Source: Owenia fusiformis (taxonomy: Eukaryota; Annelida; Polychaeta; Sabellida; Oweniidae). Taken from it: 64,000 nucleotides of DNA. Positions 1 to 64,000 of this stretch are shown here, piece by piece; position 1 is the first letter of the stretch; every line of letters starts with the position of its first letter. The translations under genes were made by a program, and so were the position numbers. The notes under the pieces were generated by a model that was given only the letters and a program-made list of their open reading frames with translations, was not told where the DNA came from and searched no databases. The stretch lies in NCBI GenBank assembly GCA_903813345.2, contig CAIIXF020000008.1, positions 6,704,366 to 6,768,365 of the forward strand, given 5' to 3'.

Positions 1-508
1 ATAAGGAAAAACTATGAATTTGACCTAGATTTTGACCTAGGCATTTTGGTGTCCAAATTTTGAAGCTATGTAGCTTTTGAGGTCCCCTTCTTTTATAAGC
101 ATTCATTATGTTAAGCTGTACTCAGTCTATATCTTGTATTTTACACTTCGAAAAAGTCTTTTTTCCCATTGACTTAACATAGGCACCAAATTTAGCGATT
201 TTTGAGCTTTCAAAACGCCATAACTTCCGAACCGGAAGTCCGATCCAAATTTGGTTTGCAGATTCGGATTCCTGAGATCATTCTTCACTTATTTCATAAC
301 TTAGATGTTGAATTTGGCGACATTTTTGTTCTGACCTACTTTCCGGACGCCATATCTCAAAATCGGTAAGAGTAATCAAAATTCTGATGTCATATCTTTG
401 ATTCGCCTTTTTCTAAGCTACACGATGAAAAAAAGATGAAGGAGTTACGAAGAATATTGACGAAGATATGATGAAGAATGTTGAAAATGTAAGATTTGAC
501 CTAGTTCT

Positions 509-521
509 TGACCTTTGACCT
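509..521 (-). promoter_or_regulatory. Perfect DR1 nuclear-receptor-type motif
   Basis: TGACCTTTGACCT reads AGGTCAAAGGTCA on the minus strand. This is the consensus direct repeat with one-base spacing known for RXR/HNF4/PPAR-type receptors. Further TGACCT half-sites flank it. It is part of the repeat array, so regulatory use is only a possibility. Confidence 0.4.
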
Positions 522-2402
522 AGATAAAAATTTGACCTAATTTCCCAGAAAGCCGGATACAGTCTTTAGTTAACCATGTAAGTTGGATTAAGTAAGATGT
601 TATAGTTGGAGAGAAAATCTGTTAGGAGGAAGAAAAAGAAGAATAACTAGACATGTAAATTGAACAAGTTCAATTTAAGACTCCAGATTTAAAACTTTTT
701 TTAAGCTGAGTCATCCAAAATACTGTAAGCTGAAAAATTCAGAATAAGCTGAGTCATCTAGAATACAGACATTTAGACAACTCTTAAGTAGCTTATCTTC
801 GTCTACATTGGCTTAACATGGGGATATCATAATATCGACTTTTCGAGACTTCAAACAGCTATGACTATCTAACCAGAATTTGGGTCGAAATTTGAATTGC
901 AGATTCAAATTTCTGAGAAAATTCTACGTTTGTGTCATAACTCATACATTAAATTTTGAGAACTTTTTATGTTGACCTACTTTCCGGACGCCATTCCTCA
1001 AAATCGGTAAGAGTAATCAAAAAAGACAGTTACAATAATGAAAGGACTGTCTTTAAGCTACATGATGAAAAAAGAGAAAGGAATAACGACGAATAGTGAC
1101 AAAGATAATTGACATAACATGGGATATCAAAATACCAATTTTTTAATTTTTCAAAACGCCATTACTTCCAAACCGGGTGTCGGATTGAAATTTGATTTGC
1201 AGATTTGGATTCCTGAGAAAATTCTACCCTTAATTCATAACTCATACGTTAAATTTGGAGAAACTTTCATGTTGACCTACTTTTCGGACACTATATCTCA
1301 AAAGTGGGTCAAAATACTTTCTGACGGCAAAAGGCTAACACTATTAGCACACTCTTTGCTACCTGTATACAAAATTTTGAATCAAATAATTAAAGTGTAG
1401 TGTCAGAATCGCAAAAATAAGTTAAAACTATAAATTTGACCTAGATTTTGACCTAGGCATTTTGGTGACCAAATTGTGAAGCTAGCTAGCTTTTGAGGTC
1501 CCTTTCTTTTATAGGCTTTCATTATGTGAAGCTGTACTCAGTCTTTATCTCGTATTTTACACTTCAAAAAAATCTTTTTTCCCATTGCCATAACATGGGG
1601 CACCAAATTTAGCGATTTTTGAGCTTTCAAAACAACATAACTTCCAAACCAAAAGTCGGATTGAAATTTGGTTTGCAGATTCAGATTCCTGTGAAAATTC
1701 TACCCTTAATTCATAACTCATACGTTAAATTTGGAGAACTTTTTAGTTTGACCTACTTTTCGGACACCATATCTCAAAAGTGGGTCAAAATACTTTCTGA
1801 CGGCAAAAGGCTAACACTATTAGCACACTCTTGGCTACATGTATACAAAATTTGGAAGAATATAATTATTCTGTAGTGTCAGAATCGCAAAAATAAGGAA
1901 AAACTTTGAATTTGACCTAGATTTTGACCTAGGCATTTTGGTGTCCAAATTTTTATGAAAAGAAGGTCTTGTGGTCCCTTTCTTTTATGGGCTTCCATTA
2001 TGTTTAGCTGTGCTTAGTCTATATCTCGTATTTTACACTTCAAAAAAATATTTTTTCCCATTGAATTAACATGGGGCACCAAATTTAGCGATTTTTGAAT
2101 TTTCAAAACGCCATAACTTCTGAACCGGAAGTCAGATCGAAATTTGGTTTTCAGATTCGGAATCCTGAGAAAATTTCCTATAAGACTGATATGCTGGACA
2201 TTGGATTCGGAGAAAAAACTTTTGGACCTCGTTTTCGGACACTGATATCTCGAAATCGGTTTGAGATACCAAAAAACTAAATCGACCCTAGGTTTTCTAC
2301 TTTTTTATGAGGAACACAAAGAAAAAAACCAGGATCAAAAATATTGAAGGACGACCGAGTTAATGGGAAAAAGTGACAAAGTACTGGATTTGACCTAGTT
2401 CT

Positions 2403-2415
2403 TGACCTTTGACCT
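2403..2415 (-). promoter_or_regulatory. Second copy of the DR1 motif
   Basis: The 13-bp motif seen at 509 is found again in the matching block of the next well-preserved repeat unit, with the same flanking half-sites. Confidence 0.4.
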
Positions 2416-2565
2416 AGATAAAAATTTGACCTAATTTCCCAGAAAGCCGGATACAGTCTTAAGTTAACCATGTAAGTTAGATTAAGTAAGCTGTTATAGT
2501 TGACGAGAAATTTGGTAAGGAGGAAGAAAAAAGAATAATAATAATAAGAAAACAGGCAAAAACAA

Positions 2566-2649
2566 TAGACTCCAGATTTTCAATCTGGAGTCTAATAAAA
2601 ATAAGAAAACAGGCAAAAACAATAGACTCCAGATTTCATCTGGAGTCTA
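2566..2649. repeat. Two tandem perfect hairpins
   Basis: The palindromes at 2566-2594 and 2623-2649 both have the stem TAGACTCCAGATT with a short loop. They sit in 57-bp direct repeats that also share 'aagaaaacaggcaaaaac'. A run of TAA follows. No gene is adjacent. They could be a transposon end or the edge of the upstream array. Confidence 0.6.
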
Positions 2650-2797
2650 ATAATAATAATAACAACAACAGTATGCGCTAAATGGTCAAGGAGGATTGGC
2701 TCCCAGAGTGCAACACCGATATTCTGTCCCATATATGGGCACGTGGTGATACGTGCGAACCCCTGTCAAAATCCTCAAAAGTTCATAAATTAGCCCG

Positions 2798-2830
2798 TTG
2801 AAGGCAGAAATATGTGATGAGTATCAGAAT
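2798..2830 (+). repeat. Dispersed 33-bp repeat, copy 1
   Basis: A motif with core TGAAGGCAGAAA followed by ATGAGTATCAGAAT appears here, at 18644-18677 and, inverted, at 27184-27216. It probably marks a conserved end of a dispersed element. Confidence 0.45.
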
Positions 2831-3572
2831 GGATTTAACCATTTACTGTGTTCATGTAGACCTATGTAGCATAGTAGTCCCATTCAAATCTAAAACAAGG
2901 GCGGGATGTCTAGGAGCAAAATCGTTTCATCTAAATATCTAAACATAGTAGTTGCCCATTTAATTCGATTCTTGATAATAGTTTTTTTTCTGAAAAGTTA
3001 CTCATTCTCAATGAAGCAACTATGTATCTTTTAGAATCAATATTTTATAATGAAGTGTATTTTTAGAATTTAAATCTTAAATAAAATAGGATTAGTGTCA
3101 GAATGAAATGGATTACATTACAATTTAATAAATGAGAAAAGTAGAAACGGTATACTCTTTTATGATCAATGAGTTTTAGCTCATATGGACAAACTAGTGA
3201 CAAAAATTAATGCCAACTTTACATTAAAAGATAATCTTGCAACATTAAACATTAAAATGCCACACAGGTTATCGTTAATGAATAGATAGAATTCAACCAT
3301 TTACGGTGTTCATATGTAGCGTATTAGTCCTGTTCGTATCTATAACAAGAGCAGGGTGTCTAGGAGCAAAATTATTTCTTCAGAATATTACAGTAATACT
3401 AATTGGCCATTTATGAATAATAGTTTTTTCTGAAAAGATACGAATTCACAATAACGGAACGGGGTATCTTTTGGAATCAATATTCTATAATGAAGTTTAT
3501 TTTTAAAATTTAAATCTTAAATAAAATAAGATTAGTGTCATATCAGAATGAACTTGATTACATATTACAATT
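2831..3572 (+). repeat. Tandem duplication, 458-bp period
   Basis: The sequence from about 2833 ('atttaaccatttactgtgtt') is repeated from about 3291 with substitutions and small indels. Shared blocks include the 'gtctaggagcaaaat' segment, a T-rich tract ending 'ctgaaaag', and 'taatgaagt.tatttt.a' near the end. It is non-coding, with stops in all frames. Confidence 0.65.
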
Positions 3573-3800
3573 AAAAAAAAAGAAATGAAGGAACATTAAA
3601 TAATTTTAGTTGAATAAAGTAAAATATAAGATTTTATAAACAAAGTTGTGTAATTTCAACTGTATCTACTATTACATGTTAAAGGTTATTGTTTTTGGAA
3701 ATATTTTGAAGTTATGAAATACTTGTATATGTTTAGGTTCAATGATATCAGGTGACAATAGATTAATAATACTACCTTTTGAAGTAAGAGTAAAATGTAA

Positions 3801-3980
3801 GCTTACATTCGCAAATGCAACTCACAGCTAGTGACTACCGGATTGACCTACTATTTTATGACCAATTCATTTAAATATGAATGGAATTGTGGCAGGTACT
3901 ATTCATATTTAAATGAGTTTCCCATAAAATAGTTGTTAATCCGGTAGCCGATGGCGTTAGTTGCATTTGCGAATACAAGC
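3801..3980. mobile_element. 180-bp MITE with TAA target duplication
   Basis: The terminal inverted repeats start GCTTACATTCGCAAATGCAA on the left and end TTGCATTTGCGAATACAAGC on the right. The inverted match continues inward through ACTACCGGATT and AATCCGGTAG. TAA flanks both ends (3798-3800 and 3981-3983), a TWA-type duplication typical of PIF/Harbinger elements. A larger relative is at 16221-16619. It is non-coding and non-autonomous. Confidence 0.65.
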
Positions 3981-3983
3981 TAA

Positions 3984-4634
3984 GACTGATATCATATATA
4001 GTGTATTATATTGCACAAATAATCAAATTGAGTTAATGTAAAAAAAGGAATTAAAATTTATATGTTAATTAGTAAGCTAATTAATATGCATAAAAACACA
4101 GTTGTTATACACTTCTTTTACCCCTATACTCATAATTGAAATACTAGATCGTATTTATTCTACTCTAATTTAGGGTTATGTTATTCAAGTGAAATTAACT
4201 CCACTTGTAACACATTTATATTCTTAGATTTACAATGATACCAAATCTCTGTTCTACATTGTTTACATTATTCCGGTAGTGTTGATTTAATGACTTAATT
4301 TGCATAATTACTGTATTTTTTCAGAGAGAGAATATTCACAGGTAGATATGTTTATTGCAAGTCATAAATTAAACAAAAATAACTGATAAGGGATATTTAA
4401 CTCCATTTAAATAGATGAATACTACCAAATGTGCCACGCCCCCTTTCAGAAATATTACATAATTTTAAAAAGACAATAGAAAAAACACTCAACCTACCAC
4501 AACTGCTTATTTGTGGCTTTTTGACCAGGACATGTCTAACTATCAAAAAATGCAATAAAACATTGTATATACCGTACTCCAAAACAAGGTTCAATGATAA
4601 ATCCTTTGTTTTCATCTAGACTATTTTCGGGCAA
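3984..4634. other. AT-rich stretch, no gene seen
   Basis: Only short overlapping open frames occur on opposite strands near 4400-4620. None shows a recognisable domain or splice context. I see no RNA gene or clear repeat. Confidence 0.4.
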
Positions 4635-4985
4635 CGTTTTGGGGCCACAGGGGGCCACTGGGATGATGTCATGGGTCACAGAGGGGTACTAGGATACTTT
4701 TGAGGGCCTCATAGCAGTACTAATTTGTTTTTGGGGGCCACTTGGGACAACTAGGATGCTTTTGAGGACCACATGGGGCCACTATAATGCTTTTGGGGGG
4801 CATCTGGGGGCTATTGGGATGCTTTTTGGGGCATCTGGGGGACACTAGGGTGATTTTGGGAGTCATAGGAGCCGCAAGTATGCTTGGGGGGGGGGCACAA
4901 GGGCCACTAGAATGCTTTTGGGGGTCACTCTGGGGCACTGGGATGCTTTTTCGGATCACTGCCGTGCTTTTGAATGTCACTGGGG
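4635..4985 (+). repeat. G-rich minisatellite, unit ~36-38 bp
   Basis: Imperfect copies of a unit like GGGGCCACTGGGATGCTTTT recur about nine times, with strong G over C bias on the plus strand and a run of nine G near 4886. The open frames on both strands here are by-products of the repeat and are rejected as genes. Confidence 0.7.
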
Positions 4986-5029
4986 CCTATTTAGTATTGA
5001 ATTATAACAAACAGACTAAGTTTTAGTTA

Positions 5030-5860
5030 ATGACAGTGTAAAATTACATGTTTGTTAAAGTTATGATATTATAAATTGGTTTTACAACCACGAAATCATA
5101 ACCTCTTAACCCAAAATGTTATCATGGGCACTTGTGTCTATATCCCGTATTTGGGATGCCTCAAGAACAAAAACAATTTTTTTCTTAGTTATGTTACCCA
5201 GGTTAGAAAAACATAAAAATGATTTAAAAAATACTAATGCATTCAATATGTTGTCATTATTGGGTTAAAATGCTTTTGACTTGAAGCTTCTAGCTCAATT
5301 TTGAAGGAAGTTGCATCAATTTTTGTAAAATTCATCTTAAAAACGTTTTTGGGTTGCTTATGCCACGATCGCCCCTCCCCCCCGACTGAAAGCTGGCAGC
5401 ATCCCTGATTAATAATTGCCCTTATGACATAATAACATAACACAATCCAAATCAAATAATTTTCTATAGTTATACGATTATTTTGTCATTACATTTTGAA
5501 AAGAATACATGTCAGTCAACTGGTCAAAATGTAACATTTCCTAAAGAATTCTTGTTTACAGCAGACAGTTTTGCTACATGATGTTACCATAGCAACAGTG
5601 TGAATTGAACATTTTTTATTTGAATTGGACATATTTCATTACATTTATTCAATTTTACTATGACCATACATGTATGAATGAAATAAACTTATAAACTCAA
5701 CTAAAAGAAATAAACTAGATGAAAGCATTACTGACCATTTTAAATACAGTAATTTCACAGAGTTATACATCCTGATTAAGATAAAATATGCAAGAACAAA
5801 CAGTTATGACGTCATAATTAAGACGCAAATTACCCTAATTGCATATTTTATAAAATATAT
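5030..5860. other. Non-coding stretch, nothing clear
   Basis: AT-rich sequence with a short C-run near 5376. A palindrome TTATGACGTCATAA (about 5803-5816) contains a full CRE core but has no gene next to it. No coding frame is convincing. Confidence 0.35.
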
Positions 5861-6205
5861 GATTGCTTTATCTATTACCTTTCATTTGGTGTAAATTTCA
5901 TCTAAAGCTGAGCAATAATGACGAAGATATGGGCAAAACACTGAAAGGAGCCCCTAAAAATGGGTGTGGCATATTTACTTTGTTACCATAGTGACGCTGC
6001 TGCGGATTCAGAATTGCCACATTAATATATTTTGATTGCATTATCAATTACCTTCCATTTGTTGTGAATTTCATCGAAATCTGAGCAATAATGAAGGAGA
6101 TAGGGGCCAAACACTGAAAAGAGCCCCTATAAGTGGGCATGGCTTATTCACTTGGTTACCATAGCAACGCCGTCGCGGATCCAGAATTGCCAACATCATT
6201 TTTCT
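5861..6205 (+). repeat. Two-copy tandem repeat, ~173-bp period
   Basis: The units start 'gattgctttatctattacct' (5861) and 'gattgcattatcaattacct' (6034). Both continue through a block containing 'gagcaataatga', one with 'gagcccctaaaaatggg' or 'gagcccctataagtggg', and one with 'ggttaccatag' or a close variant. The pair lies directly upstream of the LINE fragment and may be part of the same insertion or its target. Confidence 0.65.
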
Positions 6206-6235
6206 TGGTAAGTATCACGTATAGTTCATAAAAAT

Positions 6236-6850
6236 ATGTGTCGCTTAGCTCGCCTCTTAAAAGGACACAGAACCTCTTATTTGGACTTTTGCTCCCAGAC
6301 TATTAGTGGGTATTTTCCGCCACAAAGAATTTGGAAAAACATCGTAAAACATGCAATAAATTCAGTACAAAACTCCGAATGGCAAGATAGAACTTCTAAT
6401 GATATTAGTTTTAGTCGACTGAGACAAATACAAGATTCAATAGAACCGTGTCTACTTTGGAAACACTCAAAGGTCGTCCCTGGTCTGCTAAAGTTTGCCA
6501 CCGTAGCCTCAAAACTGTTAACAATTCCGTTAAGTAATGATGAAAACCTGTGTGAGCACTGTGGCGTGCTAACTCCGGATTCGGTTTCACATGGACTGTT
6601 GGATTGTTCCAAAACTGAGGATGCTCGCAATGAAATGCTACACAACTTAAACGATGTCTTGAACCTTAACAGAATTGGGCTTAAGATAGAGTCGTTCAAA
6701 AAGGATTTTCGAGAAAACCCCTTTTGTGTGTCAGTGAAAGGCCTCTCCAGCTTATGTTTTAAAGACAATTCTAAAGTCTTGGCAATTCTACTACCTTTCT
6801 TGTGTACTGTTGTAGAACTTTTACATATTGATCTTACCACTCCATTTTAG
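6236..6850 (+). pseudogene. 5'-truncated LINE, C-terminal end of reverse transcriptase ORF
   Basis: An intact 204-codon frame. It is rich in charged and aromatic residues up to about residue 105. It then has a CEHCG-x10-H-x4-C cluster (residues ~107-127), followed by a short conserved 'DAR' and a long helical tail. A CxxC...H...C cluster followed by this kind of tail is the usual C-terminal end of ORF2 in CR1/L2/Jockey-type non-LTR retrotransposons. The polymerase domain with its YxDD motif is absent upstream, so this is a 5'-truncated copy, as is normal for LINE insertions. About 200 bp of T-rich sequence after the stop is probably its 3' UTR. The frame is still open, so it may be fairly young. 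The antisense frame 6277-6840 is a shadow. Confidence 0.6.
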
Positions 6851-7069
6851 AGTGATGCAAATATTTTTTAGAAATGTGACTTTCCACCTCTGTTTGTGAT
6901 TTTTTAATAGATACTTTATTACTTGTCATTGACATTTTAGATGTGGATTGTGTTTGTTGTTTTGTGTGTTTTTTGTTATTGTCTTAAATTTTTAGATGTG
7001 TTTTGTGTCGTTGTTTTTGGTTAATTTTCACTGTTGTGTTAAATGTTTATTGAGATTTTTCAATTTTTT

Positions 7070-7900
7070 TTATTAACTCATACATTTTGAAAGTGCCCAG
7101 AAAGCACCAAATAGTATCTTATAATTGTAAAATTTTCTTGGGGAATATGCGCTTTTAGGCTCAGACACTTTTAAAGTGCCCAAACTTCATCGAATAGCAC
7201 CTTGATGTTGTAAATTTTGATATGGGGGACAAATACTTGATCCCCCTCTGGCACCCCAGCCCCACCTCCCCCTCTGGCACTCCTCCCCCCCCCCTTTGAC
7301 ACCCCCAAAATTTGAAAAAAATTGTGATTGTTTTTCAATGTTTTTATTGACTAATACCTTTAAAAGTGCCCAGAAGCACCAAATATCATCTTTAAATTGT
7401 AAATTTTTTTAGGAGAGTTAGCCACCCCTCACATCCCCCACAAAACAAAATATTCTGTATTTCATGTATTGTCTCAGACATTTTTAAGTGCCCAGACATC
7501 ATCAAATAGCACCTTGATATGGTCAATGTTTCTGGGGGACAACCTCTTGCTCCCCTACTGGCACCCCACCCAACTTCACCCTCTCATCCTCTTTGACACC
7601 CCCAAAAGAATTTGAAAAAAAATCACATTTTTCTTATTGACTCATAACGCACAGGCGTGCCAGATGGTTGCAAATTCGCTCCAAATACAACCAAATTTCA
7701 AAATTGTCCTGGGGGAGAACCCCCATACCCCCCTGAATGTTCGGTTTTTATTCACTCAACTCTTATTCTTGTGGTGGTGGCGAACTACTTAGAAACTTAC
7801 ACTTTGAAAGTGCCCAGAAAGCACCAAATAGCATCTCAAAACTGTAAAATTTTCTAGGGGGAGTGGACTACTCCTCACCCCCACAAAACAATTGAAACGT
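7070..7900 (+). repeat. Higher-order tandem repeat, ~270-450 bp spacing
   Basis: A ~65-bp module starting 'aaagtgcccagaaagcacca' or a variant occurs near 7090, 7173, 7361, 7481 and 7807. Most copies end in 'gtaaaattttc' or similar and a short G-run. C-rich stretches ('cccctctggcaccccagccc', 'gacacccccaaaa') separate the modules. A 17-base C-run follows at 7948-7964. No coding capacity is evident. Confidence 0.6.
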
Positions 7901-8294
7901 TTTGAAGTTGCATTTGTTAATTCCAAACCAATATAGGGAGTAACTGACCCCCCCCCCCCCCCCCTCTGTCTTGCGCGATTTGATTTACGCGGCAAAAAAA
8001 TTGACAATTTTATATTCTCTTTAGTAAGCTAAAAACCGCACCCCCCTTAGAGAAAAGTGTCTTACGAGCCTGACTGATGTACAGACACCAGGGTAGATTG
8101 TAGATTAATTGGTGGATCCGTATTAAAAGATTTTTTTGTTTCTAAACACATTTGCACATTTGTACATTTGCATCCAAACAAACTTACCAGCAGGCTTCTA
8201 TTTTGGACATGCAATTACAAGGCATCCATAACAAACCTAATTGCCCAAGTTGTGCTTTGAAATTGATTGTTGGAATTCGAACAAAGAGTTCCAT

Positions 8295-8300
8295 TTTATT
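8295..8300 (-). promoter_or_regulatory. Poly(A) signal overlapping the licD-like stop codon
   Basis: On the minus strand the gene ends GAATAAAATGG. The TAA stop (8298-8296) lies inside a canonical AATAAA. If this signal is used, the mRNA would have a 3' UTR of only a few tens of bases. No other AATAAA was checked far downstream. Confidence 0.4.
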
Positions 8301-8798
8301 CAATATTGTACATGTTATATTTGTCTAAGAGTTGCTTACATTCTACTTTCGTTTCTTTTACCTTTTTCCCATGAACATGGTCATAAGAATTTGTTGAGCA
8401 AAAATTAACATCGTATGTCTTTTTTAGGAATGTACTTGTGTCAAATGGCACATTTACGGACATATTGTCAATAAATTGCCCTTTCTGGAGTGGAAACACA
8501 ATATCTTTTTGGAATCTAAAGTTCCTAGCAGCCCAAGCGGAATCGTATTCTACAACCTCAGTTGGCGATTTCCTGAAGAAACTTATGTCAATACTTGGCC
8601 AAGGCCAGGAGCAGCATTTGTCAAAATATCCCTGATTTACGTGGAAGAATTTATATCTCAATTTAAAGTTGTCCCAGGATCCGTTATATACCGGAAGTCT
8701 CGAAGCTAGCGCCATCTTTATCCGTTTTATCTCGCCGATGTCCATCCAGACGTCGAAATCATCGTCCCATGGAATTATGTCATGGTGACGAAAACTCC
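8296..8798 (-). CDS. LicD-like gene, exon 2 (catalytic)
   Basis: The acceptor reads TTTTCCAG|GGAGT. The exon enters at phase 1 and completes the Gly codon of GGSLLG-S-F-R-H-H. It carries the DDD metal motif, the PSID motif and the C-terminus ending YNMYNIE. The antisense frames at 8438-8709 are shadows. Confidence 0.82.
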
Positions 8799-10538
8799 CT
8801 GGAAAAGAATTTGGAAAAATCGGTTTATACACAGATTCAAAGCCCTGAAACAAATTGATGACACACATATAAAGTCGTTGATAAACTTAAGTGTACAGGT
8901 AAGTGCTTGCTGACATAATTAGAACACTTTAAGTTGATATTGAAAGTGTTAACTGCATGAAATAGGCCTATTGTTGTTGTTTATTTAAGTATTTAGATAT
9001 TTTTATCGTTATTTCAAACTCATTTACCTCTTTCAAGAAGTATATTAAAGAGCAATTGCAAGTAACCCGAAGCAAGGTCGTATAATATCAATTACATTCA
9101 TTGAATAATTAATATTTGTACCAGTAGATTAGATATTTGTACTATTGTGCCAAGTTTCTATTTATTAATGTCTTTGTAATTTCTGTCCTATTGATATTAT
9201 AATTATGTCGAATCCAGGGGCGGAAAAACATATTGGTCACACACAAGACCGGGGAGGAACACAGGAACATAGGGTTGATATACGGATCGAAACCAAGAAG
9301 ACCTCACAGTAGAAAGAGGCACCGCAAATGATACAATAGGGAGTTAAGCTTGCATATAAAATCGAAACGCCAACCTATACGTATGACTAATCGCCCATAC
9401 AAATGCATCGCTTAATATTTTCCGTTCACGCTTAGGTTGTAAAAAACATTGCAAGCTTAAACTCCCTAATATATGGGCAGAGCGTCTAGGTGAATAGAGC
9501 CGAGGAGCTAGTCTAAGAAACAGTATTGTGAATGGGTTACCCACTCAATCAGACAATGCCAAATTTGATCTCTGCCCAGCGCAATAATTAACAATGGATC
9601 AATAGAATATCGACTCTGATGAGTCAACCAACGCGCTTCCAAAATATGAACACGATCATACAAGACTAGGCTATATAATCACAATATGGCATTTCTTTGT
9701 TCAAGCTAGGGAGCCGACCTAGAAAATAAATGCTTTTCCCAAGGAGAAAATTCGTCCCCCTGTCTGATAGTGACTATAATAAACTAACAATTGCCAAAAA
9801 TGTCAAGGCCTAACGATAGTGATCCAGCAGTTGAATAGGCTGGAGTTACACAATGTACAAAGTGATCTGGTATTTTTGATGCTACCCCCTGGAAGCGTTA
9901 AAACCGACGCATATTGCCATAGCGTATGACCATATATGTGGTCGGTTTAGGGCATCGCAGTCTTGCTCCGTATATATGATGAACAGGGTTGGGTTGCTTT
10001 TCAAATGGAGCCCTGAACTGAGTTGAACTGTCCGAGAATAAGAAAAGCAATTATACTAACCTAGTAAACTGCCCCCATATAATAGATAGGTTAATTTGTT
10101 CTCTTCACAAATCTCTATGAAGACTTTGAATATCTCCACCATCCAAGCTCTTTCTTTGACAGTTATCCTTGGATTAAATTCGGAGTGTAAATCTGGCTTT
10201 GCATACATAGCAAGATTATTTGCTTCTACCGTTGATATTTTTCCATCTCCAACCTGTGTTTGGGTGCTTAATGGATATACCGTAGGTTTATCATTTGGTT
10301 TGGATGTTCTATTTTTGGCAGGCTCTTCCGATGTTCCTAATAATAAATTCGGTTTGTGTCTTGGTTCGTATCGATCGTAAAGATATAATACCCTTGTGTT
10401 GGAAGTCCTTCCTAACAAAGTGCTTGCAAATCTGTAAATATTCGTAGAGAACATCACAACCCCAAAAAGAAATACAAAGAGCAGTATCCATCTCTTGTAC
10501 ACACCTAGTGATTTCGAACAATCACCATGACGATTCAT
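8296..10538 (-). CDS. LicD-family (fukutin/FKRP-like) type II membrane protein, two exons
   Basis: Joining 10538-10061 to 8798-8296 gives about 326 residues. Residues ~15-36 are hydrophobic after basic residues, with no cleavable-signal look, so this is a type II Golgi/ER anchor. A variable stem of ~90 residues follows. The catalytic LicD region starts near residue 135: the helix ending CEENKLTYLLYGGSLLG, then RHHDIIPWDDDFDVWM across the splice, then WPWPSIDISFF. GGSLLGxxRHxxxIPWDDDxD is the LicD signature, and the Asp cluster binds metal and nucleotide sugar or polyol phosphate. Known members transfer phosphocholine or ribitol phosphate to glycans; the substrate here is unknown. The start ATG is chosen because the frame closes 14 codons upstream and no earlier in-frame ATG exists. 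The neighbour at 12099 is divergent. Confidence 0.82.
9337..9468. repeat. 132-bp inverted-repeat element in the licD-like intron
   Basis: TAGGGAGTTAAGCTTGCA at the left end is answered by TGCAAGCTTAAACTCCCTA at the right. This is an 18-19 bp terminal inverted repeat with one base of slippage. It is a small MITE-like hairpin with no coding content. Confidence 0.45.
10061..10538 (-). CDS. LicD-like gene, exon 1 (membrane anchor, stem)
   Basis: ATG at 10538-10536 has G at -3. The exon ends CTA G|GTTAGT, a good donor at phase 1 that matches exon 2. It encodes a short basic cytoplasmic tail, one membrane segment, a Ser/Thr/Pro-rich stem with an N-R-T sequon, and the first LicD helix. Confidence 0.78.
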
Positions 10539-11896
10539 CACACTAAGAATTCCGCGATCATAAATATTTACATCCACCTACAACTTAACGACAGTAACTG
10601 TGTGTAATAAACTCGCACTAAGAGATCAAAATTCATAAGTACAATGTTATTTTTGAGAGGTTTTTCATGAGTTCGAAGACGACTTCTCACTTCTCACGAG
10701 TATATGTGTAAATGTGTCAATCCAAACGTTATAGACGTCATCTCAATATTCAATGATATTTTTCTACTTTGTTCCTAAAATAGACTTCCCAGAATGAGAC
10801 TCGTACAATCCTAATTATCCAATTTCTGTTAGGAAGGAACACTGTACAGCCGACTAGCAGGGAAATTTCTATATTCAGTAATATTACCCACTGCACCAGC
10901 TAGTATAGCTTGTGTAGAGCCAGAGAAGAACCCACTAATTCCTACAATATCATATTACATTTTCGTAGCTACAGCTGATAGGCCTAGTCTTAATCCTGCA
11001 CTTGAACATTTAGTTGGTATAGACCGATCTTTGGCCGGAGAAATGTCATTTCAAACAATTAATAATCATTTTAATTTAGTATTGATAATAAAATGTGAAG
11101 ATAACCAAGAGCGTGGTTTCTACAACACATAGTATAAAGTCATGTTTGTTGTTTTCATTTTTGATCAAATCTTATTTCAAATTGCCATTAATTCCGACAT
11201 TTAATAATTAATTACTAATTATTTTCTTGTGTTTCATGCACATGTAACATCATGGTAACTCGCTAGTATATTTAGGTTGGTCTATACGCTCTTTCGGATA
11301 TATCTAAATTATAGTCTAACAAGTCTATCAATGTTCTTTTGCCTTACTTCATCATCAATTACGAATATCAACGACATCTTTTAATGGGCGCAGAGTGAAA
11401 ATGAAAATGAAATAAGCGAAAGGCAGGTTTGTGGGGGCAAGCTATCTTTTCTTAGAAATTACAAAATATCTTATTGGGCCTAAATATTGATTTCGGCGTC
11501 AATTATCTTATAAAACACTAATCGCCAATCGCCGGATACAAGGTCATTCCGTATACGGTTGTCAAGGTGACAACTTGACTCTACAGATTGAAATTGATGC
11601 TTCGCCAACTTGACTCTTGCACAAAGTTTCATTGTTGAATGATACAGACATTGCTATGATGTGAGAGTTTCCAAGGCCATATCGAAAGAACATATAATAA
11701 TAGATCTAGGCCTAGTATTGGCAAATCGAGATACCCAATGTAAAAATCTCATTATTCAGATTTATAACGGAGCACCATCTCACTTTAAAGATATCGAAAT
11801 TCGAGACCCTTCCTCTAGACAGTGCATTTTATATTTATTTTGTGGTTTGTTTTTCTGAACAGTGATAGAACACGTTCACATCGAAACGTAAAATTA
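10539..11896. other. Intergenic region between divergent genes
   Basis: About 1.5 kb separates the licD-like ATG and the CNB-fold gene ATG, so promoters of both probably lie here. I see no TATA box placed convincingly. A GACGTCAT motif lies near 10734 on the licD-like side. No repeats stand out. Confidence 0.35.
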
Positions 11897-11982
11897 ACGT
11901 CACACCGTCGGCTTGAACATACGATTCTGTGAAATACGTCATACATGCATCGAAATGTGAACTATATGCTAATGTGACGTCA
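11897..11982 (+). promoter_or_regulatory. Cluster of three CRE-like sites
   Basis: ACGTCA at 11897, TACGTCAT at 11935 and the full palindromic TGACGTCA at 11975-11982 lie within 90 bp. The last is 117 bp upstream of the ATG of a gene with cyclic-nucleotide-binding folds. TGACGTCA is the CREB/ATF consensus. That this is the promoter of that gene is inferred from position. Confidence 0.45.
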
Positions 11983-12098
11983 TACTGTTGAGCGAAATTT
12001 ACAACAACCTGGCAACCGTTAAAGAAAACAAAAATCGCAACAAAATGATCATGCCTAATGGATAGAACACACTCAACAAATCAACCAACCAAGTGGAA

Positions 12099-13442
12099 AT
12101 GGGGAATGGTGTTTCTACTGCTCTTGTTCGAATCGGCAAACCAGGTGAACGCTTATCAGAAGATGAGGTTGAACTTGCATCAAATTGTTTAAATAGGTTG
12201 CCAGTGGTGTATAAAGGTTACAACAATGTTCCCCTCGAAGAAATATCTATGTCTTGGGAACTTTATAAAGTTAAAAAATCTACCATTATCGCAAGAGCGC
12301 AGGGAGATATGACCATGGAAGGAATATTTATCATATTGGACGGAACTATCGAACTTTTATCTGATAAAGATCGCTTAATAGTCGCAGGCTTGCAGAAAGG
12401 GGAATTTGTTGGTGATGTTCCAACAGTATTCGAAAAGCCATGTGCCGCAACATGTCGTGCTAAAAAAGATACAAAGCTATTATTTCTGAGTAAATCGTCT
12501 TTAACACCAACTATTCTCTCAGTTGAAATTACCATGGACGAATGGTTAGTCAAACGAATGTTTCTTGCGTGTACAGGAAAAGAAAGGGAACATATAGCTA
12601 GGAGAATTACTGTAAGAGTCTTACAACGAATCCCACTTTTTAGAAAATGGGGACTTATTTCACTACAGATGTTGGTCGATTACATGAGAAACCCTATTAT
12701 AATATACCCAAACAAGGCAAAGCTTATTATGGAAGGCGATCCCTCCGAAGCCTTACTTGTTGTCCTTAGGGGAGAAATAGGGATATACGAGCAAAACAAT
12801 CTTATTCAACGTATTGGGCCCTCATTAGATACATTTCCGATATGGATCGGCGAGGAGGGTTTGTTATCAGGTGAAGTGAGACCCTTTACGCTAAGAGCAC
12901 ATTCCATTTGCCAGATAATTGTGATCCAAAAGAATACAATCGAGAGTGTAGCCGAAGTAAGAACGGGGGATGCTGGTCAAGCTTGGGAATATGAACAAAA
13001 ATCCTGCAAAGAACGAATATCTCGTCGAGATGAGAACTTATACATTAAACATAAAGCCTTTCTTCAATATGAAACAATACTCTTGAATTTAAAATCGAGA
13101 AATATTGACAGATTTGCAAACTTCACCGTTCAAAATCTTTGGCACATTGCGACAAAAAGCACAGTGAAACATTTGAAAAAAGACTCCACATTTTCGCAAG
13201 ATAAAACTTTGGATATCTTGATTTATGTGTTAACTGGGTCACTTCGTGTTGAATCATTTGATGACGAAAATGACAACGATGTGTTCAACATGACAATTGC
13301 AGAGGGTCAGCTATTTGACCCAAGAACACTTTCAAAAGATGGAAAAGATATTGCTGCTACTCAGTCAACACTTTTACTTGAAATACCAAGTGCAGTTGTG
13401 GCTGAAGCGGAGAACCTCAGCGAAATAATTGAGCTTATTTAA
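12099..13442 (+). CDS. Intronless protein with three cyclic-nucleotide-binding-like folds, probable N-myristoylation
   Basis: A single 447-codon frame. ATG 12099 is in strong Kozak context (A at -3, G at +4); an in-frame stop lies at 12063, and the GTG six bases upstream is not used. The N-terminus MGNGVS fits the MGxxxS/T myristoylation consensus. Three CNB-like beta-barrels follow. The first (~residues 55-130) has GEFVGDVP...PCAATCRA. The second (~170-285) has IPLFRKWG, EGDPSEALLVVLRGEIGIY and GEEGLLSGEVRPFTLRA. The third (~335-440) has ILIYVLTGSLRV but no recognisable phosphate-binding cassette. Only the second keeps the Glu and Arg positions of a cassette, so at most one site looks able to bind cAMP or cGMP. 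No kinase, channel or GEF domain is present. A membrane-tethered regulatory or scaffold role is inference. Its lack of introns may mean retroposition. It is tail to tail with the eag gene. Confidence 0.8.
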   Translation: MGNGVSTALVRIGKPGERLSEDEVELASNCLNRLPVVYKGYNNVPLEEISMSWELYKVKKSTIIARAQGDMTMEGIFIILDGTIELLSDKDRLIVAGLQKGEFVGDVPTVFEKPCAATCRAKKDTKLLFLSKSSLTPTILSVEITMDEWLVKRMFLACTGKEREHIARRITVRVLQRIPLFRKWGLISLQMLVDYMRNPIIIYPNKAKLIMEGDPSEALLVVLRGEIGIYEQNNLIQRIGPSLDTFPIWIGEEGLLSGEVRPFTLRAHSICQIIVIQKNTIESVAEVRTGDAGQAWEYEQKSCKERISRRDENLYIKHKAFLQYETILLNLKSRNIDRFANFTVQNLWHIATKSTVKHLKKDSTFSQDKTLDILIYVLTGSLRVESFDDENDNDVFNMTIAEGQLFDPRTLSKDGKDIAATQSTLLLEIPSAVVAEAENLSEIIELI

Positions 13443-13562
13443 ACTATATGATTTTATAGAAGAGGTGACATATACTCGATAAATACAGGGTGCCCCAAAA
13501 CAAAATCTATACTTTTATTAGTATTTTTCTATATTAAATTTTAAGCAGTAGTGACATCTTAC

Positions 13563-13568
13563 AATAAA
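13563..13568 (+). promoter_or_regulatory. Poly(A) signal AATAAA
   Basis: A canonical hexamer about 120 bp after the stop of the CNB-fold gene, in a plausible position for its 3' end. Confidence 0.45.
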
Positions 13569-13569
13569 G

Positions 13570-16220
13570 TATGAAAATCTGGGTTCGTGTTATTTCTAAA
13601 CAAAAGCTGCCATTCCTTTCAAATTTCTGACATTGGTAATGTCGTCTGTTTTCTGTATTACAGTTGCGCTGGAGTATTTCTGGCACATGCTTTTTAAGAT
13701 ATAATGTAATTACCATACTTTTGACCAACCAGTACCATTTTAGGCCAACGAAATGTACACAGTTTCAACAAAATTGATAGCGAACTGAATCTTACTTGAC
13801 CATGTGAAAAATACATGAAGATAAGCAAATCATTATTTCTAGAAATATTTTATTTCACATGTTATTTGAGCTAGATGTACAAATATAAGAATTATTTATA
13901 AACTGCAAGAGAGAAATTGTAAGCAAACACTTTTAAGAAGTGCAATCTATATGGTATGAATATACATTTTACTTGCATCTACATTTCTAGTAGAATACCA
14001 GGAGGATAATAGTATTAACAAATAGAGTATTTTAGCACAACCTAGCTTGCAATTGTTAGTATCTTCAAATATTCAAATAAAGAACTCAGATGGGTTACTT
14101 GCCTTGCCCAAATCGGTCTCTTTTACTTATCTTGATTTCTATTATGTATTTAATTGAAAATCAAGAAAATAAAAAAATAATACAGACTTAGGTAAGGCTA
14201 GTGGGTTACCAGCAATAAGAAATCTAAAGCTGTTGCAATCCTTTCTGGCAAAACACAATATTGGCACAATTAACATTAGACAATGATGCCACGCCGTTAA
14301 AGCATTAATAACGGGTTAATCATATTATAATATATATACATATACACCGTAACCTCAGGTGGATCATCTTAGAATTAACATTATCAACAGAGAGATTTCG
14401 CAACCGTACTTAGAGCGTCTTTAATATTGATCCCTTATGTTTTTAACGTTTAAAGTGTGTGTACTATCAGTCATCACTTGTCGCGTAGCTCTATCCATTC
14501 ATTCGGCCGGCCCATCACTAAAAAGGGTTGTTTATAAGTGAAAAAATACTTATCTCGTTTGGACAAAGTTAATGGTGGGGCATCATCGTGATATTTGCCA
14601 TGAAGTCATATTACTGTCTAATCCAACTTATGAACAAGAAATTTGGAGAAAACGTATCATTCTTGGTGAAAAGAACATTAGAATTGATCGAAGAAATATA
14701 CATTTCTATATGACTTATGAGTACATATTTTTGCAAAACGACAAACTTCAATTCACTTTTACTTATAACATATAGCTATCCGCATAAACATAAGTTTTGC
14801 TTTCACGTATTTGAGCGAAATCTCTGTGTTATTTCAAAATTATGCAACTCAACTGATTATTTTTTACCACGGCTCCAAGCGAATGAAGACTATGAAGGGA
14901 AAGTGGTGTGTGTTTCCGCGTACGCTCGGGGAATGCTTTAGATGCTAACAAGTTACATATGCATCACTGATATTATGTACACGATCATAACATGGTTGAT
15001 GAACTGTAATATCATTTTTGACACATATTCAAAAAAAACAAAATAACAGTCTCATATTATGATATGAGTTAGAGAATAACAAACATAAATAACCCCACAC
15101 TATTTGAAATGTGTGGTAACTTTGAAATAATTATATACTTTGACAAAAAATAAAATTGTATGTACATTAAACAATATTAACATTTTAGCCATGGACTTGT
15201 CCACCCACTTAGTGCGTTCGCATCACTTGAGAAAATAGGGAGGTTAAGTTACACGTTTTGAGATAACCTGTACGTGAGGGTGTAATATTTCAACCCCAGG
15301 GGATTACTCTCTCGCTCTCAATTCACTTTTCCAGGGGCCTAATTACAATTATTTTCCGTAAACCTTTATACTCAATCGGCCAAGTAAACAGTCCAAATGG
15401 GAGAACTTATCTACAGAGGACTATAATTCTACACGTTCACGTACATGTTTTAAAAACGTGTATCTTAACTTCGTGTTCCCTAATTTCATTTAACACAAGT
15501 GCTGATGACTTAATGTTAAATTAATATTTATATATAATATATATATATCAATAAACAAGGAGGTCAAATATTTATTATGTGAATGTACTCCCTAAAATTT
15601 TATACGGTCATAATAAAATCTAACAAATATTGTATATTTACATATGTATTATTTACTATCATGAAAAAATATATCTTCAGAGTTTTTCCGTTCTTCTGAC
15701 TACCAAATACCAACGGATCCATAAGCTCGAACCGGTTTGATTACACGTTTGGTCGCTCTAAATGATTAACCTTTTCGTCTGCTCTTAATTGTGAGTATTC
15801 AAGTAGTGTAAATAACTTATTATATGAAGTCTAGGTTGCTACCCCTTCCGCCATAATCAAGTCACGGTGTGAGGCCCTATGCTAAGCGTGTCAATATAAA
15901 AGGTCTACTGTCCCCTCTCAAATGTTAACATGTGTGGCGGCTATAACTGACCATCATTGCGCATTTAGTAATACAATAATAAGAAAATGTTGAATAGAAA
16001 AATGTTATAATTTGTATAAGTAGTAAGATTAAAAGCTTAAGCTGACTGATCAACAATACATCAACTATTTCAACAGAGTCATATAATATGTGACATATAA
16101 TATCACCTATATCAGAACGTTAAGTATAATTTCTGGGGATCGTCATTTTTCCAACAGATTATTCATGATTAAAACAGTCATTGAAGTATTTGTTTAACCT
16201 TAAACATTGCACAGCCAAAG
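13570..16220. other. Intergenic AT-rich region, no gene seen
   Basis: Open frames near 14572-14941 are short, overlapping and without recognisable features. The TA-rich tract near 15528-15552 is simple sequence. Convergent transcription of the CNB-fold and eag genes should end in this interval or its flanks. Confidence 0.35.
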
Positions 16221-16619
16221 CTTGTATTCGCGAATGCAACTTTCGGTTCGCGGCTACCGGGTTCATTACAATTTGATGGCAATTGCTGCAAGCTATTGCG
16301 TCAAAAACGCCACTTCCCGCTGAAATCACCGGGTATTGATTTTTCCCTTGGTCAAACCAAATCGCTTGCCTAAATAAGGGATAATCTGCCTATTTAGCAG
16401 CAAGTAACTTGACTTGCGATCTATTCGCTAATTCAACCGAACGGCTTTATCATTATTTATCGTTACAGTGACATAAAAAAAACTATGCGATTGCTGACAA
16501 TTGTTCGTCGACTAACGAGCTGTTCGTTAAATCAAGTTCAAAATGACGGGTTACTCTATGAGTTAATTAATAAGTTAACCCGGTAGCCGACAGCCGAAAG
16601 TTGCATTCGCGAATACAAG
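16221..16619. mobile_element. ~400-bp MITE related to the element at 3801
   Basis: The left end CTTGTATTCGCGAATGCAAC is answered at the right by GTTGCATTCGCGAATACAAG (read with one base offset). The match continues inward through TTTCGG...GGCTACCGGGTT and AACCCGGTAGCCGAC...CCGAAAG, giving arms of about 50 bp. The arm sequence is shared with the 180-bp element at 3801-3980. No clear target duplication remains, and it is non-coding. Confidence 0.6.
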
Positions 16620-17085
16620 GGTAGAGAACTTAGAGGCTATTATAGAAACTGTTATATGCATGATTGGCCTATAAGATTTGTGACATGAACCTGTCGTTAA
16701 CCATATCACGTTGAATTCAAAAGTTACCACTATATGTTCCTATTTCATCTCGAGATCAGAGCCACTCACCACGTCGAACGTTCACTAATGAATTTCCCAT
16801 TCTCAAAGATTAGATATCCAGCTTGAAGAATCAGATTTTTGCGTAGATACACATTTGTGACCATAGGCTATGCGTTATAATTCACGTGATTCGTGTATTA
16901 TACAATATGATATTGCATAATTCCTAAAAGAAACCTCTTATTGCACGTCTTGAAGTCATTCTCTAAACAAAGGTGCAGATCTTAAATGAACTTTATATAC
17001 ATTTGAAATATATATATATATCGATATTATATACACGTTATAAATTTGTCTGTGTAAACCATACACATCCAAGTATATACTCTTG

Positions 17086-18438
17086 TTATAAAATATCTAA
17101 ATCCATGTCTTTAATATTAATTTTATCATCAAGCGGCCCAACTACTCTGGTAGCACTTTGGTCATCTTCCTTCAAAACACTCGAAGCGCGATTCAATCTA
17201 GTTTTAGCGTCCTTCATTCTAGCATTCATCCCAGAGTCCTTTTTAACTTTTGAATGTCTAGTGTCTGGGGTAGGGCCCTCTGGGGCAGGTGCTACCCTTG
17301 GGGACATCCTGCCTGTACCAGCCGAACCTTTTCTAGAGCTACTCGACCCATTTGATCCCGCCGAGCCTTTCCGTTTACCCTTATCAGGCGGCGGAGTTAC
17401 TCTACTGGTTCCTGTGTCTCTTGGCGTCGTTTCTATAGGGGTAATACGAGCTTCCGAGTCCCCTGCACTGCTATGATACGGGGAGGCATTAAGTCCATGT
17501 CTCGGTGAAGCAGTTATACTATTACTTCCTGTACTATTGTTTGAAGAATTGACACGAGAGCTTATTGAACTCTGAACAGATGACGAATAAGGCGATGAGT
17601 TTTGAGAAAACATCTTTAGAATATCACCTATATGGCCATCTATTTTACTCATTTTGTTATTAAGTGATTCGATCTCATCCTTAATTTCAAGTTTGATATC
17701 ATATAACGATGTTATTAGCTGTTGTTCAGAGGCAGAGAGTGTGCTATTTGCTGAGAACATATCACGACTATGATTATCAGCATTGGTAGAATGATCATCG
17801 GTGTCCAATCCACTCAGCTGATCTAACTTCTGATCACTCCGCAGTATACCACTGTCGGTTGAATCAGTCTTTTTAAGGTTACTTTTAATATCATGATTAG
17901 GTTTTGTTGGCTTCAGTATCGATGGCTTAGGTTTGGGTTCTTCCTCAGATTCATCTATCGTTGTTGTCTGAGTATCCGTTTTGTTTCCAAACATCTTCCC
18001 CCATTTTGACATAGCTGGTCTCGGTGCAGGTTTTGCTGCAGCCTCTTTGACCTCCTCCTTTTTAGCATTGACTGCATTATCCTTTGTTACCTCATCCTCC
18101 GTGGTGGTCTTAGCTCCACCACCACCACCGCCCATTAATTTCCCCCACTTGCTGAGCCCACCGTTACGTTTAATGGGCATAGATTTTGATGCGTTTTCAG
18201 CTATATTAGATAGAAGTGGCGTGCTTCTATCCTCGCTATTAGCGCTAGAGGCCCGACTATCTCCTCTCTCTGCGTCACCAGGAACGCCCAAAGTGGTTTT
18301 ATTGTCACTAATCTTCCTGAATCTAGAGATTAACTTTCTAACAGGGTGGTCATTGTGTAACTCCAAAGGTGGGTCGTTTTTCCTGGTTTCCATCAATTCC
18401 TTTTCGCGCTTTACATCTGACACTTTACGGAATATCAA
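17086..18438 (-). CDS. eag: eag last exon: C-terminal tail and coiled coil
   Basis: Acceptor TTTCCAG|TTG, phase 0; 450 codons and TAA. It starts [14 protein letters not shown], then [15 protein letters not shown], which matches the post-CNBHD calmodulin-binding area of Eag. A low-complexity Ser/Lys/Pro region has two SKWGK motifs (KLMGG and KMFGN versions). [20 protein letters not shown], strongly conserved in Eag channels, follows. A heptad-like segment ([20 protein letters not shown] onward to GDILKMF) matches the tetramerising coiled coil of human Kv10.1. The end is Ser-rich. The plus-strand frames at 16973-17476 and 17981-18448 are shadows. Confidence 0.93.
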   Translation of the reverse strand: MIFRKVSDVKREKELMETRKNDPPLELHNDHPVRKLISRFRKISDNKTTLGVPGDAERGDSRASSANSEDRSTPLLSNIAENASKSMPIKRNGGLSKWGKLMGGGGGGAKTTTEDEVTKDNAVNAKKEEVKEAAAKPAPRPAMSKWGKMFGNKTDTQTTTIDESEEEPKPKPSILKPTKPNHDIKSNLKKTDSTDSGILRSDQKLDQLSGLDTDDHSTNADNHSRDMFSANSTLSASEQQLITSLYDIKLEIKDEIESLNNKMSKIDGHIGDILKMFSQNSSPYSSSVQSSISSRVNSSNNSTGSNSITASPRHGLNASPYHSSAGDSEARITPIETTPRDTGTSRVTPPPDKGKRKGSAGSNGSSSSRKGSAGTGRMSPRVAPAPEGPTPDTRHSKVKKDSGMNARMKDAKTRLNRASSVLKEDDQSATRVVGPLDDKINIKDMDLDIL

Positions 18439-21400
18439 CTGGAAATAAAGCGACATATTATATCAGAATCATGTCCATTGTTAACTAAAAAGCACCAAAT
18501 ACAAAAGCAATAATAAGAAGGAATGAGGACGGTAGCGGTATAACGTTCAATCAAGTTATACCAATTATGGCACAATCCTTGTTGTAGTTTCTGAAAAATT
18601 GTGAAGCTTATCAAATGAATCTTAGCTTATCCTAGAAGAATATATTGAAGGCAGAAAGATGGAATGAGTATCAGAATGATTGGTATCTGAATTTTGCAAT
18701 ACTAATCGAAATCTTGAAAATGATTTAAAGATGTCGCGTGAGGAAAATTGTTTATAAAATGGCTATATTTATTCATATCTCATAAATGTCAATATTTAAC
18801 AGAACAATTCTTATAAATATAGGTCCATAAATCAAGGGACTATATTCTCGGTGTACTATAATTTTTCCTAAACAAAACAACGCTGTTTATCCAATTAATA
18901 TTATATGCTAGTGATAGCTTCAAATTCACAAAACAAAATACTAAGACTGCATTAGAGCCATGTTGATGATTGATGAATTCTCCACTCACCCTATGCCTAA
19001 GGTTGTAGGTTAGCGTAAGATTGCGGGCGAACGAGTTGGAAAATGCATGGTAGAATTCCAAGACTTCAATCAATCGATCTCGCTTTATAATATGGAGATC
19101 ACAGTACGTCAATCCCCTGACATTCGCCGTTGATTGCCCAATTGAGTTCTCCTTCCAGAAACAGTCCCCGAACACATCGCCTTTACCTAAATATATGATG
19201 ATTATGTTATCGGTGGATTTGGTAATTGGTTATATTTCGAGGAAAAGATAGATGTCTTATCAAAATAGAATTGAATTGTCATTTTGAAAGAAATACTGTT
19301 GAGGAGTTCGGAGTTCGGAGTTCTGTTTTCTTATTTCAATTTAGTTTCAAGAACAAACAACCAGGCCCGTAGCCAGGATTTCCAGGGGGGGTTCACATTT
19401 GACAAATTTGGCCCAAATATGGCTAAAATCACTTGAGAAGTGCTCAAAATGGTGAAAAACTGCATGATTTTGAAAGAATTTTTGGCCAGGGGGGAACCCT
19501 GCGAACCCCCCTGGCTACGGGCCTGAACAATATACTATTAATCTTTCTATTTTTTACATGGTATGTTACATAGCGTCCCTCTAGTCTACTTACTCAAAAT
19601 GGCAACCACTTCGTCATCCTGAATGACTTCTAGGGAACCGCTGACAATGAAACACAAGGCATCCAGACTCTCTCCCTGATGAAACAGGAGGTCCCCCGGG
19701 GCACTATGGCTCATGGTAAAGTGCATGGCGAGGGCACGGAGACATCCATCACTGGCTAATCTGAACGCAGGGTGCTCGTTGAACACCTTCCTATTCAGGT
19801 GTACGCATATATCTGCCTTCATATCTTTTGGACAGTAATTTAACACCTGGAATATTTTTGAAATATATAATTTACATAGATTGTGTTTCGTTTAAATAAT
19901 TATAATTATTTGATATCAAGCTGTTTCGAGAATCTAAATATGGTACCAAAGTAGGTTTTCATTTTCAAGCAATTGATAATTTGAGATAAAACAAAGAGTT
20001 TGATATTGATTGACGATGTTTGTTACTATACACAACAGTATACTGTGACATATGTTTACTTAAAATATGAAGCATTGCTGTAATACAGTCATGCTATAAA
20101 TAATTATCTTATATTACTTTATAAAAACTTGAGGTGTATGATATTCTAGCTAGCTGATTACAACAACTACAACATGGCAAGTTTTGTTAAATATTGTCAC
20201 GACAACTTTTGTCAAAAAACTGAAGGACACTTTTAATAAAAATCAATTCAAATAATGCTTGTTTTCACGAGAATTGTATGACAATGCTACGACTTGGCGT
20301 CATTCAATTAATTCCCTTGGATAGAATTGGGACTATTGTTGTTATTCATATTACATGTAGGTGGACAAATGGACAAATGCCAAAAGAAAAGGACTAAAAT
20401 TGTCACCGGACACAGAAAGAAAACGAAAACATCTATCTAAGACTCTTAGACTCTCAAAGAGTACACCAGTAATAAGGACATAAAATGTTTGAATCTTAAA
20501 ATATTGTTGGTATTTTTAAGAAAGTGCCGATGAGAAAACATTAAAAGAAATCTAGTAAACGTTAGCATGCACAAAAATCCGTCCAGCCTACGTCCATCTA
20601 TCTGCTATAACCACGGGCTGTTTGGTGGTACAGTGCGGTGTTGCAAGCAATATACGAAACGAATGCATGCATATTCGCATCTCATAGTAATAAAGCATAT
20701 ATAGTTGTGAACAAAAACAATATAAAGATAGATAAGTATCCAATATACAGTTTATAGAGATCAGGAGAGAACTGTGTTGAAATTACCCATCTTTGACTTC
20801 CAAGGTGTTTTTAACAAGGTGTTAAAGTTGGAGCAACTGATCAAGAAACCTTGTGAATCAAGATGTGTGTTGTCCTGAATGCCATCCTTGGTCCAAGGGT
20901 ATTTCACTTCTTTCCATTGAGTAATAAATGAAGTCCTTTGAATGAAGGATGCTGAATGCGGATAATCAAGACAAAAATACACGTTGGATACAAATGCATC
21001 TCTGACAACATTAAACATGCAAATAATAAGAGTATCTAATAACCAAAAGTAACACATACATGTAGTACAGACAGCAAATCAGTTCTTATAAAGAAAGGAC
21101 TGCAGCAAAAAAACTATAAAACTATAGCTAGGCGCCACAAAGTGAACCCTGCAGTGCACCATATGTATGATTGCACTTAAATAACACGAATTGTGTGTGT
21201 GAGTGGTTTTGTCCCTCATGCAGTCCAGTTGCTTTCCCAGTAAGTCCCGTAACATCCCCATCCTATTTCGATTCCTATTTTTGTATGGAACCTCTAGATC
21301 TCATTTTGTACAGTTCAGAATAAAAGCACACATTTTATATTAATGTGATCGAAAGCATCTCGTAGTCGTAATCGTAACCCAATCAACTCCACGAATTTGT

Positions 21401-24400
21401 GCCATGTGTTAGAATAGGTGCTTTTTGATGTGTAATGTTTGTGGTGTGTGTACAAGGCGAACTTTCCCCAAATGTGCAAACCAAAGCGCAGTACTGACGC
21501 AAGGAAGCTACACTACTTTTCAATTACATACTTTGTAGGTGTCAATGCCTTTATTCAAGGCCCAAGTAGAAACCACATAATCCGTAACTCGTTCAGCGAG
21601 AGACCTTGGCACATCGTGCAATTTCATAAATTGTCGAACAGATTCCGACATTTCGTGGTAACGAGCTGAGGTCGAGTACATCTGTTGAAATATTGTCGTC
21701 ATGTTACCAAAAATTGTTGCGTAAAGCAATGCTGAAATGTATGAATAAGGAATGTAAAGCCTGAGGGAAAGATATCAAGCAGTGCTGAAAACTAGAACTC
21801 TGTTCTCTACATACGCCCCCTGGCATGGATGGACCTCGTGGCAAAGCTGCTGAAGAAATCATGAAGGCTAGAAGCTAAGGCAAACAAAACATGCAAAACA
21901 GAGTGATGGAAGAATTTTCTATGAAGACAACGCAGATCTGCCAAAACAAGCAAAAGAATAAGACAACAATTCAGAGGGACAGTCAGGGAGAGTCAACAGC
22001 ATGTGGATGGTCTATTATACCTTGGCTGTGTCAATGCCTTTAGAGAGCGCCCACGTGGACACTACGTAATCAGTGACACGCTCGGATAAGGACTTAGGGA
22101 TTTCATTTGTCTTCATGAACTCTCGAACGTTGTTCAACATATCATGATATCTTGCACTAGTAGAGTACATCTGTTGGAAAATCGTTGTAACGTTACCAAA
22201 TATGGTAGCATAAAGTAATGCTGAAAAGTAATAATTGATCAAATTAATCAAGTACAATTATATATTCACCATTAGCTCCAAGTACAGTTTATATGCACAA
22301 TCAGCCCCCATGATTAATTGATTATGCATCCACAAGATCTTTGACCATCCAATAATTGTCCCCATGGTTCTTTGTCTAGGAATACTATTTCAACAATATT
22401 TCTGTTCCAAAAGGACAGAGTTATCTTTTAACAAAAAGGGTGTCGAGTTTGATTCCTAGATATAGTAAGTTGTTAACTCTTTTCTTCTAGATTTTAATCT
22501 ATAGAAAACACATTACACAATTCAAAGTAGCGTGAATATACGTACATCCAAGAATCATCATGCATATCGAGAAGATCTTCTCTAACTCTGTGTTGGCGGA
22601 TACATTTCCAAATCCCACACTGGTCATACAGGACAGTGTGTAATAGAGGGCAGTGCAGTATGTCTCTCCCTTCCCCGGGCCGCCAATCAATTCCTTAGTT
22701 ATGTTATTAATTCCAGTATAGTTCTTATTCACTAGGGTGCTCAGTCTCCAGAGCCAGCCATAGTGTAGGGGGGTTTGAGTGGAGGCCTCGGCGTATCCTA
22801 TACTGTACCATATACAAGCGAACCAGTGAGCAATAACAACAAACATTACAATCAGCAGTACAAGGACAGCAGCACCATATTCCAGATAATGGTCAAGTTT
22901 ACGTGCCACACGACCCAAACGTAGGAGACGGACAACCTTCAATGCACTGAATAAACTGCTGATATGCTGGAAAAAGAAAATGGAAATGTGAATTTTAAGT
23001 CATGGCGTTTTAAGGTTCAGTTTTATTCACATTCTCTGAAGTCTTACACTATTTTATTTAAAATTTATATTATATATTTCTTAATACCCAATATTATTAC
23101 ACTGATAGCTACATATAACTGACACTTGTTTTATGATACTATTTATTCAGATTTATTACTTGCAGCACTTTGAGAGCACAAAAGGTGTATAATTAACCAC
23201 ACTTTATCTCTTGATCATCACGTGTTTACTTACTTCTTCGACGTGTTGGAAAGCATTGAAGACGTCATAAGGGAGACAAGAGAGTAGGTCAATCACAAAC
23301 CAACTCTTCAAATAGTTCATCCTGATGATCTTAGGGTCTGAGACAACCTCACCGTTAGGCCCAACGAATGTCGTGTGGAAGTTCAAGATGATATCAATGA
23401 AGAATATGACATCTACTATACTGTCCGCGACCAGTAGAGGAACATCGTCCATTTGTTTATTTTTGAAAGCCACGTTATAAGGAACCTGTAAAACGCGGAA
23501 GTAAAATGTGTATTATGTATACATCTGTATTACATACCTAGCGAAGCATTTGTATGAAAGTCAATGGGAAAGTTAGCGAGCTATATCCACCGATATTGCC
23601 CGATTACCCCGATATAGCCCGCTTACCTCGTTTTGATATTAGATTTCTTTAATAACCATGATAATATCATGACGTCACGTCATTGATACAAAGTAACCAT
23701 GGGAACAAAGGCATGTAATACATCAGTTATGTCACTATGACGTGAAATATGCCTTCGTTCTTGCCCAAATATAGAGCCTCCCAAGGTCGGCCTATATTGG
23801 GAGAACTCAGGCATATTTCACGTCATAGTGACATAACCTCTAATTATTGCCCTTTATGAAAAAGGAGATACATTGATACAGTGTATTTAAGAAAAAAAAT
23901 AGTAAATGTTGATGTGAGTCAACATTTTTATATAGTTCATCTCATAAAAGTTTACTAATGATCACATCATTTATCTTTAGTATGTGTTGTTTATTGTAGA
24001 TAAGGCCATATATGTGCTTTTCTATGGTAGAAGTGAAATCTTTCTAGAAAGTCATTTAAACATATAAAAAGTGAGTTTATTTTTGTGTTGCGTTGTGCGA
24101 AACCATTCTAGTGTGTCACGTTATACTACTGAATAAAAATACATCAAATAGAATGATGAGACACCGAGACTTGTGCAAACACACTGACACAAGAATAAAT
24201 CATTGTCAACAGAATTCCTGACAATATCTTTGTGATAGGCTAGAAGTACACATGATTTACAACAAGAGTTGACATAGCTAGCAGGATTCAAAGGAAATTC
24301 TATCCCGTTCTATCAAGTACGACGATCAGGATATAATTTACAATTAAATAATTATCAGGCGCTCCATCACAGATAATGGTACGCCTTTCAAAATACCTAT

Positions 24401-27400
24401 GGCTTGAGCCAGATACTTTGAGTCTTGGCTTATACAAAATATATTTAACTACTTAAGCACAGTGGCTTATTAAAGAGTCATTTGGCCCATACTTGAAGAA
24501 GTGAAAGGGAACTTAAGGAAACCTCAATTCAGTAGGTGGACATGCAAAGTTCTCTACTCAAATTTCTCAATTAATACTTTATCTAACCAGTTAAGAAATA
24601 GTACCATGTGAAAGCTGATTTAATTCTCTGTGACTTGCTCTAGAGTTCCTCTTGATCTTATACACATGTTAATTGTGAAAAGATGAAACATATAAATCAA
24701 TTTGAAAAATATGGTCGACCATGTTACAAAACAACTTCATCTCCATTTATATACACATCTATCTAAATACAATTGTGGGCTTTTAAGTCCAAAATATATC
24801 CCTTGCACGACACTGACACGCGGTTGGTAAAAGTACCCACCATAACTGCCGTGTAGAGGGTAAGCATAAGAATGACCCAGTCCCACGTTGCCTTGAACAC
24901 TGAGTAATGGAGGATGATGTGTGGAGGCGTCTTTGGTGTCTCCTGTCTGTATTGGGGCAGGGCATCTGAGGTCAGGTTCATCATCTGCAGTTACAAAATA
25001 TACCTGTTAACATCGTTGTTTATGTTTACTTGTTTGTTTGTTTGTGCATTTGTTTGTTTATTATTTGATAATGTAGTGCGCTCATCTAGACATTATTATT
25101 TTCATTTCATGTGGACAACACACCATTAGTCTAACACATGGAGCAGTGAAAAAAGAGAGGATGAAAAAGAGATTTGATGTCATCGTATGATCTGTAGAAT
25201 GAAGCCTTCTGATTGGCCAGTTCTTGTGCTGTACCAATCTGAATTGCTATTGTCCCCATTGATCATCTCCGTCGCAATACAGAAAATATTGGTACAGAGG
25301 GGACATTCTCAATAGCAATACAGAGGATCAGACGATAAAAATGTTATAAAATGATTTGAAATGCAATACAAGATATATTCTGCTCTCGATATTCTGTATT
25401 GGCACTCGACATCGTCTCGTTCCAATACGGAATTCCTCGAGCAGAATATATCATGTATTTCACTTCATATCATTCAATAACTTATAATATTATTTATTCA
25501 ACGTATTCATGGAATACATGTAGGCTACTAAACCTAAAATTTCCTAGAGTTCTGACTCAAGCAAAGCTTTGATTTCCAGCATATTGTGATGATTCTAAAC
25601 AAGCTATGGGCGTAGCCATTTTCAATTCTAAAAAATCGTCAATTTCAAATCGTCAATTATTGTCATATTTAATCTAAAATCTCTAACATTTTTTCGAACA
25701 TAAAAGACCTAATAGATTGCTTCAGACATTTGAAACTCTCTTATTGTGTTGCTATTTTAAAACTATATGCTATTGTGAACGATCCATTGTTTTTGTCTTT
25801 CCTATCATGATTACCAATTCACCAACCACCAGTATATTGAATTGAATGGCTACCTCTATGCACTTATATTAACGAGATGAAATACGAGATGAATTATTCA
25901 TAGTCATATTACCATTATACAGAAATATCGCAAAATCATGCAAATACATGTACTGAATATGACCTGATTGACAGCGAGATGTGATGGTAAATGCGGTAGT
26001 TTTTGCGGTATTTTTCGACAAAAATGCGGTAGTTTTACGGTAGATTTTCGAAAAAAACGGTACCTTTTTGGAAGTTTTTGAAAATTGCGGAAGTTTTACG
26101 GTAGGTTTTGAAAAATGCCGTAGTTTTGCGGTAGATTTTTGAAAAAGGGTAGTTTTGCGGAAGAGTTTGAAAAATGTGGTAGTTTTACGGTAGATTTTGA
26201 AAAATGCTGAAGTTTTTGCAGTAGACATTTGAAAAAAACTGTAGTTTTGCGGAACATTTTGAAAAAAATGTGTTAGTTTTTGCGGTAGATTAAAAAACAG
26301 ATTTTGCGTAGATTTTGACACAATTCAATGAATAATAAAGTATGTTTTTCTAACACAGCATTCATGGAACTCTTTCATAAACAGACTAACAATTTGAACA
26401 CTTCAGAGTTTTTATAAGTAACAGTAGAACATGTGGTAGTTAACACTGTGTTTTTGCATCACGATACTCCCCAGTGTGTTGACTGATTACATGCCAGCTT
26501 ACTTAGTTACAAGTACGCAATAACCACTGTCACAGACCTGCCGACAACTATTAATTTTCGGGCTAGTAATGGAATATTACAAGGGCAATGCGGGAAGACT
26601 TCAATTTTTCAGAATTTTCAGATAATAACGGTAGATTTTACGGTAGTTTGAATAAGAATACTGGTAATTTCGGCAGAAATACGGTAGATTTCCAAATACT
26701 TACGGTATATTTTACGGCCATTCGTATAGAAACAAATTAAAATAAAAAATGTTACGGTAGATTTCGGTAAAATTACGGTAGATGTTTTTACGGTCGTTTT
26801 TAAGGGAAAAAATGGTAATTTTTTACGGTAGTTTGTCATTTTTACGGAAAAACGAAAATTTTACGGTAGATTCCCTTAAAAATACGGTAGGTTGGCAGGT
26901 ATGCGAATGGGGTGCACGCTAGAAACAATGACCTTGTAATGACCCTCGACCTTTGTATTCTATAAACATACATAATTTGTTTAAAAATTGCTCATACTCA
27001 TGAAAACTATCAACCTGATCCTCATCACATCTCCTATTAGCAGATTGCCTCTGCTGAAAGAACACCAAGGTATATTATAATGGATGAATGGACAAAGAAT
27101 GGACATAGTTGCAATGCTGCTTCTTAACAAGTCTTACTCCAGGAGTTTAACACAACGATATTATCATTGAGACTACCGAAGAGCATTCTGATACTCATCA
27201 CATCTTTCTGTCTTCAGCCAGAAATACTCAAGGCTAGTAGAAGGTCATGATTTCTCATTGAGACTACACGAGAGGGTTGGAAAGGAGAGCACAGATCATC
27301 GAGTTTCACGCGAGACTACGAGCTAATCTGTGATTTTTACAATGTTTCGTCGAGATAAGCCTCAATGCTCTGCCATCTTTAATACACGATGTTATCATGG

Positions 27401-30400
27401 AGCAGTATTTTCAAGCACTGATTGATCGAGAAACAGAAAGTTAATTGAACATAGAACTATTCCCTTCGTGCTTTGACATAATTCTCCACTTGATTACATG
27501 CCATAGGTATCTATTGAGAATCTAATAATCATTAAATCTTTATATATCACCGTATTAACATGCAGACTATATGGTTATTGAATAAAGAATACTGAGTAAA
27601 AATCAATTTGCATTGTTCGTCATTGGTTTATTTTGCCAGAGGAGCAGGGATCTGTTGGACAGCTCTTTTGTTAACCGATAAATAAAATATATCAGTGGCT
27701 TTTTGCGAACAGTGTAGGACCATTAGAAACCATTAAAAGAACCTAATGACTAACTATAGGAGCGGCACCATTGTCCGTGATTCAGATCAGATTATATACT
27801 TTTCTAGATCATTTTTGGGTGGGTACTACGGTATTACAGAACGACACTCCGATGTTCAAAACGTATTGCAAAAAGTGTTACCTACAGTTTCTATGGTAAC
27901 TATACAGGTATCGTTTGTATTTAAGCTTAATAATAATACTTCATCAACCGCTTGGGAGGTCTAGAAGTAGAGAGACTTGAATGAAAAGCTCAACGGTTTG
28001 AAAAAGAGCCGACCATGGATGAATCCGATTCTGTTAATACCGATATCAATCTTTATGTATGTCGCAATATATTTCCATGTGAAAACAGAGGCATGAACAT
28101 GACTTGCTATATTCAATAACGGTAAGGACAAAATGAAGCGTCAATCTATATTGCAAGAGGACAGAAGGGTAGATGTAAATAATTGATATCCTGTATATTT
28201 GGAGATATCAGAATAACAATGTATAACGTGATCGTTCGCTTATTAGACATTATAATACGAAAGCATTCAGGTTTCGTAACAAACGAAAAATAAAGACCCG
28301 ATTTTTAAATAAAAAAATTATCGTTTTATCACTATGAGATCGTCCAAGTTCACATTTGCCATTTTTTGTTAAAGAAGGCAAATCCCTATATTTTAACGAA
28401 CTACACTGTAGTCTCAGTAAAATACCAATATTATATATAAGACGGTAGCTCTGAATGTACCAACTTATTTCAGCTAATATTATTAAATACTTTTCTTAAA
28501 ACCATTTGTGGCCAGATATGTATTTGAAGTGCAGTATGCACTAGTTGTGTGGTGTTTCAATGAGTCGCGAAAATAATGACCGGTCGGGTACAATTGTGTG
28601 ACCGGTGCGGTACAATGGTTATTTTTGAATTTAAATTACCCATAGCTAGCTTATATCTACCTTCTTCATGTCAAATGTCAAATCTATGATATCTTTGAAT
28701 GTTAAATTGGAAGCTCCCCAAGATTTCCGACGAAGTAAATAGGAAAAAATGCGTAATGCGTCTGAGTGAAAATAGGTCATCAAAATCAACTTGGAAATAT
28801 ATCTCAGTGACCACAGTTTTTCACCAATAGGATAGTTTCTAAATAGCAGAAAAAGCAATGAAATCTAGTGCTGCCATCTTTTATTCAGCTTTTAACTTGG
28901 GCTAGAGCTCCCTTAACTTACATGCTAAAATCTTGGAAAAGTGGCTTAATTTCATGATTTATCAAAGAGTGTTAGTTGAATCTGTATAAAACTTGGATGA
29001 TATACTACATGATGACCCTGTTTATGAACGTGTTGTGATGAAACGTGCAAATGTTGGTTGACATACAAATAATCCAGGGTTTTAAAGATTTTTAGCATTG
29101 CATCTATGGAGATTTGGCCCAAGTTTTTTTTAAATTGTCATAGAAAATTATTCAAATTACATAACTGTGCAAATCAAAGCTATTCTAGGGGAAAACATTT
29201 CACTGAATTCAAATATGCCATTTAAAAGAAGGTAATGTAAGTCATTAGAGGTTAAATAAATTATGCAAATCTCTTAAAATCTCACGAAAAACGAGATTTA
29301 GCGAGATTTCAAAAGCTATATGGAAACTATACTATTAAAACACAAGCCACAGGGTGAACAGAATCGCACCCTTGAACAGAATACACTTTTCGGGATGGAA
29401 AATTCAAAATGGCCACCTGAACATTTACCCAGATTGCCTAAAAACTAATCAGTTCTAAACTTTCCATGATAGAAACATCTCTAAAATTCTAGGATGAATC
29501 CGTGAAACCTGTAAACAACCCTCAAGAGACACGTTTTAAGGTATTACTTCACAGTGTATCAGCTTTTTTTCTACAATTCAGATTTTCCTGAAAAAAATCC
29601 TGGTGAAAGATATACTGATGTAATACAAAATATGTGAAAATTGGAAAGATTGACCGTTTAGTTATTTTTAAATTTTTTTTAAAATTTTACATTGCTCTCA
29701 ATGGGAAATTCTTTTTTATTTTTTAAAACAAGCCTTCACAGACACGATTTTAGGACGAAAAATCCAAAATGGCCGCCTTAACATTTACCAAGAATGCCGA
29801 AAAACTGATTACAATATAGCACCTTAGGGTGCGATAATTAACCTTTTTTTCTTGTTATGTTCCACCCCCCACAATGTTTTATCAATCGGTCAATCGGCAG
29901 TTGTAAGGGACTGTTACTGTTGAGCATGCATAAGATATACTGTTTGCTCAATGCAATCAATTCACCAGGGGGAGTTCCATTTCCAGCATTACCTTGGAAG
30001 GTGAGTATTCATTTATGTCCGCCTTGCGGTGATTTACAAACCATCCTATTCAGTTCATAAATATTTATTGATAATGTTTTTCCATCGCTTGGTAATTGTG
30101 TAGCACCATCGGAGAAAGCTGTAAATTCCAGAAACGGCTTGACACAGGATTCTAATAGAAACTATCGAGGGGTTGTGAAATAATGGTTTTATGGTGTAAA
30201 TTGAAAAAAGTTGTTTTTACATATGCAAATGCTCATTCTGTTACTCATAACGTTTTCTGTTTTTCAACTAGAAATGTGCCTCTGGAAAGGAATTAATAGA
30301 AGGCCATGATTTCTCATTATGACTAATGCTGTTATTTTTTTAATGATTTCAATTCTTTGTTTTGTAAGTATTACGAACATTCAGGGTGTCCAAGAAGTAA

Positions 30401-33400
30401 CATAAATGACCCTGGGTCCATGCACTTGTGTTACTATGGTAACCATAAAACCGGCCAATCAAATCCTAGTAACTCCATACTTCATATTTATATTTATAAA
30501 TGTACAAGGAACATTCTGACCAAGTTTCATAACATTTGAAGCATAAATGACAAATTGTCATTGACGTTACTTCTTGGACACCCTGTATATGTATTATATA
30601 ATAAATAAAGCCATTTGGCGAAGTTTTCGGCAAACGTTTTCAAGATTTTGGAAAACAATTTTCTCTTTATATAGGTCAAAACAGGCTTATAATATAAAGT
30701 TCGAGTAAATAGTGTATTCAACTTTCTATTCAGACCATACAGACATGAAAATTAAACTATCTTATGTACATGTGTTGTGTTTGATTTTGTCGGTCTCCAT
30801 GTACTTACACTTGCTATCTGTGAAGGTTTGGAATCTATTGCTTTTGTGTTTGGGGTGGGCACCTGCGAAGAAAACTGTAGGAGCACCGACCGGTTCCGCG
30901 TCACTGACCTTGCCAGACGAGCAAACTTGCTCAAATTCACTGAAATATAAAGAGTGTAAATTATTCTTTTGATCATTTTCCACCATGCCCTTATATTAAC
31001 AAGCTGTTGCTATGACAACAACGTTGACAAAGAGGATAATAATTTATTTATATTGCACAATAGAGGATGTAAATATCCTGCAACTATTCTGTCTGCGTGT
31101 ATACTTATTTGAGACCCTAAAACACTAGTACACTGCATCATAGGATTATATTCATTTAATATTAAATGATATATTTTTAAACTAGCAGTACAACATTTGT
31201 TTTTCATATCTTTTGAAAGAATACCCATCATCATTTTGACATTTAGTTGATTAACCTTGACCTTGAGCTTTCAAATCTCACATTACTTCAAGGTGGAGTT
31301 AATGTTAAACGGAGTATTATTTGTAATAAATCTAAAGTCTAAACTCCGCTTCAAATTAACAAACATAGCGTTAACCTCCATTGCATTCACATTTTGACTA
31401 TTTAATTAGGTGCCATTGAAGTTAACAGGAAATGACAAAACAAAAAGTGACAAAACCATGCTGGATTTTGAAATTAATTGAACCAATATAACAGAGTTCT
31501 GTTTGGACACCCAGTCAGTTTAACTAGTTCCACATATCATTTACATGACCGGGAACAAAATAGAAATGGTCAGAATGACCAAAACATGATGAAATAACCT
31601 TTTCAGCCCTCTGAAATGTGACTAAAAAAATAGCTAAGAGTAGGTGCTCAGGAAAGGTCACTGAACAAAATCTTTTGACTTTTTCAGAAAATGTGCCTAA
31701 TATATTGCTCTAAATGATACAATTTAAAAAAATTGATATCATACTTAGAAAAAGAAAAAAATGAAAAAACTGAATTGAAAATCGATCTGTTTTCCTTTTT
31801 ACTACAGCCATTATTGTTTCGGACAATTTTTAAAAATTTCAAAGATTGTATCATTTAGAGCAATATATTGGACCCATTTTCTGAAAAAAATCAAAAGATT
31901 CTGTTCACTGACCTTTCCTAAGCACCTACTTTTAGCTATTTTTCAGTCACATTTTCAGAGGACTGAAAAGGTTATTTCATCATGTTTATGGTCATTTTGA
32001 CCATTTCCATTGTGTCCCCGGTCATGTAAATGATATGTGGAACTAGTTAAACTGACTGGGTGTCCAAACAGAACTCTGTTATCTTGCTTCTAAAAAAATT
32101 TAAAATCCAGCATGGGTTTGTCACTTTTTGTTTTGTCATTTCCTGTTAACTTCCATGGCACCTTAACACATGACCTTGAATTGACTTTAAACATGTCTCC
32201 AGTAAGCAGGATTGTTTAAATATTAAAACATAAATATTAATAAAATTTCATGCGGATACTTCTAAATATTTGATCTAATACATATAGAGAGAAAAAGTAC
32301 CATGGGTACGTATACTTTGCTCACAAAGGAAGGTAGTCTCAACAAAGGTGTCAGCCATTGTATTTTAGATTTTTTTCTAAATGTTTTGCTGAAAACTAGA
32401 AACCACATTGCAGGCACCCGATAAATCAAGCTTTCTGTAAAATGTTAAATACGTGAAATAAATATGAAGCTTAGAGACAATAATAATCGTTTCTTTGCAA
32501 TGAGGTGAGCTTTCTGACTTTGAGACACAATTTGGTTTGAAACAATGGCTGGAACACACTGCCACAGGTGTTTGTGAGGTGGGAGAAAACAGTAGCTGAC
32601 CTATGTGAGCTAAAATTCCGTTGCTATCACAATTGTAATGCTTGAAGATAAGAAAATGTACAACACATCTGTGAAAATAGAGTTTGAAATTAAAGGATAG
32701 TTTCGTATTGTTGCTTGAATGTCTAATCATATAAAAGAAACACTAGCAAGAATCTATAATTAGTTCTTAGATATAAATAGTGGTTTATGAAACCAACACC
32801 GGGGTTAGAAACTCATCATTAATTAAAATATGCTACAGGATATTAAGATAAATCAGTAATAAAATAACACTTACGTTTTGTAGATACACTACCCAAAATA
32901 AATATTAAAGTCATAATTTGACGAGACAATCGTTGACTAAAATTTTGAAAGTGTAGCTTATATACATGGCTCCACAGATGTTTGAACATTGATGTTTGAT
33001 ATTTTTATAGTGTTATATAATATAGTATAGTGCACACTATGTGTATTATTGATAGGCATTGTATATGTTATAGAAATAATATCAAAACGTAAACATGTGA
33101 TCAAATTGATTCAAAGACAGCTACTTGCATGCACTATGTTTGACAATCATTTGTCAACTAAATAAATGTTTATAGAGCAGAATTCTCAATGTGTTCATTT
33201 TTTCAAGGTATTTTGGGTAGTGTATAATAAAATTCTACTGGTGTAAAAGGAGGAAAATAATATCCCATTCCGTGTGACAACGACGTCTATCTAGGAAGTA
33301 CTAAATAATAGTACAAAATGAGCTTTTGGAACATTAACCAACCGGGGTTCATACTTTTCCCATTGTCTTCTTCGATGGGCTGCTTTAGGGCGGTGATATC

Positions 33401-36400
33401 TCGGAATGTGCATAGATAGAGAACCACCGCGTCCTTCTCGTTTTTGATGGGGGCAATGTGTAGCAATAGCCATAGTGGCGTCCCTGTAAATACATGCACA
33501 CACACTTGAGATATCATGTAGTGATTAGGCATTGTAAGGAAGATAACTTGGAAAGAAAATGTATATATTCAACAGATGACGGTGCAAAACATTACTCTTA
33601 TACAAAGTACTTGAAACTTGAAAAGAGAATATATCTTGAACTGTTAGCAGGAAAAAATTGTTCATATCATATTACTTTAAAATTTCAGTACTCAGAAAGA
33701 AAACATATTTAATATAAACTTTTGACCTTGCAAAGGAATAATATTATATTTCTTTTTAAAGTACAATACTTGCATTTAGGAAACATTTTTGTCAACCGTT
33801 GACAATGGGAAAAATGATCATGATATATTACTTTTCGTGTACAGTACTTAGAATGTAAACGTATATTCAATATTTGACCATAGACAATAATTGTCAAAGT
33901 GTGTTAAATTTATAAGGCACAGTACCTTGAAAGAAAACATATATTCAACCGTTGACCATGGGATAACTGTCAATGTACGTAGCACTTATTGAGTAAAGTA
34001 CTTTGAAATGAAACATATATTTAACCGTTGACCATGGGATAATTGTCAATGTATGTAACATTTATTGAGTACAACTTGCTTTGAAAAAAAGAATACATTG
34101 AACCGTTGACTAGAAGTACGAATTGTAACTGAAATTCATGTCAAAAAGCAATTAAATCGTGTATGAATGGTCTCACATACTTATGCCTGCTTTTGGACTT
34201 AAAAGTATGCTTTTAACAAAATGAATATCCATTCTTTAGAATCAGGCTTTGCTGCTCTCGCAGTTCATGAAAAAAGTAAAATAAAATTGGATTAAAGATG
34301 GTTTAAATAATACTGTTCTAATCACACATTTCCACAGGTAAAATCGAACAAATATAATTCTCATTACAATAGCAACGTTCAATATGTCAGTGTGACGGTT
34401 TTCAATTGACATGTCATGGCGACAATTACATCTCGAACGCATGAACAATCATGAGTTTAATCAATGAAATGTAGGTGTGCTTATATCAGAACAAAGACAA
34501 AATATCTAAAATAAAAGAGCAATACTCATTTCAACTGACAAGTCCATTCTGGGTATGTCAATGCCATGGACGATTCCAGAGACTATGAATAGCAATTACT
34601 AGTACTCAGGTCATTCACATATTTCTTTTTTAAAAACAGAAAGTGCACTCGTTTTCATTATAACATGGCCCATTATCGTCTAAATGACTATAAAACTCAC
34701 GTGATCATTTTTTAACCTATAATTACAGAGGTAAATCCGTTCTTCGGATGATAATTTTTGATAGCCCTGTTTTACCATGAAACAAAACTGTTTGCTCTGG
34801 CACGACCATTTCGACGAGATTAAATGTAGTGGAAACTTGATGCCAAAACATACATTTGATGGTCTATCAAAATGTTACTTGCATGAGAAAATACCACATT
34901 ACCACGCCTAACCATCGACAACATACAATGACAAAACACGTCGTCGTACACTTTAGATGTACGGTGTCACTATTAACCGGTTTGAAGCAAAGACAATGAT
35001 GTAGATTTGAAGTAGGTTTTAAAAAAATATCTGAGCAATACATTAAGGATTTCAAATTTGATTTCGTGTGTATTCGTTTGGGAAGACATTTAACTTTCTA
35101 GTAACGTTAAAATATTTTCAAACAGTGCTCGATTTTTTCGTGGTAAATCTACCCAATGCATATAACTGGTCGGTTGCAAAATGTTGTTTTTTACACATTT
35201 CCTTTGATCATTTCCTCCCCTGTCGTCTAAGAGTGTCGAATATTTTCATGAGAATATGTTTCTTTAAACTACACAATTAAGGTCTGATGAAGATTTAATA
35301 AGTATTAACGTTTTGGCTATAATCTAAAAAATCATAAGTGTACGTTGTCAACTCGAATGTACGTTGTCCCATTCAACTTACTCAATTCACAGTTAATCCC
35401 GGTAATGCATGCAACGTATTTTTCATAACACTTACATACAGGGGGTCAGATGAATTTAAAATTGAAACAGAACAATTACAGAATAACTTCAATTTGATTC
35501 AATTATTGAAACTATTGAGCACTTTCCAGATATATCGTAAACGGGATTTTCAAAATTCATATTCAATTAGCAAGTATAAATAATGTATCTATTAATGTAA
35601 CTAACAAAACGTAAGGTACAGACGCCAAATAATCAAAGAGGCTGAAAGCAAACTCCGTGGCAGTGCTAGTCTTCAACATATTCTATTCTGAGACACTGAA
35701 TGGGAGTTGGGACTGGAAGCCAACACCCAATAGGCACAAATTACCCACCAACACAACAATACTTTCATAAAATGAAAAAGCAAAAAATCACATTTGCCTT
35801 ATCTTTAAAATCATCTGTACAAAGGATACTTGAACATGTTCGTTAAAGATCACTTGTTATTTATAAAAACTTTAATGAATTTTGAAATGAAATCATTACA
35901 TTGTTTTATATTATATCTCATGAATTTCAATTACAGTAACAACGTACATTCGAGTTGACAACGCACATTTCTGATTTCTTTAAATTACAATAAATACTTG
36001 AATATTTATTAATCTCCACCCGTCCTAAATTGTGTAGTTTGGAGAAACATATTCTCATAAAAATATCCGACACTCTTAGACGTCAGGCACAACAAATCGA
36101 GCACTGCTCGAAAATCTTTCAAACTTATCAGAAAGTTAAATGTTTTCCCAAACGAATACACACAAAATCAAACATGAAATCCTTAATGTATTCCTCAGAT
36201 TATTTTTAAAACCAACATCAAACCTACATCATTGTCTTTGCTTCAAATCGGTTAAATAGTGACACCGTACATCCAAAGTGTACGACGGTATATTTTGTCA
36301 CTGTACGTTATCGATGGTTAGGCGTGATTACTATTATTTAAAGAGAGAAATAAATTTTCAAAGTAAGCAATTAATGAAACCTCAAATCTCATCCGATCTA

Positions 36401-38349
36401 CAGATAGATATAGGCACAAAATGATCGCTTTAAAGTACGTCAAACAGTTTTCAGTGAGATTCAAACTTGACGCCCCATCATTTACAATATTTCTCTAAAT
36501 ACTCATTAGAAGAACCAATTGTTCGAGAATTTGAATCCATGAGAAAGTTTGCATGGAATGATGCAAATGCAATATCTTTCATCATCACAAATTGTTTCGG
36601 AACTAATTTTGAAGAGTTGTTCATGAACCAAATGCCCCAAGCATGGTATGTTCAATTCTGAATTATTTAGAAAAATGAATATACTTTTTTTTGAAAAATA
36701 TCAGTTTATTAATATACAAAAATCATTTTTATGACGTGATATTCGATTGTTCTAGGGATTTGATAATCGAAGGTTATGTGATTTTTGGTCATTTATGATC
36801 TTGAATTTCGCACATATCAAATATATCTTCAGGTGATATATCGTTTTTCTGAAAATATAAATTGCTATTACTGTTGGCAGCATACGCTAACTTATTCAGA
36901 CAGTTATGAGACGTTTCCATTGTCAATTAATACTTCCATTAATATCTTCAGCATGTAAATCATGCCAAAAATAGGTTCACAGAGTAATTTTATTGGAATA
37001 GTGTAGCTTATAGTGCAATAGTGTATATCCAAGGATTATTATTTTATCTGTACACCGACAGATCCTGATTTTATACTTAAGGAGATCCGTTTGATATTTC
37101 AGAAAATCGCTTCGCTTCGCTCACTCGCGTGATATTTGATATCAACTCGTCGATATGTGTAATTATTTATTATTAATTGTCGAAATTATGGGTACTAGAT
37201 TAGATTAGACTAGTGTGGTTGGATGCCTTAAAAAATAGAATATGATGGAAAATTGTGTGACTCCTATGATATTTTGTATATTGTATGTGTTAATGTAACT
37301 GCTTTCAAATGTTTTTTCAATGAATAAAAAAAGGAATAAAAAAACAAAAAAACTCGTCGATAACAAATATTATCACATGCTATGTAAACTTCTAGTGATT
37401 TGATTGCTGCGCTTTCGTGGTGATACAATTTTTACTTTCGTGGGATATTTCCGTATCACATGCTGAAACGAGTAACTACTAATGCCACTCAAAATAATCT
37501 GTTACTCTGTATTATGGCAAAGGTACGTGGTATTTATGACACATATATAAGTCCGTATCCCGATAATCATGACAACTACATGGTAAATGATAGAGAAGCA
37601 GGTGTTTCAATAGTTGTGGTCGAACATCACGATATCATAACAATTGCTAGAAATCAAGCATTGTTCTATAAAACAGTATCATCTCATGTTTTTATCAGCG
37701 TCTAATCTGGGATTATATACCGTCTATCATACGAGAATAACAGTTATCAGATTTACTTCATTGTCTGAATGTCTGTCTAATTACTGAGGCACACCTGAAT
37801 CATTGTCTTTAGATACGTTCGTAACAAATAAAAACAACACAAATTAAATGGGACACACATATATCCTAGACCATTGACCTCTAATACTCGACGTACTATT
37901 CATTCGGATTACTGAATGTAGGTGCGTTCGATATATTACACATTCTTCTTTTCAATGCTTGATTTAAAACTCTGGACTACGTGCCTTAAATTCAATAAAA
38001 AATGATATGTACCATGGCCAGTATCATATGGATTATCACCAAACGACCTTGTTTGCTTTCAAAAGACTTTACTACACCTTTTATATTATCTAGTGAAAAC
38101 AAAAGCGTTTTTACTCACTATTCTTTTTATACAGCAATATTTCCACTTGTATTTGTTCCTGATCTTCAAATGCTTTATCAATTTTTTTCATGGTGTCTTT
38201 GTCCGTAAGATCCCCAACCATGAACGTACACGTGGAGCTCTTCTGCATTATCTCTGCCCTATTGTAGCCTGACAACTTGCAGAAGCCATCATTAGAATAC
38301 ACGATTGGGTAATCCAGAATACGAGCATTGGACAGCAGAAAGCAGCTAT
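17086..38349 (-). CDS. eag: Voltage-gated potassium channel of the ether-a-go-go (Kv10, KCNH) family; first exon outside window
   Basis: Coding segments on the minus strand, in transcript order: 38349-38119, 33483-33355, 30939-30809, 24984-24841, 23485-23234, 22966-22546, then either 22220-22021 or 21731-21532, then 19846-19594, 19186-18990, 18438-17086. All junctions are AG/GT and in phase, giving about 1,102 residues. Order of domains: PAS, linker, S1-S6 with pore SVGFGN, C-linker, CNBHD with intrinsic-ligand YNL, a disordered tail and a terminal coiled coil. Similarity to fly and human Eag is high throughout and excludes Erg and Elk. The channel would be a plasma-membrane tetramer controlling excitability. 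The Met-initiating exon (PAS cap) was not found; it is probably upstream beyond 64,000. No AATAAA was seen in the ~190 bp after the stop. Confidence 0.93.
18644..18677 (+). repeat. Dispersed 33-bp repeat, copy 2 (in eag intron)
   Basis: Same motif as at 2798-2830, with a few substitutions. It lies in the intron before the last eag exon. Confidence 0.45.
18990..19186 (-). CDS. eag: eag exon: second half of CNBHD
   Basis: Acceptor TTTAG|GT, phase 1 in; donor CATAGG|GTGAGT, phase 0 out; 197 nt. It encodes [19 protein letters not shown] through SLTYNL-type end residues ([11 protein letters not shown]). The YNL tripeptide is the intrinsic ligand that fills the cyclic-nucleotide pocket in KCNH channels, so this channel should not need cAMP. 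Confidence 0.93.
19362..19525. mobile_element. 164-bp MITE, hAT-like ends, in eag intron
   Basis: Begins CAGGCCCGTAGCCAGG and ends CCTGGCTACGGGCCTG, with inverted G-run and C-run next to the ends (GGGGGGGTTC / GAACCCCCC). Ends starting CAG are typical of hAT elements. No clean 8-bp target duplication is visible. It is non-coding. Confidence 0.6.
19594..19846 (-). CDS. eag: eag exon: C-linker end and first half of CNBHD
   Basis: Acceptor TTCCAG|GTG, phase 0 in; donor TTGA|GTAAGT, phase 1 out; 253 nt. It encodes [20 protein letters not shown] through [15 protein letters not shown]. This is nearly invariant in Eag channels and contains the interface to the PAS domain. It is shared by both alternative upstream exons. 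Confidence 0.94.
19847..21531. other. eag intron between alternative exon B and CNBHD exon
   Basis: AT-rich. Short frames at 20761-21057 and 21079-21261 have no similarity to Eag and no matched splice sites. I see no third copy of the duplicated exon here. Confidence 0.5.
21532..21731 (-). CDS. eag: eag alternative exon B: distal S6 and C-linker
   Basis: Acceptor ATTTCAG|CATTG, phase 1 in; donor TACAAA|GTATGT, phase 0 out; exactly 200 nt. It encodes [20 protein letters not shown] through GIDTYK. It is 52/66 identical to exon A. Differences cluster in [18 protein letters not shown], the first C-linker helices. Next to the highly conserved S6 gate it has Met where A and human Kv10.1 have Val. 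The start codon of the open frame here is TTG inside the exon and not a real start. Confidence 0.92.
22021..22220 (-). CDS. eag: eag alternative exon A: distal S6 and C-linker
   Basis: Acceptor CTTTTCAG|CATTA, phase 1 in; donor GCCAAG|GTATAA, phase 0 out; exactly 200 nt. It encodes [20 protein letters not shown] through GIDTAK, including [13 protein letters not shown] as in fly Eag. It is the more canonical version of the pair. The donor GTATAA is weaker than that of exon B. Confidence 0.92.
22546..22966 (-). CDS. eag: eag exon: S4 to pore and start of S6
   Basis: Acceptor TTCCAG|CATATC, phase 0 in; donor GGAT|GTACGT, phase 1 out; 421 nt. It encodes the S4 sensor ([20 protein letters not shown], basic residues every third position), S5, an extracellular turret with two N-glycosylation sequons (NYT, NIT), the pore helix and filter TSVGFGN, and the first part of S6. 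The turret is divergent from vertebrate Eag, as is usual. Confidence 0.94.
23234..23485 (-). CDS. eag: eag exon: S1-S2 loop, S2, S3
   Basis: Acceptor TTTACAG|GTTCC, phase 0; donor GAAGAA|GTAAGT, phase 0; 252 nt. It encodes [10 protein letters not shown], then S2 [20 protein letters not shown] and S3 [15 protein letters not shown], with the conserved acidic residues of the sensor. The next intron is only 267 bp. Confidence 0.94.
23726..23837. mobile_element. 112-bp MITE with 28-bp inverted ends, in eag intron
   Basis: Left arm from AGTTATGTCACTATGACGTG to GCC; right arm from GGCATATTTCACGTCATAGT to AAC, a near-perfect inverse. The loop contains a secondary inverted pair (CCCAAATATAG / CTATATTGGG). 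No coding content. Confidence 0.6.
24841..24984 (-). CDS. eag: eag exon: pre-S1 and S1
   Basis: Acceptor CTGCAG|ATGATG, phase 0; donor GTTATG|GTGGGT, phase 0; 144 nt. It encodes [20 protein letters not shown] and S1 ([19 protein letters not shown]). [18 protein letters not shown] is an Eag hallmark. Confidence 0.93.
25200..25490. repeat. Two adjacent inverted-repeat modules in eag intron
   Basis: 25344-25487 is a palindrome: TTATAAAATGATTTGAAATG on the left and the inverse of CATATCATTCAATAACTTATAA on the right, with inner arms GATATATTCTGCTC / GAGCAGAATATATC. Just before it, 'aattgctattgtcccc' and 'ggggacattctcaatagcaa' form a second inverted pair. They are probably parts of one non-autonomous element. 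Confidence 0.5.
25970..26340 (+). repeat. Minisatellite of ~30-bp 'GCGGTAGATTTTGAAAAA' units
   Basis: About a dozen imperfect copies of a unit containing TAGTTTTGCGGTAGA and TTTTGAAAAA. The long minus-strand open frame 25869-26321 exists because the repeat lacks stops in that frame; it is not a gene. A related repeat is at 26620-26895. Confidence 0.7.
26533..26900. mobile_element. Element with ACCTGCC ends and TACGGTAGATTT interior
   Basis: The left end ACCTGCCGACAAC and right end GTAGGTTGGCAGGT form a short inverted repeat. The interior is imperfect TTACGGTAGATTT repeats, related to the array at 25970-26340. It is probably a non-autonomous transposon whose interior grew by repeat expansion. 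Confidence 0.45.
27184..27216 (-). repeat. Dispersed 33-bp repeat, copy 3 (inverted)
   Basis: The reverse complement of this stretch reads TGAAGACAGAAAGATGTGAT followed by GAGTATCAGAATG, matching copies at 2798 and 18644. Confidence 0.45.
27220..29340. other. eag intron interior, nothing clear
   Basis: The minus-strand frame 28646-28858 and the plus-strand frame 27746-27964 show no similarity to channel sequence and no phase-compatible splice sites that I could support. No repeat is evident apart from simple A/T runs. Confidence 0.35.
29341..29830 (+). repeat. Dispersed copies of the 158-bp 'AAAATGGCCGCCTTA' repeat
   Basis: Two blocks (near 29390-29520 and 29735-29815) contain 'aaatccaaaatggccgcctt' type sequence followed by an 'aatgccgaaaaactgatta' type segment. 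This is the same unit that is tandemly arrayed at 54209-54890. Confidence 0.6.
30382..30585. mobile_element. 204-bp MITE with CAGGGTGTCC ends, in eag intron
   Basis: Starts CAGGGTGTCCAAGAAGTAAC and ends GTTACTTCTTGGACACCCTG, a perfect 20-bp inverted repeat. No convincing target duplication. Non-coding. Confidence 0.7.
30809..30939 (-). CDS. eag: eag exon: PAS-to-S1 linker
   Basis: Acceptor TATTTCAG|TG, phase 1 in; donor GCAAGT|GTAAGT, phase 0 out; 131 nt. It encodes [20 protein letters not shown] then [35 protein letters not shown] is the fly version. The reading frame is fixed by the flanking phases; two other open frames overlap it. Confidence 0.88.
31409..32162. mobile_element. 754-bp near-complete palindrome with TTA target duplication
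   Basis: The two halves are inverted copies over almost their full length, from GGTGCCATTGAAGTTAACAG at the left to CTGTTAACTTCCATGGCACC at the right. Long internal matches include 'cagttccacatatcattt'-type and 'cattttctgaaaaa'-type blocks. The loop is near 31745-31795. TTA flanks both ends (31406-31408, 32163-32165), the TWA pattern of PIF/Harbinger elements. Such a foldback would form a long hairpin in eag pre-mRNA. Confidence 0.7.
33355..33483 (-). CDS. eag: eag exon: second half of PAS domain
   Basis: Acceptor TTTACAG|GG, phase 1 in; donor GGAAAA|GTATGA, phase 1 out; 129 nt. It encodes [20 protein letters not shown] and [19 protein letters not shown], the closing strands of the PAS fold and the start of the linker. 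Confidence 0.93.
33540..34115 (+). repeat. Minisatellite of ~75-80-bp units beside an eag PAS exon
   Basis: Copies of a unit with GAAAACATATATTCAACCGT, TTGACCATGGGATAATTGTC and a 'tacagtact' end recur about six to seven times, best preserved at 33925-34110. It starts within 60 bp of the acceptor of the exon at 33483-33355. Confidence 0.65.
34116..34897. other. eag intron, nothing clear
   Basis: Short frames only (for example 34242-34448 minus). No splice-compatible Eag-like peptide and no repeat noticed. Confidence 0.35.
34903..36326. mobile_element. 1,424-bp non-autonomous DNA transposon with long inverted repeats
   Basis: The left end CACGCCTAACCATCGA and right end TCGATGGTTAGGCGTG are exact inverses. 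The arms continue for roughly 400-470 bp (for example 'attcgtttgggaagacattt' against 'aaatgttttcccaaacgaat', and 'gtcaactcgaatgtacgttg' against 'caacgtacattcgagttgac'). The middle, about 35380-35930, is unique and has no long frame. ATTAC flanks both ends (34898-34902, 36327-36331). It lies in the large eag intron after the first PAS exon. Confidence 0.75.
36332..38110. other. eag intron, mostly unannotated
   Basis: Frames at 36467-36661 and 37460-37705 (plus) are open but unrecognised. The stretch 37210-37350, ending in A-rich 'aataaaaaaaggaataaaa', may be a retrotransposon 3' end. No support for further exons. Confidence 0.3.
38119..38349 (-). CDS. eag: eag exon: first half of PAS domain
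   Basis: Acceptor TCAG|AT, phase 1 in; donor AAGAATA|GTGAGT, phase 1 out; 231 nt. It encodes [40 protein letters not shown] and the rest of the PAS core to LLYKKN. The first two bases complete a codon from a missing upstream exon that should hold the start Met and the PAS cap. Confidence 0.93.
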
Positions 38350-38424
38350 CTGAAAATGGAAGAACATTTTCTCAATGATTTTCTTGTTTTAAAGGAAAAC
38401 TATACCCAAAAATGCAGCTGCTAT

Positions 38425-39060
38425 ATCTCACAAATACATAGGGGTTATGCGCTGGGAGGTTTTGGATACAGTGAATATCCCGAGGGATATACAATATATC
38501 TTCCCGAGGGTCCGAAGGGACCGAGGGAAGATGTATTGTATATCCCAAGGCAAATTCCATGTATCCAAACCGACCGTGCATAACTGGTGTATCTCATACT
38601 TGAGTAGGTTTAGGGTAGATATAACCTTTTCCACCTTTTTCAAATGACAAGATATTTATATCTAACATTTTCGTAATATTATTTTTGTTCAATACAATGA
38701 AATTGTAACATTTAAACTTTAAAAAATTAAATTTTAAAATTAAAAAATTGAAACTTTTGATATTTAAACTTTTGAAAAATTCCCGGGAGCGGGTTGGATA
38801 TATTATATCTGTCCGCATTTGGCCTGGAGCGGGACATATACAATATATCCTGCCCGCTCCTCAGATACGATATATATTCCCGGGTGATATCTACCCCAAA
38901 CCCACTCAAGTATGAGATACATAAGGGTTATGTACTGGGAGGTTTTGGATATGGGGTTTATCCAGAGGGAGATATGCATATCTACCTGAGGGACCGAAGG
39001 TAGATGTACTTATTTCACGAGGGATAAACCTCATATCCAAACCGACCGTACATTACTGCT
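38425..39060. repeat. Chain of nested palindromes with CCGAGGG motifs
   Basis: Three inverted units touch each other. The first is 38447-38577, with outer arms GGTTTTGGATAC / GTATCCAAACC and CCGAGGGTCCGAAGGGACCG in the middle. The second is 38594-38914, with outer arms TCATACTTGAGTAGGTTTAG and its inverse, enclosing an inner CCCGGGAGCGGG / CCCGGG palindrome. The third is 38938-39040, with GGTTTTGGATATG / CATATCCAAACC. Related sequence is at 61690-61935. The short open frames here on both strands are mirror translations of palindromes and not genes. Confidence 0.65.
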
Positions 39061-39189
39061 TTATCCTATACCCAGTAGTTTTCTCATTTTTTAAATTTTT
39101 TTGTCATTTTTTCATATTTTTAAATTTTTTTTCAAATTTAGTTTCAACATTTTTTTTTTAAAAGCGGGAGATATGCCCTGGAGCGTATA

Positions 39190-39420
39190 CTTGTTCAATT
39201 CAATTCAATTCAATTTCAAAATAATTTATTTCAGTTTTCATTACAAAAATTACAACATTATACAGGCTATGACACGTGGAAATAACTAAATGAAAATGTC
39301 ATACATATGGGTTGATGTAGAAGAGTACGACAAGCTTCACACCTCCCGATTTTATCTAACTGATTAAAAACGTAAATTGGCCTGTGTATTGTCCGCTCGT
39401 GGATAATCACCACACAAAAA
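39190..39420 (-). mobile_element. Possible LINE 3' end with (ATTGA)n tail
   Basis: Read on the minus strand, 'ctgaaataaattattttgaa' is followed by about four ATTGA pentamers. A short microsatellite tail after an AATAAA-like motif is how CR1/L2-type LINEs and their SINEs end. No coding part is preserved. Confidence 0.3.
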
Positions 39421-41984
39421 TCTAGATATGACATGATCATGATCGCCCCCCCCCCCCTCTCCGGATGGCGATCCTATACCAAACATATGCGATCGGATAA
39501 GTTTGACGACTCGTATCGGAGCACATTCAGTTTCTCAGGTGTAGGCCATGGTTTATTTAAGAGCAAGGCATTACTGATTTGTAACAAGTAACAAAAAGAA
39601 AAACTACAAACATTAAAGCCAATTTGATGTGCAGTCAGAAAGTCTATGCGGTCATAGTTATTGATCAGTCCCTTATTTACCCTTTTCTAATGTTCTTCAA
39701 TCTGTCTACAGGAGCTGAAATACCAAGTGTCCGTGGAATTGATTACGTCCAGGTCTTGGTAGCTATATTAATTTGAAACCCAAGTGAAGCAAGTTTCTAG
39801 GACACGATCCATGTACTGATTGTGTTTTTTCACAGCAGCTTAATTAACACAGAACAAATACTGTTACAAAGTGATAAGAATATAACTATAGGCATATATC
39901 ACCATGGAGACAGTAAATCACTACAACACTCATCGTACGTAACGATTATAGAAACGAATAATTGTTTTATAGGATTTATAATTAAAGTGTCGTTGAACTC
40001 TCAACAAATAAAATATTAAGTAAGTTGAGCACTTATACTATATAGGATTCTGAGTTGAATGGGAGATGCACTATAACTGATCTTATTGTATACTATTAAT
40101 GGTACACTCTTTATAAGGCAAGCCTTGTGATTTGCATGCACTCGTATGAAGCCCGGTATAATTTGATTATAACAGCTAACAAAGCCCCCCTCTCTATAAT
40201 CGAGGCCATGGTGGGAATCTTCATTTTATACACATGTCATTGTTTTACCTTTAGTTCTTTTCATTTCCTGAATAATCTGAATTTAATATGTTGGTGTTTG
40301 CCTTATGTAAATATTCAAATATTGAACAAATTCTACCTATTTGGTATTTCTACTTTTCATATAGCATCAAAAATAGCTTGTGCATCAAAACTACGACATG
40401 AAGCAAAAGAGGGCAACATATCCTTCGATCTTGTCACAGGCTAGCCATTTATAGAAAAAGTAATTTTGGCCTTTCGAAGGAACAGGCTAATTATGATCAA
40501 GACTCATTATATCGATATATGTGGTGGTTCGATTGTCTTTCCTCCCTTTCTGAAGAGTTCACTGAGATACCTGTTTAAAGAGCAAAAGTCGGAAGAGATA
40601 TTCTATATTCTGCCACTCTATGATATGCAGTGTAAGTTAAACTTCCAATAAACTGTAATTACGCATTCTAGCATTTTCTACATTCCTGGCAGCATTCACA
40701 GCTACTTTACATTTGCTGATTATTTCAAATAGTTTATCGGATGCAATTTTGTCACAGCCTCTCTCTTATCCGGTTTTAATCTGTAATTTGTGGATTATTT
40801 AAAGAATAAAGGTCCAGGTTGTACAATTTATGACTTCTATATCATGACTGTAGATGTTGCTCCGTTCATTGTGAAAAGACAGACATGTTTGTCACTGGAA
40901 CTAATGAACGAATAGCGAATGTTTTCATTTTTGTCATAAAAGTAAAATTACCGATGTTTTCTACATTTTTCAGTTTACGCTTGAACCCAAAGGTATCACA
41001 AAATAACAAAATATATGAAAGCGTAGAGTAGAGTTAAGCAATAAGTAAATATAGTCTTGTTATTGCAGTTACCCTTCATATAAGATTACATTAATTATTG
41101 TTTACCTGAAATTTTTAGGAATTTAGGTCCAATATTAACAGGGAAAGTTGTTTGATTGAGGTCCGGCTGTGATTTTTGCTCACCCTGTATGTTATGGTGT
41201 CTAATTAGTATCCAAACCTCAAACTACAATGATACAACTATGGAAATGGTTGCCAGGTAACGTATAATAATTATACTTCACTGGGTCTAATCACGACAGT
41301 CTTAATTTATCATTGATCAAACTGAGTGTATTGGAATCTATAGAGAGCTGATGTATCTAATTTACAAAGTCAGTCATGGAACTATTTATGTATTTTAAGT
41401 TGTATGATATTACTTTGGAATCTATTAATATTGGCTTCAAATCTGGAATGATTAAGAGAGATGGCATTCAATTAAGAATATACATGTCAGTAGAAAAGCG
41501 TTACATCCAGTTCGTGCTTTACTAGAACAAACCATGTATCCGTCTGTACATAAATAACATAAATAAAATATTTTTCTGATGAAACTGTATTGAATTCATC
41601 AAACATATATGACCATAGAAATAGTTGGTATCATGTAATAACATGCATTGTTAACTCAAGTAATGTACTTATATGTACTGTGTTTGTTATGTTTTGCACG
41701 TATTCATGATCTTGTCATGATCGATTTCAAAGCAAACCCATTCATGTATCGAACATTTTGTGAATGATATACTGTATAGGTGCCAACTATAAATTATCTT
41801 TGCAATTCTTTTGTGTAATTAAATTACTACCAGGTGCGGTAAACCAATTGTTGAATATGACGAGAGCTAACAAAGAATAAATAAAATACGTAGAATACAT
41901 GAACGGGTATTTTCCTTCCTGTTTTTTTTTACTAGAAACTCATCATATAATTTGATAACGTAGGGTGGGATAAAAAAAATTGGA
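39421..41984. other. AT-rich region, no gene recognised
   Basis: A C-run lies near 39448-39456. The plus-strand frame 40127-40444 is open for 105 codons but hydrophobic, unrecognised and without a good start context. Nothing else is supported. Confidence 0.3.
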
Positions 41985-42400
41985 ATCCTTTTTAACTGAT
42001 TATATTTTTATTGATGCAGCTATAATCTACCATTTATAATTGTCAGTCAAAAAATGATCTGTTGATTTTATGTGTGGCTTGTCCCCGGGATGAGTTGTAC
42101 ATTGGGTGTGTCATTAAAATATCCATTTATACACTGCAGAAAGGGTTCATTCTCAGGAGAACGTTTTTTTATTGGTGCAGCTTCATCTCCCATTTAGATA
42201 ATACTAATAATTAGATTGGGATAACTTTTTTGTTGAAGCTGCTTAGATAATACATGGGAGCCCATGGATAATACAATTGTTTATTTGTCTAAAAGATATA
42301 TTGATATCATCTGTGGACTGTTTCGAGGATGACTTCCATATAAGGCGTGTCGTGAAATATCCATTAATACACAAAAGTGATAAGCTCCTATTATTTGTCA
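41985..42400 (+). repeat. Two-copy diverged tandem repeat, ~170-240 bp
   Basis: 'tttttattgatgcagct' (about 42005) and 'tttttattggtgcagct' (about 42167) start two related blocks. The blocks also share a 'ggatgagttgtacattgggtgtgtc' versus 'ggatgacttccatataaggcgtgtc' segment, each followed by 'aaatatccatt.ata.ac'. Non-coding. Confidence 0.45.
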
Positions 42401-42884
42401 CTGATTGATTATTTAGCGCATATGTACATACTTCGATATCCAATCAAGTTACATGATGTGATCACGAGAACAATCACGAGCACATGTTTGCCATGTGTCT
42501 CATTCTTTTCAATTTATAAAAAATATTTACTAAAATTTTATTTTTGTGATAAGAAACATTATATAGTTTACTTTTTACTTTTCTAAGCATTTTATTGTTT
42601 CTTTTAAGTTTTGAGCACTTTCAATTATTGAGATAACATTTTCTAATAATGAGATAAAACTTAGTTTTATTTTTGATGGAAAAATATATCAGTTGATTCA
42701 AACATACCCGTGGTAGTGCTACTTTTCAACAAAATCATACAACATACAACTTATTTGATCGATGATTGAACAAGCTCTAAGGCTATGGCCAGTGGAATTT
42801 TAAGAATATATAAGCACAAATGCCAAAGGGAAGGGTGACTAAAAACTTTAAAGAAACCCAACAAGAAAAGCAAACTGTAAGTGT

Positions 42885-44700
42885 AAATCTGTGATAAGAA
42901 AAGTAGACCCTATATATCCCAAAACCATAATCTAACGTGAAAAGAAACAGTGTCTAACATCCCCCTCCAATCGAGAACCAATATCACAATCCAGGACCAG
43001 AACACCAAGGGACATTTCATTCATACTGAAGTCATTACAATACATGTGGAAGAAAAATTGAAAAAAATTGATAGCCAATACTCATAACATCAAAAATCGT
43101 TGTAGATACTAGTACTCATAAAAGATAGAGTATTCAGTCTCAAATGATGTGGGATAGATAAAATCCAGTCTCGAAGTCCATAGGCAATTCAAAGGGTCAA
43201 CATCCGTTTGCAAACCCGTCATCATAATCCATAAAACACAACAATTCACAATGGTCATCAGGAGAAAACCATGGCTGGTTTCGATCCCTATTTCTCAACC
43301 ATTATTGCCATAGCCGGGATCCACCTCAAAAGGTGCCAAGTGAAAAAAATGTGAGTTCATTGCCAATTTAATTATACCATTCCTACATCCTTCAGCATCT
43401 CAAGTGGTAAAACTAAGAGTAGAGTTTGATGTTGGTCCTATATATGTAACGACGATATTAGGTGATTATCAAATATCAAATTCCATGCAGTAAACATTCA
43501 ATATGCAGTAAACATCTAATATCACTTCAAACCGTTCAAAATCACAGGCATTGCAAGTTTGAAGTGGGTGAACGGGTACCGACTACCGCCTGGCCAATTA
43601 TTGTGGTGGACGACTAAGAATAAAAATTTGCATTTGTTGTTAAAGCCCGGCCATATCAAAACTGGTAAATACATGTAGGACACAGTCTACACAATGAAAA
43701 CAATAGATTCATTAGTCATATGGACATCCTTCAGTCTTCCGATACAGAACGTGACTTTTGGAGCTTTCGATTTCCTTCCTGACAAAACAATCAATCGTAT
43801 CGTAATATTTTCTGCGTTCACGATTACATTGCATGAAATAATTGCAAAGGTCCTGGAAGCAACGAATTCTTAACGAATTGTACTCTAAGTATACAATGAA
43901 TTATTTGTTAGTTATTATGGCGGAATTGTATATTCCAAATCAAAATGTTGGTAATATGATAAGCCTACGCTAGCGAAGATGATATTGTCAAGAACCATTC
44001 CATTAGATAAAGCAGGACATGCTCAACATATTTAGATTTTAAATCAAGACATAATGTAACTAGAGACAAAAGGCTAAACAAGAAAAAAACTAAGAAACAC
44101 TTTCAAGGCTTTGCCGGAAAATATAAAGCAGTGGTTCTGGAGTTTCAAGTTTGTCCACTTGACATGGTATGCTTGGAGACTATTGGAGTTGCACCGCTTT
44201 CACAATTTTTCACTCGCATTTTAAGGTGGATCTGGGCTTCCGATATGGCATTAATGGTTGAGAAATTCGAATCGAAACCAGCCATAGTTTTCTCCCGATG
44301 ACCATATACTGCTTTTCTATGGATTGTGAATTTGACTTTGCGGAGGGATGTTGCCTTTCGATACCCTTGTTGAACTTTGAGACTGGATTCTGTCTGTCCC
44401 ACATCATTTAAGATTGAATGCTCTATCTTGTATGAATACTAGATAGTATCCACAACAAAGTTTGATTGTATGCGAGTATTGGTTATCAATTGAAATCTAT
44501 TCTTCAATATCATTGTCATAACTTCAGTATGAATGGATATCTTGGTGTTGTGGTCCCGGATTGTGATAATGGTACTTGAAAGACTGTACTTGAATGGTTA
44601 TGGGGGGGGGGGTCTAATATGATAATATGATATTATTTCCTTTCACGTTAGATTGTGAAGTTTCTGGTCCTGCTTCCACAAAAATCACAGAATTGGTAAC
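42885..44700. mobile_element. ~1.8-kb foldback element with ~550-bp arms
   Basis: The left arm (about 42885-43430) and right arm (about 44120-44700) are inverted, diverged copies. Examples: 'ccatggctggtttcgat' at 43270 against the inverse of 'atcgaaaccagccatag' at 44273, and 'aatctaacgtgaaaag' against 'ctttcacgttagatt'. The loop is unique. Minus-strand frames at 44145-44407 run across the right arm; one begins MGQTESS but with GTG, and the left arm does not keep it. I do not call a gene. Confidence 0.6.
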
Positions 44701-44799
44701 GTGCTCTATTAGGACCAAAAACCCCGAATATGTCACTTACCGTCTTGTTCTCATTTATAAGGCTCTATGGAAGGGGTGAAGACTCACTCTGTGATTAAT

Positions 44800-45010
44800 T
44801 GTGGACAAATGACAACTGTGGACAAGTATGATTTCGCAATTGTGGACAAAGTGTAATTGCACGATTGTGGACAAATGACAACTGTGGACAAAAGTGATTT
44901 CACAATTGTGGGCAAAATGTAATTGTACAATTGTGGACAAATGTCAACTGTGGACAACGTGATTTCATAATTGTGTGGACAAAGTGTAATTGTACAACTG
45001 TGGACAAATA
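44800..45010 (+). repeat. Minisatellite of ~60-bp 'TGTGGACAAA' units
   Basis: About four copies of a unit with AATTGTGGACAAATGACAAC and TGTGGACAAxxTGATTTC. Two partial motifs recur near 45300-45350. Minus-strand frames 44755-45086 are repeat translations. Confidence 0.7.
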
Positions 45011-45057
45011 TGATTTGAGTTATTATTAGGCCAGCATGGGGAATATAAAATTGTGTG

Positions 45058-45205
45058 AATAATCTAAGTTCAAACTTGGGCAGCACTTCCCCTAGTATGA
45101 GTAAAAATCAGATTGGGGAGGGGAAAATATTCTAAGTCCAAACTTAAGAAAAATTTGTGCAGCACTTCCCCTAGTATCAGTGAAAATCAGATTTGGGAGG
45201 GACAG
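45058..45205 (+). repeat. Two-copy ~75-bp tandem repeat
   Basis: 'cagcacttcccctagtatga' and 'cagcacttcccctagtatca' are each preceded by a CTAAGT-CAAACTT segment and followed by 'aaaatcagat..gggaggg'. Confidence 0.6.
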
Positions 45206-45352
45206 ATATTATAATTGCTATATCAGGTCATACATCACTTGTTAAAAGGAACTGTGTCTTCAAGATAAGGCTGTATCTTCCATTCAGGGGGTTGGGAATT
45301 GTAAAGTGGACAAATTACAACTGTGTACAAACCCAAATGTGGACAGAAGCAA

Positions 45353-45374
45353 TTGGTTGGTTGGTTGGTTGGTT
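45353..45374 (+). repeat. (TTGG)n microsatellite
   Basis: Five to six TTGG units. Simple sequence. Confidence 0.7.
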
Positions 45375-45379
45375 ATGAC

Positions 45380-48300
45380 ACACTCTGATCACCAATGATC
45401 CAACAGAAAAAGATATAAACTGCTAAAATAACTTACTATCTTTATTCGTAAATGACTAAATTATATTCCGTCTACATGAATAGAAAGACAATCCAAAGAT
45501 GAGATCAGAATCAGCAAAATTATTACGGCTAAATAATATTGTAAACAGCCAGTGAAATCACCAAAATTATACACTAATATATCTCACCCAGTTTTCAAAG
45601 AGCTTTGTCGTCCTCCCGGGCATGTTGGCCTTCTTTAGAAACACATCATTGACTTCAAAGCGATTCTCTAGGCTTCAAAACGATTCTTGATTACGAAAAC
45701 AGCTGATTTCCCAAACTATCAATGGCTGTCCACAATGTCAGAGTGTGCAAGTTAATCTCGAAACTCAAACAAAACGTTTTTATACATCAAAGTCTAAACA
45801 TATAACAATATGTTTGCAACATCAAAATACATGATTGATAACATCATAAGAACATGTTACATTCCAGTTAAGCTTTAAAAGTGCTCTTTATATGACAGAA
45901 AATCAAAAATATAAATGAGCTAATTTCCTAGTCACATGACCATCCAAAATGGCGGCCTCCATGAAAAATGTAAACAAATTTAAAATCCAAAACAGTTTCG
46001 TGAATTTGAAGCTCAATACAAAGTAATTATGCGTGAATTTCTCAACTACAATCAAGATCAATGTACCAGGTAAGGAGAAATGATATAAATATAGAAAATG
46101 ACGAACAGGATCGTCACAAGATCATGGTTTTGGTTAGTTGGAGTTTATTTTGAACAGTGTACTGAGATATTTTCTATTTCTTGCTCTGCTCTGTAAAAAT
46201 GTTGGGTCTTTATCTTTAGGCACTTGTGCATACATATCCAAATCAATACCAAACCGTTGGTAGAGTTGACGTGATTTTGGAGCACGTTTGAGACTGTGTC
46301 ATAGTCAGTATGTATAGTCAGTATGTATGTCTCTATGTAAACGGACACCAATTCTATACTCAGATCACCTTAACCTCTTCTTGCATATTTGATCGGAAAA
46401 CCTTGGTATGCCTTGAAGAAATTGTATTCAGATTACTTAGTTTTAGGATAATAATATGTTATAATAGGATTTTATTTTGTACTGATCATGATAATATGTC
46501 TCAAATGAATATCTTGATAAAACCCAAAACTTTAATCATGGTTATCGTAGGTTGTCTTTAAAACTAGATACATAATCAATACCTGACGAACTAAATATAC
46601 TTTTGCTTTGGGCAATTGGGTATTTAAGCAATGATTCTTTGGATCGAAATGATAAATTCTTCTTCCGAAGACATACTCCTTCAGACATTTATTAAAAAAA
46701 GAAACTTATTTACGATTATGGTAGCAATATTTCCCATTTTAATTGAAATTTGACTCATCGATTAAATTGTTAATTTTATCAAACATTATTGGGGTGTACA
46801 CATTTTATATCAATTAGATAGACTGTTTTATACAATGGTCAGAGCAATATCAGGTATATAATAGCAAGTGATAATTGGGATGATTGGGATTAGAGGGATA
46901 ATATCGGGGATGATATGGATATCATGGACTACCCACTATATGATACTTGTCCCTAACACGGTGTCCAACCCAAACGTTCTTACATGCACGACGAAGCGTT
47001 TCATTACTGAACTAAACAAAGAAACGCTCCGGAATAGGAAAAATGGCGATTTCTCATATAATGGGAATAAGAGGTATATGTTACTTATTTCGAGTATACC
47101 ATTCGATTGGTGTGATATCCATGTTGTACTTGTCTGGCTGTTGACGTTTGAAGCAATTGGGAAGAGCTGTACGAAGTAGTATATCTATCAAAATTCATAA
47201 ACGTATTTGTCATTCTATCGGTCAAAACTCCTTTTGTCGAGACATGTGATTAGTTGAGTCAAGATTGGAGCATCAGAGTAAAGTATAATGTAGTTAGTTT
47301 TTTACTATTGCAGACGTTTGCACCCTGCATAGACCTTTTAACACTTTACAAATTCTTTATTTTCTTGTTAATCAAAAGTACTTACTTTTAATCAAAATCA
47401 TCAGTTGATATCATACTTAAAATATAGTTGCGGGGAAAAAAGTAGAATATATATATAAAAAGTGAGTGAAAGCTCTCGTTACCGAGTGTATATGTAGTTT
47501 TTTGTAGCGGACACCCGGACAACACACTCCTTATCTAGAGTTCTAAGAAAAATCAGCTCAGAGACTGTATGTTCTTTATATTATGTAAGTTCATCATACC
47601 CTGGTATTTTTTACTCCAGTTAGTGGAAGTCGCTTAATATGTTCCCCAAGTGGTCATTTAAAAGTTGTCGCATTTGCCATCTTATTAGTCAACCTTATAC
47701 CACTAGGTGATTACGCATAGCAGCCATAGCTTTTTGATTTCTTAATGAGGACTTGCATGCATTACTGTACCAAATAACAAAATAATAACCTACTTATGTG
47801 AGGTAATAAATAAAAATGTTGGCAACAATCCAATGGTTGGGAAACAATAATAAACTAATAGTATGTATATCATTATTATATACATGATGGAATAATATAT
47901 ACACGATATACAACCGGAAAGACAAAACTCAAACCGAACATGAAAACCAAACCGAACATGAAAGCATAATTAGATCAATGACATCCAGAAACGTTTAGGA
48001 TATAACCCCATTATAGGCATAATTTAGATTAGTTTCTTTCGCAATCTTTGATGACAGTTTTTTTTGTAAATTCTATATTAGAACATCTTTTCAAATTTTT
48101 CAAATGCCTTAAATACAATCGATGGTTGAAAATGTTCCATACGTGCATGTAGCTAGACTGTTAAGTATACATTTGCATTTACCTCACCAAAATGTTGAAC
48201 ATTGTGTCAAATCCTTTTGTGCCTCAACTTTTGTAAAATTGCCTCGTCTTTATCAGATCTTTGCTACATCATTGATTAAGGTGAATTTTAATATTTCAAG

Positions 48301-51300
48301 AAGATTAAAATGCAATTGGCTAAACAAATGTCTAAATTTCGCTAATAGATTAGTTATGATGAGGACTATAGTTGCCGTTAGCAAATCTGCCAATAGGTTA
48401 AACTTCAACAACAAATCTGCAGTATGTTGCATTGATATCAACACGGGTTAATGTTAATTAATGAAATTGAAACTCCTCTTGCCAGTTCACAATTATCTCC
48501 AGAACGTATATCAGATTTACTGTATTGTGATAATACAATATTGAGAGTGCTTCAGTATGATTGAATACTGCCTTCAGTGTGTAAGAGGACTGAAGAAGTG
48601 TGTTACCGAACACCTAACTAGGATCGCTACACTTTACAGGAAATTGCTTTACACCAAGATCAATGCGTTCAGTTATAATGGCAGCAACGGTGTAACCCTG
48701 TTGTCTCTGCGGATGCTATGAGCTATGGTTCATATTAATATTATAGCCCCTCTTCTATATATATCTGAAAGATAGGCTTAAAATAGTGTTAATTGCAACT
48801 TTAAGTAAATGTGAGGTACTATCTAGTAATTGGCCATTTTGTTTGGCGAAAACAAGTTAAATATATGGGGATACTATAACTTGAATAAAACCACTTCCCC
48901 GGTTTGAGAACATTTGATTAAAAGGAAGATATGTCAAAAAGTGTCAAGAAAACGATATATATAGGTAAATAAAATGACTCAGAAATCAGTACATGATTAG
49001 GGCAATTTGATAATTTGAGCAGTACTGTGTATGAATGATATACCTCTTGATAGGCATAGCGTATACATTACATATTACACATACCCAATGACATACCGTC
49101 GTTTATACTTATCAATATTTAAAATTTTTAGAAATGGTGTCAACCTTAAAATGTTAAAAATCAACCCCAATACACAAAGGCATAAAACAGAGCCCCAATC
49201 TACTACACAGTCGTGTGTGAGATCCAATACAATGTATGTCATCAAAGTTCGTGTTACCATGACCAACATAACTTTCTCACGTTCTAAGCAATCGATACTA
49301 ACTCTTAGTGCTAAAGTAGGTTAATACTGATTTTTTATAATAATGTGTAGAAAATGACATTGGACATAAAGCACAAGTCGATGTCAACTGTACCCAGTGA
49401 TTGAACTGGTTGCATTTAAGGCAAGACACAAGTGTTTACTGGCTGAGAATCATAAAGCGCTAGTCGGGGAAATGTGAAGTGCGGGCACAGGAATAATAGA
49501 GGAATGATTATTCCACCAAAATCTCTTGAAAATCCAGAGCGACAAAAACAAGTGGATGATTACTATAGCTCTTCATCTAACATTTAGCACTAATTTCTGC
49601 AAAATCTATCCAATTTACACGGATTGGTTTTTATAATATGTGTACTAGTATACGGAATGTGTCTAACTTCAATTTTACAAAATTGAATCCCTCGCATATT
49701 AATGCTGTTAAAGGGCGAAAACTAAAAAAGAAAATTACCCTGATAGCAAATACATTATGGTGGTGCCAACATTTATCAAAATCATCAGGGCCTCTATAAC
49801 ACAACGCAGGGTATGTAAATCACAAAGTCAACCACTGAAGTTGCATAAAACACAACTATGGGTCCACCTGTGCCCATCAAATACTAATGATATCAGTAAA
49901 ATGGGACAACAATTGAATTTCGGAACCTGCAGACAATAGCACACAACCTTTGTGAACCCATATCCCACCAATCGATTTAGAGATGCTTATGAAGCATTGT
50001 ACATGTAAGTGGGCTTGACATTCAAAGTGATTAAATCAATGAAAGAACAAAGAATCTAGACTTGATGAAGCAATATGTTCTCCAGTGGTACAACCAACAG
50101 GCTTCTTCATATTCACCTTGATGGTTCCCCTCGCCGTAATTTATATCTGATCAAAAGATATTGAAGACACTAATCGTTACATGACGAACATGGTTTTCAT
50201 AGAGGCTGCTTACTTCAATGGTCGTTTTGTGATAAACCAGTGAACGAATGTCAAGTCGCAAACTGTTGTGCAATTTTCTTAGTATTGAAGCTTATTTTCG
50301 ATCACAGTGAAAATACTCTTAGCTTTTAATTGGTACTTCATCTGTCCTTGAGAAAAGTGGAGTTCTATTATATTGATCCATGTTCCCGTGATTGTATACT
50401 GCTGCCACCAAACACGATTATTGCGCTAACCTTAATCTTTAGCTTTTCGTTTAACATATCTTTAGGACAAGTGTGGTCAATGGGCATAATACTACAACCC
50501 TTTATGGCATAGGGAATTGTAGTGTAGTGTAGTATAATGTAGTGTAGCCTTGTATTTTCATTCCAAAGCTTGCTCACTTGCTTCCCTCTATTCATAGTGG
50601 AAGCACTCACAATCATATTTAGCACCCGATTGGGAGCCTTTTCCATTTTAAGGGTAGCCCGATTGTCATTTGATTAAGGCTAACAACACCAGAACACATA
50701 GAGAAGCTCATACGCCCTAAATACTCTCATGGGGGGATACTTGTTGCTGTTGACGCGGCTTTCTCAGCCTCGAGTGGTGAAGACCTACAGATGACATCAA
50801 TCCTATTGAATAATTCATTGAAGCCTGGAGCTGATCACCAGCAAACTCGAGAAAGAGAGATGTCGCAGTGCCAATACATCAACCCATCACCTATTACCAT
50901 CGACGTTTGCCAACTCAAGCGAGTCAACAGCTTTACCTAGCTAGGAAGTGTCAATGTAGATACTTTTTGATTCATTATAATTTGTAACTCACAGAGGAGT
51001 AGCCTTCTAGGCTGCAAGAGATGGGTGTTATGTGTACACCAAACACAAGCACGTACTCTCTAAAATAACTTTATTTGACAAACTGGCACGTGAGATAGAG
51101 ATTGAGGTCACCAAAATGCATTTAGAGCCTAATTATCAGACCTGGCAAAATCCATTATATCATGTCTTCGCGCAGTTAAATATAGGAAAGCCAACTATTT
51201 TCAAAATTTACGAGGATTATAGAAGAGGAGTAGTCGGAATGATTGTTTCACATCACAATATTATGCATTGGTAATGAAATGCCTATCATATTTCCCAAAG

Positions 51301-54208
51301 CTGGCACTGCTTATATGATCAAACCCGCATCACAATAATCATAAAATTTATTTTATCACTTATCCCATCACATATGCCATTGCCATTTATTACTACAGGG
51401 TGCGCCGATAAATACCCCCCCCCCTGAAGTATTATAATCCATTTGAAATTTTAATTTACAATACTATAATATGCTATTATACAGGAGAAATTTGCAAATT
51501 CTAAAATAATGTCACAAATTCTAAGTCTCAAAGTGACAAATAAAACAATCTTTAATTTTTAATTCAAGGTGATTTTTGCAGTCAATTATCCTATATCTGG
51601 TCATCCATGATGAACATTTTCATTGCTTATAATGCAACATTTGCAATAATTTATAGCTAATTTGTAATGGTAGTGTGATATTTTTCGGACACAAAATTAC
51701 ATATGGTATACATTTAATACATTTATTATTCCAATTGCAAATAATTAGAACAAGAGAAAGTTCCAACAAATAAAGACACATCATATACAGTGCATTCCCC
51801 ATAAAAAGAAATATTATCACCAAATTATCACTTATTCATAAAATGAGAATTGAATATTATGTTACAATTACATATTACAATCATTCACCGTACATTCATA
51901 CAGCATCTCCAATAATTACAGTGATTGAGGTATGCTCTGACGCAACTTTAATAACAAAAATATGAAGTATGATTAACTTACATCATTTTCTAAACTAAAC
52001 CCATCATTTCTGGTGAAGTGACGATAGTTTTCTTTCATGGGTTGCATTTTTATCGGGTCACCTTATAATTCATAGAAATTAAAAATAAGCTATTTTGAAA
52101 ATACCCACAAATAAACGTTATTACACGTCGCACGAAACTGGGGACAATTAGAGTAACATTATGGCGTCAAAATACCAAAACAATACAATGGGCAGTATAG
52201 GGCGCAATCAGCATTATAACGTCAAAAACGACAAGCGTTACATTTTGTCAAGTTTAGTCAACATAAAAATAAGATGCTTTATTCTTATTCAATCCTGGTA
52301 AAATTAACAGAGTAACAAGATCTCGAGGACAATATTTCTAAAATGTTTTTGATTTTTGAAAAACGGTCAGGAAGTCCACTCGGGGCGTTAGTAAAAATTG
52401 ATGTGTATGGGATTTGTGGTAAAAAATCGATGCGTTACATTTTTTCAAGTCTCTAAAAGCAACTCTTATTCTCTTATTATTTGAAAAATAAAGAAATCGG
52501 TTATTGTTTTGTAAATTTCGCCATGACAATATTGTGCAGTTAAATCTTTTTTGAAATCAGACCTAAATTAGAAGGTTAAATAAGGGTAAACTTATTGCTT
52601 GTCTCCTTCGCCTTCAAAACCTTACACAATTTAGAAAATCTTAAAAGCGTTCATATAAGACGATTTGAACTGTAGCCGCTAGGCAATTGTGACGTCATAA
52701 AAGCACATGTTTCAATGAATAAAATGTGAAATTTTAGTAAAATTCTGATCAGTATTACAAAAGTTATCCCGATTTCAACGAACCGTGCAAGCGTGAAATG
52801 TTACGTCTTACAGCGTATTTGACGATGTCGGAGTACATTTAACTTCAAAATTATGGTAGATCCTATCACACTTTCCATGGAAAAATAATTTCAGTGAAAT
52901 GCGAATAAAAAATACTTCAAAATGATATATAATGTACATAGTTAGCTTTTTAAATAAGGCAGATATTAACGCTTAAAGCTGAGATTACCCCGTATTTCCC
53001 GAATTATCCCCAGGTCCGTGCACGTCATATATAGTAATTACATTAGCATTGGTTACTTTTTATTTATATACAAGTGAAGTGCCTAGCTCAAAAACTCTTA
53101 TTGATGTCCTGAAAGTGGAATAGTAATTACAATGTTTGATATTTCGATCTGCTAACGAATTCCAATTTACTCTATTATAGTGTGTTTTACAGGAATACAA
53201 TCCTTTTTGTATAATTAGGTTGCATATTGTTTCATGACTTATATACAGGGAGAAAGTGATACGGGTTGAATTTCATAAAAATAGCTTAAATAAACTAGTA
53301 TTCTGCTCCTAATATAACAAAACAATACCATTAACTGTTACACACACGTGGCTAGATATGTGTTATTAGATGTTTTAATAATCGAAGGTTTTTGGTCAGA
53401 ACAATAAATGCACTTAAGACCATATAAAGTGGTTGGTCATTCCAATGAACTTAAAGGTTAAACAATTAGTGCAGGGGGGGGGGGGGGGTAGGTGCGATCA
53501 TCGACCAGTGTCAAAATATATTTAAGTTTGGATATGTCATCATTGGTCAAGAAGATGTTAAGCTAAATATTGACCTGATAGCTTAGAAAAAAATCAAAAA
53601 AAAAATCGAATTTTCTCTCTACAGTCCTTGTTGCCCCTTTAATAATATAAATATACAATTATGTGACGTCCAGAGTTAAAATGATTGGTCGTTACAGTTT
53701 GTCATCGGTAGATTTAAGTTACGATAAATCACATAACCTATACTCCTGAATAGGTAAAAAAATTAAAATGGTTTAGGCGTTAGACTTGACTTGTTCTTAG
53801 CCTAAAGCAGCATAAAACAACAACAATATTGTGTTTTTCAAAGCGATAATGAGAATGAGAAGCCTAAAGTCGAGTTCAAACGTTATTGCATAACCGCCAT
53901 TGGTTTAATAATTTAACAAGGTCTGGAATAATTAGCTTTGATCGGGTCGTCAAGAGAGTACAGCAATTAAATTATTTATCTGGGTCAAATACAATTACAT
54001 CTCCAAACATTTCGTTCAGGGCAATCGTGCCCCATTCCTTCTCTCGTGGGAGGTAGGAACGCACCAAACGAACTGTTCTGGGAAATGGGTCAAATATTTA
54101 AATTTTAGCTTTAAACGAGAACACAAACGTGTACAACATGTCCCCACCAATGGGTAATCCTATTAATTTTTTCATCCTAAATTCCAAACACTTATCAGTT
54201 GAAGAAAT
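45380..54208. other. Long AT-rich region without a supported gene
   Basis: Frames of 60-110 codons (for example 46868-47179, 48122-48451, 49031-49324, 51032-51274, all plus) are unrecognised and look like chance. A perfect AAAATGGCGGCC is at 45945-45956. TACAGGGTGCGCC at 51397 and GGGTCACCTTA near 52056 may be decayed transposon ends. A 16-base G-run lies at 53474-53489. If the eag first exon lies beyond the window, this is intron. Confidence 0.35.
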
Positions 54209-54890
54209 CTGTTAAAGAAAAAAATCAAAATGGCCTCCTTACCATTTATTAAAAAATCCCAAAAGCAGTCAGTTTGAGATTCCCATACAAAGAATCATTC
54301 CTGATTATTTGAAATCGATCCGTCAAACAGTTGGCCTGGAAATGTGTAGACAAGACTTTACAGACAAGATTTTAGGACGGAAAATCCAAAATGGCTGCCT
54401 TGACATTAAGAATGCCAAAAAACTAATCATTTTTATATTTTCCTTACAAGAATCATCCCTGAAAATTTGAAATCGATTCTATCAAACTGTTATCCGGAAA
54501 ATGGGTAGACAAGCCATCACGATATTAGGACGGAAAAACCAGAATGGCCACCTTAAAATTTACGCAGAATGATCAAAAAGTAATCAGTTCTAGATTTTCG
54601 TACAAAGAATCATTCCTAAAAATTTGTTATTGATCCCTCAAACAGTTTACCTGAAAATGCATAGACAAGACTTTACAGACAAGATTTTAAGACAGAAAAT
54701 CGAAAATGGCCGCCTTACCATATACCCAGAATGCCGAAAAATTAGCCAGATCTAGATTTTCATACTAAAATCATCTCTGAAAATTTGAAATTGATCCAGC
54801 AAATGGTTTGCTTGAAAAAGAGCAGACAAGACTTTACAGACACAATTTTAGCAAGAAAAATCCAAAATGGCCACCTTAAAATGAAGTGAG
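54209..54890 (+). repeat. 158-bp tandem array, ~4.3 copies
   Basis: Units start near 54209, 54366, 54520, 54681 and 54842. Each has 'aaatccaaaatggccgcctt' or a variant, a 'aatgcc.aaaa.taatcag' block, a 'tcatccctgaaaatttgaaa' block and ends 'agacaagactttacagac'. Two isolated copies lie at 29341-29830. Non-coding. Confidence 0.75.
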
Positions 54891-55212
54891 TTGAACAAGA
54901 TGTTAAACTTTAAAAAGCAACTGTAAAGTAGTTTTTATTAACGTTTGCAGACAAGGCTTTTAGCATTTGACTACAAAAATATGTGTAGACTTAAAGAAAA
55001 TTCATCCACATCTGTATGCACTCATAGGTTATCCCTGAAAATTTGAAGGGGACATACGTAGCGGTTTTGGAGAAAACTACCGGACTAGACAGACGAACGC
55101 GCCTCGATCGACAATATGGCCTAAAACTATGTGGTTGGAACATAAAAAACTATACAAACTGACTTGATTAAGACGATTTTAACAAATTAACATTATATAA
55201 ATAATCCCGTAC

Positions 55213-55763
55213 TAGGCCAGTCAATTGGTGAAAAAAACAGCCTAACCTAGGACAAATTGCAATAGTTTGCAAACTTGGTTTAAATTGTTGATCAATATTC
55301 ACCTTATATCATATAAAAAATATAGGAAAATATAATTAGTGGACAAATGTCAAATTTTACTTCATAGGTACCCCCTACGACCCACCCCTAAATTTGACTA
55401 TTTGTTTTAAAAAATTTTTTTTATCTATAATTGAATAGTTTTTTCAAGTTTTCTTGTTATATTATGATAATAGAATGACAAAACATAAATTTTTACCTAA
55501 GTAAACTTTCATTTGAGGCTTAGAATTTTTTGTTTCACCCTCGACGACCCCAAATGAGTCACTAAATGATTGACATTTCATGTATCTTTTCTTATATTTC
55601 TAGACTGGTGCATTCCAAAATGATTAAAAAAATCACGGTGATACATGTATATGGACATAACATATATGGGATACCGATATCATCAGTGGCATATTGGGGA
55701 AGAAAAAAATATATACGTTTTACATTTTCGCCCCGCCCACTTTTGGGGTGACCTTACTTTTGC
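55213..55763 (+). repeat. Left terminal inverted repeat of the 6-kb transposon
   Basis: Matched blocks against 60682-61218, from outside in: GGCCAGTCAATTGGTGA; CAAATTGCAATAGTTT; ATATAGGAAAATATA followed by AGTGGACAAAT; AGGTACCCCC; and GCCCACTTTTGGGGTGACCT followed by TACTTTTGC. Divergence between arms shows the insertion is not recent. Confidence 0.75.
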
Positions 55764-56164
55764 TAAATAATTATCAAACTATGCAGTATTTCCTAACAAT
55801 TCTACAACTTAAAGAATGATTTGGACATATTTCATTCAATATTAACTTTTATTAGAGTTTGGGACTCCTGTTTTGGACAAAATTATAACTGCAATTTGAA
55901 AAATCTGGAAAATGGGGGGGGGGGTATTTTGTAAGGCTAATACTGTATGTTTTGACATATATTTATGTCAAACCAAATCAAATGTGGCAAATTTGGGCCA
56001 TTGCACTTATTTATGTGCTTATGTGAAGGTATAATAGTGTATTTGTTTAAAATGAAAGTACAATCACTGATTTAGAAAGATTTGTGAAATCTTAAAATAC
56101 TAGTATCTCAGACTGCTACAGGGCATTGCAGATTTTGGACTTCAAGAGAGATTGCGGTTGGCAA

Positions 56165-59100
56165 TTAGTCATCGTTATTTATATTTGCACATATTCCTCT
56201 ACATTCACCACATGCCATGGAACAATCCATTCCATTCTTTCGACATGTGCAGTGCATTGTTGTGTAACCTGTCTTACAATTACATTTGATCACTTCTAAG
56301 AGTGAAGAAAGTCCTGTCGGTAAAGTTGTAGCAACTGGGAGATAGTGGCCATTGTTCATTTCCCATCCCCATTCTTCTGGTGGAAGATTTACCCCCATCC
56401 ATGATTGTACTTGATGATATACCATTAGGCTGTGGTGCTTTGCAGCATTGGATGTCGGTGGAAGCACTTTTGGATGAACAGACTCTCGACTAGAGGCAGC
56501 TTTCTCATGAAACTTTTGTAATCTCAATTTGTTTAAGGTTTGCCCAAGCTTACCTCCTAATAATGATACAAAGGCAGCTTCTCCTTCTTTTGATATCATG
56601 TCTTGTGTGGCATCATGCAATTTAAATGTACAAGCACTTTTCTGAAAGACATCAGATTTCTTTATCTGCCTCTCTGAGACTCGTTTCCCAACTCCAAATA
56701 GCCTTGATGTAGTATCACAACCAAGAAACGCATGAATGAATAGGATGTTGCTGCACACTATGTCACCTAAAGATAGTCTTGTATCTTTGAAGTTCTATAT
56801 TTTGGTTTTGTGTGTGGATTGCTTTGGTCCAGGCTTGAAGAATATGTTGTGTTCAATGTTGTAGGCGTGATGAATAAGCAGCACAAGGAGATCAGTGTCA
56901 TCTCCTACAAGAATGGTTTCAGAAGTTGCAGCACATTCAATTGCACTCTCTACAATGATAAGGTCTGCATCTGCCTCTGCATGGAAAACCTCACAACCAA
57001 TGGATTCTAGTCGCTGACAGCAGAAAAAAAAATTCTGCTTGTTTGTTTGATTCATTAAGAAATCTTCTTTCTTACATTGGAGTTTCATTGTGTTAATGAA
57101 TTGGATTACAGTCCCGGTGTTCACTCCATTTCTACGAAGATGAGTTGTATCTTTTGTGCTAGGGCCATTTTGGTACCCATCAAATACTATTTTAACATTT
57201 TGGTACCTCAACTGCACATAGTATACATATTGGCTTAAAATGTTCTCCCATGTAAAACCTTTTTGCCAAGGAATGCGATGAAGAAGGGCGCCTCCATCAA
57301 TCACATGTTGAATATCTTTGTCACTTGGCCCTGGTAAGGAAGATATTTTTGGTGTCCACAATGCTTCTGCCAGTTGTAATTTTACCGCTGGTCACATTAC
57401 ACCTTTTGATTCAAACAAAGCCGGTGGAAAGGAACAAAGCTCATAACCTAGAGCCTCTGACAAATCACCAGATTGTGTATCAGCTATGGTAAGGCATTGA
57501 AAAAGCAAAATAGGATCTCTGTGTGTTTCTTCATTGTTAACCTTGACTGCAGTTTTTGATCCTATGGTCACAGCTTGGCTTTTTCTTTTGAAGGAACACT
57601 CAGATACCTTTTTCCCAATCATAGATGCCACAATCACTTTGCCTAATTCTTTTGCGTCATATGCATTGACAGCAGAAGAAGCTGCAACTATGCAACGCTG
57701 TTACGTAATGATTGTTCAGGAAAAGGGGATTTCTTTCAACAAGGTATTTCAGGATACATTTAGCATCTGTTACATCTTTGATGATTCTTGTTGGTGTTGC
57801 ATCTTTATGCTGCTCACTTGTGGCATATGTTATATCAGTGAGTTCTTGCATTGCACTGCTTATCTCTCCATATGCAGGTGAGGAAAGAATCAACACCAGA
57901 TGCTGAATTTCAGCCATGCCCCTTCCTCTTGTGAGACCTCCTGTTGACTTGATGCTTCGCATCAGGCATTGCTCAATTATGAGATCTGCAGATACTCCTG
58001 CTCATGACCTATCTGATCGACGAATGACATGTAGCACATTCATAAAATGGGCATATACCCCTGGGCTCTGCTTTTCAAGATTATTCATTTTTTGGAGATA
58101 AAGATATACAGATATATAGATTGTGACCTGCTGCTGCAAAATATGGCAACATATCATGCAAACATTGGAGATGAAGTGTCCAACTCCCAATCCTTTCTCC
58201 TTTTATGAAGTTCCTAAATAGGTCGATCATATCCATATATTGCAACCATAGCTTTGCTGTTATTAGGTTTTGAAGTGAGTCCTTCTCAGCTTGAAGCTTT
58301 TCTCCAAAGACTGTTGCAACATCAATTTTGTCATCATTGTCATGAACATGATTTATTATCTTATCAAGGACAAGATGCAATTCCTTCGGGTCAATATGGG
58401 TAGTATCATTCTCTACTTCTACAAATGGTTGTTCTTGTGAATCATTTTGTTCTTCATTGGTCTGATCAAGATCAATGTCATATATCTGAGCTGCTAACAT
58501 AGTATTCAATGCACTATCAATCAGAAGGTGGCCTCTAACTGCCCTAGAAACTGCCTTACCAGATAACATATGACCAGCTGTATTTTCAGCATATACCAAG
58601 CTTAGGACAGCATCTAATCCTGACCCCTCCATGATGTGGCCTACAGAGCCAAGAAAACTCATCTTGGTATGGAATCCCCCTAGTCTTACAACCATTTTGT
58701 GAACATCACTGTCTTCTGGCTCATTTTCTACAGTTTTGTTTGCTTTCCACCCAAGTAGCTGATCAAATGTGATGACAGGAGTGCAGTTGTACCATCCAGC
58801 ATGAGATGCAACAAACTTCAAAGTGGAGTAGATACATGACATGTCACCTGGGTCCATTTCTATCATAGATAGAAACATGACTGAAGATTTACCAGGATGT
58901 TCCCCCTGATAAACCATCTGCATAAATCCTGACCAAAGTGGGCAAGGAGTCTTAAAAAGCAAGGATGATTTCCACACAAGATCAAACCCTGTTAAAGGTT
59001 TATCAAATGATTGTCTCACAAGCTCTTCATACCATAAACTACTAAACATATCATTGTCATTTGAATAGTAGTGAGTATTGGTGCGACCAATTGCCTCTAT

Positions 59101-60054
59101 GTCTTCTGAAGACACATCATGTATGATCACTGGCCGAGTTGTTCTCACTGTAGGTGTGACTGTTGCAATAATTCCCATTCCATGGAACGTATTCTTGCCA
59201 TCGAGAGTTCGAATGTTGTGATCTACATTATCTGCAACATGATGTACAACATGATTAGGAGTAATGTTAGGTATGTCTGTGTTTTGCATCAATGCTGCAC
59301 TCCTTTCAAACTTCTGGACCTCAGAATATGAGCAAGTAAACCCATGTTTGTTCAGTGTTGAAATGATGATGGAGCTGCACACCTAGACCAAGCTGTAATG
59401 GGACCAAAAGGGCATTTGGACGAGTGGCCTGCATAATAGCTTGTCCAATTGATGCTACTTTGTTTCTAACATCTTTACCAACAAACAACTTGCTCAAAAA
59501 CATCGACAAAATGTCAAGTAAAAAGTCTAATGACTCATTGAGCGAGGACATTGTGTCATTTTCAGGATAAGTTTGGGGAGATTGCTTTTTATCCTTTATG
59601 GCACTTTTGATCAAACTTGCTGCAGTTTCTATAATTTTCTCTTTTTCATCTACTTGGTCTCCTTTGTGTTGATGAAAAGCATGCAATATTTTGGCAGCAT
59701 TGTCATGAAAGGTAACAACATTCTGTATTCCTTGGATATCACTGATGATAAGGTTCTCACCAAAGAATGCTTTCAGCTCTTCATGTATTTAAAGCTATAG
59801 GGTTCAATTTCACTGTCATTTATGAACTCTTTCATCTTGCTAATAAGATCAGTGACAGTTATTTGTCCATCATCATTCGCCTCAAGAAAGGTGACAACTT
59901 TATTGAAAGCATCTTGTCGTTGCATTTCTTTAGGGCATCCACTCATTCTTTTCATTTTTGGTTGCCTTTCCCCATCACTCAGTTGAAACTGTTGTGGTAT
60001 GTCCTTGCCTGATCTAAAGTTACCACTACAAACCTTATGGTACACTGCACCTTT
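56165..60054 (-). pseudogene. Degraded transposase gene of the 6-kb transposon (XPG/PIN nuclease plus Cys8)
   Basis: Seven open pieces in protein order: 60045-59773, 59686-59321, 59382-58081, a piece through 58190-58005, 57962-57657, 57637-57392, 57361-56795 and 56758-56165 (pieces three and four, and four and five, are separated by one defect each). Frame changes occur near 59785, 59365, 58110 and 57700. In-frame stops lie at 58004-58002 (TGA where a Trp would be natural), 57394-57392 and 56797-56795. Seen in order: an N-terminal VYHKVCSGNFRSG motif, a large conserved core (VVRLGGFHTKMSFLGSVGHI, ITFDQLLGWKA), a nuclease-like region with acidic motifs (IVFDGY, EADADL, VGDDTDLLVLL), then HAFLGCDTTSR and a C-terminal run of eight cysteines (CNC, CTC, C, C, C, C). 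The upstream end is cut by a stop at about 60060. Similar proteins are, from memory, widespread but unnamed in cnidarians, insects and molluscs. Confidence 0.72.
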
Positions 60055-60681
60055 TTTTATTCATTGTACATACTAATGAAATATGCAGATGTTGTTCTGA
60101 AACATGGCTGGTAATATTGATACAATATATAGAGTAAATATATGTATATTTATATTAAATAGATATTATTTATTTACATATTCAATGTATAATTGTTATT
60201 TTGATGTTCATTTTGTATTTTTCTTTTTCTACACCTCTATTAAAATATATTAAGTATTAATTTGGAAAAGCTAATTTTGCAATAGATGAATGGTTGGATT
60301 GGTCAGGTGTTTATTGTAACAAACGTTTGAAGTCAACTTTGAAGTCGACCCTTGAATTTTAGATGGCGCTAGTGTTTCTAAGTTTCATTTTAAAACTGTT
60401 TAATGATTAAATAACTAAGAGATAGTGTTTATGGGTCAGGTAACCATGTTGTATTCTCAAATTAGAGTTGATTTAAGCTATAGAGATGTGATATCTCAGT
60501 TGTTATTAAGTAATGGTAATTGGACCCTAATATTTCATATTGCATCCAACATATTATGAGATTTTTAACAAGACAGGGGAAATAACTCCAATAAAAAGTT
60601 ATATACAAGACAGAATGGGTTTATATCTGTATTTTGATATCAAATTTGAGGACATATGTGGTATATATTGGAAGTTATATT

Positions 60682-61218
60682 GCAAAAGTAAGGTCACCCC
60701 AAAAGTGGGCGGGGCAAAAAATTGAAATTTTAAATATTTTTCTCTTCAACAATATGCAAGTTGAGAAGTCGGTATTCCATATGTGTATTACCTGTATATA
60801 AAAGTATTGCCATGAATTTTTCCATGGCTCTTGGATAAAGCAATTAAGAAATATATACATTATTATAAAATATTTTGGCTATATGACAACATATTTTGGT
60901 GTATTTGGGAGGTAAATTGTCAATTGTTGGCACAAAAAAGCATTAAAAGTAGATTTAAATCCACTCTGAATCTTTCCCCTGAACTAATACAACATAAAAA
61001 CATGTAAAAACTATTCAAATATGGAGAAATTATTTTTTCCCTTACCCCTAGTCAAAATTGGGGTGGGGGTACCTAAGAAGTGAAATTTCATATTTGTCCA
61101 CTACATATATTTTCCTATATTTTTAATATGTTGCTACATATATATCAATTCACCAATTAAACCATGTTTCAAAACTATTGCAATTTGTCAGATGTGAAAT
61201 CACCAATTGACTGGCCTA
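60682..61218 (-). repeat. Right terminal inverted repeat of the 6-kb transposon
   Basis: The inverse partner of 55213-55763. It lies upstream of the transposase frame and so may hold its promoter. Confidence 0.75.
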
Positions 61219-61689
61219 TACGTCTAAGAAATATTTGAATAAGTTCAAAATATGTAAACAAGGAAATACCCTATATTCAAAACCTCCAAGTTCATAACTC
61301 TTATATATTTTCATCAGCGGGCAGATATAGCTTTACGTCCCGCTTTGAACTACTAATCGCCGAGCGCATATTGGTGCATTTTTGTACCGTTCGCATAATT
61401 ACTGGAGATAGCGATGAACAATAAATGCAGACAATAATTGCGACCTGTTTTAAACAAGGGGCATACTTATCCTTGTTAATAATCAGATTCGGCAACTTTT
61501 ATGTTATATTACATTTATAAATGCATATGTGGGTGAGTATCTGAAAAAATAGAAAATTCCTACTACGGCCAAGAAAACATGAATATTCTTAAAAAATTCT
61601 TATGTTGACATTTTTCTGAACTCGGACCAATAATTGAACAAGTTGAACCAGATGAACAATACTGGTATGGGATAAACAGATCATCCTAT

Positions 61690-61935
61690 TGTCGGATCGG
61701 AATATCGGGATTATCTCTTGGTCAATATAATATATCTACCCTCGGGACCTCTACGGCCCTCGGGCAAATATATTATATCGGCCTCGGGATAATCAAAATA
61801 TCCTGAACCTCATATAAGATAAGCTCTATGTCTCCCCGAGGGACCGAAGGGCCTATACTGTAAAAGCACATTTCCTTTAGTTCGATACAATGAAATTGTA
61901 AGATTTAAACTTTATTTAATTTTCTAATTGTAAAA
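61690..61935. repeat. Relative of the palindrome chain at 38425-39060
   Basis: Contains CCTCGGGACCTCTACGGCCC and CCCGAGGGACCGAAGGGCC inside AT-rich arms (ATATATCTACC / AATATATTATATCGG), then 'gatacaatgaaattgtaag' and 'atttaaacttt'. The same two features occur in the same order near 38500 and 38690. Confidence 0.55.
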
Positions 61936-63480
61936 CAAGAATACAAATATAGATACAAATATTTCTCGTCAATTAGTTAGCTACATGCGCCCGAGAACAG
62001 AATAGTACTGAGATTTATAATTTCTGGTTTCATTAAATCGGGAGTATATTATGTTTCTAACGTTTTTTGGTAAACTAGACTTCCAAACTAATTTTACCAG
62101 CTTAACGAGACTGGAAATAGTATATAATGACTGAATGGTACCTGGACATGCATATTTGTCATCGTTTACATATTAATCAATGTAAGATAAACCTAAGTAG
62201 ATCATGATGAATCCTAGATGACATGAATACACAAATGGACCTTTGTCTTCATAATCCAACAAATCGTGTCGATGCCTACTCTAAACTATTTTTAAATAAC
62301 CATGAAAAATGTATTTTCTCCACCCATCTAATCAAGTGTGAAAACATCCGTCATATTAAAATAATTCTGTAACAAGATCACAAAGGTAAACATATCGAGC
62401 AAAGAAATTCTGCATGGAAACATTGGGCGCATCGATTCACAGGTAGAGACCAATCAATCATAGAGCTAGCGTATTATTCCTGAGTAGCTATGGGTGTATG
62501 CAGACCGTACATACAGGTAGAGCAGCCCACTGTATAGATCGATTCACTAAGTGGGGTCTCCCTATATGAATTTTACGATGTTAAAAGCCTGGTATTTTTT
62601 ATGGAAATTGGTTTACACAAAGACCACATCTCGACTAAGCACATTTATTGACATCTAGCTATTCAACGAACTCTGGATATGAATTTGTAACAACTGTAAA
62701 TTATTATGTTTGCTTGTCAAATATTTATAAATTGAATAAAACACTGGATTATGCTATATGCTTCTGTAAAGACTGCATCAATATGTAATATATGCTACTT
62801 CATATTCTTCGATTACTAGAGATTAATATACAATTCCAATCAGTTGTTTGTGCATTAAATATTGAGCACAACAGCCATGTCCATAATACGTCACTGGATT
62901 TTGTCGGGATTAAACAAAACTACAGCTATCTTACCCATTATGCTCAAATAAAGAAACGATGGCATATTGTTATCAGTCACAGTTTCTTGTGTCCGGTTTT
63001 CAGCTAGCGTCGGTAACAAATTGTTACATTTTGTAATCATTTGCAATATTTTATGAGGTCTTATTTCGTCAATGTTTGTTGATACCTTGTTCCAATAAGC
63101 ATGACATGACGTTAATGACGTAAACTAATAAGGCTTAGGCCAGATTTGCATTGCGGGCACGCCGCATTTAAGGACCAATTGAACATCATCTCCATTTTTG
63201 AATATTCAAGTTTAGGAAGATCCGAGACCAAGCCTGCATCACTAATATTTCCTAAAAGAATCATGGACAAGGCTACAATTATTATATTATTTTCGGACCA
63301 ATCTTAAGCCGAATTTCAAAGCTGGCTTTGCTCGAAAACGCAATATTTGGACACATATTATTTTTACATTTTTATTATAACTGACAACATTATCGATGCT
63401 TTATACTGTTGACGTGATTATCAACTGTTTTTTCTGCATTATATCATAAACAACCATATAGTCTAAAAAATTCAAGGGTG
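61936..63480. other. Non-coding stretch, nothing clear
   Basis: No frame over 71 codons and no repeat noticed. No peptide like the missing first eag exon (a PAS-cap sequence) was seen on the minus strand. Confidence 0.3.
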
Positions 63481-63481
63481 T

Positions 63482-63540
63482 TGCCGGGATTCGATCCACC
63501 AGCATTCGCACGCGAGAACGACTCTGCACTAGACCAGAAT
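63482..63540 (-). ncRNA. tRNA-like sequence with pol III boxes (SINE or tRNA relic)
   Basis: On the minus strand TGGTCTAGTGC (63536-63526) fits the tRNA A box at ten of eleven positions. GGATCGAATCC (63497-63487) fits the B box at ten of eleven. Their spacing is as in a tRNA. I could not fold a full acceptor stem, so this is more likely a tRNA-derived SINE head or a decayed tRNA than a functional gene. Confidence 0.4.
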
Positions 63541-64000
63541 CGAATTGGTTATTTTAGAGTAATTTAACCTAGTCGATATTCTAAACTAAGAAACCTTCGA
63601 AAAATCGGATGGCCGGCGAACATCTGAGCAATCGAAGGAACATATCTCTAAATGACATATTTATCGTGAGTATTTATACACCATGTTTGCTCCATTTGTT
63701 CATTATTGTATATTCTCTCATTATAGCTCAAAATATCAGGTACCGTTGGAACAACCCGACGATTGCTTTTTCTAGAGAGGCGCAGCTTTCATATTTTCTT
63801 GTGGCCTTGTGTTCTTATATTGATTCCTGAAAGGTGTGACCAGGCACGTTGGACATTACTTTATTCCTTTATGCCCCGGATCACCATTTGGGACATTGGG
63901 GGTTTATTTTCCTTATGACTCATCTTGCACTTTTGTGTTTCTTTTCTTGCCTTTCTTTTGCAATGATATTTGCTCTTTCCCATAATGGCCTTTTACTTAC
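63541..64000. other. Right edge, no supported gene
   Basis: The plus-strand frame 63609-63830 (73 codons, hydrophobic middle) starts MAGEHLSNRR but is unrecognised. The last ~150 bp are T/C-rich. Confidence 0.25.

Follow-up and report, generated by a model that had tools for sequence, protein, structure and literature searches.

An Eag-type potassium channel gene in the window (the whole stretch of 64,000 nucleotides analysed here, with positions counted from its first letter) carries two adjacent 200-nt exons, A and B, which encode two versions of the S6 gate and of the first part of the C-linker. Judged from the genomic sequence, this exon pair very probably gives two channel forms. We propose that an ancestral 200-nt KCNH exon for this segment would have been duplicated in tandem long ago, giving A and B, and that the pre-mRNA would be spliced with one or the other, one at a time. 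Single inclusion would keep the CNBHD in frame, while inclusion or skipping of both exons would lead to an early stop and to NMD. The choice between the exons would most likely be made by regulators, with UGCAUG sites as the best lead and Rbfox as the candidate, together with the decay of wrong products. The two resulting channels would differ at 14 residues, in S6 (V/M) and in the C-linker. We regard this account as a whole, from the old tandem pair and its alternative single inclusion through rejection by frame and NMD and choice by regulators to a changed gating, as highly likely.

The host gene is an Eag/Kv10 channel

The window is part of contig C8 of the genome. The gene lies on the minus strand and runs from about 38.3 kb, where the first PAS exon was found, down to about 17.1 kb of the window. 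Besides the exon pair and its two neighbours, which are listed further below, the following exons were located:

38119..38349, minus strand: PAS exon 1
33355..33483, minus strand: PAS exon 2
24841..24984, minus strand: S1 exon (borders by eye)
23234..23485, minus strand: S2-S3 exon
18990..19186, minus strand: second CNBHD exon (3′ border by eye)

The domains over the cut-off were PF13426 (PAS), PF00520 (Ion_trans) and PF00027 (cNMP-binding). When compared with solved structures, the partial channel protein in its exon B version matched KCNH1 (3.5e-236) and KCNH5 (2.9e-234), followed by KCNH2 (2.4e-146). When the CNBHD exon was combined with A or with B, KCNH5 and KCNH1 were again the best solved relatives and KCNH2 came next. 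By similarity to these relatives, the gene is an Eag/Kv10 (KCNH1/5) channel.

The duplication is confined to one exon among the segments compared. Nine coding segments, A and B included, were used as tblastn queries against the window; neither a first exon nor the C-terminal one nor the exon at 30939-30863 belonged to this set. Only A and B found each other, all other second matches having E values of at least 0.12, and none of the seven other coding segments was found to be duplicated. Past the Eag gene, on its 3′ side, an uninterrupted frame of 458 codons occupies positions 12066-13442 of the plus strand, and parts of it look like cyclic-nucleotide-binding folds.

We also searched the genome (498 Mb in 525 contigs) with exon A as the query and matches up to E=1. 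The search returned ten matches, the best five of which comprised A and B themselves and one exon at each of three further KCNH loci; the other five were weaker (E from 6e-4 to 0.96) and four of them lay in long open frames. By reading of their sequences, two of the three loci are Erg-like (L003 and L005) and one is Elk-like (L004). At all three the exon is exactly 200 nt long and bordered by AG and GT, which indicates that it is an old KCNH exon. It corresponds to exon 8 of hERG, which shares its length, phase and protein position with A and B. Among the four KCNH loci found, the 200-nt exon is thus present twice in Eag only, whereas the two Erg-like loci and the Elk-like locus hold one copy each. 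Neither a second Eag gene nor a third copy of the exon was found by this whole-genome search.

Two homologous exons encode the S6 gate and the start of the C-linker

The exon pair and its surroundings are arranged as follows, in the order of transcription:

22546..22966, minus strand: upstream exon, S4, S5 and pore; 421 nt, ending in phase 1 (from borders and PDB alignment)
22221..22545, minus strand: intron 1, 325 nt
22021..22220, minus strand: exon A, S6 and C-linker; 200 nt, V at the hERG V659 position (from ag/gt borders and open frame)
21732..22020, minus strand: intron 2, between exons A and B, 289 nt
21532..21731, minus strand: exon B, second version of S6 and C-linker; 200 nt, M at the hERG V659 position (from ag/gt borders and open frame)
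19847..21531, minus strand: intron 3, 1685 nt
19594..19846, minus strand: downstream exon, end of the C-linker and CNBHD; 253 nt, starting in phase 0 (from borders and PDB alignment)

A and B are adjacent and homologous, equal in length and phase, and have intact splice sites. The borders read ag/CATT...CAAG/gt for exon A and ag/CATT...CAAA/gt for exon B. Each exon begins in phase 1 and ends in phase 0, and each stands directly 3′ of TTTCAG and directly 5′ of GT, the donors of the pair being GTATAA and GTATGT. The donor consensus is matched at 5/9 positions by exon A and at 6/9 by exon B, and these scores do not indicate a preferred exon.

Exon A aligns over its full length to KCNH5/KCNH1, and in the whole-genome search exon B matched exon A over its full length (E=1.1e-30), a likeness far beyond chance. 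The encoded segments are identical at 53/67 residues when the codon interrupted by the splice junction at their start is counted and at 52/66 when it is not. The sequence-only reading had described two 200-nt exons, 289 bp apart and with the same phases, that encode the S6 gate and C-linker of an Eag channel with 52/66 identical residues. Coordinates and borders bore out the arrangement and the identity was reproduced, rising to the value above once the split codon is included. The segment proved to cover S6 and the beginning of the C-linker, with KCNH1 and KCNH5 as the closest solved relatives. A haplotype or assembly duplicate was ruled out by the divergence of the two copies, which are identical at only 135/200 nucleotides and near random at third positions. 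Within intron 2, positions 21774-21794 of the minus strand contain a 21-nt 3′-splice-site-like repeat of the exon starts (tagttttcag/cactgctt), which may be a decoy site, the relic of a third copy or a product of chance.

Only single inclusion keeps the reading frame open

Joined to both flanking exons, A alone and B alone each gave an open frame with no stop. In contrast, inclusion of A+B led to a TGA after 10 codons and skipping of both exons to a TAG after 18 codons. Both stops had been claimed from the sequence beforehand, as had the rule that only one exon at a time gives a channel, and all three statements held. Since each exon adds 200 nt, a length not divisible by three, and passes from phase 1 to phase 0, the CNBHD stays in frame by single inclusion only.

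The stop of the A+B form sits 167 nt 5′ of the next exon junction, a distance at which NMD would be expected, so double-inclusion messages should be NMD targets, and the same fate would be expected for the null form. In the best reading, wrong products are rejected by the reading frame and probably by NMD, and neither a short intron nor U12 sites are involved.

The same frame logic could also be put to another use. If exclusion were not strict at splicing, double and null forms might be frequent and destroyed by NMD, and the pair would then serve chiefly to switch the amount of channel on or off. The early stops of both forms, including the one placed 167 nt before a junction, agree with such a control, and an intron of 289 nt offers no steric block to joining the two exons. 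However, a poison exon needs no strongly selected coding sequence in the single-inclusion frame, and B has one. We therefore judge on/off control to be quite improbable, and prefer the reading in which A and B would be used one at a time and the wrong products discarded.

Both exons were kept by selection after an old duplication

The nonsynonymous divergence between A and B is low, with dN of 0.156 (ML) or 0.185 (NG86), and dS is saturated (4.4 by ML, undefined by NG86). The codon differences comprise 34 synonymous and 14 nonsynonymous changes, and third codon positions agree at 23/67, which is near random. These values come from a pairwise test of A against B, in which the two branches are not separated by a codon-level outgroup. 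The near-random third positions together with the kept protein imply that the duplication is old and that both copies have been held by selection.

Simulated neutral drift, started from exon A as a simplification, gave a similar picture. At each of 0.3, 0.4, 0.5, 0.75 and 1.0 substitutions per site, 0/4000 runs kept 53/67 residues without a stop; at shorter distances the share of passing runs was 0.0037 (0.2 substitutions per site), 0.06 (0.15) and 0.35 (0.1). The low dN, the saturated dS and the outcome of the simulation indicate purifying selection on both exons, which have been retained as coding sequence for most of the time since the old duplication.

We considered in this light whether exon B could be a dead copy, no longer spliced in and in frame by chance or through a recent loss of use. 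Exon B has indeed moved further than exon A. At six of the 14 sites at which they differ, only A agrees with KCNH1 as well as KCNH5, and at three sites only B does; the changes in B at the former six are V471M, L489S, N490E, K503R, S506A and S520N. Against a dead copy, dS is saturated yet 53/67 residues have been kept, with no stop and with intact splice sites. The simulation excludes long neglect of B but not short neglect, given the share of runs that pass at 0.1 substitutions per site, and a recent loss of B use may be compatible with it. A long-dead copy is thus ruled out by the dN/dS pattern and the simulation, and a dead copy of any kind appears highly improbable. The preferred reading is that both exons would still be used in mRNA.

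Exon A is identical to KCNH1 at 48/67 and to KCNH5 at 50/67 residues, and exon B to each of them at 46/67; on these comparisons both exons appear to fit the Kv10 family. At ten positions A and B share a residue that neither KCNH1 nor KCNH5 has, which fits a duplication after the lineage split or shared ancestral states.

Regulators are the most likely basis of exon choice

Two simple ways of excluding double inclusion were rejected. Steric exclusion by a short intron does not suit the 289 nt between A and B. For U2/U12 incompatibility, a by-eye comparison with the U12 donor consensus showed the donors of A and B to be unlike it, and the sites are ordinary GT-AG sites. Because intron 2 is too long and the borders are too ordinary for either kind of exclusion, regulators and decay would most likely set exon choice.

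Six protein-binding motifs were tested in the three introns, making 18 tests. The motif UGCAUG, which we take to be the Rbfox site, was present four times in intron 3 (at 21222, 21021, 20671 and 20571) against 0.66 expected, and 0/300 shuffles reached four. Intron 2 contained one copy, at 21895 (0.20 expected), which is not significant by itself, and intron 1 contained none. On the sense strand of the window there are 27 copies in 64 kb, a density that predicts 0.7 for intron 3. The excess comes from a set of 18 motif-by-intron comparisons and is a lead only. By the position rule for Rbfox, the copy in intron 2 could promote A and repress B, and those 3′ of B could promote B.

A different way to enforce exclusion would be by competing intronic RNA structures, in the manner of the docking site and selectors of Dscam-type clusters; this concerns the mechanism alone and would leave the pair as real as before. 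The 3′ splice site of A (TACTTTTCA, once in intron 1) and the sequence just after the 5′ splice site of B (TGAAAAGTA, once in intron 3) have a nine-base complementarity, and the duplex between introns 1 and 3 had an energy below all 20 shuffles (z=-3.2), from a method that forces one long duplex. However, chance alone would give about two nine-base matches between introns of such lengths, and the comparison covers a single species. Eight of the nine intron/exon duplex tests were ordinary (z from -0.71 to 1.03), as was folding (z=-1.2 in intron 1, +1.6 in intron 2 and -1.0 from intron 1 to the end of exon B). The duplex scan is itself a poor test of structure, since the program returns one long forced duplex. 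We consider RNA structures an unlikely basis for the exclusion, and favour choice by candidate regulators such as Rbfox, combined with decay.

The two forms differ at the gate and in the C-linker

Placed by the limits of the S6 and C-linker helices, one of the 14 differing residues lies in S6 and 13 lie in the C-linker segment, and the selectivity filter and the voltage sensor are unchanged between the A and B proteins. The S6 difference, at exon residue 11, is V in A and M in B, in itself a mild change. The exon start aligns to residue 649 of the hERG chain 8io4 (1159 residues), so exon residue 11 corresponds to hERG V659. V stands at this position in 7/8 aligned KCNH rows, exon B being the sole exception. 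In Eag1 numbering the residue is 471, which is consistent with the I467 and G469 named in an excerpt of PMC8039722.

Mutations of hERG V659 disrupted closing (PMC3439648, in excerpt), and V659P produced an inward, non-deactivating current on hyperpolarisation (PMC11380439, in excerpt). In the same S6 stretch of Eag1, I467V shifted the voltage dependence, and the S6/C-linker region is a site of Eag1 disease mutations (both from the excerpt of PMC8039722). By analogy with these channels, the B form would have an altered gating, and the swap likely affects closing speed, voltage range or the coupling of the cytoplasmic domain to the gate. In cacophony, the most drastic residue exchanges are located at a distance from the functional contact (PMC9741552, section on channel pairs), and the gating effects of A and B may therefore be small.

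One Eag gene can probably make two channels with different opening and closing. KCNH gating rests on S6 and the C-linker, and a natural, long-conserved second version of this segment would be a ready-made test of the residues that set closing and voltage range.

Relation to known channel exon pairs

Swapped channel exons are already known as a kind. Tandem mutually exclusive exons have been described in Ca-alpha1T, cacophony, para, slo, CACNA1C/D and NALCN, and several of these pairs are ancient (PMC9741552, section on channel pairs). As in these voltage-gated channels, A and B are homologous tandem exons that would swap one channel segment. The present pair differs from them in that, in an Eag gene, the exchange concerns the S6 gate and C-linker of a CNBHD channel, a functionally telling position.

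The sequence-only reading knew of no such pair at this position in an Eag gene. This agrees with the open-access literature, searched by title and the start of the abstract, in which no mutually exclusive exon pair of a KCNH or ether-a-go-go gene was reported among the matches listed; subscription papers, supplementary lists and database gene models were outside this scope. The cases named in the section of PMC9741552 on channel pairs are those of Ca, Na, Slo and NALCN channels; a KCNH/Eag gene is not among them. The main texts of PMC9741552, PMC5740500 and PMC7954323, taken apart from their supplementary gene lists, contain no word beginning with KCNH, and PMC3923563 contains none beginning with eag. 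Automatic annotation may already list both isoforms.

Other tandem exon pairs in the same genome

Five further stretches were picked by eye from the Ion_trans matches for looking like pairs, a choice that gives no frequency. All five hold two homologous open stretches:

G000:C5:18144900-18146500 (L012), exons 658-820 and 871-1033: Kv4 (Shal) S6 pair, 163 + 163 nt, 50-nt intron
G000:C8:32025600-32027400 (L011), exons 724-861 and 1087-1224: Nav S6 pair (domain III by reading), 138 + 138 nt, 225-nt intron
G000:C8:32018500-32020400 (L014): second Nav pair, about 7 kb from L011, upstream of the pore in Nav domain III (assignment by reading), 68% identical over 71 residues
G000:C9:18836600-18839300 (L015): T-type Cav pair, 84% identical over 51 residues
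G000:C9:26929800-26932800 (L013): Slo-like pore pair, on one strand and about 1.4 kb apart, 54% identical

The S6 pairs of Kv4 and Nav resemble the Eag pair in the helix concerned, in the equal lengths of their exons and in a low dN. In Kv4, 48/54 residues are identical and third positions agree at 24/54, with dN of 0.06-0.08 and dS of 2.6 (ML) or undefined (NG86). The corresponding values for the Nav S6 pair are 37/46 residues and 19/46 third positions, with dN of 0.12-0.15 and dS of 21.6 (ML) or undefined (NG86). The pairs differ in what would prevent double inclusion. The Kv4 exons are separated by 50 nt, compared with 289 nt in Eag, and are likely mutually exclusive, enforced sterically by the short intron. 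The Nav exons, unlike those of Eag, have a length that is a multiple of three, so that the frame would not reject double inclusion.

It is conceivable, although we advance it only tentatively and would not call it probable, that swapping the S6 gate helix by tandem exons is a repeated device in this animal. It would then have arisen independently in Eag, Kv4 and Nav domain III under different constraints on double inclusion (frame, 50-nt intron and neither, respectively), and Eag B, with M at the hERG V659 position, would be a channel of altered closing or voltage range in particular cells. Taken together with the Eag pair, the S6 pairs of Kv4 and Nav would point to exchange of the gate helix as a way in which evolution tunes channels, a pattern that is directly testable.

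A Ca-alpha1T exon pair is present in arthropods, nematodes and molluscs, that is, across protostomes (PMC9741552). The T-type Cav pair is probably this protostome-wide pair, no more firmly because that section of PMC9741552 gives no position for it. The Slo-like pair may represent tandem exons or, instead, two tandem genes.
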